A stretch of 64,000 nucleotides of DNA from Streptomyces sp. 846.5 (GTDB taxonomy: Bacteria; Actinomycetota; Actinomycetes; Streptomycetales; Streptomycetaceae), in contig NZ_SOBN01000002.1 of NCBI RefSeq assembly GCF_004365705.1, positions 310,001-374,000 on the forward strand, given 5' to 3'. A model generated the notes under the pieces. It searched no databases and was not told where the DNA came from. It saw nothing but the letters and a program-made list of their open reading frames with translations. Position numbers and translations under genes: made by a program. This document shows, in pieces, positions 1 through 64,000 of the stretch (the first letter of the stretch is position 1; each line of letters starts with the position of its first letter).

Positions 1-154
1 GCGGCCCGGCTGCAGGAGTGCTCCGCGCCGTCGGGTGCTGTGGTGCGGGCTGGGCCGGGCTGCCGCTGCCCCTGCCCGACCAGGGCGGGGTGCCCGCGCT
101 GCTGGGCTCGCGGGACCGCGCGAGGGGGCCGCGCGATCCGACCCTCCTGCAGCC

Positions 155-177
155 TACAATTGAAGAATTCTTCAATT
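155..177. promoter_or_regulatory. operator palindrome over a -10 box, upstream of the arsR-sulP operon
   Basis: Positions 158-177 form a perfect 20-bp palindrome (AATTGAAGAA and its mirror). It overlaps TACAAT at 155-160, which resembles a -10 hexamer. The site lies about 80 bases before the first ORF of an operon that contains an ArsR-type repressor. ArsR/SmtB proteins bind AT-rich dyads of this kind, so this is probably the autoregulatory operator. That last point is inference. Confidence 0.7.
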
Positions 178-254
178 TGATACATCATGGATCTGTGGGT
201 TCGGTGGCAGGACCGGCTGTACGGCGGTCGCCGCAGGGCACAGGAGGTACGGCG

Positions 255-461
255 ATGGACGAATTCACCGGGGCACTGATCGAACGGGTTCGGGCGGCGC
301 GGCTGGGCTTGGAGGAGGCGGTGGCCGCGCACGACTCGTACGCGGTCTCGCTGGCCGTGGACGAGTTGGAGGACGCGCTGCGTCTGGCCCGTGACAACGG
401 GGTCGAGGTGCCGTCCGCTGGGGCGGACCGGAGCACAAACACGGAGAAGGAGAGGGGTTGA
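255..461 (+). CDS. small helical hypothetical protein (68 aa)
   Basis: An ATG preceded by GGAGGT opens a 68-residue, acidic, Ala/Glu/Leu-rich protein that looks like two helices followed by a polar tail. No signal peptide or membrane segment is visible. I do not recognise the family. Its stop codon (TGA 459-461) overlaps the TTG start of the ArsR gene, so the two are probably translationally coupled. It is the first gene of the operon and might be a partner or accessory of the repressor, but nothing in the sequence proves this. Confidence 0.6.
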   Translation: MDEFTGALIERVRAARLGLEEAVAAHDSYAVSLAVDELEDALRLARDNGVEVPSAGADRSTNTEKERG

Positions 462-820
462 TCGCGGTGCCGGTGCCGTTGTACCAGGCGAAGGCGGAGT
501 TCTTCAGGATGCTGGGGCATCCAGTGCGGATCCGGGTGCTGGAACTGCTGCAGGACGGGCCGATGCCGGTGCGCGACCTGCTGACGCAGATCGAGGTGGA
601 GCGCTCCAACCTCTCCCAGCAGCTCGCAGTGCTCCGCAGGTCCGGGATCGTCACCGCCACCCGCGACGGCGACACCGTGGTCTACGCCCTGGCCGGCGGT
701 GACGTGGCGGACCTGATGCGGGCCGCACGCAGGATCCTGACCGAGCTGCTGGCCGACCAGCAGGACCTCTTGACGGAGCTGCGCGAGGCGGACCGGGAAG
801 CGGTGGCGAAGAGCGCGTGA
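458..820 (+). CDS. ArsR-family winged-helix repressor
   Basis: The protein has 120 residues, the usual size for ArsR/SmtB proteins. The motif FFRMLGHPVRIRVLELL near residue 15 and the recognition-helix region VERSNLSQQLAVLRRSGIV (about residues 47-65) are typical of the family. No cysteines are present, so the classical arsenic or cadmium thiolate site is absent and the signal is unknown. It starts at TTG 458 behind a GGAGAAGGAGAGG Shine-Dalgarno stretch, and its stop overlaps the GTG start of the permease by 4 bp. It probably represses its own operon through the palindrome at 158-177 and responds to a sulfur, redox or anion cue. The cue is inference. Confidence 0.9.
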   Translation: MIAVPVPLYQAKAEFFRMLGHPVRIRVLELLQDGPMPVRDLLTQIEVERSNLSQQLAVLRRSGIVTATRDGDTVVYALAGGDVADLMRAARRILTELLADQQDLLTELREADREAVAKSA

Positions 821-2571
821 GTACCTCGAACGCGACCATCGGGCCGGGTCGGATCGTGCGGGACCGGTTGCTGGGTGTGCTGCCGAACCGTCACATCCTG
901 GCGACCATGGGCCGTTCCCCGCGCAAGGACCTCCTGGCCGGGGTGACCGTGGCGGTCGTCGCGCTGCCGCTGGCGTTGGGGTTCGGGATCTCCTCGGGGG
1001 CCGGGGCCCGGGCCGGGCTGGTGACCGCCGTGGTCGCCGGCGCCCTGGCGGCCGTGTTCGGCGGCTCCAACCTGCAGGTGTCCGGTCCGACCGGGGCGAT
1101 GACGGTGGTCCTGGTGCCGATCGTGCACCGCTACGGCACCCCGGGTGTGCTGACAGTGGGTCTGCTGGCCGGGCTCGCGCTGGTGCTGCTGGCCCTGGCC
1201 CGGGCCGGGAGCTTCATGGCCTATGTGCCGGTGCCAGTGGTGGAGGGCTTCACCGTCGGGATCGCGGCGGTGATCGCCCTGCAGCAGGTCCCCGGGGCGC
1301 TGGGGATCAAGGCCCCGTCCGGGAGCAATCCGGCGGTGGTCGCGGTCAAGACCCTGCAGGGCTTCGCTGCGCACCCGCACTGGACCGCGCTCGCGGTGAC
1401 GTCCGCGGTGGTGTTCGTCATGCTGGCCGGCGCCCGCCGGCGGCCCGCCGTCCCGTTCTCGCTGCTCGCGGTGGTGCTGGCCACCGTGGTCGCGAAGGCC
1501 GTGCATCTGGACGTGGCCACGATCGGGCACCTGCCCGCCGGGCTGCCCGCACCCTCCCTCAGCTTCCTGAACACCGCGGCGGTTCCGGCGTTGCTGCCCT
1601 CGGCATTGGCGGTGGCCGCTTTGGCGGCGTTGGAGTCGCTGATGTCCGCCACGGCTGCCGACGCGATGGCGGTGTCCGAGCGGCACGACAGCAACCGTGA
1701 ACTGTTCGGGCAGGGTCTGGCGAACCTGGCCGCACCGCTGTTCGGCGGGGTGGCCGCGACCGGGGCGATCGCACGCACCGCGGTCAACGTGCGCTCCGGG
1801 GCGGCCTCGCGGCTGTCCGCGTTGGTGCACGCCGCGGTGCTGGCGGTCATCGTGTTCGCGGCCGCCCCGCTGGTCGCCGGTATTCCGCTGGCGGCGCTGG
1901 CCGGGGTACTGATCGCCACCGCGGTCCGGATGGTCGAGGTCGGCTCGCTACGGGCGCTGGCCCGCTCCGGCCGTGGGGAAGCGCTGATACTGCTGCTGAC
2001 GGCTGCCGCGACCCTGGCGTTCACCCTGGTCACCGCCGTGATCGCGGGACTGGCCCTGTCCGGGGCACTGGCGCTGCGGTCGGTGGCCAAGGCCGCCCGG
2101 CTCGAGCAGGTGCCCCTGCACGCGGACCTGCCCCCGGCCGACCACCACCAAGAGGAACAGGCGCTGTTGGCGGAGCACATCGTGGCCTACCGGCTGGACG
2201 GTGCGCTGCTGTTCGCCGCAGCCCACCGCTTCCTGCTGGAGCTGACCGAGTCGGCCGACGTGAAGGTGGTGATCCTGCGGATGTCCCGGGTCAGTGCCAT
2301 CGACGCCTCCGGCGCGAAGGTGCTCGGCGACGCAATCGGCAAACTGACACGCCGCGGCACTCTGGTGCTGGTCTCCGGGGTGAAGGAGAAGCACCAGAAC
2401 CGCCTGGACGCCCTCGGCATCCTGGACGAACTGCACGAGAGCGACCGCCTGTTCGCCACCACCCCGGAGGCGATCGCCTTCGCCCGCGCCCACCTGCACG
2501 ACACCGGCCTCCTGCCGGCACAGCACACCACTGATACAACCGTGCCGGAGTCGCTGGGGGTGGGTCGATGA
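817..2571 (+). CDS. SulP-family anion (sulfate) permease with STAS domain
   Basis: This 584-residue inner-membrane transporter has about 10-12 hydrophobic segments between residues 30 and 425 and a cytoplasmic STAS domain at about 440-550. The hallmark SulP segment GISSGAGARAGLVTAVVAGAL is followed by SGPTGAM, and the STAS core includes VKVVILRMSRVSAIDASGAK. SulP proteins move sulfate, bicarbonate or related anions, and the exact substrate cannot be read from the sequence. The start is GTG 817, inside the arsR stop codon (GTGA). It is the main structural gene of the operon, presumably under control of the ArsR protein. Confidence 0.92.
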   Translation: MSTSNATIGPGRIVRDRLLGVLPNRHILATMGRSPRKDLLAGVTVAVVALPLALGFGISSGAGARAGLVTAVVAGALAAVFGGSNLQVSGPTGAMTVVLVPIVHRYGTPGVLTVGLLAGLALVLLALARAGSFMAYVPVPVVEGFTVGIAAVIALQQVPGALGIKAPSGSNPAVVAVKTLQGFAAHPHWTALAVTSAVVFVMLAGARRRPAVPFSLLAVVLATVVAKAVHLDVATIGHLPAGLPAPSLSFLNTAAVPALLPSALAVAALAALESLMSATAADAMAVSERHDSNRELFGQGLANLAAPLFGGVAATGAIARTAVNVRSGAASRLSALVHAAVLAVIVFAAAPLVAGIPLAALAGVLIATAVRMVEVGSLRALARSGRGEALILLLTAAATLAFTLVTAVIAGLALSGALALRSVAKAARLEQVPLHADLPPADHHQEEQALLAEHIVAYRLDGALLFAAAHRFLLELTESADVKVVILRMSRVSAIDASGAKVLGDAIGKLTRRGTLVLVSGVKEKHQNRLDALGILDELHESDRLFATTPEAIAFARAHLHDTGLLPAQHTTDTTVPESLGVGR

Positions 2572-2678
2572 GGACTTCCTCCGCACCGCAGATCCACCTG
2601 GAGCCGTTGGACCGCACGGAGGCGCTGTGGCTGGCCGCCCGCCGCGCGCCCACACCCAAGGCCGGAGCGGCCCGGTGA
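2568..2678 (+). CDS. 36-residue ORF coupled on both sides
   Basis: ATG 2568 overlaps the permease stop (ATGA), and its own stop TGA 2676-2678 overlaps GTG 2675 of the next gene. The product starts MRTSSAPQIHLEPL and is 36 residues long, hydrophilic and without a signal peptide. The two junctions suggest that it is translated and bridges coupling between the permease and the ATPase gene. It may also act as a leader for the following gene. Function unknown. Confidence 0.5.
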   Translation: MRTSSAPQIHLEPLDRTEALWLAARRAPTPKAGAAR

Positions 2679-3139
2679 CAAGCCCCAGCCGGTGGCACCG
2701 ACCCGCCGCCCACACCGGGCCGAAGCCCGACTACGCCCCCCGGCTGCAGCACACGCTCACGCTGCCCAATACGGCGGCGTCGGTGTCCCTGGCCCGGCGC
2801 ACCGCCCAGATGGCCTTCACCACCTGGGGCCTGCCCGCCACCAGCACCGTGGACGCCGCCCTACTCATCACCACCGAACTGGTCGCCAACACCGTCCGCC
2901 ACGCCGCCCGGTCCCCGCAACTGGACCTGACCATCGCCCTGGACGCACAGCAGCTCACGATCGCCGTCCATGACGAGGACCCGGTCCTGCCGCCCTGGCC
3001 GCCGACCGCCACCACCCCGGGAGGCCTGCGAGTGCTGGCGAACCTGGTCCACCAGTGCGGCGGCCAGTTGAACCTGCACCCCGACTTCGCCGGCCGCGGC
3101 AAGACCGTCCGCGCAACCCTGCCTCGAACCCCCGGCTGA
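2675..3139 (+). CDS. RsbW/SpoIIAB-like ATP-binding protein (HATPase_c)
   Basis: The 154-residue product is a stand-alone GHKL ATPase domain of the actinobacterial anti-sigma/serine-kinase type. The N-box is LITTELVANTVRHA. A weak G1-like segment (AVHDEDP) and GGLRVLANL follow, and the G2-like end is GRGKTVRATL. These proteins often bind sigma factors or anti-sigma antagonists, but Streptomyces has dozens with unknown partners. I chose GTG 2675, which overlaps the stop of the 36-residue ORF. An upstream in-frame start would read through that ORF. Co-transcription with a STAS-containing permease is notable because STAS domains are the usual partners of RsbW-type kinases. Confidence 0.85.
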   Translation: MTSPSRWHRPAAHTGPKPDYAPRLQHTLTLPNTAASVSLARRTAQMAFTTWGLPATSTVDAALLITTELVANTVRHAARSPQLDLTIALDAQQLTIAVHDEDPVLPPWPPTATTPGGLRVLANLVHQCGGQLNLHPDFAGRGKTVRATLPRTPG

Positions 3140-3173
3140 CCCGCCCGATCTGACTGCGAAGGAGAGGACGCCC

Positions 3174-3371
3174 GTGCGTTTCGAGGTCACCCACCACTTG
3201 CCGGGCCACAACGCCCCCACCACCACCCTGACCGACACCGACGAGGTCAACGCCCTGCTGGCCCAGGCCGAGACCACCGGCGGCGCCCTGCACATCCGCC
3301 GCCACACCCCCGACCCGCAGCCCGAACCGGCCACCACCGGACAGGCGCCCGAAGGAGACCCGCGGCCATGA
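3174..3371 (+). CDS. small hypothetical protein (65 aa)
   Basis: GTG 3174 sits behind GAAGGAGAGG at good spacing. The product has 65 residues with an N-terminal beta/alpha-like part (MRFEVTHHL, then DTDEVNALLAQAE) and a proline-rich tail. No motif is recognised. The stop overlaps the ATG of the following membrane-protein gene by 4 bp, so it belongs to the same operon. Confidence 0.6.
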   Translation: MRFEVTHHLPGHNAPTTTLTDTDEVNALLAQAETTGGALHIRRHTPDPQPEPATTGQAPEGDPRP

Positions 3372-3610
3372 CCGAACCCACCGGCGGTGCCCGACGCGAC
3401 CTCGCGTCAGCGGACGCCGCCGCAGTCCTGGCGATGATCGCCGCCGCCGACACCGCAGCCGCGGCCCAGCAGGGCGACGACGGCAGCGAGGGCGGCGGAC
3501 GCCGCGCCAACAAGGGCGTCTGGATCCGGGCGGCGATCTACGTCATCGGCTTCCACGTCTTCGCCGGCTTCGTGATGCTCCTGTTCTACTTCGGCGGACA
3601 CCACCGCTGA
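3368..3610 (+). CDS. small single-span membrane protein, DUF6126-like
   Basis: This 80-residue protein has a charged, Gly/Ala-rich N-terminal half and one C-terminal membrane segment (IRAAIYVIGFHVFAGFVMLL, about residues 54-73), ending in HHR. The arrangement of a short tail, a basic patch and then one helix with HVFAGF resembles the streptomycete DUF6126 proteins as I remember them. It starts at ATG 3368 with GAAGGAG upstream and overlaps the preceding ORF (ATGA). It is the last gene of the operon. Function unknown. Confidence 0.65.
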   Translation: MTEPTGGARRDLASADAAAVLAMIAAADTAAAAQQGDDGSEGGGRRANKGVWIRAAIYVIGFHVFAGFVMLLFYFGGHHR

Positions 3611-3758
3611 CCGAGACGGCACTGGTCGCCCACCCGGCCCCCGTCGGCGAATCCGCGGCACAAACGCCCGAAGGCGTCCATCAGCCGCTGGTGGCCCCGC
3701 CGGTACCAACACCGCCTCGAACGGCTGCCACCGCGCGCCCTTCTTCGGGACCGTTGCG

Positions 3759-4610
3759 TCATTGCAGATAGTCGTTGGCCTCGGCTCCGAGGACGTTCAG
3801 CAGGGCCAGGGCCTCGGCGCTGCGGGATCCTTGCGGGGCGCTGTAGAGCACGAGGTTCTGGTCGCGGTCCGTGAGCGTGAGTGAGTCGCAGTCGACGGTG
3901 ATCTCCCCGACGACCGGGTGTCGGAAGGTCTTGGTGAGCATCGGTGCGGCCTGTACGTCGTGCCGCTCCCAGAGTCGGGCGAATTCGGGGCTGGAGTCCC
4001 GGAGTTCGTCGACGAGTGCGGTCACCGCGGGGTCGGAGGGGTATCGGGCGAGAGTGGACCGGAGCCCCATGACGACCTGGTGCCGGAACTCCGCGGCGTC
4101 GGAGACCCCGTACAGCGGCGCATCCGCGTTTGCCGGCCGGAGGAATGCCCGGCGTGCGAGATTGCGGTTCTCCGGGGCGAGTTCGGCGAAGTCCTCCATG
4201 AGCGCCGCCGCGAGGTCGTTCCACGCGAGCACCTCGAACACGGCGGAGGTCACGAAGGCGGCCGTCTGCGGCAGCCGCTCCAGCAGCGCGAGGATGCTCG
4301 GGCGGACGTCGCGCCGGTGCAGTCCGGTCCGGCTCGTCGCGGTGCCCGCGAGGACGTGGAGGTGGTCGGACTCGGCGTCCGTGAGCCGCAGCGCGCCCGC
4401 GATGCCGGCCAGGACCTCACCCGACGGCCGCGGTGCCCGGCCCTGCTCGAGTCGGACGTAGTACTCCGTGGAGATGTGCGCGAGGACCGCCACCTCCTCG
4501 CGGCGAAGACCCGGTGTCCGGCGTCGCGGGCCCGGGGGGAGGCCGGCGTCCTGCGGCCGGAGCCGCTCGCGGCGGGTGCGGAGGAACGCCCCGAGCTCAT
4601 GCTTGTCCAT
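3759..4610 (-). CDS. MmyB-type helix-turn-helix transcriptional regulator
   Basis: The protein has 283 residues. The N-terminal HTH (about 7-75) contains the family signature RRTPGLRREEVAVLAHIS followed by YYVRLEQGRAPRPS. The C-terminal ligand-binding domain typical of MmyB-like regulators includes FEVLAWNDLAAALMEDF and ends VLYSAPQGSRSAEALALL. Regulators of this class usually control a divergently transcribed short-chain dehydrogenase, and exactly such a gene starts 85 bases away. I prefer ATG 4610 (MDKHEL); an upstream ATG at 4625 (MHTWG) is possible. Confidence 0.92.
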   Translation of the reverse strand: MDKHELGAFLRTRRERLRPQDAGLPPGPRRRTPGLRREEVAVLAHISTEYYVRLEQGRAPRPSGEVLAGIAGALRLTDAESDHLHVLAGTATSRTGLHRRDVRPSILALLERLPQTAAFVTSAVFEVLAWNDLAAALMEDFAELAPENRNLARRAFLRPANADAPLYGVSDAAEFRHQVVMGLRSTLARYPSDPAVTALVDELRDSSPEFARLWERHDVQAAPMLTKTFRHPVVGEITVDCDSLTLTDRDQNLVLYSAPQGSRSAEALALLNVLGAEANDYLQ

Positions 4611-4695
4611 ACCCCAAGTGTGCATGCCGCGCGGCGGCGGATCCTGGTACCGCCTGTGCCTGAATGCGCTCCGGAGAGCGGATGACACTGGCGGC

Positions 4696-5481
<786 letters not shown>

Positions 5482-5897
5482 GAGACAGGCCATGGCCGTG
5501 GCGGAAGGCGCTGTTCGCCGACCTCGACAGCGAGATCGTCCCGGACTTCCTGGAGCGCCACCCGACCCCGCGGGCCGCGGCGAAACTCGCTCCGGGACCT
5601 GAGAGGTGGTCCAGGACGGTGCCCCGATCCTGCGCGAGCCAGTACAACCTCGGCCTCACCGAGAGCATGGGGTCCATCCCGGTCGATTCAAACCCTCCCG
5701 CGCCCGCGTCCTAGCCTCGCCTCCGCGAGGCCAGGACACAGTATTGCGCTGGTCACCCGCCCTGAACGTGGTGGACTGCCTTCATGTCGTGCCCCTAAGA
5801 CAACGCACGGGAAGCGGGACAGCGCGGAATACGCCATGCCGCCGGCTGGGAACCGCAGTGGTCGGGAGGGATCTCCTACTTCGTCCGGCAGGAAGCC
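5482..5897. other. 416-base stretch without a convincing gene
   Basis: A short open frame runs from 5478 to 5714 (FADLDSEIVPDFLERHPT), but its third codon positions are not as GC-rich as in neighbouring genes, and I cannot place it in a family. It may be a decayed fragment. A stem-loop lies at 5714-5731. Nothing else could be supported. Confidence 0.4.
5714..5731. terminator. short stem-loop, possible terminator of the SDR gene
   Basis: GCCTCGC (5714-5720) pairs perfectly with GCGAGGC (5725-5731) around a 4-base loop. No T-tract follows, which is normal for actinomycetes. It lies about 230 bases after the SDR stop, so its role is uncertain. Confidence 0.35.
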
Positions 5898-6026
5898 CTA
5901 GAAGGGAACCTTGCTCACCCCATGCCTCATGCCTGCCACGAAGGCGAGGAACAGCCCCAGGATGACGGCGAGAGTCACTCCCATCACCACGAACCCGGTG
6001 ACCGCGTTACGCGACGGTCTCTGCAT
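5898..6026 (-). CDS. 42-residue single-span membrane microprotein
   Basis: Reading leftwards from ATG 6026 gives a 42-residue protein beginning MQRPSRNAV, followed by one strongly hydrophobic helix (about residues 10-31, VTGFVVMGVTLAVILGLFLAF) and a short basic tail ending KVPF. AAGGTGG lies 7 bases before the ATG, a good ribosome-binding site. The codons end mostly in G or C. No family is recognised. It is shorter than most gene-finding cut-offs and would easily be missed. Confidence 0.65.
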   Translation of the reverse strand: MQRPSRNAVTGFVVMGVTLAVILGLFLAFVAGMRHGVSKVPF

Positions 6027-6144
6027 GGGCCCACCTTACTGTCCAGCCCCGCCCAGCCCGGGCATCCGGGGAAAGCCCCAACCGTGACGCAGCCGCCAAC
6101 ACCCGTTGACCTGGAGGTTCACCCATGCCCGAGCCGTCCAGGCC

Positions 6145-6909
6145 CTACTGCCCGGCATACGGCTCACCGTTCCAGCCCTGGCCACGCTCCTGTCCCTCAC
6201 CGTTCTGACGCCCCATCACAGCGACGCCGACATACCTGCTGTCAGCCACCGTCATGACGCGCTCCGGAATGCGCGGTAGGTCGGTGCGGGTGTCGGTCCG
6301 GGTGCCGGGGAGCTTCGAGTGCTTCGCGGCATCGACCGCACCGGGTCCGTGGACGGTGATCTCGAAGTCCTGGTGCGCCTTGGCGTCCAGGGCCAGCGGC
6401 AGGCGGATACGCCCGTCCCCGACCATGCGTCGTATCGAGCTACGACTGAGACCGAACCCGAGCACGAGCAGGCGCTCGACGCGGATCGGCGCGGGCAGCT
6501 CGAAGCTCACCAGAACCTTGAGTGGTGTCGGGTCATCGAGTGCGTAGAGCGGCGTACAGGTCTCCAGTTCCCAGGTACCGGTCCAATCGAGGCGGTACCC
6601 GTTCTTCGCGGCGAGCGACGCACTCATCGTCAACCCCCGCACCACGGCCGGGTCGTTGTTCTCGTACGCCACCCGGCGAGCGGGCACCAGCGAGGAGACG
6701 TGGACGCGTTCGTGGACGGGCACCTTCGAGGTGCGATCGCACACTGCGCAGTTCAGGAGCAGCCAGACGTCGAGGAGCTTGCCGTTCGCGTTGACGCGGA
6801 TCTTGCCCGAGGGGCGGTGGCGCGTGCCGGAGCAGTCCGGGCAGGGGCGCACGACGGTGGGCAGGGCTGATTGACGCACGGCCCACAGGGCTTTGCGGTT
6901 GGTATTCAC
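6145..6909 (-). CDS. DUF1062 family protein
   Basis: The product has 254 residues. The N-terminal half holds a four-cysteine zinc-ribbon-like region, CPDCSG near residue 23 and CAVCDR near residue 54. The middle includes LVLGFGLSRSSIRRMVGDGRI, resembling an S4-like or HTH-like segment. This layout matches the DUF1062 proteins found in streptomycetes. No enzymatic activity is known to me. The start is ATG 6909, and the gene stands alone, with degenerate sequence upstream. Confidence 0.75.
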   Translation of the reverse strand: MNTNRKALWAVRQSALPTVVRPCPDCSGTRHRPSGKIRVNANGKLLDVWLLLNCAVCDRTSKVPVHERVHVSSLVPARRVAYENNDPAVVRGLTMSASLAAKNGYRLDWTGTWELETCTPLYALDDPTPLKVLVSFELPAPIRVERLLVLGFGLSRSSIRRMVGDGRIRLPLALDAKAHQDFEITVHGPGAVDAAKHSKLPGTRTDTRTDLPRIPERVMTVADSRYVGVAVMGRQNGEGQERGQGWNGEPYAGQ

Positions 6910-7082
6910 TGTTGTGGTTGCTTTCAGGACTCAGCAGGAGCTCTCGCAGGCCGGGCTGCGGCTCCTGGGATCTGACGGATGCACACGAGGGCGCGGGTCG
7001 TCGCCCCGGGGCCGAGTCATCGGACTCCGGGATCGATCGCGCGACAGGTTCGCCGTTGCTACGTGGCAGCCGTTACTGGTCC

Positions 7083-7241
7083 ATGCGGGCGATCGTGATC
7101 GAGGCCGCGGTCCCCCGGCAACTCCTTTTCCGCGGCGAAGGAGTGGGGGGCCTGCGCTTCTTCGTCCGCGACCCCGACGGCCGGGTGGTCGATGTGTTGG
7201 GCCACCGCTGGGGAACCCCCGCGCACCGCCGGGCGCCGTAG
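7083..7241 (+). pseudogene. C-terminal remnant of a VOC/glyoxalase-family protein
   Basis: The frame ends in GGLRFFVRDPDGRVVDVLGHR, which closely matches the last strand of vicinal-oxygen-chelate proteins (FVRDPDG...V). The 100 or so residues that should precede it are missing: the sequence from 6910 to 7082 gives no VOC-like reading in any plus frame. I therefore call it a truncated remnant. No further gene is visible in 6910-7358. Confidence 0.5.
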
Positions 7242-7358
7242 TCGCTACCCGATCCTCATCTTTTCTTGACACGGTCCTCAGGACCGGCGCACAGGATGGG
7301 GGTCCAAGGGGAAGCGGAGACCTGGACAGGTCCGGGTCGGCGGCTGCTGGAGGCTCTC

Positions 7359-8750
7359 GTGAGTGACAGCCAGGGACAGTACGGTGCGGCGGGCACGGCA
7401 GGCAGCGGCTGGGGACCCCCCTATCCGCCGGGGACGCCGACGGCCGAACGGACCATGAGCGACTACCCGCCACCGGCCTACGGGCCGCTCCCTCCTGTCG
7501 TCCCGCCGCCGAGGCGATCGCACAGGCGGGGCCGGCGGCTGGGCACATCGGTGATGCTGCTGGCCGCGGTCGGGGTGGGCATCGGGATCGACCATGCGTT
7601 CTGGCGACCTTCGGCCGCGGCCCCGGCCGCGGCCCCGGCCTCGTCCTCGGCGTTCGGCTCGAACGCGACCCCGCAGCCGGGCGCCTCGCTGCAGCCCGGG
7701 GCCGGGGGCGCGACCCCCTCCCCCGCCTTCCCCACCGCTCCGGCCACCCAGGGAGCCGGGGCGGCCGGCGGGGATTCGGCGGTGGCGGCCAAGGTCGAGC
7801 CCGCACTGGCGATCATCAACGTCACCCTCGGCTACCAGAACCTCCAGGCAGCGGGCACCGGGATGGTGCTCACCCCCAACGGCGAGATCCTCACCAACAA
7901 CCACGTGATCAGCGGGGCCACGCAGATCTCCGTCACCGACGTGGGCAACAACCGCACCTACACCGCCTCCGTGGTCGGCTACGACGCCGCCGAGGACATG
8001 GCGGTGCTGCAGTTGCAGAACGCCTCCGCACTGGCCACGGTGCAGATCGGCTCCTCCACCAAAACCGCGGTGGGAGACCAGGTCACCGCCATCGGCAACG
8101 CAGGCGGCACCGGCACTCCCACCGCGGCGTCCGGCAGCGTGACCGCACTGAACCAGGCGATCACCGCCGGCGACGAAGCCACCGGCTCCTCCGAACAACT
8201 TCACGGGCTGCTCCAGGTGGACGCCGACATCCAGCCGGGCGACTCCGGCGGCCCGCTGGTGAACTCCTCCGGTCAGGTCATCGGGATGGACACAGCCGGC
8301 TCCGCCTCCTCCTCCCGCTTCCAGCAGACCGCCACCCAGGGCTTCGCCCTGCCGATCGACACGCTGGTACCGCTGGCCCAGCAGATCGAAGCAGGCAAGG
8401 CGAGCTCGGCCGTCCACATCGGCGCCACCGCGTTCCTGGGCGTCGAGGTGGGCAGCGCCAACAGCGCCGGCGGCGGCCTGGGCAACGGCGGGGGCGGCGG
8501 GAGCAACGGCACCGGCGTCAACGGCGCCGTGGTCGCCGGGGTCATCAACGGCTCGCCCGCCGCGCAGACCTCGCTGACGCAGGGCGATGTGATCACCTCC
8601 GTCGGCGGACAGACGGTCTCCAGTTCAGCGGCACTGAGCACGGTCATGGCCACCCACCGCCCGGGCGACAAGGTCACCGTGGTGTGGACCGACACCTCCG
8701 GCGCCCAGCACAGCGCCTCCCTGGTCCTGGCCAGCGGCCCGGCGACCTGA
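7359..8750 (+). CDS. membrane-anchored trypsin-like serine protease with PDZ domain (HtrA/DegP type)
   Basis: The 463-residue protein has a Pro-rich cytoplasmic N-terminus, one membrane segment (about 62-78) after RRSHRRGRR, a low-complexity Ala/Pro/Ser linker and a trypsin fold. The catalytic residues are His182 (LTNNHVISG), Asp213 (AAEDMAVLQL) and Ser296 (GDSGGPLVN). A C-terminal PDZ domain at about 375-460 contains GDVITSVGGQTV. Such proteases work outside the membrane in envelope quality control. I chose GTG 7359 because TGGAGG lies just upstream. Further upstream in-frame starts lack a ribosome-binding site. A stem-loop follows the gene. Confidence 0.9.
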   Translation: MSDSQGQYGAAGTAGSGWGPPYPPGTPTAERTMSDYPPPAYGPLPPVVPPPRRSHRRGRRLGTSVMLLAAVGVGIGIDHAFWRPSAAAPAAAPASSSAFGSNATPQPGASLQPGAGGATPSPAFPTAPATQGAGAAGGDSAVAAKVEPALAIINVTLGYQNLQAAGTGMVLTPNGEILTNNHVISGATQISVTDVGNNRTYTASVVGYDAAEDMAVLQLQNASALATVQIGSSTKTAVGDQVTAIGNAGGTGTPTAASGSVTALNQAITAGDEATGSSEQLHGLLQVDADIQPGDSGGPLVNSSGQVIGMDTAGSASSSRFQQTATQGFALPIDTLVPLAQQIEAGKASSAVHIGATAFLGVEVGSANSAGGGLGNGGGGGSNGTGVNGAVVAGVINGSPAAQTSLTQGDVITSVGGQTVSSSAALSTVMATHRPGDKVTVVWTDTSGAQHSASLVLASGPAT

Positions 8751-8758
8751 CGCGGCGC

Positions 8759-8790
8759 CAGGGCCGGCACTCGGGCCGACACCGGCCCTG
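8759..8790 (+). terminator. stem-loop terminator after the protease gene
   Basis: CAGGGCCGG (8759-8767) and CCGGCCCTG (8782-8790) form a 9-bp perfect stem, 9 bases after the protease stop. It lacks a T-run, typical of high-GC actinomycete terminators. It could also serve the convergent gene that ends at 8823. Confidence 0.6.
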
Positions 8791-8822
8791 CACCGCGGCG
8801 CGCTCCACACGACCACCTACGG

Positions 8823-9158
8823 TCAACCGTGGTGGCCGCCCCCGCCCCCGTCCCCGCCGAAGCCCGAGGTGTGCGAGGACCAGGACGAGCCGTGGTCGTG
8901 GCCGTGATCGTGGTGACCGCTGCCGAAATGATCGTGCCCGCGGTGGCCGTCGTGGCGGTGGGGCTTGACCGGGTTCGGGAGCCGCTCACCGGAGATCGAG
9001 CCGGGCTCCGGCAGGTAGGACGGTCCGTCATGCCCGTTGCGCGGGGGCTGTTGCGGGCCGCGGCGCCGCCGGGCGTAGATCCGCAGTGCCGTCATCACAA
9101 GCGCGATCGACACACCGAAGATCACCAGCGCGACCAGTGCCGCCATCACTGCTGCCAT
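8823..9158 (-). CDS. small membrane protein with His/Gly-rich tail
   Basis: The 111-residue protein has one N-terminal membrane helix (MAAVMAALVALVIFGVSIAL), then an Arg-rich stop-transfer segment (YARRRRG), then a hydrophilic tail. Beyond residue 60 the tail is extremely rich in His and Gly (HDHGHDHG, GGGGGHHG). It suggests metal binding (Ni, Zn, Cu or Co) or a surface-associated role, but no family motif is present. ATG 9158 is preceded by AGGGGG. It converges on the protease gene. Confidence 0.65.
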   Translation of the reverse strand: MAAVMAALVALVIFGVSIALVMTALRIYARRRRGPQQPPRNGHDGPSYLPEPGSISGERLPNPVKPHRHDGHRGHDHFGSGHHDHGHDHGSSWSSHTSGFGGDGGGGGHHG

Positions 9159-9330
9159 GACCAACCCCCTGCTCCCGCTGCGGTGGGTCCTTCTCCGCCA
9201 CGGTGCCCAGCCCGGAGCCGGGCGACACCGGAGTTGATGCAGATCTGAGCTTCGCCGTCACGATTGTTTCGCCCCTTCCTCGCTGCCGTGAGTACGGCTG
9301 TCCGTCGTCGCGGGGCCAGGTCAGGGGCAC

Positions 9331-9374
9331 GCGTGGGGCGCGGGGAACCGCTCCGTGTGGAGGGTCCCCCACGC
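9331..9374 (-). terminator. stem-loop terminator after the acylase gene
   Basis: GCGTGGGG (9331-9338) is complementary to CCCCACGC (9367-9374), with further G/C pairing inside. It lies just past the 3' end of the minus-strand acylase gene (stop at 9402). Confidence 0.5.
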
Positions 9375-9401
9375 CCCGCGGGGTGGTGCGGGTCGGTGCG
9401 G

Positions 9402-12296
9402 CTAGCGGTGGGACGGGTACTGGACGACCTGCTGGTAGGTCGGCCGGTTCTGCCAGTTGGAGTTGGCGTCGGTGATCCCGCCCAGCGGGCGCTGGACGAT
9501 GGAGTCGGCGCACCACTGGTCGCCGGCGGAGCAGTAGCTGTCCGCCGGGTAGACCGTCGCCGCCGTCTCGGCCGCTGCCTGGACCAGGGTGCTCAGCAGC
9601 ATGGTGCGGCACGCGCTCAGGCTGCCCCCGCCGCAGTACTGTGCGGCCAGACCGCCCGAGACGGACTTGCCGAGCACCGCGCGCAGGTCCTTGTCCACGT
9701 ACGACCACCAGCCGTACTGGAACGACGAACCCTTGTGCGGGATCGACTGGTTGACGTCGGACGACCCGGCGCTGGGGCCGGTCTGGCCGCCCGAGGGCGA
9801 CTCGTTGATCTGCAGGGCGCCGATCATCGCGTTGAAGAGGCCGGTGCCCATCTGCGACTGGAACTCGCCCGTCACCAGCAGCGGCCACCAGGCGTCGAAC
9901 GTCTGGATCGCCGAGGCGTCGGTGTAGGTCTTGCTGCCCGCCGACGTCTCCTTGCGCTTCGTGCCGTCGCTGATCCAGGTCTGCAGTTTGGCGACCAGCG
10001 CGGCCTGGGTGGAGTCAGTGACCGGGGAACTGTTGATCACCGCCAGCAGGTCCGGCAGCACATCCTCACCGCGCAGGTCGGTGACGGCGGCGTCCTCCAT
10101 CGCCTTCGCCACGGTGGCCCGGGTGACCTTCGCGCCGCCGGCCGCGGCGGTGTTCACCAGTGCCTTGACCCGCGCGTCGAGAAGGTTGGCCCGGTGCACC
10201 GAGCCGTCCCCGAAGTCCGACGAGGAGTAGTTGTCGGCCTGCTTGTTGTTCCAGGAGACGTAGTAGTCCTGGTCGACGCTCTGCGGGTGCTCCGAGGCCG
10301 GGGCGTAGTCGGAGGTGTAGCTGCTGGGGTCGTAGTTGTTCCAGGTGTACGCCGAGCTGGCCCAGATCGGCAGGTCCGGGGCGATCGTGGTCGGACGCAC
10401 CGGGTTGAGGCCGGAGTTGAAGTAGGCGATGTGGCTGGAGTCGGCGTAGAACCAGTTGAAGGTGTAGTCGATGTGCGACACCGCCGCCTGGAAGGTGGCC
10501 GGCGAGTTCACCGCCGAGGGGTCGTTCAGCATCTGGAAGCCGATGATCGAGTCCACCTCGTGCATGTAGGTCGACCTCAGCGAGGTGTAGGCGACCGGAA
10601 CCCCGCCGACCGTGGCCCGGTACTGCACCAGGCCGTAGTCGGTGCGATACACGATCAGTCTGTAGGAGCCCGCGGCGGTGGAGTCGGCCGTGGTCGGGCT
10701 CCAGGAGTCGTCGACCTCCAGCGCGGTCATCGGGGTGCACACGCCGTTGTACAGGTAGGCCATGGAATTGGTGGTGGCCGTGCTGCCGTCGGTGTTGCAC
10801 AGGGTCACCGCGTAGGTGTCGGTGATGTCCTGGCCGGCCGAGGTGGCGCTCCAGGAGTAGTCCTGGCCGCGGCCCAGCTCCACGTAGAAGCTCAGGCCGG
10901 CGAAGGCCGCGCCGCGGGCACTGATGCCCGGTCCCTGGATCTCCTCCAGCATCAGCAGCTGGGGGGCGAAGTAGCCGGTCTGCGGGCCGAAGACGGCGAC
11001 CGGGTGGCCGGAGTCGGTGTACTGGCCGGAGACCACCAGCGCGTTGGACATCCCGTGCTTGGCGGTGAGCAGGTTGCCCGGCAGCACGCCGTTGTCGTAG
11101 ATCCCGCGGAGCTTGGCCGCCACCTTGCTCGTGGCCGAGGCGCGCGCCGAGGTGGCGGCCTTGGCCGCTGTGGCCGCCACGGCCGAGGAACTGGCGCTGG
11201 AGGCGGCGGCGGTGCCGGTGGCGTCGTAGATCAGCTGCTGCGAGACGACCGATCCGGCGTCCGGCATGGCCTCGCCCTGGGGGCTGGACGGGTCCTGCGC
11301 GTAGGGGAAACTCTGGCCGTTGTGCAGGGTCTGCACCGCCTCGGGGTCCTCGCGCTCGCGGAAGGACTGCCAGACCTCGTCGCCCACGGTGGTGCCGTAC
11401 TTGGCGTCGGCTGCCTCCTTCACCAGCGCGGACTGCACCTCGCCGCCGCCGCCGGAGCCGAACAGCGCGCCGACCACGGAGGCCAGCGCCACCAGGTCGG
11501 TCAGGGTGAACGGCGCGATCGAACCGGCGTTGGTGATCGAGTCGATGTGGCCGGTCAGGTCGTACTCGCCGGGGAAGGTGCGGTTGTTGTACGCCTGGGT
11601 GATGTAGGCGTTGATGCCGTCGATGTACGCCTGGGCGTCGGCCAGCGCCTGCCGGCCGCGGGTGCCGCCGTTGGCGGCCACCGCGTTGATCTGCTGCTGG
11701 AGTTCGGCCTCGGTGTAGGGGGCGGCCTGCCAGAAGCTCTGCTCCAGCTGGCGGTTGGCCAGGGCACCGCCGGCGAAGCCGCTGAGCTCCCCTCGGCCGA
11801 CGTGCCGGAACAGGTCCATGACCCAGAGCCGGTCCTGCCCCGCGGCGTAGCCCGCGCCGTACTCGGTGCCGTAGCGGGTGGTGCCGGTGATGTGCGGGAC
11901 ACCGGTGGCCTTGTCGCGCACGATGGTGACGTCCGAGCGGGGCGAGACCGTGCTCTCGACCTGGCTGGACGGGACGCCGAAGGAGGCGTCGTTGAAGAAG
12001 CTGCTGAGGGTGGAGTTGGTCAGGCCGGAGTAGTTGTCCACCAGGCCGGCGTAGGGGGCCAGCTGGTCGTCGGTGTGCGCCGGCTTGGTGCCGAACACCT
12101 TGTTGGTCAGGATGTCCGCCAGCGTTGCGTTGCCGTTCTCACCCGCCGGCAGGATGTCGTTGCACTGACCCAGACAGTAGTCGTTGGACGCGTAGGTGGC
12201 CGCTTGCACAGCTCCGGCCGGAAGCCCCAGCGCCGTTGCGGTGGCGAGGGCGGCGACCGCGGCGAATGCCTTGAGCCAGGGCCTGAATCGTCTCAT
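9402..12296 (-). CDS. secreted penicillin acylase-family Ntn hydrolase
   Basis: The 964-residue precursor has a signal peptide (about 1-33, ending AGAVQAA). Penicillin-amidase-type domains follow, with the alpha-subunit motif VTIVRDKATGVPHITG (about 123-138) and AAGQDRLWVMDLFRH. The autocatalytic nucleophile is most likely Ser417 in KHGMSNALVVSG, where the beta subunit would begin after an Ala/Ser-rich spacer (360-390). Family members hydrolyse amides such as penicillins, N-acyl-homoserine lactones or lipopeptide acyl chains. The substrate here is unknown. It is longer than typical 770-850 residue acylases. The promoter region holds a clear inverted repeat. Confidence 0.88.
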   Translation of the reverse strand: MRRFRPWLKAFAAVAALATATALGLPAGAVQAATYASNDYCLGQCNDILPAGENGNATLADILTNKVFGTKPAHTDDQLAPYAGLVDNYSGLTNSTLSSFFNDASFGVPSSQVESTVSPRSDVTIVRDKATGVPHITGTTRYGTEYGAGYAAGQDRLWVMDLFRHVGRGELSGFAGGALANRQLEQSFWQAAPYTEAELQQQINAVAANGGTRGRQALADAQAYIDGINAYITQAYNNRTFPGEYDLTGHIDSITNAGSIAPFTLTDLVALASVVGALFGSGGGGEVQSALVKEAADAKYGTTVGDEVWQSFREREDPEAVQTLHNGQSFPYAQDPSSPQGEAMPDAGSVVSQQLIYDATGTAAASSASSSAVAATAAKAATSARASATSKVAAKLRGIYDNGVLPGNLLTAKHGMSNALVVSGQYTDSGHPVAVFGPQTGYFAPQLLMLEEIQGPGISARGAAFAGLSFYVELGRGQDYSWSATSAGQDITDTYAVTLCNTDGSTATTNSMAYLYNGVCTPMTALEVDDSWSPTTADSTAAGSYRLIVYRTDYGLVQYRATVGGVPVAYTSLRSTYMHEVDSIIGFQMLNDPSAVNSPATFQAAVSHIDYTFNWFYADSSHIAYFNSGLNPVRPTTIAPDLPIWASSAYTWNNYDPSSYTSDYAPASEHPQSVDQDYYVSWNNKQADNYSSSDFGDGSVHRANLLDARVKALVNTAAAGGAKVTRATVAKAMEDAAVTDLRGEDVLPDLLAVINSSPVTDSTQAALVAKLQTWISDGTKRKETSAGSKTYTDASAIQTFDAWWPLLVTGEFQSQMGTGLFNAMIGALQINESPSGGQTGPSAGSSDVNQSIPHKGSSFQYGWWSYVDKDLRAVLGKSVSGGLAAQYCGGGSLSACRTMLLSTLVQAAAETAATVYPADSYCSAGDQWCADSIVQRPLGGITDANSNWQNRPTYQQVVQYPSHR

Positions 12297-12317
12297 GCCT
12301 GCTCCTTCATGACGCGC

Positions 12318-12341
12318 AGTTAACTGACGTTAGGTCAGTTA
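12318..12341. promoter_or_regulatory. inverted-repeat operator in the acylase promoter
   Basis: TAACTGAC (12321-12328) and GTCAGTTA (12334-12341) are perfect 8-bp arms around a 5-base spacer. They overlap a second palindrome, CAGTTAACTG (12318-12327), giving three spaced half-sites 22 to 45 bases before the acylase ATG. This is the typical design of a TetR- or MarR-family operator. No obvious cognate regulator is adjacent. Confidence 0.65.
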
Positions 12342-12404
12342 CTGGCGAGTTGGAAAGGGGCATGTCAAAGTAATCTACTGAACAGTCAGAAAGGTCGGGC
12401 GCGG

Positions 12405-12432
12405 GCGCTGCGCCAGGGCCCTGGCGCAGCGC
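12405..12432 (-). terminator. perfect 28-bp palindrome, terminator of the nitroreductase operon
   Basis: GCGCTGCGCCAGGG (12405-12418) is followed immediately by its exact reverse complement (12419-12432). It lies 20 bases beyond the nitroreductase stop on the minus strand and upstream of the acylase promoter, so it probably isolates the two units. Confidence 0.75.
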
Positions 12433-12452
12433 TGTTGCGCCGTGGCGGGAGA

Positions 12453-13058
12453 TCAGACGGTAGTGACGACCAGGTTCTGGTCCAGACGTGGGCTGCGCGG
12501 GAATCCGGGGTTCTCGCCCGGTTTGCCGATGGTGACCGCGACGAGGGTCCTGTAGCCGGTGTCGGCGAAGAACTCCCTGTCGATGGCCTCGGCATCCAGG
12601 CCGGTCATCGGGCCGGCGGCCAGACCCACCGCGCGTACACCGAGGATGAAGTAGCCGACCTGTAGGCCGGCGCTGATGGATGCTTCGACGAAGCGGTGCT
12701 CCTTGCCCTTGAACAGGCCCTGCGCGGCGGCGAAGTGCGGCAGTTGGGTGGGCAGGTGCTCGTGGAACTCGGGGTCGTAGGCGAGCACCGCGACCAGCGG
12801 AGCACTGGCGGTCTTCGCCTTGTTGCCGTCCCACAGGTGCTCGACCAGGCGCTTGCGGGCCTCGCGGGAACGCACCAGCAGGATGCGTAGGGGCTGGGAG
12901 TTGAACGCGGTCGGTGCGTACTTGATCAGGTCGTAGATCGCGGCGACCTGCTCCTCGCTCACCGGCTCGTCGGAGAAGGTGTTCGCGGTGCGCGCCTGGC
13001 GGAACAGCAGGTCCTGTGCGGTCCTGTCCAGGGCGAAGTGCTTGTGCAGCTCAGTCAT
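12453..13058 (-). CDS. nitroreductase-family FMN oxidoreductase (malonic semialdehyde reductase RutE-like)
   Basis: The 201-residue protein has nitroreductase features: an FMN-binding Arg/Ser region near TANTFSDEPV, KYAPTAFNSQPLRILLV (about 51-67) and a C-terminal GYRTLVAVTIGKPGENPGF. Its length and the SNSQP-like motif fit the RutE/HadB group, which reduces small carbonyls or nitro compounds with NAD(P)H. It is the last gene of a three-gene unit (VOC, NTF2-like, nitroreductase) divergent from a MarR regulator, suggesting detoxification of an electrophile. The ATG at 13058 gives the standard N-terminus. Confidence 0.85.
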   Translation of the reverse strand: MTELHKHFALDRTAQDLLFRQARTANTFSDEPVSEEQVAAIYDLIKYAPTAFNSQPLRILLVRSREARKRLVEHLWDGNKAKTASAPLVAVLAYDPEFHEHLPTQLPHFAAAQGLFKGKEHRFVEASISAGLQVGYFILGVRAVGLAAGPMTGLDAEAIDREFFADTGYRTLVAVTIGKPGENPGFPRSPRLDQNLVVTTV

Positions 13059-13111
13059 CGTGATTCGTTTCCGTTTCTTGGTCGTGCGGCGGGCCGAGGG
13101 TCCGGCCGTTC

Positions 13112-14131
13112 TCAGGAGGACGGGGGCGCCTCCGCCGCGAGGCCGACCAGGGACTGGTAGGCGGTGTGAGTCAGGAGGCTTGAGTCGTAGACGGCGGTCA
13201 GGCGGCTGATCCTGCCGGTCTCGTCGAGCTCGATGCAGGTGTGGCCGCGGCGCATCGGGGCGGCGTCCGGGGAGGCCGACCACTCGTAGCCGCCGCCCTG
13301 GCGGCTGCCCCCGGCGTGGACCAGGGTGGCGCCCGGGCCGTACGGGAGCTGTCGGAGCGCTCGCGTGTAGTACCGCTGGGCCTGGAGCGCGCCACGGATG
13401 CGGGTGTGCGCGGCCATGTCCTCGTGAACCACGTCGTCGGACATCAGGGCGACGGCCCTGGAGGCGTCGCCCGCCCCGAATGCGGCCTGGAGCGCTCGGG
13501 CGACCCGGACGACGGCGGGGTCCGCGTTCTGCTCGGAATCACTGAAGTCGGCGGGGTAGGTGCCGGTGATGGTGTTCTGGATGAGGGAGCTGCGGCCGTC
13601 CCAGTAGTCGACCCAACGGGTGATCCTGCGGTTGCTGTCGAAGGTGACGGTGGAGAGGGCACGGATCTCCTGGCCGAAGAACGCGGGGGTGTCCACGAAC
13701 TCGACTGCGGCGCTTCGCGCGCCGCCGACGATGCGCAGCGGATAGGAGATCGCCCCAGCAGGCACGCTGGCGAAAAAGGAGGTGAAGAAGTCGTTCAGCG
13801 CCTGCCAGCCGGTCATGGCGACGCCCAGGCAGGCGTCGATGTAAACGGTGTCCGTCGAGGAGAAGTAGGACATGAAATCGGCGGCGTCGTGGGTGCTCTT
13901 GGCCGTGAAGACGCCGCGGAAGAGCGCGGCGATCTGGGGAGTGCAGTGTGAGGTGTCCGTGACACCGGACGGGTACGGGAGCTTCTGCGTGCCGCTGGCC
14001 GGCGTGGTGGCCGCGCGCGCCGTCGCGGCCGCGAGCATTCCGGAGGCACCGAGAGCCGCAGCGGTCCCGGCCATGGCCCCGGTGCGGAGCATCGTCCGCC
14101 TCGTGGTTCCTTGCTGATCCATGTGGTCCAT
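13112..14131 (-). CDS. Tat-exported tandem NTF2/SnoaL-like protein
   Basis: The 339-residue protein begins with a twin-arginine signal (TTRRTMLRTGAMAG, then a hydrophobic stretch and ATARAA near residue 40). Two SnoaL/NTF2-like folds follow: the first contains TWQALNDFF-type and STVTFDSNRRITRWVDYWDGR segments, and the second contains FGAGDASRAVALMSDDVVHED. NTF2-like proteins bind or isomerise small hydrophobic ligands. Its ATG at 14131 shares its A with the VOC stop (TGATG), so the two are translationally coupled. AAAGGA lies upstream. Confidence 0.75.
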   Translation of the reverse strand: MDHMDQQGTTRRTMLRTGAMAGTAAALGASGMLAAATARAATTPASGTQKLPYPSGVTDTSHCTPQIAALFRGVFTAKSTHDAADFMSYFSSTDTVYIDACLGVAMTGWQALNDFFTSFFASVPAGAISYPLRIVGGARSAAVEFVDTPAFFGQEIRALSTVTFDSNRRITRWVDYWDGRSSLIQNTITGTYPADFSDSEQNADPAVVRVARALQAAFGAGDASRAVALMSDDVVHEDMAAHTRIRGALQAQRYYTRALRQLPYGPGATLVHAGGSRQGGGYEWSASPDAAPMRRGHTCIELDETGRISRLTAVYDSSLLTHTAYQSLVGLAAEAPPSS

Positions 14132-14565
14132 CAGGTATGTCCTTTCCGTATCGGACAGTTCGGGGATTGCGGAGAGCACTGGCGCAGGCGTCTCCGGTCA
14201 CTCCGCGGGGGAAGCGACGCCACCAGGTCGAACTCGTTGTCCTCGGGGTCGGCGAAGGTGGTCCAGCGGACCGCCGGCTTCTCGGCGTGGGCGACGGGTG
14301 TGGCGCCGAGGTCGGTCAGCCGCTTGCTCTCGGCCTCGAACTCGTCGGTCCACAGGTCCAGGTGAAGGCGGTTCTTGACCGTCTTGGACTCCGGGACCCT
14401 CCAGAAGGCGAGTTTCGGGCCGCGGGCCGGGTCGGTGGCGTCGATCGCGGCGCTCTCGATGGTCGCGCCCGGGTTGACCGGGCGGTGGAGCACCTTCGAC
14501 CAGAAGGCGGCGAGGGAGGCGGCGTCGGCGACGTCGATGCTGAGGCCGATGACAGACGTGGTCAT
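14131..14565 (-). CDS. VOC-family (glyoxalase/bleomycin-resistance-like) protein
   Basis: The 144-residue protein opens TSVIGLSIDVADAASLAAFWSKVL and ends its VOC fold at WTTFADPEDNEFDLVAS, both typical of the vicinal-oxygen-chelate superfamily. A 25-residue basic tail follows the fold and is unusual. The middle has KNRLHLDLWTDEFEAESKRL, matching the second beta-alpha-beta unit with metal-ligand-type His and Glu. It is the first gene of the MarR-controlled unit and is coupled to the NTF2-like gene. Confidence 0.85.
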   Translation of the reverse strand: MTTSVIGLSIDVADAASLAAFWSKVLHRPVNPGATIESAAIDATDPARGPKLAFWRVPESKTVKNRLHLDLWTDEFEAESKRLTDLGATPVAHAEKPAVRWTTFADPEDNEFDLVASLPPRSDRRRLRQCSPQSPNCPIRKGHT

Positions 14566-14604
14566 GCTTGCTTCCTTCTCTGCGTGATGCCGAAGTCCTC
14601 GGCG

Positions 14605-14697
14605 ACTTCAATTAAATCTTTAACTCAAGCTAGCCCGCTTCACTTCACGATGCAAGTGATCGGAGCGGCTGGATCACTTCAACTCTTAAGCTATCCT
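14605..14697. promoter_or_regulatory. divergent MarR control region with inverted repeats and leaderless promoter
   Basis: AAGTGATC (14654-14661) and GATCACTT (14672-14679) form perfect 8-bp arms, and CACTT (14641-14645) with AAGTG (14654-14658) forms a second overlapping dyad. CTTCAATTAAATC...AACTCAAGCTA (14605-14632) and ACTTCAACTCTTAAGCTA (14676-14693) are related copies facing the two genes. TATCCT at 14692-14697 is a -10-like hexamer six bases before the marR ATG, implying a leaderless mRNA. This is a good candidate for MarR autoregulation. Confidence 0.65.
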
Positions 14698-14703
14698 GGT
14701 GTC

Positions 14704-15180
14704 ATGGACGCCCCGCAGGAGCCTCGCTGGCTCGACGCCGACGAGAGTCAGGCATGGCTCGCCCTGGCCAGCACACTGATCAGGCTGCCGTCCGCGCTCG
14801 ACGAACAGCTGCGCCGCGACGCCGGAATCAGCCACTTCGAGTACCAGGTGCTGGCCAGACTCTCCCAAGTACCCGACGGCACCCTGCGGATGAGTGTGCT
14901 GGCGGTGCAGACCGAGGGTTCGCTACCGCGCCTGTCCCAGGTTGTCGCCCGGCTCGAGCAGCGTGGCTGGGTGCGCCGCACCCCCGACCCGGAAGACGGC
15001 CGCTACACCCTGGCGATCCTGACCGACGAGGGCCGCACCAAGGTCGACCAAGCCGCACCCGGCCACGTCGAAGAGGTCCGCCGCCTGGTCTTCGACCCGC
15101 TCACCAAGACCCAGACTCGACAACTGCGCGAAATCGGCCGCCGCATCACGCACGCCATCGACCCCGACCAGCACCCCTGA
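14704..15180 (+). CDS. MarR-family transcriptional regulator
   Basis: The 158-residue winged-helix protein shows the MarR layout: a dimerisation helix (LALASTLIRLPSALDEQL), the HTH (ISHFEYQVLARLSQ then GSLPRLSQVVARLEQRGWV) and the beta-wing DPEDGRYTLAILTDEG. It probably represses the divergent VOC/NTF2/nitroreductase genes and itself. ATG 14704 is used with a -10-like TATCCT six bases upstream and no Shine-Dalgarno, consistent with leaderless translation. Confidence 0.9.
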   Translation: MDAPQEPRWLDADESQAWLALASTLIRLPSALDEQLRRDAGISHFEYQVLARLSQVPDGTLRMSVLAVQTEGSLPRLSQVVARLEQRGWVRRTPDPEDGRYTLAILTDEGRTKVDQAAPGHVEEVRRLVFDPLTKTQTRQLREIGRRITHAIDPDQHP

Positions 15181-15255
15181 CGGGGCGGTACGCGGGGCGC
15201 CCTTGCTGATACGACCTTGGTCAAGAGGCAGGAACAGGCGGCGCGACTGGGCCGC

Positions 15256-15393
15256 TCACGCCGGCTCCGGCAGGTTCATCCGTGCGAACTCGGCCGCGTC
15301 GACCACGGCGGTGATGGTGGTGATCCGGCCGTCGGTGACAGTGAATGCGAGGACCGAGAGCGGGGTGGCGTCCTCGCGCCAGGAGATGACTCC
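15256..15393 (-). pseudogene. C-terminal remnant of an ECF41-type sigma factor or SnoaL-like protein
   Basis: About 45 residues are readable, from PGVISWREDATPLSV to TDGRITTITAVVD and the end FARMNLPEPA. This is the pattern of the last strands of the SnoaL-like domain that follows ECF41 (SigJ-type) sigma factors, and it also occurs in stand-alone NTF2-like proteins. Nothing related precedes it in frame, and the next gene (stop at 15407) abuts it. The rest of the gene appears to have been lost. Confidence 0.5.
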
Positions 15394-15406
15394 AGGAAGG
15401 CGCCGT

Positions 15407-16162
15407 TCAGAAGAGGCCGTTGGTGTGCGGGAGCTCGGCGGGGATCGGGGCGATGATGTCCCAGTGCTCGACGATCTTGCCGTCCTCGATGCGGAGCAGG
15501 TCCCAGAAGGCGACCGGGGTGCCGAACTCGCCCTCGGACTGCAGTAGCGCGAAGTCGCCTTCGACAACGACCTTGTGTGTGGTCTTGAATACCAGGTACT
15601 TGCCCTGTTCGGCCCACTTGGCGGCGACCGCGGCGAAGCCTTCGAGGCCGTCGCCGGCCTCGGGGTTGTGCTGGTGGTAGGTCTGGGTGGAGATGTAGTC
15701 GGTCAGCAGGGAGTAGTCGGCGCCCTTGAGGACCTTGACCGCGAAGTCGGTGACCAGCTTCCGGTTGGCCTCGGTCCGGTCGAGGTCGGTCGGGTCGGTG
15801 GGGCCGTCGGTCTGCGAGCGGCCGGAGATGTTGGGCTTGGCCATGGGGGTGAGTGCGTCCCAGTGCTCGGCGAGCTTGCCGTCCTGGACGCGGAAGAGGT
15901 CGAAGGCCACCAGCGGTTCGGGGCCGAAGCCGTGGTAGGTGCCGTGCAGGGCGACCAGGTCGCCGTCCGCGATCACCCGGGCGCCCTCGTAGCGGAAGCC
16001 CTCTGGCAGCCCGGCCACCAGGGCGCGCAACGCCTCGGATCCGTCGGCGGCCAGTGAGCTGTGCTGCTTGTAGCCGGGGGCGACCCATCGGTCGACCGCG
16101 GAGGGGTCCTTGTCGCCGAACAGTCCGCCGACTGCGGTGAGGACGACTTCCTTGTTGTTCAT
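15407..16162 (-). CDS. tandem SnoaL-like (NTF2 superfamily) protein
   Basis: The 251-residue protein consists of two similar SnoaL-like domains. The first runs about 1-118 (AVDRWVAPGYKQHSS, LVALHGTYHG, FDLFRVQDGKLAEHWDAL). The second runs about 130-250 (LLTDYISTQTYHQHNPEAGDG, FWDLLRIEDGKIVEHWDII). The repeated DLxRxxDGKxxEHWD core indicates internal duplication. Single-domain relatives are polyketide-cyclase-like or of unknown function. No signal peptide is present. ATG 16162 is the start. It is adjacent to the TetR gene and may be part of its regulon. Confidence 0.8.
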   Translation of the reverse strand: MNNKEVVLTAVGGLFGDKDPSAVDRWVAPGYKQHSSLAADGSEALRALVAGLPEGFRYEGARVIADGDLVALHGTYHGFGPEPLVAFDLFRVQDGKLAEHWDALTPMAKPNISGRSQTDGPTDPTDLDRTEANRKLVTDFAVKVLKGADYSLLTDYISTQTYHQHNPEAGDGLEGFAAVAAKWAEQGKYLVFKTTHKVVVEGDFALLQSEGEFGTPVAFWDLLRIEDGKIVEHWDIIAPIPAELPHTNGLF

Positions 16163-16386
16163 GACGTGTCCGTTTCGTGCGGTGGGAGGCGGAGCGAGCC
16201 GCCGGGCACTGGAGGGCGTCCGACGCAGGACCGCCGACCGGTGGCCTCCACGCCCCCATCCATCGCGCCTTCGCCACCCAGTCAGCGCCGAACCTGGCAG
16301 CTGTGCAAGCAGGCGTACGCCGAGTGGCCGAGTGCAAGCAGCGCCGGCCCCGCGACCGCCTCCCCGGGTCCAGTGCGTCCCAGCGC

Positions 16387-16923
16387 CTACCGGTGCGTGC
16401 GGAGTCCGTCGAGGATGAGCGCGAGCATGCGGGGGGCCGGGTCCTCGGGGCCGGGCGTGGCGCGCCAGAGTGCGCCGGTGAGCTGGAGGAAGTCGCCGGG
16501 ACGGGCGTCCTCGCGGATGGTGCCGTCCGCCTTTCCGGCGTCGAGGAGTTGCGTGAGGGCGGCGATGACGGGGCCGTAGCTCTGCTCGCTGATCGCCTGG
16601 TGCGCGCCCGGGCCGAGGGCATCGCCGAGGCCGTGCTTTCTGCGCATGGCCTCGACGAGGTCGGTCGTCCAGTCGCGGAGCGCTTCCAGCGGCGGCATCC
16701 GGGCCAGCAGGTCGGGCACGGTGCTGGTGATGCGTTCCACCTCGTCCTGGTAGACGGCCAGGACCAGCGCTTCGCGTGTGGGGAAGTTGCGGTACAGGGT
16801 GCCCGGGCCGACGCCGGCACGCTGGGCGATCTGGTTCGTCGACGTGCTGCCGTCCGCCGCGAGTGCTTCGCGTGCGGCGGCCAGGATGCGTGCCCGGTTC
16901 TCGCGGGCGTCCGAACGGACCAC
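16387..16923 (-). CDS. TetR-family transcriptional regulator
   Basis: The 178-residue protein has an N-terminal TetR HTH (ARILAAAREALAADGSTSTNQIAQRAGVGPGTLYRNFPTREAL, here cited as residues about 11-53) and a divergent C-terminal ligand domain. GTG 16923 is preceded by AGGTGAGG. It is divergent from the aldo-keto reductase gene, and two palindromes (16941-16980) lie between them. It probably represses both directions. Confidence 0.9.
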   Translation of the reverse strand: MVRSDARENRARILAAAREALAADGSTSTNQIAQRAGVGPGTLYRNFPTREALVLAVYQDEVERITSTVPDLLARMPPLEALRDWTTDLVEAMRRKHGLGDALGPGAHQAISEQSYGPVIAALTQLLDAGKADGTIREDARPGDFLQLTGALWRATPGPEDPAPRMLALILDGLRTHR

Positions 16924-16940
16924 TGGACCTCACCTTGCTA

Positions 16941-16980
16941 AGTGGAGAGTTCTCCACTACGTTTAATGGAGAGCTCTCCA
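16941..16980. promoter_or_regulatory. two related palindromic operators between tetR and the aldo-keto reductase gene
   Basis: Site 1 (16941-16958) is AGTGGAGA-GT-TCTCCACT, symmetrical except for the central bases. Site 2 (16967-16980) is the perfect palindrome TGGAGAGCTCTCCA. Both share the half-site TGGAGAG. Their position in the 75-bp divergent gap marks them as likely TetR operators. Confidence 0.8.
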
Positions 16981-16998
16981 CATACTCTAAGGAGTGTC

Positions 16999-18048
16999 AT
17001 GCAGTACATCAAGCTCGGCACGACCGGCCTCGACGTCTCCCCGATCGCGATCGGCGCGATGACCTACGGCGAGCCCGACCGCGGGCACCCGGTCTGGTCG
17101 AAGGGCGAACAGGACGCGCGACCGCTCATCAAGCACGCGGTGGAGGCGGGGATCAACTTCTTCGACACCGCGAACATGTACTCCAACGGTTCCAGCGAGG
17201 AGATCCTCGGCCGCGCGCTCAAGGACTTCGCCGACCGCGACGCCGTGGTGATCGCCACCAAGCTGCGTCATCCGATGCGGTTGGGACCCAACGGCCGGGG
17301 CCTGTCGCGCAAGGCGATCATGACCGAGATCGACCACTCGCTGCGCCGCCTCGGCACGGACTACATCGACCTCTACCAGATCCACCGCAACGACCACTCC
17401 ACGCCCTGGGAGGAGACCCTCGAAGCGCTCAGCGACCTGGTGAAGGCCGGCAAGGTCCGCTATCTGGGCGCCTCGTCCATGCACGCGTGGGAGTTCGCGA
17501 AGGCGCTGCACCTGCAGAAGCAGAACGGCTGGGCGCGGTTCGTGTCGATGCAGGACCACTACAACCTGCTCGCCCGCGAGGAGGAGCGCGAGATGATCCC
17601 GCTGTGCCTGGACGAGGGCGTCGGCACGGTCGTCTGGTCGCCGTTGGCCCGCGGCCGCCTCGCCCGCGCCTGGGACGACGCCCGCTCGACGGCGCGCTCC
17701 GAGACGGACGGCGCCTTCGCGGACCTGCTCTACTCCCCCGCCCAGGAGGCGGCCAACCGCGCGATCATCGACGCGGTCGGACAGGTCGCGGGCGCCCACG
17801 GCGTCAGCCGCGCCCAGGTCGCGCTCGCCTGGCTGCGCCGCCAGCCGGTCGTCACCGCACCGCTGGTCGGCGCCGGCTCGATCGGGCAGATCGACGAGGC
17901 GGTGGCCTCCCTCGATGTCGAACTGACCGACGATCAGGTGCGTGCCCTGGAGGCCCCCTACACCCCCCGTAACGACTGGCAGGGCGTCTCCGACGAAGCC
18001 GAGCTGGAGGCCATCCGCAGGCGCGTCCCGGGAATGGCCCTCGTATGA
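16999..18048 (+). CDS. aldo/keto reductase
   Basis: The 349-residue protein is an AKR with a TIM-barrel pattern: LGTTGLDVSPIAIGAMTYG at the N-terminus, catalytic Asp/Tyr in FFDTANMYSNG, Lys in VIATKLRHP, and His in YQIHRNDHST. A C-terminal NADPH-binding region is around VGAGSIGQIDEAVASL. Such enzymes reduce aldehydes and ketones, and the substrate is unknown. It is the first gene of a three-gene unit under the divergent TetR, overlaps the DUF998 gene by 4 bp (ATGA), and has TAAGGAG before ATG 16999. Confidence 0.92.
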   Translation: MQYIKLGTTGLDVSPIAIGAMTYGEPDRGHPVWSKGEQDARPLIKHAVEAGINFFDTANMYSNGSSEEILGRALKDFADRDAVVIATKLRHPMRLGPNGRGLSRKAIMTEIDHSLRRLGTDYIDLYQIHRNDHSTPWEETLEALSDLVKAGKVRYLGASSMHAWEFAKALHLQKQNGWARFVSMQDHYNLLAREEEREMIPLCLDEGVGTVVWSPLARGRLARAWDDARSTARSETDGAFADLLYSPAQEAANRAIIDAVGQVAGAHGVSRAQVALAWLRRQPVVTAPLVGAGSIGQIDEAVASLDVELTDDQVRALEAPYTPRNDWQGVSDEAELEAIRRRVPGMALV

Positions 18049-18767
18049 ACCCCATCGTCCGCACCGGCCCTGCTGCCCGCGCCGGAGCCCTCCTCATCCT
18101 CCTGGGCCCACTCGTGTCCTGGGTCGCCGAGCTCATCACCGCAGCCGCCTGGCAGGACCCGCCGTACTCGCCCCTGTACAACTGGGTCAGCCACCTCGGC
18201 CTGACCGGGCCGCCGCAGACCGCATTCGCACAGGTCGCCAACTCCCCCCTGGGCGCCGTCATGGACACCGGCTGGGTGGCCTACGGCACCCTCTTGATCG
18301 TCGGCGCGTCCCTCGTCTTCGACCCCCGCAAGGGCACCCGCCCGATCGTCATCCTGATCCTCGCCGTCCTCGCCGGCGCCGGGGTCTCGCTCGTCGGCAT
18401 CTTCCAGGGATCCAACGCCAACGTCAGCAACGGCCTGATCGCATTCCACACCTTCGGCGCGCAGGGCGTCATGCTGGCCGGCAACGTCATGGCGATCGCC
18501 GTCGGAGCCGGCGCTGCCCGCATCGGCCTCAGCAGGGGACGTTCGGTCGCGAGCATCGCGCTGGGCACCGTCGGACTGATCGCATTCCCCCTCTTCATGG
18601 CCGACGTGTTCACCGGCTGGATGTGGAACACCGGCATGTTCGAGCGCGCCGTGATCTACCCGATCATGATCGGCCACGTCCTCCTGGGAAGCAGCGTGGC
18701 CGCCGCCCAGCGGCATCATGCGCCGCACCCGCCGGCACCCCTTACTGCACGAGTCGTCGAGAGCTGA
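18045..18767 (+). CDS. DUF998 multi-span membrane protein
   Basis: The 240-residue protein has about six hydrophobic segments. It contains the features of DUF998 proteins: YSPLYNWVSHLG near residue 41, PLGAVMDTGWVAYG, GIFQGSN and FHTFGAQGVMLAGN. These are integral membrane proteins of unknown biochemical role, sometimes found with oxidoreductases. ATG 18045 overlaps the stop of the aldo-keto reductase gene. Confidence 0.8.
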   Translation: MNPIVRTGPAARAGALLILLGPLVSWVAELITAAAWQDPPYSPLYNWVSHLGLTGPPQTAFAQVANSPLGAVMDTGWVAYGTLLIVGASLVFDPRKGTRPIVILILAVLAGAGVSLVGIFQGSNANVSNGLIAFHTFGAQGVMLAGNVMAIAVGAGAARIGLSRGRSVASIALGTVGLIAFPLFMADVFTGWMWNTGMFERAVIYPIMIGHVLLGSSVAAAQRHHAPHPPAPLTARVVES

Positions 18768-18777
18768 GGAGAAACAG

Positions 18778-19800
18778 ATGACCCAGGTACTGGTCACCGG
18801 AGGAACCGGATTCATCGGGAACTGGTGCGTGACGGCACTGCTCGACGCCGGGCACACCGTCCGCACCACCGTCCGCGACCTGCAGCGCGAGCCGGCACTG
18901 CGCTCCTGGCTGCACGCCGCCACACCCTTCGACGACGACCGTCTCACGGTCGTACGCGCCGACCTCGAACACCCCGACGGCTGGAAAGCCGCCGTCGCCG
19001 ACTGCGAATTCGTCCTTCACGTCGCCTCGCCGACCCTGCGTCACACGCCGGCCAGCGACGACGAGATGGTGGTCCCGGCACGCGAAGGCGTCCTGCACGT
19101 GCTGCGCGCCGCCCGCGACGCCGGCGTCCGCCGGACCGTCCTGACCAGCGCCTTCGGTGCCATCGGGTTCGGGCACCCTCCGCGCTCGACCCCGTTCACC
19201 GAGGAGGACTGGACCAACGTCGACAGCGACATCCCGCCCTACCAGCGGTCCAAGACGCTCGCCGAACGCGCCGCCTGGCAGTTCGTCCAGGACGAAGGCG
19301 GTGGTATGGAACTGACAGCGGTTCATCCCGTGGGGGTCCTCGGGCCACTGCTCGGCCCGGACGACCCGCCATCGCTGCGTCTGGTGCGCAGAATGCTCGA
19401 GGGACGGGTTCCTGCGTGCCCTCCCTTCGGGATGGGCTTCGTCGATGTGCGCGACGTCGCGGACCTGCACCTGCGCGCGATGACCGATCCGGCAGCCGCC
19501 GGCGAACGCTTCCTGGCTGTCGCCGGGCACAGCCTGCGCGTCGTCGACATCGCACGCATCCTGCACGACCGCCTCGGTGAGCGCGCCGCGAAAGCCCCGA
19601 CCCGTGAACTGCCCGTGTGGCTCGCACGCGCACTGGGCACCGTGAACCCCGAAATGCGACTGCTCAGGCACCAGCTCGGCCGGGATCTCGACGCCACGAG
19701 CGCCAAGGCGGAGCACCTTCTCGGGTGGCGAGCACGTCCCATCCAGGACACCATCGCGGACACCGCCGAGAGTCTCCTCGGCCACGGCATCGGGACATGA
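18778..19800 (+). CDS. NAD-dependent epimerase/dehydratase family aldehyde reductase
   Basis: The 340-residue extended SDR has the Rossmann motif VTGGTGFIGNW at residues 6-16, HVASP near 82 and the Tyr/Lys pair in YQRSKTLAER. The tail has EHLLGWRARPIQDTI, as in dihydroflavonol-4-reductase/aldehyde-reductase relatives. It is the third gene of the TetR-linked unit, with GAGGAG just upstream of ATG 18778. It probably reduces a carbonyl with NADPH, like its neighbour. The pairing with an AKR suggests a shared detoxification or biosynthetic step. Confidence 0.88.
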   Translation: MTQVLVTGGTGFIGNWCVTALLDAGHTVRTTVRDLQREPALRSWLHAATPFDDDRLTVVRADLEHPDGWKAAVADCEFVLHVASPTLRHTPASDDEMVVPAREGVLHVLRAARDAGVRRTVLTSAFGAIGFGHPPRSTPFTEEDWTNVDSDIPPYQRSKTLAERAAWQFVQDEGGGMELTAVHPVGVLGPLLGPDDPPSLRLVRRMLEGRVPACPPFGMGFVDVRDVADLHLRAMTDPAAAGERFLAVAGHSLRVVDIARILHDRLGERAAKAPTRELPVWLARALGTVNPEMRLLRHQLGRDLDATSAKAEHLLGWRARPIQDTIADTAESLLGHGIGT

Positions 19801-19854
19801 CCGGCTCGTGACAGACAGGGGCGGCAGCCCTTCTCCCCGAAGATGAGTCGACCC

Positions 19855-20295
19855 CTACGAGCAGCTCGGGCCGTGGCTTCCGCTGTAGCAGGGCGTGTAG
19901 TACACGCTGGGGGTGGGTGCGGGCTTGGGGTGGGTGCGGTCGTAGCCGTGCTGGGCGGCGCCGAGCAGGGCCAGTAGCGTCAGGCCGGCGATGACCTGGG
20001 CCAGGGCGAGGAAGGGGGCGCGGAGCGCGGCTGCCAGGACGGCGAGGACCAGTGCGGCGATGAGCAGGCCTTGGGTCCAGGCGATGCGGGTGAGGGTGGA
20101 AGTGTCGGGGTTGGCGTCCGGGCCCTGAGCCCACTCCTCCATGCCGAGGGTGAACATGCGCCAGAGGTAGGCCAGGGCCTGCGCACCGAGCAGGGTCACG
20201 GCGAGCGCGATGTCGATGGCGAGGTTGACCCGGCCGCCCAGCGGCCAGCGTCGCTGGGCCGACGGGACGGAGGGCGGCGGGAGCGGGTAGGCCAT
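19855..20295 (-). CDS. small multi-span membrane protein
   Basis: The 146-residue protein has a Pro-rich cytoplasmic start, three or four membrane segments (NLAIDIALAVTLLGAQALAYL, then GLLIAALVLAVLAAAL, then VIAGLTLLALL) and a short outer tail with two cysteines (YTPCYSGSHGPSC). It resembles uncharacterised streptomycete membrane proteins (possibly DUF6234). The start at ATG 20295 avoids an unlikely N-terminal extension. No operon partner is evident. Confidence 0.6.
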   Translation of the reverse strand: MAYPLPPPSVPSAQRRWPLGGRVNLAIDIALAVTLLGAQALAYLWRMFTLGMEEWAQGPDANPDTSTLTRIAWTQGLLIAALVLAVLAAALRAPFLALAQVIAGLTLLALLGAAQHGYDRTHPKPAPTPSVYYTPCYSGSHGPSCS

Positions 20296-20459
20296 GCGCC
20301 TAGCTTCACCGAGATACTGCGGGGGCCGCATGAGTACGCATACTCAGGTGCATGGTGGTGTCTGCGAGCGAGACTTCGGCGCAACGTAGGCGAAGGATCA
20401 CTGGAGGCCCCGGGGCCTCGCCCCTCAGGGCTGACCGCAGCAGCGGTACCAGCCGGTGC

Positions 20460-21305
20460 TCAGGGCTTGAGCGCCACGCCGCCGTACATCCCGATCCGGT
20501 CGTCCCCGGCGAGGACGTGCTCGTCCGGCCGCCACCGCGACAGCATCACCAGGCCGGGGTCGACCGGCTCCAGGCCGTCGAAGAACGCGGCGATCTGCTT
20601 GCCGCTTCGCACGGCGGTCTTCACCGATGATCGGGCGTAGGACTTCGCCGTCGCGCGCACGCCCTCCGGGTCCAGGTCGGCGGTCACCTGCGACAGCACC
20701 AGCACACTGCCCGGGGCGACCGCGTCCATCAGGGTGCGCACCGCGCCGTAGGGGTCGTCCTCGTCGATGACGAAGTGCATCACCGCGACCAGCAGCACCG
20801 CGACGGGCCGGTCGAAGTCCAGGCGGCCGCGTACCTCGGGATCCTCCAGGATCTCCGCCGGACGGCGGACGTCTCCGGCAACGATCGTCGCGCCTGACGG
20901 CGCGGGCCCCTCGCCGTGAGCGCGGGCGTGCGCCAGGACTGTCGGATCGTTGTCGACGCCGACGATCCGCGCGTCGGGCCGCACCGACAGTGCGGTTACG
21001 GCGGTGCTGCCGGGGGCGGGCAGGCCGATGCCGATGTCCAGGAACTGATCCAGGCCGATCTCGGCCAGGTGCCGTACGGCGCGAGTCAGGAAAGCGCGGT
21101 TGACGCGGGCGAAGTCCCGGACCGGCATCGCCTCCAGGGCCTTCTCCGCGGCCGCGCGATCCGCCGGGAAGTGATCCTTGCCGCCGAGCAGATACGAGTA
21201 GATGCGCGCCGGCGTGGCCACGGTCGGGTCGATCGTCGGCGGCGTCACGTGCGGGGCGAACAGGTCGCCGTCCAACGGATCCGGGTCCGGCACGTCGTCC
21301 TCCAC
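20460..21305 (-). CDS. SAM-dependent methyltransferase, DUF574 type
   Basis: The 281-residue protein matches the large actinomycete family of S-adenosylmethionine-dependent methyltransferases (PF04672/DUF574). It has ATPARIYSYLLGGKDHFPADR at the N-terminus, the SAM-binding LDIGIGLPAPGSTAVTA, and VVGVDNDPTVLAHARA-like and VLLVAVMHFVIDEDDPY motifs. Substrates of this family are mostly unknown. It starts at GTG 21305 and stands alone. Confidence 0.88.
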   Translation of the reverse strand: MEDDVPDPDPLDGDLFAPHVTPPTIDPTVATPARIYSYLLGGKDHFPADRAAAEKALEAMPVRDFARVNRAFLTRAVRHLAEIGLDQFLDIGIGLPAPGSTAVTALSVRPDARIVGVDNDPTVLAHARAHGEGPAPSGATIVAGDVRRPAEILEDPEVRGRLDFDRPVAVLLVAVMHFVIDEDDPYGAVRTLMDAVAPGSVLVLSQVTADLDPEGVRATAKSYARSSVKTAVRSGKQIAAFFDGLEPVDPGLVMLSRWRPDEHVLAGDDRIGMYGGVALKP

Positions 21306-21480
21306 CCCGTCGACGTTCCTCCGACGGTCTGAGCGTAGCGCGAGGTCGACGCCGCCGACTCAGGGTTGGGAATCGCCGATGGCAGATCGGGCGTGATCCG
21401 GCCGCCGGAAAGGCCGCGTGCGACACCCCGGCTTTGACGGCGTCGCCGTGCGGGTAGGGGCAGGCACCAGGGGGTGGCGG

Positions 21481-22542
21481 ATGGCATGGGCGGCCAGTGC
21501 GGCAGCGGGGTCGGGCTCGGCCGGGGACGGCCTGGTCTACCTGCTGGCGTTCATCGGCGTGATGGGGTTGCTCGGCGCGTGGCTCGTCCACTCCGCACTG
21601 CACGATCCCGCGCTGCACCTTCCCGAGCAGCGCACCCCACGCCCGGTGGCCGTCCCACCCCCGCCGACCTGCCCGGTTCCCCCTGAGCGCCAAGCCTGGA
21701 TCGAGTCGTCGATGCTCTGGCTCGTCCAGGAGTTCGGACGCGCCGCAGCTCGACGTCAGGTGGCGTTGCCGACCCCGGACTTCTTCCCCGTCCCGTTCAC
21801 CGGAGCGAAACGCGAGATCAGGGCGCTGCTGGTGCGGGTCTGCGCGGTCATGAGGGTGGACCCGCTGTTCGTGTGGATGAACCTCTTCGACGGCTCGGAC
21901 CCCAAGACTTTGCGCAGTCGGGAGGACCAGCGGATCGCCATCGGTCGGTACAGGAAGATCTGGGAGTTCTCGATCATCTCGCTGGATCGAAAGGAGGCCG
22001 ACTCACCCGCCGGCCTCGCGGCAACCATCGCCCACGAGCTCGGGCACGTCCGGCTCATCGGCGAAGCACACCTCACGCCCGACCGCGAGGACCACGAACA
22101 GCTCACCGACCTGCTCACGGTCTACCTGGGCATGGGGATCTTCACCGCCAACGCCGCCCTGACGGTACGCTACCGGCCAACCGCTCCCGAGGACGGAACC
22201 GCGGCCACCGTGTCCGGGATCGGCAACTACATCCGCACCGCCGGCTACCTGTCTCAGCCCGACCTCGGCTACGCGCTGGCGTGCTACTGCCGGTTGCGCG
22301 GTGAGACCGAACCGGCCTGGGCGGCCCATCTGGACCCAAGGCCGCGCCGGACGCTCGCACAGGGACTGGCCTATCTCGCCCACGCCTCCGCCATCGGCGC
22401 CATCGGCGCCGGAACGGTGTTCCCGACAACCGGCGACTCCTCCCCCGGTGGCCCGGTTGCCCCTGCTCGCCAGGGCCCTCCCGCTGCAGACCGTGACCCT
22501 GCGGCCGGACGGCCGACTCGCCGTCGTGGTCGGCGACGATGA
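21481..22542 (+). CDS. HExxH zinc metallopeptidase-like membrane protein, 3' end frameshifted
   Basis: The product has one N-terminal membrane helix (GLVYLLAFIGVMGLLGAWLV) and a soluble domain carrying HELGH (AATIAHELGHVRL, about residue 182) and a downstream Glu/Asp-rich helix (EDHEQLTDLLTVYLGMG), a gluzincin-like zinc site. No precise family is recognised. I chose ATG 21481 with GGGGG upstream. After about position 22440 the third-position GC bias jumps to another frame, so the last 35 residues of this frame are probably not native. Confidence 0.65.
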   Translation: MAWAASAAAGSGSAGDGLVYLLAFIGVMGLLGAWLVHSALHDPALHLPEQRTPRPVAVPPPPTCPVPPERQAWIESSMLWLVQEFGRAAARRQVALPTPDFFPVPFTGAKREIRALLVRVCAVMRVDPLFVWMNLFDGSDPKTLRSREDQRIAIGRYRKIWEFSIISLDRKEADSPAGLAATIAHELGHVRLIGEAHLTPDREDHEQLTDLLTVYLGMGIFTANAALTVRYRPTAPEDGTAATVSGIGNYIRTAGYLSQPDLGYALACYCRLRGETEPAWAAHLDPRPRRTLAQGLAYLAHASAIGAIGAGTVFPTTGDSSPGGPVAPARQGPPAADRDPAAGRPTRRRGRRR

Positions 22543-22690
22543 CGCGGCCGTCTGCCTGCCCCGGGCTCCCGCCAGGGGGCGGGTTCCACGGCCTGCCCGA
22601 GACGACCCGCGACTGCCCCTGGGCGCCACCGTGGTCTCCTGCGGCACGCACCGGCCCGGCGGCGGTCCTGGGCGGACGCGACCAGCTTGA
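22448..22690 (+). pseudogene. displaced C-terminal coding segment after a frame switch
   Basis: In this frame codons end almost uniformly in G or C from 22448 to about 22560 and read LRPDGRLAVVVGDDDAAVCLP, while the frame of the preceding gene loses codon bias at the same point. Either the metallopeptidase gene is frameshifted near 22440, or a small overlapping ORF starts at GTG 22448. The bias fades again after 22565. The remaining 22691-22872 contains nothing I can support. Confidence 0.45.
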
Positions 22691-22872
22691 ACACCATCGC
22701 AAGGGCTTCGGGCGGTCGCCAGGAGTTGAGCATCCCCATGGGCGGGGCTGAAACCTGTTGAACTACGCGGAGGTTGATCTGTTCGAGGAATCCGCCGCTG
22801 GCGACTACGTCGCGCACGGGCTCTGGCCGAGGCGGATGTCGGCTTCGCTGCTGGAGCGGTCTGTGGCCGCGG

Positions 22873-23886
22873 TCATGTGGCGACGATCATGCGGCCGCGG
22901 TTGCCGCCGGTCTGCAGGGCGCTGAATGCCTCTGGGATGCGGTCGAAGCCGTTCAGGACGGTATGGATGCTGATCAGGCGGCCGTCACGGACGAGCTGGA
23001 TCGCCTCGCGTTCGAAGGCAGGGCGCAGATCCTCGTGCTCGGTGACGGTGAACCCGTACAGGGTGAGTTCCTGGTAGATCATGCGGAGGTAGTTTCTCGG
23101 ACCCGTGCCTTCGCCCCCGTACTGGGAGACCGCTCCGCAGAGCACAGCGCGGCCCCGTAGGCGGAGCATGTCGAGGGCTGCTTCGAGCTGGTCTCCACCT
23201 ACGTTGTCGAAGAACAGGTCGATGCCGTCCGGCGCCGCGGCGCGGAGGAGTTCGACGGTCGGCCCGTCGTGGTAGTCGACGGCCGCGTGTGCGCCCAACT
23301 CCTGGAGCAGGGCGACTTTCTGCGGGGATCCCGCGCTGGCGATCACCCGGGCTCCGTGCGCTGCGGCGAACTGCACGGCGCAGCTGCCGACGCCGCCCGC
23401 GGCGCCGGATACGTAGACCGTGTCCGTCTCGCGGACCTGTCCTACGTGCACCATGCCGACCCACGCCGTGAAGCCGACGTGGCCGAGCACCGTCAGGTGG
23501 CTCTCCAGCGGCAGGTCGGCGCGCTCGGCCGGGACACGGCGCAGCTGGTCCGCGTCCACGACGTCCATCTCCCGCCACGGAGACCAGGAGCGGACGGCCA
23601 GATCACCGGGGGCGAATGCGTCGCTGCGCGATTCCAGGACCTCCAGCACGGCGTCACTGCGGGGCACCGCGCCCAGCGCCATACCGGGACGGCCGGAGTT
23701 GGTGCGTTCACGCATTGCGTCGGCCATGCCGGCGTTCATTCCCAGGCGCCGCAGCGCGACCCGCACCTGGCCGTCGCTCAGCTCCGGCAGTGGGGCGGCC
23801 TCTGCGAGGACGAAGTCCTCGGGCCGCACGGTGCCCTGCGGGCGGCGTGCGACACGGACCTCTCGGATGACTGTTTGATCATTCAC
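22873..23886 (-). CDS. NADP-dependent MDR oxidoreductase (quinone/2-alkenal reductase type)
   Basis: The 337-residue zinc-free medium-chain reductase has VYVSGAAGGVGSCAVQFAAAHGARVIASAGS (about residues 157-187, cited here as the nucleotide-binding fold) and YHDGPTVELLRAAAPDGIDLFFDNVGGD, typical of the leukotriene-B4/curcumin reductase group. These reduce alpha,beta-unsaturated carbonyls. ATG 23886 overlaps the stop of a truncated SDR-type remnant by 4 bp, so the gene was once second in an operon whose first gene has decayed. Confidence 0.88.
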   Translation of the reverse strand: MNDQTVIREVRVARRPQGTVRPEDFVLAEAAPLPELSDGQVRVALRRLGMNAGMADAMRERTNSGRPGMALGAVPRSDAVLEVLESRSDAFAPGDLAVRSWSPWREMDVVDADQLRRVPAERADLPLESHLTVLGHVGFTAWVGMVHVGQVRETDTVYVSGAAGGVGSCAVQFAAAHGARVIASAGSPQKVALLQELGAHAAVDYHDGPTVELLRAAAPDGIDLFFDNVGGDQLEAALDMLRLRGRAVLCGAVSQYGGEGTGPRNYLRMIYQELTLYGFTVTEHEDLRPAFEREAIQLVRDGRLISIHTVLNGFDRIPEAFSALQTGGNRGRMIVAT

Positions 23887-24150
23887 TTCGGTCGACGTCC
23901 GACCGGCACGGTGACCGCGCCCAGCTCGATCAGGGCCTCCGCGGTCGCCACGATGGTGTCCCTGACGTCCAGGGGCTCCCAGCCGAGGACCGAACTGGCC
24001 TTCTTGTGGCTGATGTCGGGGATCCGGCCCTCCAGAACGGCGGCGTCCTTCAGCGCGGTATCGCTATGGTCGCGCCCGTGCTCGAGGACCGCGATCAGGT
24101 GAGCCGGGTGCTCGACCTCCTTTACGAGGGAATCCGCGCCCGGCCCTGAG
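23883..24150 (-). pseudogene. C-terminal remnant of an epimerase-type aldehyde reductase
   Basis: The minus frame reads VEHPAHLIAVLEHG, then LEGRIPDISHKKASSVLGWEP and LDVRDTIVATAEALIELG, and ends PVGRRPK. This is the last 80-90 residues of an extended SDR similar to the protein at 18778-19800. No upstream part with the Rossmann motif exists. The stop overlaps the ATG of the MDR gene (ATGA), preserving the old coupling. Confidence 0.65.
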
Positions 24151-24189
24151 CGGCATCGATGAAGACCGACACCTCTGTCCCGACGCGGT

Positions 24190-24480
24190 TCAAGCTATGA
24201 GCAGGCGGAGGCCGAGATCTGCCGCGTCGAGGTCGGCGAGATCGCTGTTGCGCTGGGCCCACCGGCCGGAGTCGAGGTCGTCACTGAGACTTCGTACGGC
24301 CCGCTGCTCAGCCTGCGGCCCGACCCTGGTCCACACCGACATGGCACGGCGCACGTGCTCCTCCAGATACGCCCCCGGCCGGCGCCAGTACGCCTCGAAC
24401 AGGCCGTCAGTGCAGTCCCACGGGATGGGCACCGGCTCAGCGCGGGCACCGATCGCCTCGGCCATCGCGGCAAGCGAGCC
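24190..24480 (-). pseudogene. C-terminal remnant of a SAM-dependent methyltransferase
   Basis: About 92 residues read PVPIPWDCTDGLFEAYWRRP, then HVRRAMSVWTRVGP, then GRWAQRNSDLADLDAADLGL. This matches the C-terminal end of actinomycete class I methyltransferases. The SAM-binding half is missing and the frame stops being meaningful at about 24480, next to a PucR fragment on the other strand. Confidence 0.6.
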
Positions 24481-24489
24481 AACCCGACC

Positions 24490-24678
24490 CAGGCCAAGGA
24501 CGTACTACACGTGCACGTCAACACTGTGGTCCAGCGCCTGGAACGGGTCCAGGCGCTGCTCGGCCCCGGCTGGTGCCTGCCCGACCATGCCCTGGAGCTC
24601 CAACTCGCGCTGCGCCTGCGCCGGCTGGCCGCCGCCAGCCGGTCGGTGCCGACGATACCGAACGGATCGGTACGGTAA
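24490..24678 (+). pseudogene. C-terminal HTH remnant of a PucR-family regulator
   Basis: The frame AKDVLHVHVNTVVQRLERVQ followed by LLGPGW and LELQLALRLRRLAAA is the PucR C-terminal helix-turn-helix (NTVxxRLxRxxxLLG). Only this domain remains. It begins where the methyltransferase remnant on the opposite strand ends and runs into the promoter of the next tetR gene. Confidence 0.65.
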
Positions 24679-24690
24679 AGGAGCTATCCT
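24656..24690 (+). promoter_or_regulatory. tetR promoter with operator (TACCGA-N5-TCGGTA) and leaderless -10
   Basis: TACCGA (24656-24661) and TCGGTA (24667-24672) are inverted around 5 bases. TATCCT at 24685-24690 is six bases before the ATG of the TetR gene. A 17-base copy of the operator lies at 26024-26040, before the reductase gene of the same pair. Confidence 0.7.
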
Positions 24691-24696
24691 GCGGGC

Positions 24697-25302
24697 ATGG
24701 ACGAGCCCAGGAGCGCGGGACGAAAGCGGTCGCCGGAGAAGGACGCGGCGATCCTGAAGGCGGCACTGGAACTGCTGGCGTCGCAGGGATACGTACGGAT
24801 GACGCTGGACCAGGTGGCTGCCGCAGCCGGAGTGAGCAAGTCCACGATCCATCTGCGCTGGAAGAGCAAGGACAATCTGGTGACCGCCGCGCTCGCATCG
24901 GCCCGCATGGCCGAGGGCGCGGCAGCGGGCGGCGACACCCGCTCCGAACTGGTCGCGATCCTCGAGGAGTTCGCCGACACAGTGGAGAGCGTCCGCGGCA
25001 TGGCGCTGATCGGCACCTGCCTGGCCGAGGAGGCCCACACCCCCGGACTGCTGGCGATGCTGCGCGAACGTACCGTACTGCCCCGGCGTGCCCTGCTGCG
25101 CTCGGCGCTTGAGCGGGCCCGCGACCGGGGCGAGGTCCGTCCGGACGCGGACCTCGAACCAGCTGTCTCCGCGCTGCTCGGCCCCTTCTACTCCGACTAC
25201 CTGGCCGGACGCGGCGGCAGGCCGCAGTGGGCGCGGGACGCCGTGGACCTGGTCCTCACCGGGCTGGGGCGACCCGGCGGGCGCCCTGGATGTGGAAGTT
25301 GA
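24697..25302 (+). CDS. TetR/AcrR-family transcriptional regulator
   Basis: The 201-residue protein has an N-terminal HTH (AAILKAALELLASQGYVRMTLDQ, then AAAAGVSKSTIHLRWKSKDNLV at about residues 40-61) and a TetR C-terminal domain (LRSALERARDRGEVRPDADLE). It starts at ATG 24697 without a Shine-Dalgarno, so it is probably leaderless. Its 3' end overlaps the convergent reductase gene by 47 bp. The matching operators in front of both genes indicate that it controls itself and that gene. Confidence 0.9.
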   Translation: MDEPRSAGRKRSPEKDAAILKAALELLASQGYVRMTLDQVAAAAGVSKSTIHLRWKSKDNLVTAALASARMAEGAAAGGDTRSELVAILEEFADTVESVRGMALIGTCLAEEAHTPGLLAMLRERTVLPRRALLRSALERARDRGEVRPDADLEPAVSALLGPFYSDYLAGRGGRPQWARDAVDLVLTGLGRPGGRPGCGS

Positions 25303-25963
25303 AGTCGGCGTGGCCGAGGCTGCCGTAGAGGCGCAGCCAGATCGGGAGCAGCATCTCGGTGCCGCGGGCGGTGCTGATGTCGCCGAGGTCCAGCACGCCG
25401 GCGGCGGGCCAGCCGAGGGAGACCAGCAGATCGGTGGCGGCCTTCTTGGCACCGTCGTCGTCGCCGGAGAGGAACACGTTGTGTTCGCCGGACACCTGGC
25501 TCGGGTTGACCATGATGTGCGCGCTCATGGTGTTGAGGGTCTTGACGACCTTGGCGTCCGGAAAGGCGCGCTGGATCTGCTCACCCAGGCTGTCGGTGTT
25601 CACCGGGTTCAGCGACGGGGGCATGCCGTGGGAGAAGTCGAGCGGGTTGGCGATGTCCAGCAGCAGTTTGCCGGCCAGGTTGTCCGCGCCCGCCAGTCGC
25701 AGCGCATCCAGGGCGCCGCCGCCGGAGGTGGCATTGACCAGGGCGTCGGCGGAGGCGGCGGCATCGGCGAAGGTGGCCAGCCGGATCCGCGGGTTGCCCT
25801 GGTGCCACTGGGCGAACGGCGGGGTGCCCATGGCGTCGGGCTCGGTGCGGGCCAGGGTGGCCTGCGGGTCGCGGGTGCCGATGGTGACCTCGTGGCCGAG
25901 GGAGGCGAGCTTGGCGGCGACGGTCCGGCCGACCGTGCCGGTGCCGAGAACAGCGAAACGCAT
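25256..25963 (-). CDS. F420-dependent NADP oxidoreductase-like (NAD(P)-binding) protein
   Basis: The 235-residue protein begins MRFAVLGTGTVGRTVAAKLASLGHEVTIGTRDP (residues 1-33), the dinucleotide fold of NADPH-dependent F420 reductase-like and ProC-like proteins. It continues with LLDIANPLDFSHGMPPSL, VVKTLNTMSAHIMVNP and FLSGDDDGAKKAA, which are characteristic of the group. Many members lack proven F420 activity. ATG 25963 is preceded by GAAGGA. It is convergent with, and probably repressed by, the TetR protein. Confidence 0.85.
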   Translation of the reverse strand: MRFAVLGTGTVGRTVAAKLASLGHEVTIGTRDPQATLARTEPDAMGTPPFAQWHQGNPRIRLATFADAAASADALVNATSGGGALDALRLAGADNLAGKLLLDIANPLDFSHGMPPSLNPVNTDSLGEQIQRAFPDAKVVKTLNTMSAHIMVNPSQVSGEHNVFLSGDDDGAKKAATDLLVSLGWPAAGVLDLGDISTARGTEMLLPIWLRLYGSLGHADFNFHIQGARRVAPAR

Positions 25964-26023
25964 GGCGATTCCTTCATGAGTGCGGGCACGGACGTCGGTC
26001 GTCCCTCCCCCTCACTGAATCTA

Positions 26024-26040
26024 AACCGAGTGGTTCGGTA
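26024..26040 (-). promoter_or_regulatory. operator copy upstream of the F420-NADP reductase-like gene
   Basis: AACCGAGTGGTTCGGTA has the same 17-base layout as the site at 24656-24672, with 13 of 17 bases identical and the arms CCGA/TCGG conserved. It lies 61 bases before the reductase start. Common control by the TetR protein is inferred. Confidence 0.65.
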
Positions 26041-26059
26041 TTGCAAGCATCCACGCCGG

Positions 26060-26097
26060 CGGAGGGGCACCCCCGGCTGTTCGGGGATGCCCCTCCG
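26060..26097 (-). terminator. strong stem-loop after the NlpC/P60 gene
   Basis: CGGAGGGGCA (26060-26069) pairs perfectly with TGCCCCTCCG (26088-26097), and internal CCCC/GGGG extends the stem. It lies about 50 bases past the minus-strand stop at 26148. Confidence 0.8.
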
Positions 26098-26147
26098 TCA
26101 GTGGGAGCCCGGGTCCGGGGACGGTCTGTGCGGACCGGCAGCGGACG

Positions 26148-27794
26148 TCAGACCGGGATGGAGACGTTGACGCTGTAGTGGTAGTAGCCGAGAAGCGGAT
26201 GGCTGGAGTTGTTGGCGTCGCTGACCGGCTCCTCCCGGACGTTCGTGCCGGTGTCGAAGGCGTTGTACATCATGGGGACGCCGTTGACCGTGCCTGCGTA
26301 GATGCCCACGTGGTCGGTGTTGCCGGTGCTGAGACCGAAGAAGATCAGGTCACCGGGGACCGCGCTGCTCAAAGGGACCAGGGTGGCCAGGGAGTTGGCG
26401 ATCTCGTTGTTGGTGCTCCCCGAGCCGAGGACGTCCCAGTTCGCGGCCTCCGCGTACATCAGGCGGGCGAACCCGGAGCAGTCAAGGCCCACGGTGTGGG
26501 AGCCCTCGCAGACACCGTTGTCGTATCCAGCGTCCGGGGGGACGCACCTGCCCAGACTGGGCCCGGGGGTCGTGCCGTGTCCGCCGGCGTAGGCGTAGGG
26601 CATGGGCGGGTTCTGGGCGACCATCGCCTTGGCCGCGGCGACCACGTAGGGCTGAATCGGCTGGCCCTGGCCCGGGCAGCCGGTGGTCGGGCAGTAGTAG
26701 ACGCCGTCGCTGTAGATCGCCGCCTTGGTCTGCGCGCCGACCTGGCCGTCGACGCCGATACCGCGAGCGGCCTGGAAGGACTCGACGGCGTCGAAGGTGT
26801 GGGCGCCGAAGTCGCCGTCCACGGCGAGGTGAGCGCCCCAGGAGTTGAGGAAACTCTGGAGTGTGGTCACGCAGCCGTCGTGCTCGCCCTCTGCCATGTT
26901 CGCCGGGCAGGAGGAAGACTGGAGGTTCAGCGGGGCGGGGGCGCCGGACGCGGTGCTGACGTTGCTGTACAACGCGGCCTTTGTTTTGGGGCCGACCTGT
27001 CCGTCGACGCCGAGACCGTTGGCGGACTGGAAGGCCTTGACCGCCGCCAGGGTGTTCGCCCCGAAGTCGCCGTCCACGGCAATGCTCGCGCCATGCGCGT
27101 CGAGCAGGCTCTGGAGCGTGGTCACGCAGCCGTCGTCCTCGCCCTCGATGATGTTCGCCGGGCACTGCGAGGACTGCAGGTTGATCGCTGGAGCCCCTGA
27201 GGTGGTCGAACCGTAGAGGGCGGCCTTGGTCTGCGGGCCGACCTGGCCGTCGACACCGAGGCTGTGGGAGGTCTGGAAGGCCTTGACCGCCGCCACGGTG
27301 TTCGCGCCGAAGCTGCCGTCGATCGACAGGTGCGCGCCCTGCTGGTTCAGCAGGTCCTGGAGCTCGGTCACACAGCCGTCGTCCTCGCCGGAGACCATGT
27401 TCGCGGGGCACAGGTCGGAGGTGAGCGTGATCGGATCCGGCACCGAGCTCGAACTGATGTACAGCCTGGCCTTCGTCTTCGGGCCGACCTGGCCGTCGAC
27501 ACCGATGCCGGTCTCGGACTGGAAGGTGCGGACAGCCGCCACGGTGTTGGCGCCGAAGTCGCCGTCCACCCCGAGGCCGAACCCGTGGGTGTTGAGCAGC
27601 GTCTGCAGCTCGACGACGCAGCCGTCGTCCTCACCGGAGACCATGTTCGCGGGACAGGAGCTGGAGTTGAGGTCGATGGGGGCCGGGGCCGCGATCGCGG
27701 GCGAGGCCAGGCCGCTGACCAGGACCGCACCCAGGAGGGCAGGGAGCAGCGCGCGACGCACCATCCGCAGGCGGGATGGTCTGACGAAATGCAT
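26148..27794 (-). CDS. secreted NlpC/P60 endopeptidase with four peptidoglycan-binding repeats
   Basis: The 548-residue protein has a signal peptide (about 1-36) and four PG_binding_1 repeats of about 82 residues. Each starts with a Cys pair (47/59, 129/141, 211/223, 296/308 in CPAN-x-x-x-GEDDGC) and ends VDGQVGxxTKA. A C-terminal NlpC/P60 domain has catalytic Cys439 (GLDCSGF) and His495 (TDHVGIY), with Asn511 the likely third polar residue. It should cleave peptide stems of the cell wall. The four matching Cys pairs probably form one disulfide per repeat. It is divergent from four small secreted proteins with the same binding domain. Confidence 0.92.
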   Translation of the reverse strand: MHFVRPSRLRMVRRALLPALLGAVLVSGLASPAIAAPAPIDLNSSSCPANMVSGEDDGCVVELQTLLNTHGFGLGVDGDFGANTVAAVRTFQSETGIGVDGQVGPKTKARLYISSSSVPDPITLTSDLCPANMVSGEDDGCVTELQDLLNQQGAHLSIDGSFGANTVAAVKAFQTSHSLGVDGQVGPQTKAALYGSTTSGAPAINLQSSQCPANIIEGEDDGCVTTLQSLLDAHGASIAVDGDFGANTLAAVKAFQSANGLGVDGQVGPKTKAALYSNVSTASGAPAPLNLQSSSCPANMAEGEHDGCVTTLQSFLNSWGAHLAVDGDFGAHTFDAVESFQAARGIGVDGQVGAQTKAAIYSDGVYYCPTTGCPGQGQPIQPYVVAAAKAMVAQNPPMPYAYAGGHGTTPGPSLGRCVPPDAGYDNGVCEGSHTVGLDCSGFARLMYAEAANWDVLGSGSTNNEIANSLATLVPLSSAVPGDLIFFGLSTGNTDHVGIYAGTVNGVPMMYNAFDTGTNVREEPVSDANNSSHPLLGYYHYSVNVSIPV

Positions 27795-28333
27795 GGAGTT
27801 CCTCTCGATTTGCGGATTGTCGGACTGTGGAACCCGGGGCGGGGCAGGACGGCGCAGGTGAACCGCACAGAGGTCCGGGGCGGGATGGGCGCCGCGGCCA
27901 CCCGAATCCTTCCAACGACTCGTCCTGGCGCGTCCGCACCAACGCCCGAAATGCCGAGATGACGGGACAGCACCCGCTGTGACCTGTGGTCACGCGACGG
28001 CGAACGGCGCCCGCGCGGGACGTTCCACCGCGCGGGCAGGCCACGGCACACCCGCCCTTGTCCGCTCCCACCCCGGCCGGCTGCGGTCGGCCACCGGAAC
28101 CTGCGTCCCGTCATTCCGTCATGGGTCATGGGTCATGGCTGGTCAGACGGGGTGCCGTCCCGTGATTCCGGCATCGGTCCGGCAAAGCTGATCAAGGGCG
28201 TCGCGGGGCTGTAGGTTTCGCAATCGCGGCTCGACCGATGCGAACGGTCCAGTACGCACCCCGCGGCGTTACCGGCTACTGCCGGCGACCATCCGTGCGG
28301 TTCTGATCGACCATCACCGAAGGGAAGTCATGA
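27795..28333. promoter_or_regulatory. 539-base divergent control region of the cell-wall gene block
   Basis: No gene is visible. The region contains the inverted repeat GTGACC-TGT-GGTCAC (27979-27993) and three tandem copies of GTCATGG (28118-28138). The dyad resembles CRP-type sites (TGTGA...TCAC), but its spacing is one base longer than the classical one. I found no c-di-AMP (ydaO-type) riboswitch core in the leader of the NlpC/P60 gene. Confidence 0.5.
28118..28138. repeat. three tandem 7-bp repeats (GTCATGG)
   Basis: Three perfect, directly adjacent heptamers occur about 200 bases before the first plus-strand secreted protein. Heptamer direct repeats are a format used by several activators, but nothing else links them to a regulator. 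Confidence 0.6.
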
Positions 28334-28741
28334 GTGCGTAGCTCCCGAACGCGCTTCAACGCCGCCGCCCCGATCCTGGCCGTCGCCGGGCTCCTTGCGG
28401 CCGCCACCGTCGTCTCGACCCAGTCGGCCCAGGCGGCGGTCGGCGTCGCGCAGGTCGACGAGGGCGACGTGGGCTTCGCGGTCTACTGCGTTCAGGACGC
28501 AGTGAACTGGAGCATCGACAGCGGCCTCGCCCTGGACGGTGACTTCGGCGCCAACACCTACAACGCCGTCAGGAACTTCCAGGCCATCGCCAACATTCGT
28601 GTCGACGGCAACGTCGGCCCCCAGACGGGCACGGATGTCTGGGCCGCGATCAAAGACCAGATGTCGGTGCAGGGCAACTTCGGAACCCCCTACGGCATCC
28701 CGATCGGCAACTGCTACCGGGTCATCCCGACCAGCAGCTGA
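28334..28741 (+). CDS. small secreted peptidoglycan-binding protein (135 aa)
   Basis: After a signal peptide (about 1-35, ending SAQAA) comes one PG_binding_1 fold with LALDGDFGANTYNAVRNFQ and VDGNVGPQTG. A short C-terminal extension ends IGNCYRVIPTSS, with two cysteines in the mature protein. An ATG at 28330 runs into a stop after three codons, so the start is GTG 28334, with GAAGGG upstream. It is the first of four consecutive genes of this kind. Confidence 0.8.
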   Translation: MRSSRTRFNAAAPILAVAGLLAAATVVSTQSAQAAVGVAQVDEGDVGFAVYCVQDAVNWSIDSGLALDGDFGANTYNAVRNFQAIANIRVDGNVGPQTGTDVWAAIKDQMSVQGNFGTPYGIPIGNCYRVIPTSS

Positions 28742-28772
28742 CGTCTCTTCACTTCACACACGGGAGTTGTGC

Positions 28773-29171
28773 ATGCGCAGGACCATTCGACTTCTCGTCT
28801 CCGCAGCGGCCACCGCTGCGGCCGTCATTGCCGCGTCCGGCGGCACCGCGTTCGCCGCGGTCGGCGCCCCGTCCTTCACCAAGGGCGCCTCCGGATTCAA
28901 CGTCTACTGCGCCCAGATGGCCATGTACGAGGCGTCCCAGGGCACCAGCGCGACGCCGGACGGCGACTTCGGGTCGCAGACGCTCGCGAGTGTCGTGGCG
29001 TACCAGAAGAGCGAGGGCCTTCAGCCCGACGGCGAGGTCGGCCCGCTGACCGGGTCGAAGATGTGGCAGATGATCAATTGGGACATTCAGGACTCCTACA
29101 CAGGCAACTTCCAGACCCCGTGGGGCGTCCCGATCTCGCACTGCTACCAGGTGCTCCCCACGACCAGCTGA
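28773..29171 (+). CDS. small secreted peptidoglycan-binding protein (132 aa)
   Basis: The protein has a signal peptide (about 1-29, ending GTAFAA), then one binding domain with TPDGDFGSQTLASVVAYQ and PDGEVGPLTG, and a tail ending WGVPISHCYQVLPTTS. It is a clear paralogue of the preceding gene: both end in a Trp/Tyr-Gly-x-Pro-Ile-x-x-Cys-Tyr motif. CGGGAG precedes the ATG. No enzymatic domain is present. Confidence 0.8.
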   Translation: MRRTIRLLVSAAATAAAVIAASGGTAFAAVGAPSFTKGASGFNVYCAQMAMYEASQGTSATPDGDFGSQTLASVVAYQKSEGLQPDGEVGPLTGSKMWQMINWDIQDSYTGNFQTPWGVPISHCYQVLPTTS

Positions 29172-29231
29172 ACCGGCTGACGACCACCAGCAGCTGTCTT
29201 CCGAGCAGCTGCAGACCCATGGAGTTCACTC

Positions 29232-29867
29232 ATGCTCAAAGCCGTTGTCATCGGGTGCGCCGCTGCTGCAGCCGTGCTCGTCACGGCACCGTCCGCCTCA
29301 GCAACACCGGCTCCAATCAACTATCACAGCTCGTCCTGCCCCACCAGCCTCACTGACGGCGAGGACGACGGCTGTGTCGTCTTCCTGCAGCAGACGCTCA
29401 ACACGCTGGGCTTCGGCCTGAGCGTCGACGGACAGTTCGGCGGCAACACCCTTGCGGCCGTGAAGTGGGCGCAGACCAAGGCGCATCTGCAGGACAGCTC
29501 GGTCGGCGTGGACGGCCAGGTCGGTCCGGTCACCAAGGCGTGGCTCGACAAGTTCTACGAGCAGACCTCACTGCAGCCCGGCCCCTCCAACGCGTGCTCG
29601 ATCTCGCTGAACCCCTCCCCCGGGAGCAGTGCTGCCAGCGCGACCATCGCGCAGATCAACAACTCGGCGTCGTGCACCGGCTGGCTGGAGCGTTCCGACA
29701 ACGGCGGCGCCTCCTGGTACCAGGTCTCCGGGCAGCACACCATCGGCGGGCCGGGCCAGTGGGTGACCACGTACGACTACTCCGACAGTTCCACCCAGCT
29801 CGCCAAGGCATGCGTGCACTACGTCGGCAGTGGCCAGAACGGCACCACGTGCACCATCGGCTTCTGA
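29232..29867 (+). CDS. secreted protein with peptidoglycan-binding domain and C-terminal beta domain
   Basis: The 211-residue protein has a signal peptide (1-25) and then SSSCPTSLTDGEDDGCVVFL, the same Cys-pair repeat found in the NlpC/P60 protein, with LSVDGQFGGNTLAAVK and VDGQVGPVTKAWL. The second half (about 120-211) carries four further cysteines and a beta-rich sequence (GWLERSDNGGASWYQVSG) that I cannot assign. It may be an extra ligand-binding module. Confidence 0.75.
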   Translation: MLKAVVIGCAAAAAVLVTAPSASATPAPINYHSSSCPTSLTDGEDDGCVVFLQQTLNTLGFGLSVDGQFGGNTLAAVKWAQTKAHLQDSSVGVDGQVGPVTKAWLDKFYEQTSLQPGPSNACSISLNPSPGSSAASATIAQINNSASCTGWLERSDNGGASWYQVSGQHTIGGPGQWVTTYDYSDSSTQLAKACVHYVGSGQNGTTCTIGF

Positions 29868-29920
29868 CCGAACACACCGCTCGCCGCAGACACGCAACAC
29901 GCGAACAAGGGAAGAGAACC

Positions 29921-30355
29921 ATGCAGGTCAACCGCCGAACCCGTGCCACCCGCATCACAGCGCGTCTGCTGGGCTGCGCCCTCCTGGCGGCTGTGCCCGC
30001 CCTGAGCGGTACAGCCACCGCGCACGCCGCCACCTACAGCACCAGCCTGTCCGTACTCCAGCAGCAGTGCCTCGCCCTGGGCGAGCGGACCAGCGCCGCG
30101 GACGCCGGGCTCGGCTCGTTCGAGATTCCCAGCACCCAGGTCAGCTACGGATCCACCGGCGTGTGCGTCGCTCTGGTCCAGACGCTGCTCGACGACGGCG
30201 CGTACGTCTGCACCGGCTCGAACTACCTCGCCGTCGACGGACAGGACGGCCCCGCGACGACGAAGGCGGTCAAGTGCATCCAGTCCTGGGACAAGATCCA
30301 GGTCGACGGGCAGGTCGGCCCGGAGACCTGGTCCCGGATCTGGTGGGTCAACTGA
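29921..30355 (+). CDS. small secreted peptidoglycan-binding protein (144 aa)
   Basis: The protein has a signal peptide (about 1-36, ending TAHAA), a single binding domain (YLAVDGQDGPATTKAVKCIQ and VDGQVGPETWSRIWWVN at the very end) and four cysteines. It is the last of the four-gene series. AGGGAAGAG precedes ATG 29921, and a stem-loop follows the stop. Confidence 0.78.
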   Translation: MQVNRRTRATRITARLLGCALLAAVPALSGTATAHAATYSTSLSVLQQQCLALGERTSAADAGLGSFEIPSTQVSYGSTGVCVALVQTLLDDGAYVCTGSNYLAVDGQDGPATTKAVKCIQSWDKIQVDGQVGPETWSRIWWVN

Positions 30356-30377
30356 CCTGTCACCTACGGATTCTGTA

Positions 30378-30407
30378 GTAGCCCGGGGGGAGATCCCCTC
30401 GGGCTAC
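30378..30407 (+). terminator. stem-loop terminator of the secreted-protein block
   Basis: GTAGCCCG (30378-30385) and CGGGCTAC (30400-30407) form a perfect 8-bp stem, extended by GGGG/CCCC inside, 23 bases after the last stop codon. Confidence 0.75.
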
Positions 30408-30496
30408 CCGACCATCGACCTCACGCAGAACGTCGCCCAACATGTTTCTGTCGGAGATCGGCTACGCGCCGGTCGAGGCGGGCGGGCTCGGGCCGG

Positions 30497-31333
30497 CTAC
30501 TTCGCGAGCGTGGCCAGGTCCTGGGTGTCGCTCGACGGGGGCACGGTGATCGCCACCGGGGTGTTGCCGTAGTCGGAGTACTCGATGGTGACCTCCTCGG
30601 CGCCCTGGGAGGTCATGGCGGTCACGTGGAACTTGACCGGGAGGTTCTGGTCGTTGATCCACATGTCCACGCTCTCGGTACTCACCCCTTCCTGGGCCGC
30701 CCGGTCGGCGGACGCCTTCAGATCGGCGTCCGAGCCGGCCAGCTTCTTGAGGTCGACGACACCGAAGTAGTGGGTGGTCGCCACCCCGTCCACCGTCTCC
30801 GTACCCACCCGCTTGACCTGGCCGGACGATGTCAGCAGCTTCACCGAGGTCGACGGGTCCTGACTGCCTGACGACTTGTTGATGGAGTCGGCTATCGCCT
30901 TCCCCGCCGCCCCCTGCGCAGAGAGGTCGATCCTGAGCCAGTGCTTGCCGCCCCACGCCCTGGCGCCCGCGGCGCCCCTGTTGATGTACTCCGTGGTGCC
31001 GGACAACAGCAGATGCACGGCCTCGGGAAGCTGCGCGCCGGTCATCGTCGCATCTATCCTGAGGGGTTCGCGGGACCCGCTGCCGGTCATGGTGAAACTG
31101 CCGGCCTTCGGCACGACCATGGTCACCCTCTCCCGGTAAGAGGTGTAATCCGCGGTCTTCCTGGTCGTCAACGACAGAGCGTCAGCGACACTGAGGACCG
31201 CCGCCTTCGCACCGTCAACACCCTTGGCGGCAGCGCCGGAGACCGTCCCGGCCGTCGAGCCCGAGCAGGCGGCAAGCGCCGCCAGAACCCCGGCCGTAGC
31301 GGCGGCGAGACAGAGCGCACCAGTCCGGCGCAT
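30497..31333 (-). CDS. lipoprotein (LppX/LprG-like)
   Basis: The 278-residue protein has a lipoprotein signal with lipobox LAAC (Cys22 or 23) followed by SGSTAGTVSG. The mature part, with DYTSYRERVTMVV, EPLRIDATMTG and KHWLRIDLSAQG, resembles the beta-barrel lipoproteins of the LppX/LprAFG group, which bind lipids or sense the envelope. It is monocistronic as far as can be seen. Confidence 0.78.
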   Translation of the reverse strand: MRRTGALCLAAATAGVLAALAACSGSTAGTVSGAAAKGVDGAKAAVLSVADALSLTTRKTADYTSYRERVTMVVPKAGSFTMTGSGSREPLRIDATMTGAQLPEAVHLLLSGTTEYINRGAAGARAWGGKHWLRIDLSAQGAAGKAIADSINKSSGSQDPSTSVKLLTSSGQVKRVGTETVDGVATTHYFGVVDLKKLAGSDADLKASADRAAQEGVSTESVDMWINDQNLPVKFHVTAMTSQGAEEVTIEYSDYGNTPVAITVPPSSDTQDLATLAK

Positions 31334-31452
31334 GTGGAACCCCCCAGTGATTCATATGAAATCCGCGTGCAGACGCTACACCCCGGCACCGACACCACCA
31401 CAGATCGGGGCCCCACCCCCGCCGGTGCCCTGTCCAAATCAGGTGCTGTCGG

Positions 31453-32142
31453 TCACAACGGGGTGAGGGGGATGACGTCGGTCAGTGTGGGCAGGGTTGG
31501 GCCGGTCCAGTCGTCCTCGCGGGCGTGTGCGTCGTTCACGGCCCAGTCGTCGGCCCGCAGCATGAACGCCCGCATGCCGCAGTTGGTTGCGCCGGTGAGT
31601 TCGTCGCCGCCACCGTCGCCGATGTAGAGGCAGTCCTGCGGGTCGACCCCGAGGCGGCGTGCGATCAGGTGGAACAGCTCCGGGTCGGGCTTGCGTCGGC
31701 CCTCTTCGCAGGAGAGCACTCGTGCGTCGACCAGCCCGGCCACCGGCAGCAGGGACCAGGCTGCTGCCAGTTCCGCGGAGCAGTCGCTCAGCACTCCCAG
31801 CCGCAGTCCCCGGGAGCGCAACTCGGTCAGGGTCGGGACTGCGTCGTCACGCAGGACGAACAGTTCTTGTTGTGCTGCCATCCGTGCGGAGCAGGCGGCG
31901 GCGAGGGCCTCGGCGCTCGGATCGATGGTGTTGCGTTGGGCGAGGGTGCGGAACGTCGCCGTCAGATCGCCCAGGCTCCCGGCCACCCGCTCGGTGAAGG
32001 AGGCGTCCAGGGTCGTGCGCCACTGGCGGGCGGGTATGCCGAGCGGGGCCGCGCTCCGCGCGGCGTGGGCGTCCCAGACCTCGGTCGGCGTGCTCGGGGT
32101 GAGGGTCCCGAAGAAGTCGAAAATGACAGCGGTGGTGGCCAT
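31453..32142 (-). CDS. HAD-superfamily hydrolase
   Basis: The 229-residue protein has HAD motif I FDFFGTLTPS (residues 8-17; the second acidic residue of DxDGT is replaced by Phe-Gly-Thr as in 2-haloacid-dehalogenase-like members), motif II LGVLSDCS, motif III Lys in GRRKPDPELF and motif IV IGDGGGDE. It is probably a small-molecule phosphatase or dehalogenase. ATG 32142 gives the usual N-terminus MATTAVIFDF. Confidence 0.88.
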   Translation of the reverse strand: MATTAVIFDFFGTLTPSTPTEVWDAHAARSAAPLGIPARQWRTTLDASFTERVAGSLGDLTATFRTLAQRNTIDPSAEALAAACSARMAAQQELFVLRDDAVPTLTELRSRGLRLGVLSDCSAELAAAWSLLPVAGLVDARVLSCEEGRRKPDPELFHLIARRLGVDPQDCLYIGDGGGDELTGATNCGMRAFMLRADDWAVNDAHAREDDWTGPTLPTLTDVIPLTPL

Positions 32143-32225
32143 GATCGAGACCATATCGTCGGCCTGCCCGGGGTGGACCTGCGTCGGCCGTCCCCGCCGG
32201 GAGCGCCGGCGGGGACGGTGGGCAG

Positions 32226-33227
32226 TCAGTTCGCCTTGGCTGCGGCGATGGTGAGGTGGTACTGCCTGCTGACCGGCACTGCGCGGGGTGCGCCGGCTGA
32301 GGACAGCTTGACGGTGAAGGTGCTGGTGCCCTTGGCCGTCGGGGTTCCGGTGATCGCGCCGGTCGTCGGGTTCAGGGTGAGTCCGGCGGGGAGCCGGCCC
32401 GCGGTGATGGTCCAGGTGTACGGCTTCAGGCCCCCACTGCATGCCAGGGTGACGGCGTAGTGGGCGTGGACGGCGCCGGCGGCCAGCGTCGCCGTGGTGA
32501 TGACCAGCGGTGCGGTCGGGGTGGTCGTGAAGCTGAGGACCTGGCCGTGGGTGGTGACGGCGTCGCTGGTCGTGTCCAGGCGGACGTAGTAGGTGGTTCC
32601 CGGGAACAGTCCGGTCAGGTTCTGCTGCACCAGCAGCGGCTGAGTGCCGGTGCCGAAGTCCTGGACCGGGGTGGTCGTTCCCAGGGCCGGGGTGGTGCCG
32701 TAGGAGAAGGAGTAGCCGGTGCCGGTGCCGGTGGGCACGACCACACCGGTCAGGGTGGCCCCGGTCAGGCCGACGGCGGTGGCCGGGGTGGTGACCCCGC
32801 CGGTGCAGGCCGCGGACGCGGCGGAAGCGTCGGCCTCCTGCCCGTTGAGTATCCACGCGATGCTGGGGAACAGCTTCGGGTCGAAGGTGACGGTGAAGGC
32901 CTGCGCGAAAGTGCCCTGGTTGAAGTAGGTCGGCTGCCCCTGGAACGCGTCGACGGGAAAGGTCTGGTTGTTCTCGCCGACGTTGATGGTCAACGCGGTG
33001 CCGGTGGTGTTGTGGTAGCCGTAGTAAGCGGTGACGTCACCGGTCTGCGGGTTGGTGGTGACGCAGTCCAGGTACGGGCTCAGTGCCCCGGTCCCGGAGG
33101 CCGAGGCCGGGCCGCCGGCCAGCAGGGCGCAGCCGCCCACGAGCGTGAACAGGGCCGTGCTGCGGGACAGCCGCCGGCGGCGGGGCGAACGGAGTCGGGG
33201 TAAGCGCGGCGGTGGAACGGACGTCAT
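32226..33227 (-). CDS. secreted protein with fibronectin-III-like and putative Ig (He_PIG) domains
   Basis: The 333-residue protein has a basic N-terminus and signal peptide (about 1-45, ending PASASG). An N-terminal beta domain follows, then an Fn3-like segment (GTGTGYSFSYGTTPALGTTT, then GLFPGTTYYVRL). The last domain is He_PIG-like: YTWTITAGRLPAGLTLNPTTG followed by ITGTPTAKGTSTFTVKL. It is likely a surface or matrix protein without catalytic residues. The leader carries a strong stem-loop. Confidence 0.78.
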   Translation of the reverse strand: MTSVPPPRLPRLRSPRRRRLSRSTALFTLVGGCALLAGGPASASGTGALSPYLDCVTTNPQTGDVTAYYGYHNTTGTALTINVGENNQTFPVDAFQGQPTYFNQGTFAQAFTVTFDPKLFPSIAWILNGQEADASAASAACTGGVTTPATAVGLTGATLTGVVVPTGTGTGYSFSYGTTPALGTTTPVQDFGTGTQPLLVQQNLTGLFPGTTYYVRLDTTSDAVTTHGQVLSFTTTPTAPLVITTATLAAGAVHAHYAVTLACSGGLKPYTWTITAGRLPAGLTLNPTTGAITGTPTAKGTSTFTVKLSSAGAPRAVPVSRQYHLTIAAAKAN

Positions 33228-33255
33228 GGTGCCCCCCTCGGGCAGAATCGCGAAC

Positions 33256-33289
33256 GCCCCGTGGATCCGGTGTGCAGATTCCACGGGGC
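33256..33289 (-). other. stem-loop in the 5' leader of the Ig-like gene
   Basis: GCCCCGTGGA (33256-33265) and TCCACGGGGC (33280-33289) form a perfect 10-bp stem with a 14-base loop, 29 bases upstream of the ATG at 33227 on the minus strand. It could be a leader RNA structure or an operator. No terminator function is likely at this position. Confidence 0.55.
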
Positions 33290-33398
33290 CGCGACAGCGG
33301 ATCTTGAGGTGATCGCCCGTCATCCTAGTGTCCTGGGACGACTGCACGGATTCACCGAGGGCAGAACGCCGCTCCCTTCCCCCGGCGTCCCGGATCCC

Positions 33399-33404
33399 TA
33401 GGCT
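33399..33404 (+). promoter_or_regulatory. -10 hexamer TAGGCT of popR (leaderless)
   Basis: TAGGCT lies exactly six bases before GTG 33411, and no Shine-Dalgarno is present between them. This spacing fits transcription starting at the first base of the coding sequence. Confidence 0.55.
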
Positions 33405-33410
33405 GGAGTA

Positions 33411-33824
33411 GTGAGTACTCATGTGCCGGACGAAGCCCGGGTCATTCCCCTGCGCCCGCAGACTTCGCCGCCCCCTTCCGCAACGGCGACCCGCGCCCAG
33501 CAGCGCCCGGCGGGAACCCCGACGCCGCGGGCACCCCTGTGGCGCGACCTGGTCGGCGGCGTGCTGCGGCGTGAACGGCTCTCCCAGGAGCGCACGCTGA
33601 AGGATGTCGCGGAGGCGGCCCGGATCTCGATGCCGTACCTGTCGGAGCTGGAGCGCGGACGCAAGGAGGCCTCCTCCGAGGTGCTCGCGGCCGCAGCCGG
33701 GGCCCTCGGCCTGGGCCTGGGCGACCTGCTCTCACTGGCCCAGGACGAGCTGGCGCGGCCCACCCGCGCCCGGGTGGGCCGCGGCCGCACCTCGCCGTAC
33801 GACGGGCTCTGCCTGGCAGCCTGA
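33411..33824 (+). CDS. popR: PopR/ClgR-type HTH activator of clpP
   Basis: The 137-residue protein has an XRE-type HTH at about 45-105 with DVAEAARISMPYLSELERGRKEASSE, diagnostic of the ClgR/PopR family of clp-gene activators. It ends CLAA. In Streptomyces lividans, PopR activates the clpP3-clpP4 operon and is itself degraded by ClpP in a way that depends on C-terminal alanines (established knowledge, from memory). Here the gene converges on a clpP pair whose promoter carries a PopR-like site. GTG 33411 appears to be leaderless. Confidence 0.85.
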   Translation: MSTHVPDEARVIPLRPQTSPPPSATATRAQQRPAGTPTPRAPLWRDLVGGVLRRERLSQERTLKDVAEAARISMPYLSELERGRKEASSEVLAAAAGALGLGLGDLLSLAQDELARPTRARVGRGRTSPYDGLCLAA

Positions 33825-33839
33825 CGCACCGAGCGCCGG

Positions 33840-33865
33840 TACGGCGGTGCGCCGGCGCCGCCGTA
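33840..33865. terminator. bidirectional terminator between popR and clpP
   Basis: TACGGCGG (33840-33847) and CCGCCGTA (33858-33865) form a perfect 8-bp stem in the 57-bp gap between two convergent genes, with additional pairing in the loop. Confidence 0.65.
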
Positions 33866-33881
33866 GGTCGGCCGCACCGGC

Positions 33882-34484
33882 TCAGAGGAACGCGAGGCGT
33901 CGGCTCAGGACCTCGTCGGCGAGGCCGTACGCGACGGCCTCCTCGGCGGTGAGGATCTTGTCCCGGTCCATGTCCGCGCGAAGCGTCGCCACCTCGTGGT
34001 GCGTGTGCCGGGACAGGATCTGCTCGACCTGGGAGCGGATGCGGGCCATTTCCTTGGCCGCCAGGCTGAGGTCGGAGACCGTGCCCTGCCGGCCGGCGCT
34101 GGCCGGCTGGCCGAGCAGCACCCGCGCGTGCTGGAGCACGAACCGTCGCCCGGGATCTCCGCCGGCCAGCAGCACGGCCGCCGTCGACGCGGCCTGGCCG
34201 ACGCAGAAGGTGGAGATCGGCGCCTGCACGAACGACATCGTGTCGTAGATCGCCATCAGCGAGGTGTAGGAACCCCCGGGCGAGTTGAGGTAGATCGAGA
34301 TCTCGCGTTCCGGGCTCTCCGCCTCCAGGTGCAGGAGTTGCGCGATGACGACGTTGGCGACCCCGTCGTCGATCTCGGTGCCGAGGAAGACGATCCGCTC
34401 GCTCAGCAGCCGGCTGAAGACGTCGTAGGACCGCTCGCCCTGCGCGGTGCGTTCGACGACGTAGGGAACCGTGTACGAGCCCAT
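33882..34484 (-). CDS. clpP4: ClpP-family subunit lacking the catalytic histidine
   Basis: The 200-residue ClpP fold has Ser100 ([13 protein letters not shown]) and the Asp-containing [17 protein letters not shown] (171-186). At the position of the catalytic His (usually IHQP) the sequence is [11 protein letters not shown]: Gly125 replaces His, and the codon reads GGC. The subunit is therefore probably inactive on its own and may act in a mixed ring with its neighbour. It starts one base after the stop of the upstream clpP. The gene symbol rests on synteny with popR. As I recall, the GQP variant occurs in other streptomycete paralogues too. Confidence 0.85.
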
Positions 34485-34485
34485 G

Positions 34486-35124
34486 TCACAGCCCCATCCG
34501 TCGACGCGAGGAGGCCGGGCGGATGTCGGCGACCGACTCCACCACCCGGTCCACCATCCCGTACTCCTTGGCCTGCTCGGCCGTGAACCAGCGGTCCCGG
34601 TCGCCGTCGCGCGCGATCGTCTCCACGGTCTGTCCGGTGTGCTCGGCCGTGATCCGCTCGATGGCCTTCTTGGTGAACTCGAGGTTCTCAGCCTGGATCT
34701 CGACGTCCGCGACGGTGCCGCCGATGCCCGCCGAGGGCTGGTGCATCATGATCCGCGCGTTCGGCAGCGCGAAACGCTTGCCCGCCGAACCCACGGTCAG
34801 CAGGAACTGGCCCATGCTGGCTGCGAAGCCCATCGCCAGCGTCGAGACGTCGTTCGGGATGAGCCGCATGGTGTCGTAGACGGCCAGACCCGCGCTGACC
34901 GACCCGCCGGGGCTGTTGACGTACAGGCTGATGTCGGTGCGCGGGTCCTCCGCCGAGAGCAGCAGCAGCTGCGCGCAGACGCGGTTGGCCGACACCTCGT
35001 CGACCTGCGTGCCCAGGACGATGATCCGCTGGGCGAGCAACTGCGCGGCGAGATGGTCGTCGAAGCGGCTGGGCTGTGTGTCGCCGTCCTCCGCACGGGG
35101 CGGCGGCGAGGTCCATGGAGTCAT
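34486..35124 (-). CDS. clpP3: ClpP protease subunit with intact catalytic triad
   Basis: This 212-residue ATP-dependent Clp protease proteolytic subunit has Ser103 ([12 protein letters not shown]), His128 ([11 protein letters not shown]) and the Asp segment [19 protein letters not shown] (about 171-189). ClpP forms heptameric rings that degrade unfolded substrates delivered by ClpX or ClpC. It is the first gene of the clpP pair, with AGAGGAG before ATG 35124 and a PopR-like operator about 85 bases upstream. Confidence 0.92.
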
Positions 35125-35199
35125 CTGGTCTCCTCTTCCAGGTACGGCAGGGATGCCGTCGACTCCACTGTTGACCTCCGGAGATCCCCCGATGCGAAT

Positions 35200-35227
35200 A
35201 ATCTGCCCGCCGCAGATTCGCTGTCAG
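35200..35227 (-). promoter_or_regulatory. PopR-type operator in the clpP promoter
   Basis: AATCTGC (35200-35206) and GCAGATT (35212-35218) form a perfect dyad around CCGCC. Read as TCTGCC-CGC-CGCAGA it matches the published PopR site TCTGCC-N3-GGCAGA (from memory) at 11 of 12 positions. CAGCAGAT follows at 35226-35233 as a possible extra half-site. On the minus strand, CTGACA (35227-35222) resembles a -35 box next to it. Confidence 0.75.
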
Positions 35228-35245
35228 CAGATGGTCCTCGAGCCG

Positions 35246-36007
35246 TCAGCCGTGCAGCGTACGGCCGAACAGTTCGAGCAGGGCGGTCCAGTGACGCTCC
35301 GTGGCCTCAGCGTCATAATCGGAGGTGTCGGACTGGGTGTAGCCGTGATCTGCGCCCTGGTACACCTCGCAGCGATGGGTGACGCCGGCCTCCGTGAGCG
35401 CCTTCTCCAGGCGCTCCTGCTGCTCCGCCGGCAGCGACTGGTCCTGGTCGGCGTGGCCGAAGTACGCCTCCGCCGTCATCGTGGCGGCCGCCAGGTGCGG
35501 ACTGTCGGGCTGGTCGGTGGCGAGCCGGCCGCCGTGGAAGCCGCCGATCGCGGCCACCCGGTCCGGGCAGGCGCCCGCGGTGTGCAGGGCGAGCCGGGCG
35601 CCCATGCAATAGCCGGTGATGCCGACCGGCCCATCGGCGACCTGCGGGCAGTCGGCGAGCCAGCCGAGGTAGGCGTGCGCGTCGGCGGCCACCAGATCCG
35701 GCGTCAGGCCCTGAATCAGCGGCATCAGTGCGGCGAACAGCGTGCCCCGGTTGTCGTGGTCGATGTACGCGGGGAGCGGCACCACCGGCGCGCGGCCTGC
35801 GCGGTAGAAGACGTTGGGCACCAGGACGGCGTAGCCCTCGGCGGCCAGCCGGTCGGCCATCGCGTTGAGCGCCGGGCGCGGCCCGAACGCATCCTGGTAC
35901 AGCAGCACGGCGGGATGGCGTGCCTCGCCCTCGGGGTGGACGAAGTACGCGTCCGCCGTCCCGTCCTGGGTCTCGATGTCGACAGTGCTGCCGTGTACGG
36001 CCGTCAT
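35246..36007 (-). CDS. dienelactone hydrolase-family protein
   Basis: The 253-residue alpha/beta hydrolase has the DLH nucleophile Cys in GITGYCMGARLAL (about residue 135) and the acid and His in YFGHADQDQSLP and YQGADHGYTQSD. These match dienelactone hydrolases rather than serine esterases. It acts on cyclic or linear esters, and the physiological substrate is unknown. The ATG at 36007 starts MTAVHGSTVDI. It lies directly upstream of the clpP promoter on the same strand. Confidence 0.88.
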   Translation of the reverse strand: MTAVHGSTVDIETQDGTADAYFVHPEGEARHPAVLLYQDAFGPRPALNAMADRLAAEGYAVLVPNVFYRAGRAPVVPLPAYIDHDNRGTLFAALMPLIQGLTPDLVAADAHAYLGWLADCPQVADGPVGITGYCMGARLALHTAGACPDRVAAIGGFHGGRLATDQPDSPHLAAATMTAEAYFGHADQDQSLPAEQQERLEKALTEAGVTHRCEVYQGADHGYTQSDTSDYDAEATERHWTALLELFGRTLHG

Positions 36008-36139
36008 GTCAGAATCCTGCCTTTGTCTGCGGTGGCATTTCGCACCCCACCCTCTCACCAGGCGGAACGTGCATTGCGGCCGACCCCACACCGAGATCGT
36101 CAGGGCGCTTGGGGATCCAGCACGTACGGCCGCGCCCGG

Positions 36140-36580
36140 TCAGCGGCGGCCGGTGGTCAGGATGAGGAGGAACTGGCCGCCGCCTGCTTCGATGTCGGCG
36201 GTGACCGGTATTCCCGGTACCAGTCGGGAGAAGCGGTCCACCAGCCAGTCCGCCGCCTCCTGGGCGTCCTTCCTGGTGGGACAGCGGCCCACCATCTCGC
36301 GGCCCCCCTTGCGCTCCAGCCTTCCGGCGACGGTGATCAGCGGCGCGGGTTCGACCACGTACAGGCGCTCGGGCCAGGCGATGACCACCTTGACCGCGCC
36401 CTTGCGGGTGTTGCAGCCGCGGTGCGCGAGCCGCTCGGCGACCTTGGCCTTGCGGTCGGCGGTACGGCTGTCGACGCTGGGCCCGCGCGGGTCGTTCACC
36501 GACATGTCGGGGTCGACCGGTTCGTCGCACACCCAGCAGCGCCAGCCGTCGCGCTCGGCCACATCATCAAGGAGAGTCAC
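36140..36580 (-). CDS. HNH-like zinc protein with degenerate catalytic site
   Basis: In the 146-residue protein, the first 60 residues follow the HNH layout: RDGWRCWVCDEPVDPD, then PSVDSRTADRKAK and RLAHRGCNTRKGAVK, giving the Cys-x-x-Cys and Cys-Asn pieces. The first His of HNH (usually VDH) is Ser (VDSR). The C-terminal half (VVIAWPERLYVVEPAPLITV) is not recognised. It is probably a non-cleaving DNA- or RNA-binding relative. GTG 36580 has TAGGTT six bases upstream (36587-36592). Confidence 0.65.
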   Translation of the reverse strand: MTLLDDVAERDGWRCWVCDEPVDPDMSVNDPRGPSVDSRTADRKAKVAERLAHRGCNTRKGAVKVVIAWPERLYVVEPAPLITVAGRLERKGGREMVGRCPTRKDAQEAADWLVDRFSRLVPGIPVTADIEAGGGQFLLILTTGRR

Positions 36581-36586
36581 CCGAGT

Positions 36587-36592
36587 AACCTA
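36587..36592 (-). promoter_or_regulatory. -10 hexamer TAGGTT of the HNH-like gene (leaderless)
   Basis: On the minus strand TAGGTT is followed by six bases and then GTG 36580, the same spacing as at popR, marR and the second tetR. No Shine-Dalgarno is present. Confidence 0.5.
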
Positions 36593-36697
36593 GCCTGTTC
36601 GGCCGCCGACGTGCTGGTGCTCGCCTGTAGATGGGCAGTAGATGGGGCGCCAGCAAGGTGATGACTGTCCAAGTCAGCGCCTACCGAGGTGGTTACG

Positions 36698-36892
36698 ATG
36701 ACCCAGCACCCCAGCCCCGTGGCAGTGTCCCGTTCCAGCGTCCCGATGCGGGTTCTCGCCGGCTGCGCCGTCGCGGCGACGCTGCTGCTCGCCGGTGCCC
36801 ACGCCGCTCCTGCGGGCACCGCGCACAGCGCCGGGCAGACCGTCACCGCGGCCGCCGTCGGCCCCGACGAGTGGAACAGCGGCGGTGCCTGA
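36698..36892 (+). CDS. exported small peptide precursor (64 aa) facing the SARP gene
   Basis: The 64-residue product has a Sec-type signal (MRVLAGCAVAATLLLAGAHA, about residues 17-36), then a short Ala/Thr-rich stretch and the C-terminus VGPDEWNSGGA. GAGGTGG lies eight bases before ATG 36698. The stop is 40 bases from the convergent end of the AfsR-type regulator gene. No family is recognised. It could be a secreted signal peptide, but this is only an inference. Confidence 0.6.
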   Translation: MTQHPSPVAVSRSSVPMRVLAGCAVAATLLLAGAHAAPAGTAHSAGQTVTAAAVGPDEWNSGGA

Positions 36893-36931
36893 GCGGGCCG
36901 GGTCCGTCACCCGCCCGCGTCGCACGCCGCG

Positions 36932-39900
36932 CTATCGCGCCACGGACGCGCGCTTCACCGGCGGAGGCAGCGGCGCCGCGCAGTCCTCGGCCTCCGGCAG
37001 GCCCAATCGCTCGAACAGCTCGCGGGCCTGAAGAAGACGTTCCCTCGCCCGCTCCGGATCGCCCGCCGCATGCAGCGCCCGCCCCGAGGACAGCAGGGCG
37101 CAGCCCAGATCGCGCTCGGCCGGGGAGCCTTCCAGCAGGTCCAGAGCCTGCGCCGCACGCTCGACCGCCTCTTCCGGTCGGCCCGAGACGACCAGGGTGT
37201 CCGCGATCCGGTAGAGGACCTGCGCCTCACGTCCGCGCAGACCCGCCGCACGGCACTGGTCCAGGCAGAGGGAGAACCGCTCCAGCGCCCCCTGCGGATC
37301 CCCGATCTCGTGCAGAGCCACTCCCAGGACGTACAGCGCCAGGCTCGACGCCGCCGCGTCACCGCCGCCGTCCGTGGCGATGCCCGCCAGAACCCGCTCG
37401 CAGGCGTCGACCGCCTCCTGGGGGCTGCCGCTGCGGACGCGGGCCAGGGCCGCGTTCAACCGGGTCACCCGTTCGCCGGCCAGGTGTCCCACCCGGCGGC
37501 CGAGTTCCAGCGCCTCGTCCCAGCAGGCGGCCGCCTCGGCGAAGCGGCGCAGGTACAGCGCCACCAGGCCCAGGTCGTTGAGGGCCTGACGCAGCACCAC
37601 CACGTCGTCGGCCCGTCTGCAGCGCTCCACCGCCGCCCGGGCGTTCAGCTCCGCCTCGGCCAGGCGGCCGGACTGCAGGGCCACGTTCCCGCACAGGAAC
37701 CGCGCCCGGCCTGCGGCGAGGTCGTCGCCGCACGCCTCCGCGGCCAGCGCCGCCGACCGGGCGGCCGCGGCCAGCAGCCCGTACTGCAGGTCCCGGCCGA
37801 ACGGGCTCAACGCGATCAGCAGGGTCACCGCCCGCCGCAGCGGCTCGACCCCGGCCTCGGGGACCTGCGCGACGGCCAGCTCCACCGCTGCCGCGGCGCC
37901 CTCGCACTCGGCCACGGCCCAGGCCCGCGCCTGCGCCGTGCTCCCGAACACCAGCCCCGAGTGGGCGACCGCGCCGACGCCGGCGAGCACCGAGGCGACC
38001 GGATCCCCGGGAACCGCGCAGGAGAACGCGTTCACCGCCGACGCCAGCAGGAAGCCCTGCCAGCGCGCGACGGCCCCCGCGGACTCGCTCGGCCTCTTCT
38101 GCCGGGCGAAGACCCGGAGCAGGTCGTGGAAGCTGTAGCGGCCGGGCACCGGCGACTGCAGCATGGCGGTGTCCACCAGGGACTCCAGCAGGTCCTCGGC
38201 CGTGTCCTCGTCCAGGTCCAGCACCGCCGCCGCGGTCGCCGCGCCGATGTTCGGGCCCGCCAGCGCCGCCAGCAGCCGGAAGACACGGGCGTGGGACGGC
38301 GTCAGCTGCCGGTAGCCCAGTTCGAAGACGGCCTCGATGGCCAGGTCCCCGATGCGCAGCTCTCCGATCCGGCTTCGTTCGTCGGCCAGTCGGTCGATCA
38401 GCGAGGCGATGGTCCAGCGGCGGCGGGAGGCGAGCCGGGCGGCGACGATGCGCACCGCCAGCGGCAGGTGCCCGCAGGCGTCGATGAGACGGCGGGCGGC
38501 CTCCTGCTCCGCCGCCAGCCGGTCCGCTCCGATGACCCGGCCGAGCAGGGCCAGGGCCTCCTCCGGCTCGAACACGTCCAGGTCCACGTGCAGGTCGAGC
38601 GGCAGCCCGAACAGCTGGGCGCGGCCGGTGACCAGGACGCCCACGCCCGGGGTGCCCGGCAGCAGGCAGCGCACCTGCGCGGCGTCACGGGCGCCGTCCA
38701 GGACCATCAGCACCCGGCGGCCGCTCAGCACCGACCGCAGCAGCGCGGTCCGCTCCTCGGTGCTCTGCGGCACCGCGTGTCTGGCCACACCGAGGGCGAC
38801 CAGGAACTGTGCCAGCACCATGCCTGAGTCGGCGGGGTCGGCGGACACCCCGCGCAGGTCCGCGTAGATCTGCCCGTCGGGATAGCTCGACCGCACCGCG
38901 TGCGCCACGTGCAGCGCCAGTGAGGTCTTGCCGACGCCGCCCATGCCGACCACCGCGACCACGACCGGTGCCGCGCCCCCGCCAGCTTCACCGCCACCGG
39001 AGAGGGCCGCGCACAGCTGCCCGACCAGTTCCTCACGCCCCGTGAAGTCGTGGATGGTGGGCGGGAGTTGGGCGGGGCTGACCGCTTCGGCGAGCGATCC
39101 GGGCAGGGCGTCGGTCCCGGCTTCCGGGAGCGGCGCGTCCCGGGCGGCGGCCCCGGTCTCGGAATCGGTCTGTTCCGGGTTCTCGGTCCTGCCTGGCGCT
39201 CCGGCCGCAGGCTGTGTCGCCGCGGCCGGTCGGACCGCGTGCAGCGAGGGGTCGCTCTCCAGTATTCGCTGGTGGAGCGAGAGCAGATCGGGGCCGGGGT
39301 CGATGCCCTGCTCGGAGACCAGCAGCCGTCTCAGCCCGGCGAAGACCGTCAGGGCCTCCACCTGTCTCCCGGACCGGTACAGGGCCCGCATCAGCAGCCC
39401 GTAGGGGCGCTCCCGCAGCGGAAAGCCCGCGATGAGTTCGGACAACCGGGGCACCACCCGCACATGGCCGCCCAGGTCGAGTTCGACCTCCAGCCGGTCC
39501 TCCAGCAGCGCGACCCGTATCTCGTCCAGGCGCACCCGCTGGCGCTCCGCGTAGGGGCCCGGCACTCCGGCGAGCGGTTGGCCCTGCCACAGGTCGAGTG
39601 CCTCGCCCAGGCGGGCCTCCGCCTCGTGCAGCTCCCCCAGCGCCTGGGCCCGGGACGCCTTGGCCGCCAGCTCCTCCACCAGCAGCGCGTCCACCTGTGA
39701 GCGCTTCACCGCCAGCCGGTACCCCGATCCCACGCTGGCCAGCACTCCCCCGGCGCCGGCCGCGTCGAACGCCTTGCGCAGACGCCAGGCGTAGGTGCGC
39801 ACCGTGGTCACCGCGGAGTCGGGCGCGTCGGGGCCCCAGAGGCAGTCGACCAGTTCCCCCACCGAGACCGGGTGTCCCGCCCGCAACGCCAGCACCGCCA

Positions 39901-40000
39901 GCATCGCCTGTCGCTGCGGCGGCCCCACCTCCACTCTCGTCCCCGCAGCGACCGCTTCCACCACACCGAGCATCGTGAGACGCAACGCATGCGCTGTCAC
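36932..40000 (-). CDS. AfsR/SARP-family regulator with NB-ARC and TPR domains
   Basis: This regulator is about 1,022 residues long. Domains (numbered from the GTG at 40009): OmpR-type winged helix (about 8-100, with TVRTYAWRLRKAF), bacterial transcriptional-activation domain (about 105-255, DLWQGQPLAGVPGPYAERQR), linker, NB-ARC ATPase with P-loop GMGGVGKTS (355-363) and ARDAAQVRCLLPGTPGVGVLVTGR, and TPR-like helices in the last 300 residues. AfsR-type SARPs activate secondary-metabolite genes by binding heptamer repeats near -35. I favour GTG 40000 because GGAAGG overlaps the alternative GTG 40009 too closely. It is the likely activator of the adjacent NRPS cluster. Confidence 0.9.
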   Translation of the reverse strand: MTAHALRLTMLGVVEAVAAGTRVEVGPPQRQAMLAVLALRAGHPVSVGELVDCLWGPDAPDSAVTTVRTYAWRLRKAFDAAGAGGVLASVGSGYRLAVKRSQVDALLVEELAAKASRAQALGELHEAEARLGEALDLWQGQPLAGVPGPYAERQRVRLDEIRVALLEDRLEVELDLGGHVRVVPRLSELIAGFPLRERPYGLLMRALYRSGRQVEALTVFAGLRRLLVSEQGIDPGPDLLSLHQRILESDPSLHAVRPAAATQPAAGAPGRTENPEQTDSETGAAARDAPLPEAGTDALPGSLAEAVSPAQLPPTIHDFTGREELVGQLCAALSGGGEAGGGAAPVVVAVVGMGGVGKTSLALHVAHAVRSSYPDGQIYADLRGVSADPADSGMVLAQFLVALGVARHAVPQSTEERTALLRSVLSGRRVLMVLDGARDAAQVRCLLPGTPGVGVLVTGRAQLFGLPLDLHVDLDVFEPEEALALLGRVIGADRLAAEQEAARRLIDACGHLPLAVRIVAARLASRRRWTIASLIDRLADERSRIGELRIGDLAIEAVFELGYRQLTPSHARVFRLLAALAGPNIGAATAAAVLDLDEDTAEDLLESLVDTAMLQSPVPGRYSFHDLLRVFARQKRPSESAGAVARWQGFLLASAVNAFSCAVPGDPVASVLAGVGAVAHSGLVFGSTAQARAWAVAECEGAAAAVELAVAQVPEAGVEPLRRAVTLLIALSPFGRDLQYGLLAAAARSAALAAEACGDDLAAGRARFLCGNVALQSGRLAEAELNARAAVERCRRADDVVVLRQALNDLGLVALYLRRFAEAAACWDEALELGRRVGHLAGERVTRLNAALARVRSGSPQEAVDACERVLAGIATDGGGDAAASSLALYVLGVALHEIGDPQGALERFSLCLDQCRAAGLRGREAQVLYRIADTLVVSGRPEEAVERAAQALDLLEGSPAERDLGCALLSSGRALHAAGDPERARERLLQARELFERLGLPEAEDCAAPLPPPVKRASVAR

Positions 40001-40076
40001 CGTGCCCACCCTTCCCCCCAGAGTCCGGACGACGCCTTGAGCATGCCATCCGGACCGGGCGGGCGGGTATCCTTTG

Positions 40077-40091
40077 CGCTCACTGTGAGCG
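40077..40091. promoter_or_regulatory. 15-bp palindrome upstream of the SARP gene
   Basis: CGCTCAC (40077-40083), T, GTGAGCG (40085-40091) is a perfect dyad between the end of the E2 gene and the SARP start. It probably sits in the SARP promoter. Short related words GTCAGTT (40104-40110), GTCAGTG (40112-40118) and CTCAGTT (40125-40131) follow, but their spacing is irregular. Confidence 0.5.
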
Positions 40092-40130
40092 GAGTGTCGA
40101 AGCGTCAGTTCGTCAGTGCAGAAGCTCAGT

Positions 40131-41447
40131 TCACTGGTGCAGCAGCATCAGCTCCGGTCGGGTGACGAGGTCCGCGACCATCCGCAGGAACCCGCCGGCG
40201 GTCCTCCCGTCGCAGACGCGATGGTCGAAGGTCAGCGACAGCTGCGCGACGTCCCTGGGCACCACCTCCTCGCCCTGCGGTCCGTCGACCACCCAGGGCC
40301 GCCTGACGATCCGTCCGATCCCCAGCATCGCCGCCTGCGGCGGGTTGACCAGGGGCGTCGCGCCGTCCACGCCGAAGACCCCGTAGTTGTTGAGCGTGAA
40401 GGTGCCGCCGGCCAGCTCGTCGGCGGTCAGCTGCCCGGCACGCGCGCGGTCGACGAGGCCGCGCACCCGGGCCGCCAGCTCGACCAGCCCCGGACGGCCC
40501 GCGTCGCGCACGACCGGCACCACCAGTCCGCGCCGTCCCTGGGCCGCGAGGCCGAGGTGAACCTCGGGCAGCCGCACCAGTTCCTCGCGTTCGGTGTCCA
40601 CGCGCGTGTTGAGTTCGGGGAAGCGGGACAGCCCCAGGACGCAGATCCGCGCCAGCAGCGCGAGGATGCCGACGCGCTCGCCGCCCCCGGACGGGGCGGG
40701 CTGCCCCAGTCGGTCGCGCAGCGCCAGCAGCTCCGTCAGGTCGGCGTCGGCCCAGATGGTGACCGCCGGGATCTCCCGGTGGCTGAGGGTGTACTGGTCC
40801 ACCGCAGCCTTGAGGGCGCCGCGGATCGCGATTCGCTCACCCTCCGGCTGCGGCAGCGACGCGGTCGGCCGCGGGGCCGGCGGTGGTGACACCGTGGACG
40901 CTGTCGGCGAGCCGGAGTCGATGGCCCGCTGCACGTCGTGACGGGTGATCAGGCCGCCCGGGCCGGTGCCCGCCACAGAGGCCAGGTCCAGTCCGGCTTC
41001 GCGGGCCAGCCGCCGTACCACCGGGGAGGCGGTGACGGCGCCGCTCGCGGCGTTCACGCCGGTCGCGCGCACCGGGCCGGTCCGCGCCGCCGGGATCTGG
41101 ACCGTGCCGTAGCCGACCAGCACCTGGCCCGACCCCTCGGCGGCCTCCCGGACCGCGGGCGGCGCCACGGACCGCACCGGCTCGGGGGCGACCGTCAGCA
41201 GCGGGCGGCCGACCTCGATGAAGTCCCCCGCCTCGCCGTGCAGCCCGACCACCCGCCCGGCGAAGGGCGACGGCAGCTCGACCACCGCCTTGGCGGTCTC
41301 CACCTCCGCCACCGGCTGGTCCGTGTTCACGCTGTCGCCCACCCGGACCAGCCAGGTCACGATCTGCGCCTCGGTCAGCCCCTCGCCCAGGTCCGGGAGC
41401 AGGAACGCGGCCTCGGCGGGGTCCTGCAGCAGGGTCGTCGATTCCAT
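40131..41447 (-). CDS. 2-oxoacid dehydrogenase complex E2 (dihydrolipoyl acyltransferase)
   Basis: The 438-residue protein has one lipoyl domain (about 15-90; Lys in VAEVETAKAVVELPSP), a peripheral subunit-binding domain (ASPVVRRLAREAGLD, GPGGLITRHDVQRAI) and a catalytic domain ending in the active site TFDHRVCDGRTAGGFL. The enzyme transfers the acyl group from lipoamide to CoA. ATG 41447 shares a base with the E1-beta stop (TGATG). It is the last gene of the NRPS transcription unit. No E3 gene is present, so E3 must come from elsewhere in the genome. Confidence 0.9.
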   Translation of the reverse strand: MESTTLLQDPAEAAFLLPDLGEGLTEAQIVTWLVRVGDSVNTDQPVAEVETAKAVVELPSPFAGRVVGLHGEAGDFIEVGRPLLTVAPEPVRSVAPPAVREAAEGSGQVLVGYGTVQIPAARTGPVRATGVNAASGAVTASPVVRRLAREAGLDLASVAGTGPGGLITRHDVQRAIDSGSPTASTVSPPPAPRPTASLPQPEGERIAIRGALKAAVDQYTLSHREIPAVTIWADADLTELLALRDRLGQPAPSGGGERVGILALLARICVLGLSRFPELNTRVDTEREELVRLPEVHLGLAAQGRRGLVVPVVRDAGRPGLVELAARVRGLVDRARAGQLTADELAGGTFTLNNYGVFGVDGATPLVNPPQAAMLGIGRIVRRPWVVDGPQGEEVVPRDVAQLSLTFDHRVCDGRTAGGFLRMVADLVTRPELMLLHQ

Positions 41448-42511
41448 CAGTACTCCCACCCGAGATCGCGGACGGCCGCCAGGACCCGGCCCGGCGAGGG
41501 AAGGTGCAGGTGCTCCAGCTTCGGGGCCGGATACGGGATGTCCAGACCGCTGACCCGCCGCACCGGCGCGTGCAGGTGGTGGAAGCAGCGCTCGGTCACC
41601 CGCGCCGCGATCTCCGCGCCGACGCCCGCGAAGCCGGACGCCTCGTGGACCACCACCGCCCGGCCGGTCCGGCGGACCGAGGCGCAGACCGTCTCGTCGT
41701 CGAACGGCACCAGCGAGCGCAGGTCGACCACCTCCAGGTCGTAGCCCTCCAGGGCGGCCGCCTCGGCGGCGCCCAGGGCGGTGGCGACGCCCGCGCCGTA
41801 GGCGATCACGGTGACGTCCCGTCCCGGACGGCGCACCACCGCCCGGCCGATCGGGGGCACAGGGGCGGAGGGGTCCAGCTGGTCCTTGGACCAGTACAGG
41901 CGCTTGGGTTCGAGGAAGACCACCGGGTCGGGCGAGCTGATCGCGTGACGCAGCAGTCCGTAGGCGTCCTGGACGGTGGCGGGGGTGACCACGTGCAGGC
42001 CGGGCGTGTGCACGAAGTACGCCTCGGAGGAGTCGCCGTGGTGCTCGACCGCGCCGATGCCGCCGCCGTAGGGGATCCGGACGACCACGGGCATCGGCAG
42101 CCGCCCCTCGGTGCGGTTCCGCATCTTCGCCAGCTGGCTGACCAACTGCTCGAAGGCCGGGAAGCTGAAGGCGTCGAACTGCATCTCGACCACGGGACGC
42201 AGTCCGTACATCGCCATGCCGACGGCCACGCCGACGATGCCGGCCTCGGCCAGGGGGGTGTCGAAGCAGCGCTCCTCGCCGAGGTCGCGGGCGATGCCGT
42301 CGGTGACCCGGAAGACCCCGCCGAGCGCGCCGACGTCCTCTCCGAAGACCAGTACCCTGTCGTCGGCGCTGAGGGCGTCGCGCAGAGCGCGGTTGAGGGC
42401 CTGGGCCATCGTTGCGGTGGTCACCGTGGGGAAGGTCTCGGGGCGTGTGCCGGGCGCCGGGTGCAGTTCGGCGGCGGCCGGTATCGGCTCCGCGATCAGG
42501 ACGTCTGTCAT
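41447..42511 (-). CDS. 2-oxoacid dehydrogenase E1 component, beta subunit
   Basis: The 354-residue protein contains VLVFGEDVGALGGVFRVTDG (about 54-73), FDTPLAEAGIVGVAVGMAMYG and the C-terminal transketolase domain (VTVIAYGAGVATALGAA, HEASGFAGVGAEIAARV). It pairs with E1-alpha for thiamine-dependent decarboxylation of a 2-oxo acid (pyruvate or branched-chain). Both ends overlap neighbouring genes: ATG 42511 with the E1-alpha stop, and its stop with E2. Confidence 0.92.
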   Translation of the reverse strand: MTDVLIAEPIPAAAELHPAPGTRPETFPTVTTATMAQALNRALRDALSADDRVLVFGEDVGALGGVFRVTDGIARDLGEERCFDTPLAEAGIVGVAVGMAMYGLRPVVEMQFDAFSFPAFEQLVSQLAKMRNRTEGRLPMPVVVRIPYGGGIGAVEHHGDSSEAYFVHTPGLHVVTPATVQDAYGLLRHAISSPDPVVFLEPKRLYWSKDQLDPSAPVPPIGRAVVRRPGRDVTVIAYGAGVATALGAAEAAALEGYDLEVVDLRSLVPFDDETVCASVRRTGRAVVVHEASGFAGVGAEIAARVTERCFHHLHAPVRRVSGLDIPYPAPKLEHLHLPSPGRVLAAVRDLGWEY

Positions 42512-43590
42512 CGGTTCAGCTCCAGTTCCTGCAGTTCGACGGCCACCAGCGCGGCCTGTTCGCGGAGTTGGGGAGTGGGCGTGGCGTAGACGTGCTCGGT
42601 GAGCGCGGTCGGGTCGAGTGCGGGCTCCTGCGCCAGGCCCGCGCGCATGGCCGCGGCCAGCTCCTCGGCCTGGGCGGTGATGCGGGCGCGGGTGTCGTCG
42701 TCCAGGACGCCGGTGTGCTCCAGATGGGCCGCCAGGCGCGCGAGCGGGTCGCGGCCGCGCCATGCCTCGACCTCGTCCCGGTCGCGGTAGCGGGTGTCGT
42801 CGTCGGCGTTGGTGTGCGGCTGCATCCGGTAGGTGACCGCCTCGACCAGGGTCGGGCCGTCGCCGGCCCGGGCCCTGGCCACCGCCGCGCCGAGCGCGTG
42901 GTCGACGGCCGCCAGGTCGTTGCCGTCGACCCGCACGCCGGGCATCCCGTAGCCGGCGGCCTTGTCCACCAGCGCGGCGGCGGCCGTCTGCCGCGACAGC
43001 GGCACGGAGATGGCGAACTGGTTGTTCACCACCAGGAACACCACCGGCGCCTTGAACACCGCGGCGAAGTTCAGCGCCTCGTGGAAGTCGCCCTCGCTGG
43101 TGGCGCCGTCGCCGCACAGGGCCAGCGCCACGGTGTCGGTCCCGTCGCGCCGGGCCGCCATGGCGAGGCCCACGGCGTGCGGGAGCTGCGTCGCCAGCGG
43201 CGTGCACTGGGGGGCGGTCCGCCAGCGGCGGGGGTCGTAGCCGCAGTGGCGGTCACCGCGCATCAGCGTCAGCGCCTCCACCGGGTCGATGCCGCGCGCG
43301 ACCAGGGCCATCGCGTCCCGGTAGGTCGGGAAGAGCCAGTCGGTGGGGCGCAGCGCCAGCACCGCGCCGATCTCGCATGCCTCCTGACCGTGCGAGGACG
43401 GGTAGACGGCGAGCCGTCCCTGCCGGACCAGCGCGGTGGCCTGGACGTCGAAGCGTCGGCCGATCACCATCCGGCGGTAGCCCTCCAGCAGGCGCTGGGT
43501 CGGCAGCTCGCCCCCGGTCCTGCCGGTCGGCTCGCCGTGCTCGTCGATCAGTTGCAGCAGTCCGGCCTCCGGCCGGGTGGACACGGTCAT
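42508..43590 (-). CDS. 2-oxoacid dehydrogenase E1 component, alpha subunit
   Basis: The 360-residue protein carries the thiamine-diphosphate motif [20 protein letters not shown] (about 171-190) ending VVNNQF, and the phosphorylation-loop-like [20 protein letters not shown]. The PHT...DDxTRYR form is closer to pyruvate dehydrogenase E1-alpha than to the branched-chain HHSTSDD form, but substrate cannot be settled by eye. Its ATG (43590) overlaps the stop of the thioesterase-bearing NRPS gene (43587-43589), so expression is tied to the peptide synthetase. Confidence 0.9.
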
Positions 43591-46500
43591 CGGTTCTCCT
43601 CTTCGGGCGTGCGGGCGCGGTCGAGTACGACGGACAGGGCGGCGCCGATCCTGGCCAGCGGCGCCGGGCGGGTCAGCGCGCCGTGGGCGCAGTCCAGGTG
43701 CAGTTCGGCGATCTCCCCGCTCACCCAGGGGCGCCAGTCGGCGGCGGTGGGGTCGCCGGGCCCCTTGTCGGCGGTGGCGCGCACGAACAACAGGTCGCCG
43801 TCGAAGCGGTCCGGCCGGAACTGGGCGAGCAGCTCCCGGTTGCGCAGGTACACCTGGACGAGCCGGCGCTGCTGGCGCTCGGTGAACTCCGCCAGCGGAT
43901 CGGTCGTCCGGCTGCCGGGCCCGGGCTGGTAGCCGAGGGTGGCGGCGAGCGCGGCGCGTGCCCGGGCGTCAGTCGGCCGGCTTCCGGCGGACCGTCCCTG
44001 CTCGGGCAGCGGGTAGGCGTCGAGCAGCGCCAGCACCGCCACCTGCTCGCCCGCCTGCTGCAGCCGGGTCGCCAGGGCGTGGGCGACCATCCCGCCGAAG
44101 GACCAGCCCAGCAGATGGTACGGGCCGTGCGGCTGCGCGGTCCTGATCACCCGTAGGTAGTCCGCCACCAGGGTGTCGAGGTCGGCCGGCAGCGGGCCGC
44201 CGTCCAGGCCCCGCGCCTGGACGCCGAGCACCGGGCGGCCGGGGTCCAGGTGCGGCAGCAGCCCGGCGTAGCCCCAGCTGATGCCGGCGACGGGGTGGAC
44301 ACAGAACAGCGGCTCCGCCGTGCCGTTGGCCCGCAGCGGCAGCAGCACGTCCAGTCCGGCGCCGCCGCTTCCGCTCCTGCGCCCGGCCTTGCGCCCGCCC
44401 AGCCGCTCGGCCAGGGCCGCCGGCGTGGGCGCCTCGAAGAGCGAGCGCAGACCGAGCTCGTGGCCCAGGACCGTGCGGACCCGGCCGATCAGCCGGGTCG
44501 CCAGCAGCGAGTGGCCGCCCAGCTCGAAGAAGCTGTCCTCCGGGCCGACCCGCTGCGCCCGGAGCACCTCCGCGAACAGCCCGCACAGCACCTCCTCCTG
44601 GGGCGAGGCGGGGGCCCGCCCGGCACCGGACGGGGCCGCCTGCGGGGCCGGCAGCGCGCGTCGGTCGATCTTGCCGTTGGAGGCCAGCGGCAGCTCGTCC
44701 AGCACCACGACCGCGGCCGGGACCATCGGTTCCGGCAGGACCTGCAGCAGGGCCCGCCGGAGCCGCGCGGCCAGCGTGCCCGGCTCGGTTCCGGCCCGGC
44801 CTGCGGCCGGCACCACGTAGCCGACCAGGCGCCGCTCACCGGGGGTGTCCTCACGGACCGTCACCACGGCGCGGGCCACCTCCGGCTGCGCCTGCAGGGC
44901 CGCCTGGACCTCCCCGGGCTCGATCCGGTGGCCGCGGATCTTGACCTGGTCGTCGGTGCGTCCGTCGACCACGACCTGACCCGCCGCACTCCAGCGGGCG
45001 CGGTCGCCAGTGCGGTACATCCGGGTGCCCGGCGCGCCGAACGGGTCGGCGACGAAGCGTCCGGACGTCAGCGCGCGGCGGCCGAGGTAGCCGCGGGCGA
45101 GCCCGGCCCCCGCGATGTACAGCTCCCCCGGCACGCCGACCGGGGCCGGCGCGAGCCGCTCGTCCAGCACGTACAGCCGGGTGTTCGCGATCGGCGTGCC
45201 GACCGGGACCGTCCCCGCCGCCGCGCCGCCCGGCAGCAGCCGGCCGGTCGCCACCCCGATCGTGGTCTCGGTGGGCCCGTAGTGGTTGAAGACCGGCCGG
45301 TCGCCGGCCGCCTCCAGCAGTTCCGCGAGCCAGGCCGGGGCGGCCGCCTCGCCGCCGAGCAGCAGCGAGCCGTCCGGCAGGACCTGCGCCGGGGACGTCC
45401 CGGCCGCCAGGGCGGCCAGGTGCGAGGGCACCGCCTTGAGGTGGTCGATCCGCTCCCGGGCCAGGTACCGGGCGACCCGCTGCGGGTCGGTCACCGCGTC
45501 GGCCTCCAGGACGTGCAGGCAGCCGCCGGTGGTCAGGCTGGTGAACACCACCGTGTTGCCCAGGTCGGTGACCTGGGCCTGCAGCAGCGCGTAGCGGTCC
45601 CCCGCGCGGCCCCAGCCGACGCGTCCCGGCACGCTGGAGGTGTAGTTCGCCAGGGAGCGGTGGGTCACGGCGACGCCCTTGGGCCGGCCGGTCGACCCCG
45701 AGGTGTAGATCACGTACGCCAGGCCGTCCGGCTGCGCGGCGACCCGGGACCGGGCGGCGGCGCCGGGCTGCGGGCGCGGGTCGTCCGGGGAGAGCCAGGG
45801 CGGGCCGTCCCGGTCGGGTACCCCGGCGCGGTCGCCCAGGACCAGCACGGCCCCGCTGTCGGAGAGCACGAAGGCGATCCGGTCCGGCGGCTGCTCCGGG
45901 TCCACCGGCAGGTAGGCACCGCCCGCCTTCCACACGGCCAGGATCGACGCGATCATGTCCGCGCCCCGGCCGAGGCAGAGCCCGACCACCGACTCCGCAC
46001 CCACCCCGCGCTCCCGCAGCAGCCGTGCCAACCGCTCGGCGCGGGCGTCGAGTTCCGCGTAGGAGAGGCGGACCCCGCCGGCGACCAGCGCGGGGGCGGC
46101 GGGCTCGCGCGCGGCCCACGCCTCGAACCGGTCCAGCAGCGTCGCGGCCGGAAATCCGGCGGCCGTGTCGTTCCAGGCCCCGAGCAGGCGGTCGCGCTCC
46201 CCGTCCAGGAGCAGGTCGAGCACGGCCGGCCGCGCCTCCGGGTCGGCGGCGACGGCGTCCAGCAGCCGGACCAGCCGGGCGGCGATCGACTCGGCCCCGC
46301 CGCGCTCGAACAGGTCGGCCGCGTACTTGAGCTGACCGGCCATTCCGCCCGGGGAGCCGTCCGCGCCCCGGGTCTCGGACAGGCCGAACGACAGGTCGAA
46401 CTTGGCCAGGTCCAGGCCGTCGGCGACGTTCTCCACCCTCAGCCTGCTCATCTCGAAGCCGCCGGCCACCGGACCCTGGACGGTGAGCATGGTCTGGAAG

Positions 46501-49500
46501 AGCGGGTGGCGGCCCAGCGAACGGGCCGGCCTGAGCTCCTCGACGAGCCGTTCGAAGGGCACGTCCTGGTGGGTGAAGGCGGCCAGGTCGGCGTCGCGCA
46601 CCCGCTCGACCAGGGCGCGGAACGTCGGCGCGCCCGAGGTGTCGGTGCGCAGGACCAGCGTGTTGAGGAAGAAGCCGACCAGCCCGTCCAGCGCCTCGTC
46701 GGTGCGTCCCGCGACCGGCGAGCCGATCGGCACGTCCTCGCCCGCGCCGAGGCGGGTCAGCAGCGCCGCCAGCGCCGCCTGGACCACCATGAACAGCGTC
46801 GCGTTGGCCTGCTGCGCCAGCGCGGCCAGGGCCGCGTGGGTGGCCGCGCCGACGCGGAAGCGGACGGTGCCGCCGCGGTGGCTCGCCACCGGCGGCCTGG
46901 GACGGTCGGCGGGGAGCGCCAGCTGTTCCGGCAGGTCCGCCAGGGTCCGGCGCCAGAACCGCAGCTGGTCCGAGATCAGGCTGTCCGGGTCCTGGTCCGA
47001 GCCGAGCAGCTCGCGCTGCCACAGGGTGTAGTCGGCGTACTGCACCGGCAGCGGCGCCCAGCCGGGCTCCGCGCCGTCCAGCCGGGCCCGGTAGGCGGCG
47101 GCCAGGTCCCGGCCCAGCGGGTCCATGGAGCCCGCGTCACCGGCGATGTGATGCACCACCAGCAGCAGCACATGGTGCTGCTCGGCCAGCCGGTACAGCA
47201 CGGCGCGCAGCGGGACCTCCCGCGAGAGGTCGAAGGGCCGCCCGGCCTCCGCCGCCAGCGCGGCGGCCCATGACGCCTCGTCGGCGGCGCGCACCGGCAG
47301 GCCGGGCGCGGCCTCGCGCGGGGACAGGACCCGCTGGAACGGGACCCCCTCGGCGGCGGGGAAGACAGTGCGCAGCACCTCGTGCCGGCCGACCACGTCG
47401 CCCAGCGCGGCGCGCAGCGCGGCGGCGTCCAGCGGCCCGCGCAGGCGCAGCGCCAACGGGATGTTGTAGGTGGCGTTGGGCCCCTCCAGCTCGCCCAGGA
47501 ACCACAGGCGCTGCTGCGCGAAGGAGAGCGGGACCCGGCCGGGCCGCTCCTGGGCGACCAGCGCGCGGCGGGTGCGGCCGGTGCCGCTCCGCCCGGCCCG
47601 CTCGGCGAGCGCCGCCGGGGTGGGCGCCTCGAACAGCGCGCGGATGTCCACCTCCCGGCGCAGCACCGTGCGGACCCTGCTGATCAGCCGGGTCGCCAGC
47701 AGCGAGTGGCCGCCCAGCTCGAAGAAGCTGTCCTCGGGGCCGACCCGTTCGACGCCCAGGACCTCGGCGAACAGCCCGCACAAGAGTTCCTCCGCCAGGG
47801 TCGCCGGCGCCCGCCCGGCGGTCGGCGCCGCCGGGGCGGGCGCGGGCAGCGCCCTGCGGTCGACCTTGCCGTTCGGCGACAGCGGCAGGGCGTCCAGCAC
47901 GACCACGGCGGACGGCACCATGTAGCCGGGCAGCCGCTCGGCGACCGCGCCGCGCAGGGCCGCGCCGTCGAGGACGGCCCCGGTGCGGGCCACCGTGTAG
48001 CCGACCAGCCGCTGGTCCCCGGGGCGGTCCTCGCGCACCACCGCGGCGACCTCGGCGACGCCCTGCTGCGCCGCCAGCGCCGCCTCCACCTCGCCCAGCT
48101 CGACCCGGAACCCGCGCAGCTTGACCTGCCCGTCGGCCCGGCCCACGAACTCCAGTTGGCCGTCGGGACGCCAGCGCACCAGGTCGCCGGTCCGGTACAT
48201 CCGCTCCCCCGCGCCGCCGTAGGGGCAGGCGACGAAGCGGCCCGAGGTCAGCGCGGGACGGCGCAGGTAGCCGCGGGCCAGGCCGGTCCCGGCCAGGTAC
48301 AGCTCGCCGACGGAGCCGGCCGGGACCAGTCCGAGCCCCTCGTCCAGGACCAGGACCCGGCAGCCCGCGATCGGGCGGCCGATCGGGGCGGTCCCCAGGC
48401 CGTCCAGGGCGCCGCTCTGCGAGGCGGTCACGGTGTTCTCGCTGGGGCCGTAGACGTTCAGCAGGCTCCGGCCGGCGGCCCAGGGGCGCAGCGCGGCGGG
48501 GGCGCAGGCGTCCCCGGCGATCATCAGGGTGCGCAGCGCCGGCAGCGGCCGCGGCGGCATCCCGGGCAGCACGGCCGCGGAGAGCGCGGCGTGGGTGATC
48601 CGGTGCCGGTCCATGAAGGCGACCAGCTCCTCCCCGGCCAGCGGTCCGGGCGGCGGCACCACCAGGCAGGCGCCGGTCAGCAGGGTCAGGCACAGCTCGG
48701 CGATCGAGCCGTCGAAGCTGGGGGAGCAGAACTGGAGCACCCGTGCGCCGGGCCCGGCCGCGTGGGCCGCTGTCAGCGCCGCGATGCCGCGGTGGGAGAC
48801 GGCGACCGCCTTGGGGCGGCCGGTGGAGCCGGAGGTGTAGATCAGGTAGGCGGTGTTGTCCGGCCGTACCGGTCGGCGCCGGTCCCGGTCGCGCAGCGGG
48901 CCCCGGTACAGCCCGATGAAGGGCGCGTCGAGGTCCTCGACGTCGCGCTCGGTCAGGACGGCCGCGGGCGCGGCGTCCTGCAGCATCGCGGCGATGCGCT
49001 CCTCGGGGTAGTCCGGGTCCACCGGCAGGTAGACCGCGCCGGCCTTGGCGACCGCGAGCAGCGCCACCACCCACTCCCGGCCGCGCCGGATGCGGACCGC
49101 CACGACGTCCTCGGTGCCGATGCCGCGTCCGGCCAGGCGGCGCGCCAGCCGGTCGGCGGCCTCGTGCAGCCGCCGGTAGCTCAGGACCCGGCCGGCGCAC
49201 TCGACCGCGGGCGCGTCGGGGTGCGCCGCGGCTGCCTGCTCGAACAGGTCGGGCCACACCTGCGGGGCGGCTCCCGGCCCGCCGTCGCCCCACTGACGCA
49301 GGATCATCTCCCGCTCGGCGGGGGCCAGCAGCTCCACCCGGCTGATCGGGAGGTCGGGGTCGGCCGCCAACGTCTCGACGAGCCGGGTGAACCGGTCGGC
49401 GACGGCCCGGCCGGTGGCGTGGTCGAAGAGGTCGGCGGCGCACACCAGTTCGCCGCCGAAACCGGCCGGGGCGCCCTCGGCGTCGAACCGCTCGACCAGG

Positions 49501-50690
49501 CAGAGCGTCAGGTCGAAGCGGGCGGTGGCGGTGGGCGGCTCCTCCCAGGAGACGGCCAGGCCGGGCAGGTCGAGCTGGAGCGGGCGGTCGTCCTGGACCA
49601 CCAGCATGACCTGGGTCAATGGGTGCCGGGCGGCCTCGCGGACCGGGTTGACCAGCTCGACGATCCGGTCGAACGGCAGGTCCGCGTGGTCGTAGGCGGC
49701 CAGGCTGGTCTCCCTGGCCCGCTCCAGCAGCTGACGCAGCGTCGGATCGCCGCCGGTGTCGGTGCGCAGCACCAGCGTGTTGACGAAGAACCCGACCAGG
49801 TCGGTGAGCGCCTCGTCGCCCCGCCCGGCGGTCGGGCAGCCGATCGGGATGTCCTCGCCCGCGCCGATGCGGGTGAGCAGGGCGGCCAGCAGCGCCTGCG
49901 CGGCCATGTGGACGGTGGCGCCGCAGCTTCGGGCCAGGGCGGTGAGGGCGGTGTGCGCGGCCGCGGAGATCCGCAGCGGGATCCGCTCGGCCCGGAAGCT
50001 GGGCACCGGCGCGCGGCGGCGCACGAACGGCAGCGGGAGTTCCTCGGGCAGGCCGGCCAACTGCTGCCGCCAGTAACGGGACTGGTGCCAGGCCAGGCTG
50101 TCGGGCCGGTCGGCCTCGGCCAGCAGCTCGCCCTCCCACTCGGCGTAGTCGCTGTACTGGAGTTCCAGTGGCTGCCAGCCGGGCTCCCGGCCCTGCGTCC
50201 GGGCCCGGTAGGCGGTGGCCAGGTCCCGGCAGAGCGGCGGCATGGACGCGCCGTCGGAGGCGATGTGGTGGACGACCACGACCAGCACGTGCCGGGTCGG
50301 GTCCAGGCGCAGCAGGGTGCAGCGGATCGGGATCTCCCGGTCCAGTTCGATGGCGACCGCGGCGCAGTCCTCCATGGCGGCCCGCACGGCCGCCTCGTCG
50401 GGGCCGGTGGTCCGCCGCTCCAGGCGCAGGCCGGCCTCCTCGACCGGCAGCACCACCTGGCGGCCCGCCCCCTCGCTCTGGGGGTAGACCGTGCGCAGGA
50501 CCTCGTGCCGCTGCACCACGTCGCCCAGGGCCCGGTCCAGGGCGTCGACGTCGAGGGTGCCGGTGAGCCGGATCGCGAAGGGGACGTTGTAGCCGGGCCC
50601 CGCGCCCTCCAGCTGGTACAGGAACCAGAGCCGGGCCTGCGCGGAGGAGAGCGGGAAGCCGACCCGGGTGGGCTCGGTGCTGGTGGTCAT
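43587..50690 (-). CDS. NRPS, modules 5 and 6: C-A-T-C-A-T-TE
   Basis: 2,367 residues. Condensation 1 (about 49370-50660, VVHHIASDG), adenylation A5 (47850-49290, [16 protein letters not shown]), carrier (LGGHSLLAT, 47610-47800), condensation 2 (46270-47560, HHIAGDAGS), adenylation A6 (44660-46220), carrier (44400-44600) and a type I thioesterase (43600-44340, [12 protein letters not shown], His near DCAHGAL). By-eye pocket residues are D-G-A-A-M-A-V-V-T for A5 (no match known to me) and D-L-T-K-L-G-H-I-G for A6, the aspartate code. ATG 50690 overlaps the stop of the preceding NRPS gene. An uninterrupted frame continues upstream, but it is an out-of-frame reading of that gene. Confidence 0.93.
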
Positions 50691-53600
50691 GCCGGGTTCC
50701 TTTCGGTGGTCGGCTGCGGGGCCGCGCCCGGACGGGTGCGGCGGCGCAGGGCGGGACGGCGGTGGGCGGGCGTGCCCTGGTCGAGCCGGGCGGCCAGGGC
50801 GGCCGCCGTGGGCGCGCGGAACAGGTCGGAGATGCCGAGCTCGACGCCCAGGACGTCGCGGACCCGGCCCAGGGCGCGGACGGCGAGCAGGGAGTGGCCG
50901 CCGAGGCCGAAGAAGTCGTCCTCCACGCCGACGGCCTCGACCCCGAGGACCTCGGCGAAGATCCGGACCAGGGCGCGCTCGCGGTCGTCGCGCGGGGCCC
51001 GGCCGGGGCCGGCGGTGCGGGCCGGCGCGGGCAGCGCCGCCGTGTCGAGTTTGCCGTTGACGGTCAGCGGGACCGCGTCGAGCAGCACGACCGCGGCGGG
51101 GACCATGTAACCGGGCAGTCGTCCCTGCAGTGCCTGGCGGACGGCCTCGGGGCGGGGGGTGACCCCGGCGGCGGGGACGACGTAGCCGACCAGCCGGCGG
51201 TCGCCGGGCGTGTCCTCGCGCACCACGGCCACCGCCTGGGCCACGCCCGGGGTCTCCGCCAGGGCGGCGGTGACCTCGCCCAGTTCGATCCGGAAGCCGC
51301 GGATCTTCACCTGGTCGTCGGCGCGGCCGACGAACTCCAGCACCCCGCCGCGCAGCCAGCGGGCCACGTCCCCGGTGCGGTACATCCGGGCGCCATCCTC
51401 GCCGGCCGGGTCGGCGACGAAGCGCGCCGCGGTCAGGCCGGGCCGGCCCAGGTAGCCGCGGGCCAGGCCGGGGCCGGCGACGTAGACCTCGCCGGGGACG
51501 CCCGGCGGCACCGGCCGCAGCGCCGGGTCGAGCACCTGGACCCGCAGGTCGGGCAGGCCGCGCCCGATCAGGCTGCCGCCCTGCGCCCCGGGGAACTTGC
51601 GGGTCATCTCCAGCCGGCTGACATGGACCGTGGTCTCGGTGATCCCGTACATGTTGACCAGGACCGGCGCGTCCTCGGGGTGCCGGTCGTACCACGGGTC
51701 GACCCGGGCCGGGTCCAGGGCCTCGCCGCCGAAGACGACCCGGCGCAGCGTCAGCGGCGCCGCCCCGGGAGGCCGTTCCCGGTCGGCGTGGACCAACTGG
51801 TAGAAGGCCGACGGCGTCTGGTTGAGCACGGTGACCTGCTCGCGGGCCAGCAGCTCGACGAAGTCGCCCGGGGTGCGGCTGACCGCGAACGGCACCACCA
51901 CCACGCGGCCGCCGTGCAGCAGCGCCCCCCACAGCTCCCACACGGAGAAGTCGAACGCGTAGGAGTGGAACAGCGTCCACACGTCGTCCGGGCCGAAGCC
52001 GAAGTGCTCCCTGGTCGTCCCGAAGAGCCGGACGACGTTGCGGTGGGTGACCACGACGCCCTTGGGGTCGCCGGTCGAGCCCGAGGTGTAGATGACGTAC
52101 GCGGCGTTGTCCGGCCCGGCCCGGCCCGGCTGCGGCAGCGGAGGCAGTGGTGGCAACGGCGGTGGCTCGGCGCCGTCCAGGGCGATCTCGGGGATGCCCA
52201 GGTCGGCGCAGGTCGCCGCGACCGCGGGCGGCAGGGTGCCGGGGACCGTCAGCACGCAGCTCGGGCGGGCGTCGCCGAGCATGTACCGCAGGCGGGAGAC
52301 CGGGTACTCGGGGTCGAGCGGCAGGTACGCGCCGCCGGCCTTGAGCACGGCCAGGATCGCCACCACCAGCTCGGCGCAGCGCGGCAGCGCGAGCGCCACC
52401 AGACGGTCCGGGCCCACCCCCGCGGCGCGCAGCCGCAGCGCCAGGGCGTCCGCCCGCGCGTCCAGTTCGCCGTAGCTGAGCTCCTGCTCCTCGAAGCTGA
52501 CCGCGGTGGCCTGCGGGGTGCGGGCCGCCTGCTGCTCGAACAGCGAGACGAGTGTCTGCTCGCCGCCCGCGGACCGGTCGGTGGCCGCCCCCCAGCAGCG
52601 GACCTCCTCCAGCTCCGCCGGGTCGGCCAGGGCGATCCGGCTCAGCGGTTCGCCGGGCGCGGCGGTCACCTGCTCCAGCAGCCGGCCCAGCCGGTCGGCC
52701 AACTGCTGGGCGGTGGCGGGGTCGAACAGGTCGGCGGAGAACTCCAGGGTGCCGCCGAGACCGGCCGGGGCGCCGTCCTCGGCCCACTGCTCGGCCAGGG
52801 TGAAGAGCAGGTCGTACTTGGCCGTGCCCAGCTCGACCGGCTCCAGGCCGACGCGGGCGCCGGCCAGCTGCGGGGGCTGGGCGTGCTGCCCCTGCAGGAC
52901 CAGCACGACCTGGCACAGCGGGTGGCGGGCGGCCGACCGCGGCGGGTTGACCAGTTCCACCACCCGGTCGAAGGGCAGCTCGGCGTGGGTGTAGGCGGCC
53001 AGGTCGACCTCGCGCACCCGGGTCAGCAGTTCGGCGAAGTCCGGGTCGCCGGAGGTGTCCACCCGCAGCACCAGGGTGTTGACGAAGAAGCCGACCAGGG
53101 AGCGCAGCGCCTCGTCGTCGCGTCCGGCCACCACCGTGCCCACGGACACGTCCTCGCCGCTGCCGGTCCTGGTGAGCAGCGCCGTCAGTGCGGCGTGCAG
53201 GACCATGAACACCGTCATGTGGTGCTTGCGGGCCAGTGCGCGGACGGCGGCGTGGACCGGGGCCGGCAGGGCGAGCGGCACCAGTCCGCTGCGGCCGGTG
53301 CCGTGCTCGCGGTGCGGGCGGTCCACCGGCAGCGGCAGCTGCACCGGCTGCCCCGCGAGTCGGCCGCGCCAGTACGCGGACTGGACGGCCTCGACGCTGC
53401 CGGTGTCCTCGGCACCGCCGAGCGCCTCGCGCCGCCACAGGCCGTAGTCGGCGTACTGCAGCGGCAGCGGCGCCCAGGTGGGAGCGGCGCCCGCGAGCCG
53501 GGCCCGGTAGGCCGCGGCGAGGTCGGTCAGCAGCGGCTCCATCGAGCCGGCGTCGGCGGCGATGTGATGGAGCACCAGCAGCAGCGTGTGGCGCTCGGGG

Positions 53601-56600
53601 CCGGAGGGGATCAGCCAGGCGCGCAGCGGCAGCTCGCGGGCCAGATCGAAGGGGCGGGCGGCGAGCTCCTGCGCGGTGGCCGCGAGGCGCTCCGGGTCCG
53701 GGTGCGGGCCCAGGTCCAGTCGGGTGAGGTCGGGCCTGGCCGTGTCTGCGGGCAGGATCAGCTGGTGGGGCTGCCCGTCCCGGACGGCGAAGACGGTCCG
53801 CAGCACCTCGTGCCGTGCCACCACGTCCCCGAGTGCGGTGCGCAGCGCGGCGGGGTCGAGCGGCCCGTCGACGTCGAGCAGCAGCGGGATGTGGTAGGCG
53901 GACCCGGGACCGGCCTGGTTGAGGAACCACAGGCGTCGTTGCGCGTCGGACAGCGGCAGCGGTTCGGGTCGCGGGCGCGGCCCCGGCCGGGTGCCGGGCA
54001 GGTCGCCGCCGCCCTGGGCCATCCTGGTCCGCAGCAGTTCCGCGAAGGCCGCGGCGGTGGGCGCCTCGAACAGGGCCCGCACGCCCGGGGCCACGCCGAG
54101 GACGGTCTGCACCCGGCCGGTCAGCCGAATCGCGAGCAGCGAGTGGCCGCCTGCGGCGAAGAAGTCCTCCTCGACACCGATCCCGGGCAGGCCGAGCACC
54201 TCGGCGAAGAGGCCGGCGACGATCTCCCGGAGCGGGGTGTCCGCGCCGCGCGGACCACCGGGCGTCACGCTCTCCTCGGGCAGCGGCAGCGCGGCCCGGT
54301 CCAGCTTGCCGTTCCTGGTGACCGGCAGCGCGTCCAGCGGGACCACCAGCGGCACCATGTGCTCGGGCAGCCGCTCGGCCAGGTAGGCCCGGATCTGCGC
54401 GGCATCGAGCACGGCGCCGTCCGCCGGCACCGGGTGGGCGACCAGCCGCAGCCCGCCCGCACCGGTGTCCCGCACCACCACGGCCGCCGCGGCGACCTGC
54501 GGATGCCCGGTCAGCACCGCCTCGACCTCGCCGGGTTCGACCCGGAAGCCGCGGATCTTGACCTGGTCGTCGGCGCGCCCGGCGAACTCCAGCACCCCGT
54601 CCGGGTCGCGGCGCACCAGGTCGCCGGTCCGGTACATGCGCCGCCCCGGCGCGGCGAAGGGGTCCGCGGTGAAGCGGGCCGCGGTCAGGCCGGGACGGTT
54701 CAGATAGCCGCGGGCCAGGCCGGCGCCGCTCAGGTAGAGCTCGCCGACCGTCCCGTCGGGGGCGGGCCGCAGCCAGCCGTCCAGAACCCGGCAGGCGACG
54801 TTGTCCATCGGCCGTCCGATGGGCACCCGCGCACCGATCCCGTCCTCGGCCAGGGGCATCTGGGTCGCGCACAGGGTGATCTCGGTCGGGCCGTACAGGG
54901 TCCGCACGGTCAGGCCCGGGCAGGCGCGCAGCACCGCGCGGACGGCCGCGGGCGAGACCACGTCGCCGCCGGTGGACAGCTGGGTCATGCCGGCGAAGCA
55001 GCCGGGCACCTCCTCGGCGAGGACGCGGAACAGTCCGGCGGTGATCAGCGCGGAGGTCAGTCCCTCCTCGGCGACCAGCCGGGCCAGGACCGCGGGCTCC
55101 AGGTCGCCCGGCGGGGCCAGCACGATCCGGCCGCCGGTGAGCAGCGGCGCCCACAGTTCGTACGTCGCCGGGTCGAAGCCCGCCGGGCTGTGCATCAGCA
55201 CCCGCTGCTCCGCCCCCCGGCCCCAGCAGCGGTCCAGGGCCAGCCCGATGACGTCGCGGTGGGTGATCGCCACCTGCTTGGGCCGGCCGGTGGAGCCGGA
55301 GGTGGACATCAGGTAGGCCAGCTGGTCCGGGTGGATCCCCGGCCGCGGCGCGGCCACGGCCGGCCCGTCGCCGGGTCCGGTCCAGGTGTCGGCGGCCTGC
55401 AGCACCGTGCAGCCCGGGTCCTGCCGCGCCTGCGCCACCAGGGGGTGGCCGGCCAGGGCGGCGTCGGTGAGCAGCAGGGCCGGGGAGACCTCGGACAGCG
55501 AGGCGCCCAGCCGGGCGAGGGGCTCGCCCGGGTGCAGCGGCACGTACACGGCGCCCGCCTTCGCGATCCCGACCAGCGCGGTGACCAGGTCGGCGGAGCG
55601 CTCCATCAGCAGGGCGACCGGGGTCTCCGGTCCCGCGCCGAGGCGGTGCAGCCGCTGAGCCAGGTGCTCGGCGCGGCGGTCGAGTTCGGCGTAGCTGAGC
55701 CGGGTGGTCCCGGCGGCCACGGCGATCCGCTCCGGGGCCTCGGCCACCTGGGCCGCGAACAGTTCGAGCAGGCTGCCCGACGGCAGTTCGCGTCCGGTGG
55801 CGTTCCAGGTGTCCAGTTCCGCGGTCTCGGCGGCGGTCAGCACCGCGAGCCGGGCGACCGGGCGGCCGGGGTCGGCGACGAACTGCCGCAGCAGGCTCTC
55901 CAGCCGGGCGCAGATCGCCCGGGCCCGGCGGGCGTCCACGACGTCGGCGCGGTGGTCCAGGCGGAAGGTCAGCGTCGGGCCGGGCACGGCCACCAGCACC
56001 AGCGGGTAGTGCATGGCGTCGACGCCCTCCACGCCGCTGACCCGGACCGCCCCCGGGTCCTGCGGGTCGCCGGTGTCGGCGTCCGGGTAGCTCTCGAAGA
56101 CGACCGCCGTGTCGAACAGTTCGGTGTGCCCGGCCAGGCCGTGGATCTCGGCCAGCCCCAGGTGCTGGTGCGGCAGCCGCGCGACCTGCTCGTCCTGGAG
56201 CCGGGTCAGGAACGCGCCGACCGACTCCTCCGGCCGGGTGGCCGCCCGGACCGGAACGGTGTTGATGAACAGGCCCACCATGCGTTCGGCGTCCGGCAGT
56301 TCGGCCGGACGACCGGCCACGGTGGTGCCGAAGACGAGATCGGAGCGCCCGGTGAGCGAGCCGAGCAGCAGCGCCCAGGCGCCCTGGACGACCGTGTTCA
56401 GGGTGACACCGCAGGAGCGGGCCAGCGCGGTGAGCCGGTCGGTGGACTCCTCGGTCAGGGTCAGGAACGCCCGCTCCGGCAGCCGGGCCCGGGAGGCGGC
56501 GGCCCCTTCGCCGACCAGGGTCGGTTCGGCCAGCCCGGCGAGCGCCTCGCTCCAGGCCGCACGCGCCCGGGTCCGGTCCTGTCCGGCCAGCCAGGTCAGG

Positions 56601-57133
56601 TGGTCGCGGTGGCCGGGGGCCGGCGGCAGTGCGGCGCGACCCCGGTGGTAGCAGGTCATCAGCTCGGCCAGCAGCACCGACAGCGACCAGCCGTCGAGCA
56701 GGATGTGGTGGAAGCTCAGCAGCAGCTTCCACTCCTGGTCGGCGACCCTGGCCAGGGTCGCCCGCAGCAGCGGCGGCCGGCCCAGGTCGAACCGGTGGGC
56801 GCGCTCGCGGGCGAGCAGCTCGGTGAGCGCGCCCTCCCCGCGCCCGGTCAGGTCGGTCTGCGCCCAGGGCAGCTCGACGGCGTGCGGCACCAGCTGCACC
56901 GGCTCGCCGTTGGGCCGGGTCCGGAAGGCGGAGCGCAGCAGGGGGTGACGCTCCATCAGCGTGCGCAGCGCCTCCCGCAGCCGGTCCGGTTCGACGGCTC
57001 CGGTCAGGCCCAGCACGAACTGCACGGTGTAGACGTCGGCGTCGTCGGGGCCGGCCAGGCCGGCGTGGAAGAACATGCCCTCCTGCAGCGGAGTCAGCGG
57101 CAGGACGTCGGCGAGTCCCTTGATGGCCTTCAC
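50687..57133 (-). CDS. NRPS, modules 3 and 4: C-A-T-C-A-T
   Basis: 2,148 residues. It begins [23 protein letters not shown], a D-to-L type condensation domain ([10 protein letters not shown]), as expected after an epimerase. Order: C (about 55830-57110), A3 (54280-55800), carrier (AGGHSLLAI), C (52680-53970, HHIAADAGS), A4 (51060-52590), carrier (LGGHSLLAV). A3 pocket residues read D-P-Y-L-S-G-L-L-C, an uncertain hydrophobic or phenylglycine-like type. A4 reads D-F-W-N-V-G-M-V-H, the established threonine code. Its ATG overlaps the stop of the first NRPS gene and its stop overlaps the next start. Confidence 0.93.
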
Positions 57134-60100
57134 AGGTTGCTCCAGTCGGCTTCGAAGAGGTCGATCTCGTCCTGGTCCAGCTGGACCAGGGAGACGTCGG
57201 AGGGGGTGAGCCCGCCTGCGGCGGGGTCGTCGTCGAGGGTGGCCAGGGCGAGCAGGGCCTGCCGGTACCGCTCCGCGAGCCGGGCCGCCGCCGATTCGCC
57301 CAGCAGCCCTCCCGGCCAGCTCAGCCGCACCGTCAGCCGCGGGCCGTCCGGCCCGGCCTCGGTCCAGGCGCTGACGTCGAGCGGATGGGTGACCGGGGTG
57401 TCCGGGGCCTGGCCCGCGGACAGCACCGCGCTGCCGGCGGCCGGCTCCCAGTCCGCAGCGGCGGCCCGGTCCGACGGGGCCGTGTAGCGGCCCAGGTAGT
57501 TGAAGGACAGCTGGGGCGTCCCGGCGGCCGCGAGCAGCGGTTCGGCGTCCGGGTCGAGGTGGCGGAGCAGCCCGAAGCCGAGTTCGTCGCCCGGCCGGGC
57601 CCGGAGCTGCTCCTTGACCGCCTTGAGCGCGCGGTCGGCGGCCGCTCCGCCGCGGAGCACGGCGGCCGGGTCGAGATCGCCGAGGTCCAGCCGGACCGGG
57701 TGGATGGCGGTGAACCAGCCGACGGTGCGCGACAGGTCGGCTCCGCCCAGGTCGGTGCGGCCGTGCCGCTCCAGGTCCGCGAGCAGGGTCCGCGGGCCGC
57801 CGCCGCGCTCCGCCCGCCAGGCCGCGACGGCCGTCACCAGGGCGGTGAGCAGCACGTGGTCGACCTCGCCGTGGTAGCGGGCGGGCACCGTGGTCAGCAG
57901 CGGGGCGGCCTGTGCGGGCTCCAGGGTGAACCCGGTCTCGCGCAGGGTGGCGACCGTGTCGACGGCCGGGTCCGCCGGACGGTCCGTCAGCAGCGGGTCG
58001 GGCGCCTGCAGGACCGAGGTCCAGTAGTCGAGTTCGCGCCGCCGCTGCGGCCGCTTCGCCTCCTCGGCGAGCAGGCCGGCCCAGCGCCGCAGCGAGGTCC
58101 CGACCGGGTCCAGTTCCTGGCCCCGGGCGGCGGCGGCCAGGTCGGGCAGCAGGATCCGCCAGGAGACGGCGTCCACGGCGAGGTGGTGGGCCACCAGCAG
58201 CAGCAGGCCGGGGCGGTGCGGTCCGCGGTCGAGGTGGACCGCCTGGAGGACCTCGCCGGACGCCGGGTCCAGCCGCTCGCCGGCCGCGGCCCGCTCGCGC
58301 TCGACCAGCTCGTCGAGCGCGTCGGCCTCGTCGCCGCAGCCGTCCGCGCGGACGGTGCGCAGCAGCCGGTCCACCGGCGCGCCCGCCGGAGCGACGGCGG
58401 CGGCGCCGTCGGCGACGCGCAGCCGCAGGGCGTCGTGCCGGTCCACCAGCCGCTGCAGCACCCCGGTCAGTTCCGCGCGGTCCAGTCCGGCGGGGACCTG
58501 GAGCAGCATGGACTGGTGGAACACCCGCCCGTGCCGCCCTGCCGACCAGCGCATGACCGGGGTGAGCGGGAACGGGCCGACGCCGTCGTCGGCGGCCGCG
58601 TCGGCGGCCGCCCCGGTGACGCTGCCGGCGCAGGCGGCGAGGGCGGCCACGGTGCGGTGGCGGAACACCTCGCGCGGCGTGATCACCAGTCCGATCTTCC
58701 GGGCCCGGCCGGCGAGCTGGACCGAGACGATGCTGTCGCCGCCCAGGTCGAAGAAGTCGTCGTCCGCTCCGACCCGGGGCAGGTGCAGCAGTTCGGCGAA
58801 GAGCCCGGCGAGGGCCTGCTCGCGCGGACCGTGCGGGTCGCGTCCGGCCGGGCGGCCCGGCTCCTGCGGTGCGGGCAGCGCCGCGCGGTCGACCTTGCCG
58901 TTGGCGGTCAGCGGGAGCGCGTCCAGGACCACGACGGCCGCCGGGACCATGTACTGCGGCAGTGCCCGTGCCGCGAGGGCGCGGACCTCCGCCGGGTCGC
59001 AGTCGGCCCCCGCGGCCGGCACCGCGTACGCCACCAGGCGCCGGTCCCCGGGCCGGTCCTCGCGCAGCGCCACCACGGCGGTGGCCACCTGCGGCAGGCC
59101 GGACAGGACCGTCTCGATCTCGTCGGGTTCGATCCGGAAGCCGCGCAGCTTGATCTGGTTGTCGGCCCGGCCCACGAACTCCAGCGTCCCATCGGCCCGC
59201 CGCCGCACCATGTCTCCCGTGCGGTACATCCGGCCCCCGGAGGCGCCGAAGGGGTCGGCCACGAAGCGCTCACTGGTCGGTCCGGGCCGGTCCAGGTACC
59301 CGCGGGCCAGGCCCGCGCCGGCCAGGTAGAGCTCGCCCACCGTCCCGGGCGGGGCCAACCGCAGTGCGGCGTCCAGCACATGGGCCCGGTCGTGGTCGAG
59401 CGGGCGCCCGATGGGCAGCCTGGCCGTGCCCAGCGGCGGCTCGGTCAGCCGGTGGCTGGTGGCGAAGGTGGTGGTCTCGGTCGGGCCGTAGCCGTCCACG
59501 ACGGCGACGCCGGGGCAGGCGGTCATCACCCGGCGCACCGCGTCGGGCGGCACCACGTCGCCGCCGGTCCAGACCTCACGGACGTCGGTGAACGCCTCCG
59601 GGCACTCCTCGGCCATCAGCCGGAACAGTCCGGCCGTCAGCCACAGGGCGGTGACCCGCTGTTCGCGCAGCACCTCCGGCAGGGTGACCGGGTCGAGCAG
59701 CTCGACCGGGGTCACCACCACCTCGCCGCCGGACAGCAGCGGCACCCACAGCTCGTAGGTGGCGGCGTCGAAGGCGAGCGGGGAGTGCAGCAGCACCCGG
59801 CGGTGCGCGTCGGAGCGGAACCGCGAGTCCAGGGCGAGCGCGGCGACGCTGCCGTGGGTGACGGCGACGCCCTTGGGGCGGCCGGTGGAGCCGGAGGTGA
59901 ACATGACGTAGGCCAGCCGGTCCGGGCTGATGCCGGTGTCGGTACCGCTGGCCGTGGGTGCGGCCGGGACCGGGGCGTCGAGGTCCGGCGCGGGCAGCAC
60001 CGTGACGTCGCCGTCGCCGAGTGGCAGTTGCCGCGGGTCCCGGTCGGTGATCAGGACCGTCGCCCCTCCCTCCCGGACGACCTCGCGCAGCCGGGCCAAG

Positions 60101-63100
60101 GGCGCACGGGAGTCCAGCGGCAGGTAGCAGCCGCCCGCCTTCAGCACCGCCAGGGTGCTGACCACGGCCTCGGCCGAGTGCCGCTGCAGCAGCGCCACCC
60201 GGGTCTCCGGACCCACGCCGGCCGCGGTCAGACGCTGCGCCAGGGCGTCGGCACGGGCGTCCAGTTCGGCGTAGCTGAGCACCCGTTCCCCGCAGCGGAC
60301 CGCCGGGGCGTCGGGCGTCCGCGCCGCCTGGGCGCGGAACAGCTCCGGCACCGAGCGCGCAGGAGCGGCCTGGCGGGTCGCGGCGGAGCCGGAGCCGAGC
60401 AGGGTGTCGCGCTCCCCCGGGAGCAGCAGCTCGAAGGCGTCGACGGGCCGCTCCGGGTCGGCGCACAGCTGTGCCAGCAGCGCCAGGTAGCGGTCGGCCA
60501 GCGCCTCGGCGGTGCCGGGGTCGAACAGGTCGGCCGCGTACTCCAGCACCAGGCCGAGCCCGGCCGGGTCGCCGGACCCGCCGCGCTGCTCGGTCAGTTC
60601 GAAGGACAGGTCGAACTTGACGGTGCCGAGCGCGATCGGGGCCGCCGACATGGTCAGCCCGGGCCCCGCCGCACGCTCGCGCAGTTCCTCGGCCAGGCCG
60701 AAGGAGACCTGGAAGAGGGGGTTGTGCTCGGTGGCGCCGCCGCTGCCGGTCAGCTCCACCACCCGGTCGAAGGGCAGCCCGGCGTGGTCGAGGTCGTCCA
60801 CGTCCGCCTCACGGACCCTGGCCAGCAGCTCGGCGAAGGTCGGGGACCCGGACAGGTCGGTGCGCAGCGCCACCGTGTTGGCGAAGAAGCCGACCAGGTC
60901 GTGCAGGCCGGGAACGTCCCGACCGGACACCGCCGTGCCCACGGCGAGGTCCTCCCCCGCCCCGAGCCGGCCCAGCAGGACCGCCAGTGCCGCGTGGGCG
61001 GCCATGAACACCGTCACTCCGTGCCGCCGGGCCAGGGCCACCAGCGCCCGGTGGCCGTCCGCGCCGGTCCGCCGGCGCACCAGGCCGCCCTCCCGGCCGG
61101 GCCGGGCGCCGCGGGGACGGTCCGACGGCAGCTCGGTCAGCTCCGGCAGCCCCGCCAGCCGCTGCCGCCAGTAGCGCAGGTCCGGCGCCAGGGTTCCCTC
61201 GCCCTCCAGGGCGTTCCGCCGCCACAGCACATGGTCCGCGTACGCCACCGGCAGCGCCGGCAGGTCGGGCCTGCGCCCGGTGGCACGGGCCGCGAGGAAC
61301 TCCCCCAGGTCGCGCAGGAGCGGTTCCATCGACAGGCCGTCGCAGACGATGTGGTGCAGCACCAGCAGCAGCACGTGCCGTTCCCCGGGCCCGGGGAAGA
61401 GCCGGGCGCGCAGCGGCGGACGGGCGGTCAGGTCGAACGGCTCCGCGGCCTCGGCCGCGAGCAACCGGTCCAGGTCCTGCCGCTCGACCCGCTCGCCCGC
61501 GCCTGCCACCGCGAAGTCCGGACCGTCCGCCTCCTCCAGCACGTCCTGGTAGGGGACGCCGTCGCGGGCCGGGAAGCGGGTGCGCAGCGGCTCGTGACGG
61601 GCGATCAGGTCGCCGAGCGCGGCCCGCAGCGCGGGGACGTCCAGCGGACCGGTGAAGACCACCGCCACCGGCACGTTGTAGGTCGCGGCCGGGCCCTCCA
61701 GCTGGTCCAGGAACCAGAGTCTGGCCTGGGCGGGCGCCAGCGGCGGGAACGGCGGACGCGGTCCGGCGACGGGCGGCGCGGACGGGGTGCGGGCGCCGCC
61801 GGCCGCGGCGTCGAGCAGTTGCGCCAGGTCCGCCACCGTGGCGGCGCGGAACAGGTCCCGGATCGTCAGTTCCGCGCCGAAGACCTCGCGGACCCGGTGC
61901 AGCAGCCTGGTCGCCAGCAGCGAGTGACCGCCCGCTTCAAAGAAGTCCGCGTCGGCCCCGATCCGGTCCAGGTCCAGGACCTCCGCGAAGAGCTGCGCCA
62001 GCAGTTCCTCGCGCAGTCCGCGCGGAGCGCGTCGGCCGCCCGCCGCAGGAGCCGGGGGCGCGGGCAGCGCCGCGCGGTCCAGTTTGCCGTTGGGGGTGAG
62101 CGGCAGCTCGTCCAGCACGACGACCGCGGAGGGCACCATGTGACGGGGCAGCAGTTCACCGACGCGGCGGCGGACGGCCTCGGGCTCCGGCGCCGGTCCG
62201 TCGGCGGCCGCGCCGGCGCGCACCGCGTAGGCGACGATGCGGCGGTCACCGGGCTGGTCCTCGCGGACCAGGACCGCCGCTGCGGCGACGCCGGCGCAGC
62301 GGGCCACCGCGGCCTCGATCTCGCCGAGCTCGATCCGGAAGCCGCGCAGCTTGACCTGGCCGTCGGCCCGCCCGGCGAACTCCAGGCTGCCGTCGGCCCG
62401 CCAGCGCACGACGTCGCCGGTGCGGTACATCCGCCCGCCGTCCGGGCCGAACGGATCGGCGACGAAGCGGCCGGCGCTCAGTCCGGGACGCCCGAGGTAG
62501 CCGCGGGCCAGACCGGCGCCCGCGAGGTACAGCTCGCCGCGCACACCCGGCGGCACCAGCCGCAGCCGGTCGTCGAGGACGTAGACCCGGGTGCCGTGCA
62601 CGGGGCTGCCGATCGGCGGCTGCGCGTGCCCGGACAGTGGCGCGCTCATGGTGGCGCAGACCGTCGACTCGCTGGGCCCGTAGGCGTTGACCATCCGGCG
62701 TCCGGCCGACCAGCGGGCCACCAGTTCCGGCGGGCAGGCCTCGCCGGCGACCACCAGCGTGCCGCCGCGCAGGAAGTCCTCCTGCTCCGGCATCGCGGCG
62801 AGGACCGTGGGCGGCATGGTGACGTGGGTGATCCCGTGCTCGGTCGCCAGCCTGGCCAGCTCCGGACCGGGCAGGACCCGCTCGGGCGGGGCGAGGACCA
62901 GCGCCGCTCCGCTGAGCAGCGCCATGCACACCTCCCAGGCCGCGGCGTCGAAGCTGAGCGCGGCGAACTGGAGCACCCGGCTGTCGCCGTCCAGGGCGAA
63001 CGCCTCGGTCTGGGTACGGGACAGGTCCGCGAGCCCGGTGTGGGTGACCACGACGCCCTTGGGACGCCCGGTCGTTCCGGAGGTGTAGACGAGGTAGGCC

Positions 63101-64000
63101 GGGTGCTGCGGCAGCAGCGGCGCGGTCCGGTCCTTGTCGCGCGGGGCGCGCGCCGGGGCGGCGGCGAGTTCGGCGGCCAGGTCGGCGCCGTCCATTTCCG
63201 CCGCCGGGCAGTCGACCGCGGCGAAGGCCCCCCGGGCGGCCAGGTCGGCGCCGACCTGACCGGTGGTCAGCAGCAGCGCGGGCGCGCAGTCGGCGAGCAT
63301 GAAGGCGATCCGCTCGGCCGGGTAGTCGGGGTCGACCGACAGGTAGGCAGCGCCGCACTTGAGCACCGCCACGACGGCGACCGCCAGTTCGGCCGAGCGC
63401 GGCAGGGCCAGGGCGACGACCTGTTCCGGGCCGATGCCGCGGGCGATCAGCCGGTGCGCCAGGCGGTTGGCCGCCTGGTCCAGCTCGGTGTAGTCCAGGC
63501 GCCGGTTCTCGAAGAGCACCGCAGCGGCGTGCGGAGCGGCGGCGAGCCTGGCGGCGAACAGGTCGGGGAAGACCGCGGGCGTCCCGGCGGCCGGACCGCT
63601 GCCCCACTCGCGCAGCAGCCGGTCACGGCCGGCGCGGCCGAGGACGTCGATCGCGCCGATGCGTCGGTCCGGGTCGGCGCAGCCCGCCGCCAGCACGGCG
63701 ACCAGACGGTCCGCCAACTGCTGGGCGGTGGCCCGGTCGTAGAGGTCGGCGGCGTACTCGACCTCGATCTCGACCCCGGCCGGCTGCGCATCGGCGTCGA
63801 ACCGCTCCCGCAGGCTGAAGCTGAGGTCGAAGGCGGAGCCGCCGGTCGGCAGTTCCACGGGTTCGGCGGTCAGGCCCGGCAGTTCGCAGTGGGGCAGCGG
63901 GGACTGGAAGGCCAGCATCACCTGCGCCAGCGGGTGACGGGCCGGGGACCGCTCGGCCCTGGCCAGGTCCACCAGGTGGCCGAAGGGCAGCGGGCCGTGG
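57130..64000 (-). CDS. NRPS, modules 1 and 2 (5' end outside window): C*-A-T-C-A-T-E
   Basis: The open frame reaches the right edge, so the start and most of the first condensation domain (here from [20 protein letters not shown]) are missing. Then A1 (about 62080-63580), carrier (AGGHSLLAT), C (60470-61740, HHIVCDGLS), A2 (58900-60420), carrier LGGDSIVS and an epimerisation domain (57200-58600, [18 protein letters not shown]). A1 pocket residues are D-A-W-T-V-A-A-V-C, close to the phenylalanine code of GrsA. A2 reads D-A-Y-W-W-G-G-T-F, similar to valine codes. The GGDSI-type carrier and the E domain predict a D-configured second residue in this window. Confidence 0.93.

Follow-up and report, generated by a model that had tools for sequence, protein, structure and literature searches.

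The peptide gene and its neighborhood

The window, the whole stretch of 64,000 nucleotides from Streptomyces sp. 846.5 that was analyzed, contains a short peptide ORF and the gene of a large SARP regulator in convergent orientation, with stop codons 39 bp apart (Table 1). On inspection of its sequence, the peptide has a basic N-terminus followed by a hydrophobic core, from which we read it as probably exported, and its C-terminal end is VGPDEWNSGGA. The earlier note recognized no family for this peptide, and our searches bore that out: in Pfam, NCBIfam, and PHROGs all matches fell below the cut-off, as was the case for several of its relatives. The regulator matched BTAD, Trans_reg_C, NB-ARC, and TPR models (TPR_12 and others). 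Against the NCBIfam model for AfsR (NF053617) it scored 823.9 bits, under the curated cut-off of 1430 bits. Its closest relative (84%) was found in Streptacidiphilus sp. 4-A2 by a contig scan that located two loci.

Between the SARP gene and NRPS genes, which lie farther along on the same strand as the regulator, are 2-oxoacid dehydrogenase E2 and E1 genes (window 40131-43590, minus strand). Immediately upstream of the peptide promoter is an ORF of 146 aa with a CWVC pair (window 36140-36580, minus strand), for which no match was found in Pfam or NCBIfam. Two neighboring ClpP-type protease genes were also observed (window 33882-35124, minus strand), with a small HTH protein encoded beside them (33411-33824, plus strand).

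Table 1. Features of the peptide-regulator locus, with positions counted from the first nucleotide of the window.
Feature	Position	Strand	Basis or remark
SARP box TGTAGAT-gggc-AGTAGAT, direct repeat with 11-bp period	36626..36643	+	12/14 to consensus
-10-like hexamer CAAGGT	36654..36659	+	At conserved offset from box
Possible ribosome-binding site GAGGTGG	36686..36692	+	Read from sequence
Peptide ORF, 64 aa + stop, ATG start	36698..36892	+	Exported-looking propeptide
Conserved tail DEWNSGGA of the peptide	36866..36889	+	Homolog comparison
Large SARP regulator, 1025 aa, BTAD + NB-ARC + TPR	36932..40009	-	Pfam models
TPR region, approximately residues 720-1012, proposed peptide sensor	36974..37852	-	Pfam, predicted model
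Codons 808-812, including Q808, N811, and D812, putative groove positions	37574..37588	-	TPR register

Recurrence of the peptide beside one clade of regulators

The TPR half of the regulator was searched against 121 genomes of the family, which returned 59 matches; with one added locus, 60 loci were scanned for frames in convergent orientation that carry [WF]N[STNG] close to the end, preceded by a hydrophobic stretch. This automatic scan found a convergent peptide in 28 of the 33 best regulator matches, vs. none of the 26 matches at AfsR level. As controls, the reversed motif, NW, and same-strand frames each yielded 0/60, while W[QH] and W[DE] yielded 3/60 and 5/60, respectively. With a looser motif, bare WN, matches also appeared in 3 of the 26 AfsR-level rows. 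The automatic match in the added locus (row 59, G004) was spurious, the true tail being DWNTIVTGG. Three peptides were assigned by eye: in row 1 the assembly has a broken frame for the regulator, in row 9 the peptide frame continues past the motif, and in row 10 the peptide is leaderless.

A quick tree of 58 rows, in which the peptide labels include the three by-eye rows and the Mg1 locus described below, separated 34 regulators from the rest by a branch whose SH-aLRT support is 100; 32 of the 34 have the peptide. No peptide was found at G109 or G092, both inside this clade, and G109 still has Q, N, and D at the putative groove positions. At least one peptide-regulator pair was present in 21 of the 121 genomes; eight genomes have two or three pairs, with tails that differ. 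When a class-wide profile search was extended over 246 genomes, clade-level scores were confined to G000 and G055, and the peptide was present at both clade-level loci (2/2) and at 0 of the 28 AfsR-level loci scanned. Among 72,556 plasmid records, 7 matched (2 of the 7 were inspected); plasmid pSMg1-1 of Streptomyces sp. Mg1 carries an annotated hypothetical protein (WP_008741296.1) with the end EVNNTGSSFDPREKM.

The earlier note had named a lack of conservation beside related SARP genes as what would refute it, and scan and tree alike found the ORF conserved there. Because the ORF, its tail motif, its convergent position, and its promoter (described below) all recur in related genomes, it is more than a product of chance. 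By these comparisons, the 64-aa ORF is a genuine member of a family of short peptides that look exported, share a conserved WN tail, and are paired convergently with one clade of large SARPs that combine BTAD, NB-ARC, and TPR domains.

Conservation and variation of the tail

Across the 32 tails compared, N is present in all 32 and is preceded by W in 29, by F in 2, and by V in Mg1, whose tail lies one column off register in the comparison. N is followed by S, N, T, or G, and then often by T and G; the residue before W varies (E, D, V, A, S, and others). Conservation thus lies in WN and onward rather than in the DEWN motif put forward in the earlier note. The G013 homolog, which is convergent with its own regulator gene and ends in TPGEWNSGGA, is identical to the window peptide over EWNSGGA. 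As search motifs, both DEWN and EWN..GG followed by a stop codon were abandoned: GPDEWN occurred in 5 of 394 genomes, with such a peptide in the window's own genome only, and the second pattern matched in 4 of 388 genomes, 2 of these being the true peptide.

Across close peptide pairs the leader and linker drift and the tail core remains alike. In nine such pairs dN/dS ranged from 0.33 to 2.47 with no clear purifying selection overall, and the ratio was set aside as uninformative. The peptides of G053 and G056 contain two copies of the motif each. Two members are leaderless, a 9-aa form in G071 (C15), MKVWNNTGS, and a 20-aa form in G004, MSVGTQDWNTIVTGGSAGPR; both have a ribosome-binding site and a box upstream. 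Retention of the motif without a leader suggests that its target may be intracellular.

Promoter architecture and other possible outputs

The 200 bp 5' of 31 peptide starts, a set to which row 9 and Mg1 do not belong, were searched for repeats. Heptamers repeated with at least 6 of 7 positions matching were found at a period of 11 in 28 of the 31 promoters, and at other periods (7-24) in 5-14 of the 31. The consensus CGTWKAY-N4-CGTWKAY was derived from the same promoters on which it was scored, with 25 of 31 reaching 12/14 at spacer 4; for each spacer in the ranges 0-3 and 5-11 just 0-4 of 31 did so, and shuffled sequences did in 0.9% of cases; the period-11 test is independent of this consensus. 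Of the 28 boxes scoring at least 11, 25 are followed by NANNNT at a single offset, 10, compared with 0-2 of 28 for each of the other offsets tested. The box of the peptide gene is the best consensus match within the window. A strict promoter pattern had one exact match in the 9.03-Mb genome, at window positions 36627-36659, which ends 38 bp ahead of the peptide start codon; the backward pattern, used as a control, also had one match in the genome. Two one-mismatch SARP-box promoters (G000:C1:5533915 and 5537675) flank another large SARP in the same genome.

SARP promoters are described, in excerpted text of PMC10936776, as having repeats 11 or 22 bp apart with the 3' repeat 8 bp from the -10 element, and an excerpt of PMC5930380 gives the build of the box as a heptamer with a four-base spacer. 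Judged by spacing and sequence, the peptide genes have a SARP-type promoter architecture. Similar boxes occur at 17 of 18 AfsR-level loci, many of them 5' of AfsS-like genes. The box alone thus does not tell which SARP binds it, and AfsR could bind the box of the peptide gene instead of the paired SARP.

The earlier note spoke of the regulator as the cluster activator and suggested testing a synthetic peptide on NRPS expression. Beyond the box of the peptide gene, neither the 64-kb window nor the 17 kb that follow yielded a strong box; control of the NRPS genes is thus unsupported, and they were set aside as a direct target. In relatives, a survey of 316,529 bases from 31 regulator loci gave 42 sites that score at least 12 and have a -10 element. 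Besides the promoters of the WN peptides, these boxes precede short KSLK peptides ending in WYLWY in G004, G006, and G007, divergent from the WN peptide (L172 at ~6822, plus strand; L173 at ~6919, plus strand; L180 at ~4272, minus strand). KSLK and xWxxWx are given as features of atropopeptide precursors in the excerpted part of PMC11450843; the KSLK/WYLWY peptides resemble such precursors and are candidates only for SARP outputs. A Cys-rich short ORF behind a SARP box in G089 is likewise a candidate output only. At L155 (~7175, plus strand) a 61-aa Cys-rich ORF ending in GDGNCGCCI, perhaps a RiPP precursor, is situated behind a SARP box. A second type of exported-looking short peptide, ending in KDIPLCC or DFPACC, was seen near a SARP and behind a box (L149 7839-8054, minus strand; L150 5860-6075, minus strand; L165 at ~6314, plus strand). 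At L101-L117, AfsS-like proteins with repeats (e.g., KPDNFHAEGT, KPDNWHSP, or PDTWGNTG) are encoded ~160-250 bp past AfsR-like stop codons, and the boxes upstream of these AfsS-like genes are like those of the WN peptides.

The TPR half as a possible sensor

The predicted model of the TPR half has a mean pLDDT of 89.9. Foldseek ranked the TPR domains of eukaryotic LGN and one STAND-TPR protein highest; Rap and NprR came further down. In the VIA comparison, where the absence of a family from the list carries no evidential weight, the model matched plant TSK with a Z of 24.9, LGN with 23.6, and MalT with 20.1, as well as a phage Rap with its pheromone (Z 24.0, rmsd 4.3, 323 aligned), NprR-NprX (22.9), Rap-CSF (22.5), and PlcR-PapR (17.1). 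The modeled fold is compatible with that of peptide-pheromone receptors and is also like that of other TPR proteins; a function is not implied by it.

Q808, N811, D812, and others are residues which, following TPR register rules, we take to be in the groove. In the alignment, Q808 and D812 are present in 31 of 31 peptide-clade rows and H842 in 94%, as compared to 4% (Q808), 16% (D812), and 4% (H842) in an AfsR-like group of 25 rows that includes G092 (row 53), though the tree groups G092 with the peptide clade; rows 31 and 48, with translations that end prematurely, were excluded from this comparison and from the tree. Both groups alike conserve R768, N811, and N852. The clade-specific residues of the TPR half suggest a clade-specific ligand.

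Motif distance tracks TPR distance when the other domains are held fixed (27 of 30 usable pairs taken; partial r 0.40-0.47, p 0.0005 with 2000 permutations). Distances of the DNA-binding and NB-ARC regions added nothing beyond TPR distance, and the correlation stays after near-duplicates are removed (23 pairs). The leader and linker (25 pairs) show an association with TPR distance too (partial r 0.34-0.43), and what correlation is left with the other domains is smaller (0.12-0.25). Because the leader and linker also follow TPR distance, co-inheritance of neighboring DNA may explain the covariation, and this control weakens its use as proof of binding.

Proposed mechanism

The best reading of these observations, to which we assign a probability of roughly 0.55, is that the gene encodes an autoinducing peptide that acts as the inducer of the regulator's TPR sensor. 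The ORF would be the precursor of a linear autoinducer, with the active part in its C-terminal WN tail. This precursor would be exported via its signal peptide and then trimmed, and the product would re-enter the cytoplasm, probably by an oligopeptide permease. There the tail would bind the SARP encoded convergently with it, in the concave groove of the TPR region, and lift the inhibition that the NB-ARC and TPR regions impose on the SARP domain, as we infer from STAND proteins. The active SARP would drive the peptide gene from its SARP-box promoter, a positive feedback suggested by the promoter architecture; in some relatives it may also drive box-bearing neighboring genes. The presence of different tails in one genome suggests that these would serve as separate channels. 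Of the earlier note's proposal, the feedback loop from a putatively secreted peptide to the TPR-containing SARP is therefore retained, as the SARP-type promoter fits it, but control of the NRPS genes is unsupported. For AfsR, the excerpted text of PMC10936776 describes inhibition of the SARP domain by NOD and TPR, relief by ATP, and an inducer that is unknown, which leaves room for a peptide in that role.

The arrangement is like that of RRNPP systems (Rap-Phr, NprR-NprX, PlcR-PapR, Rgg-SHP), in which the gene of a short exported propeptide adjoins the gene of an intracellular TPR regulator. Here, too, the propeptide gene is located beside the putative receptor gene, as the scan found at 28 of the 33 top-scoring loci, and in its TPR half the regulator is similar to Rap, NprR, and PlcR (VIA Z 17-24). 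However, the regulator is a BTAD/Trans_reg_C/NB-ARC SARP rather than a Rap, Rgg, NprR, PlcR, or PrgX protein, the system is actinobacterial, the tail motif is different, and binding in the groove is a prediction. The leaderless communication peptides that act with RopB in Firmicutes are, in the excerpt consulted, very short signals comparable with the G071 peptide, but leaderless forms are exceptional here and the regulator family differs. NosP, another SARP, is said in the excerpted source to respond to precursor-peptide ligands; its ligand derives from the product precursor in a thiopeptide cluster, whereas the peptide described here has a separate, exported-looking gene.

Alternative explanations

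The main rival, a serious possibility that we nonetheless find doubtful, is an AfsS-like output, in which the peptide would be a small effector made by the active SARP that acts elsewhere and is not the ligand of the SARP. AfsR-AfsS of Streptomyces also combines a large SARP with a nearby small gene under the same promoter architecture, and that design recurs at the AfsS-like genes of AfsR-level loci; AfsS itself, with 63 aa and three 12-aa repeats, has a downstream mechanism that is described as unclear in the excerpted part of PMC2267785. Yet AfsS-like proteins are leaderless, repeated, and encoded in the same direction as AfsR, whereas here the peptide gene converges on the regulator gene and most members carry a signal peptide, and the paired regulator falls under the AfsR cut-off (824 vs. 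1430 bits) and outside the AfsR-like group of the tree. Similarity of the WN tails to AfsS was not significant overall: across 15 AfsS-like proteins taken together the WN-tail profile did not rise above shuffles (combined p 0.54), with p ≤ 0.05 for 2 of the proteins. The clade-specific TPR residues also argue against a mere effector, since they point to a ligand specific to the clade.

A secreted end product co-regulated by the SARP, such as a small antimicrobial, we consider improbable. It would fit a peptide that looks exported and has a fast-evolving leader, as well as the boxes that in some relatives precede RiPP-like precursors too, but the motif is common to regulators with different neighbors, no constantly adjacent modifying enzyme was seen among the loci inspected, and leaderless forms of 9 and 20 aa persist. 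Retention of the motif in those two leaderless members, and of the pairing across 32 of 34 regulators, makes it very improbable that the peptide is anchored in the membrane or acts at the cell surface without a link to the TPR, its linkage to the SARP being historical, even if the lone hydrophobic segment could be a membrane anchor and variation in leader and linker goes along with that of the regulator, as would be expected of neighboring DNA. A chance ORF without function is barely credible: spurious frames are many at high G+C, but the scan controls gave 0/60, the promoter spacing is conserved, and a homolog is annotated (WP_008741296.1).

Implications

An autoinducing peptide paired with its SARP may also be viewed as one case of a wider logic in which peptide sensing is general to large SARPs, WN peptides being exported inducers of one SARP clade, with two or three separate channels in some species, and AfsS an intracellular counterpart acting on AfsR. 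We regard this extension as unlikely. Its WN half draws on the gene pairing and the promoters, and its AfsS half on the shared promoter design and on a motif resemblance that failed the overall test. If true, it would name the missing inducer for the TPR sensor of SARPs and assign a role to AfsS.

Full-text searches of an open-licence library turned up no account of a large SARP with such a peptide partner, and from its sequence features the pair looks like a previously undescribed peptide signaling system. The peptide, paired by gene position with the regulator, offers one SARP clade a concrete candidate inducer, which can be tested with a synthetic peptide. If the peptide does act as an autoinducer, the logic of peptide pheromones would extend to Streptomycetaceae, with a possible use in switching on silent gene clusters.
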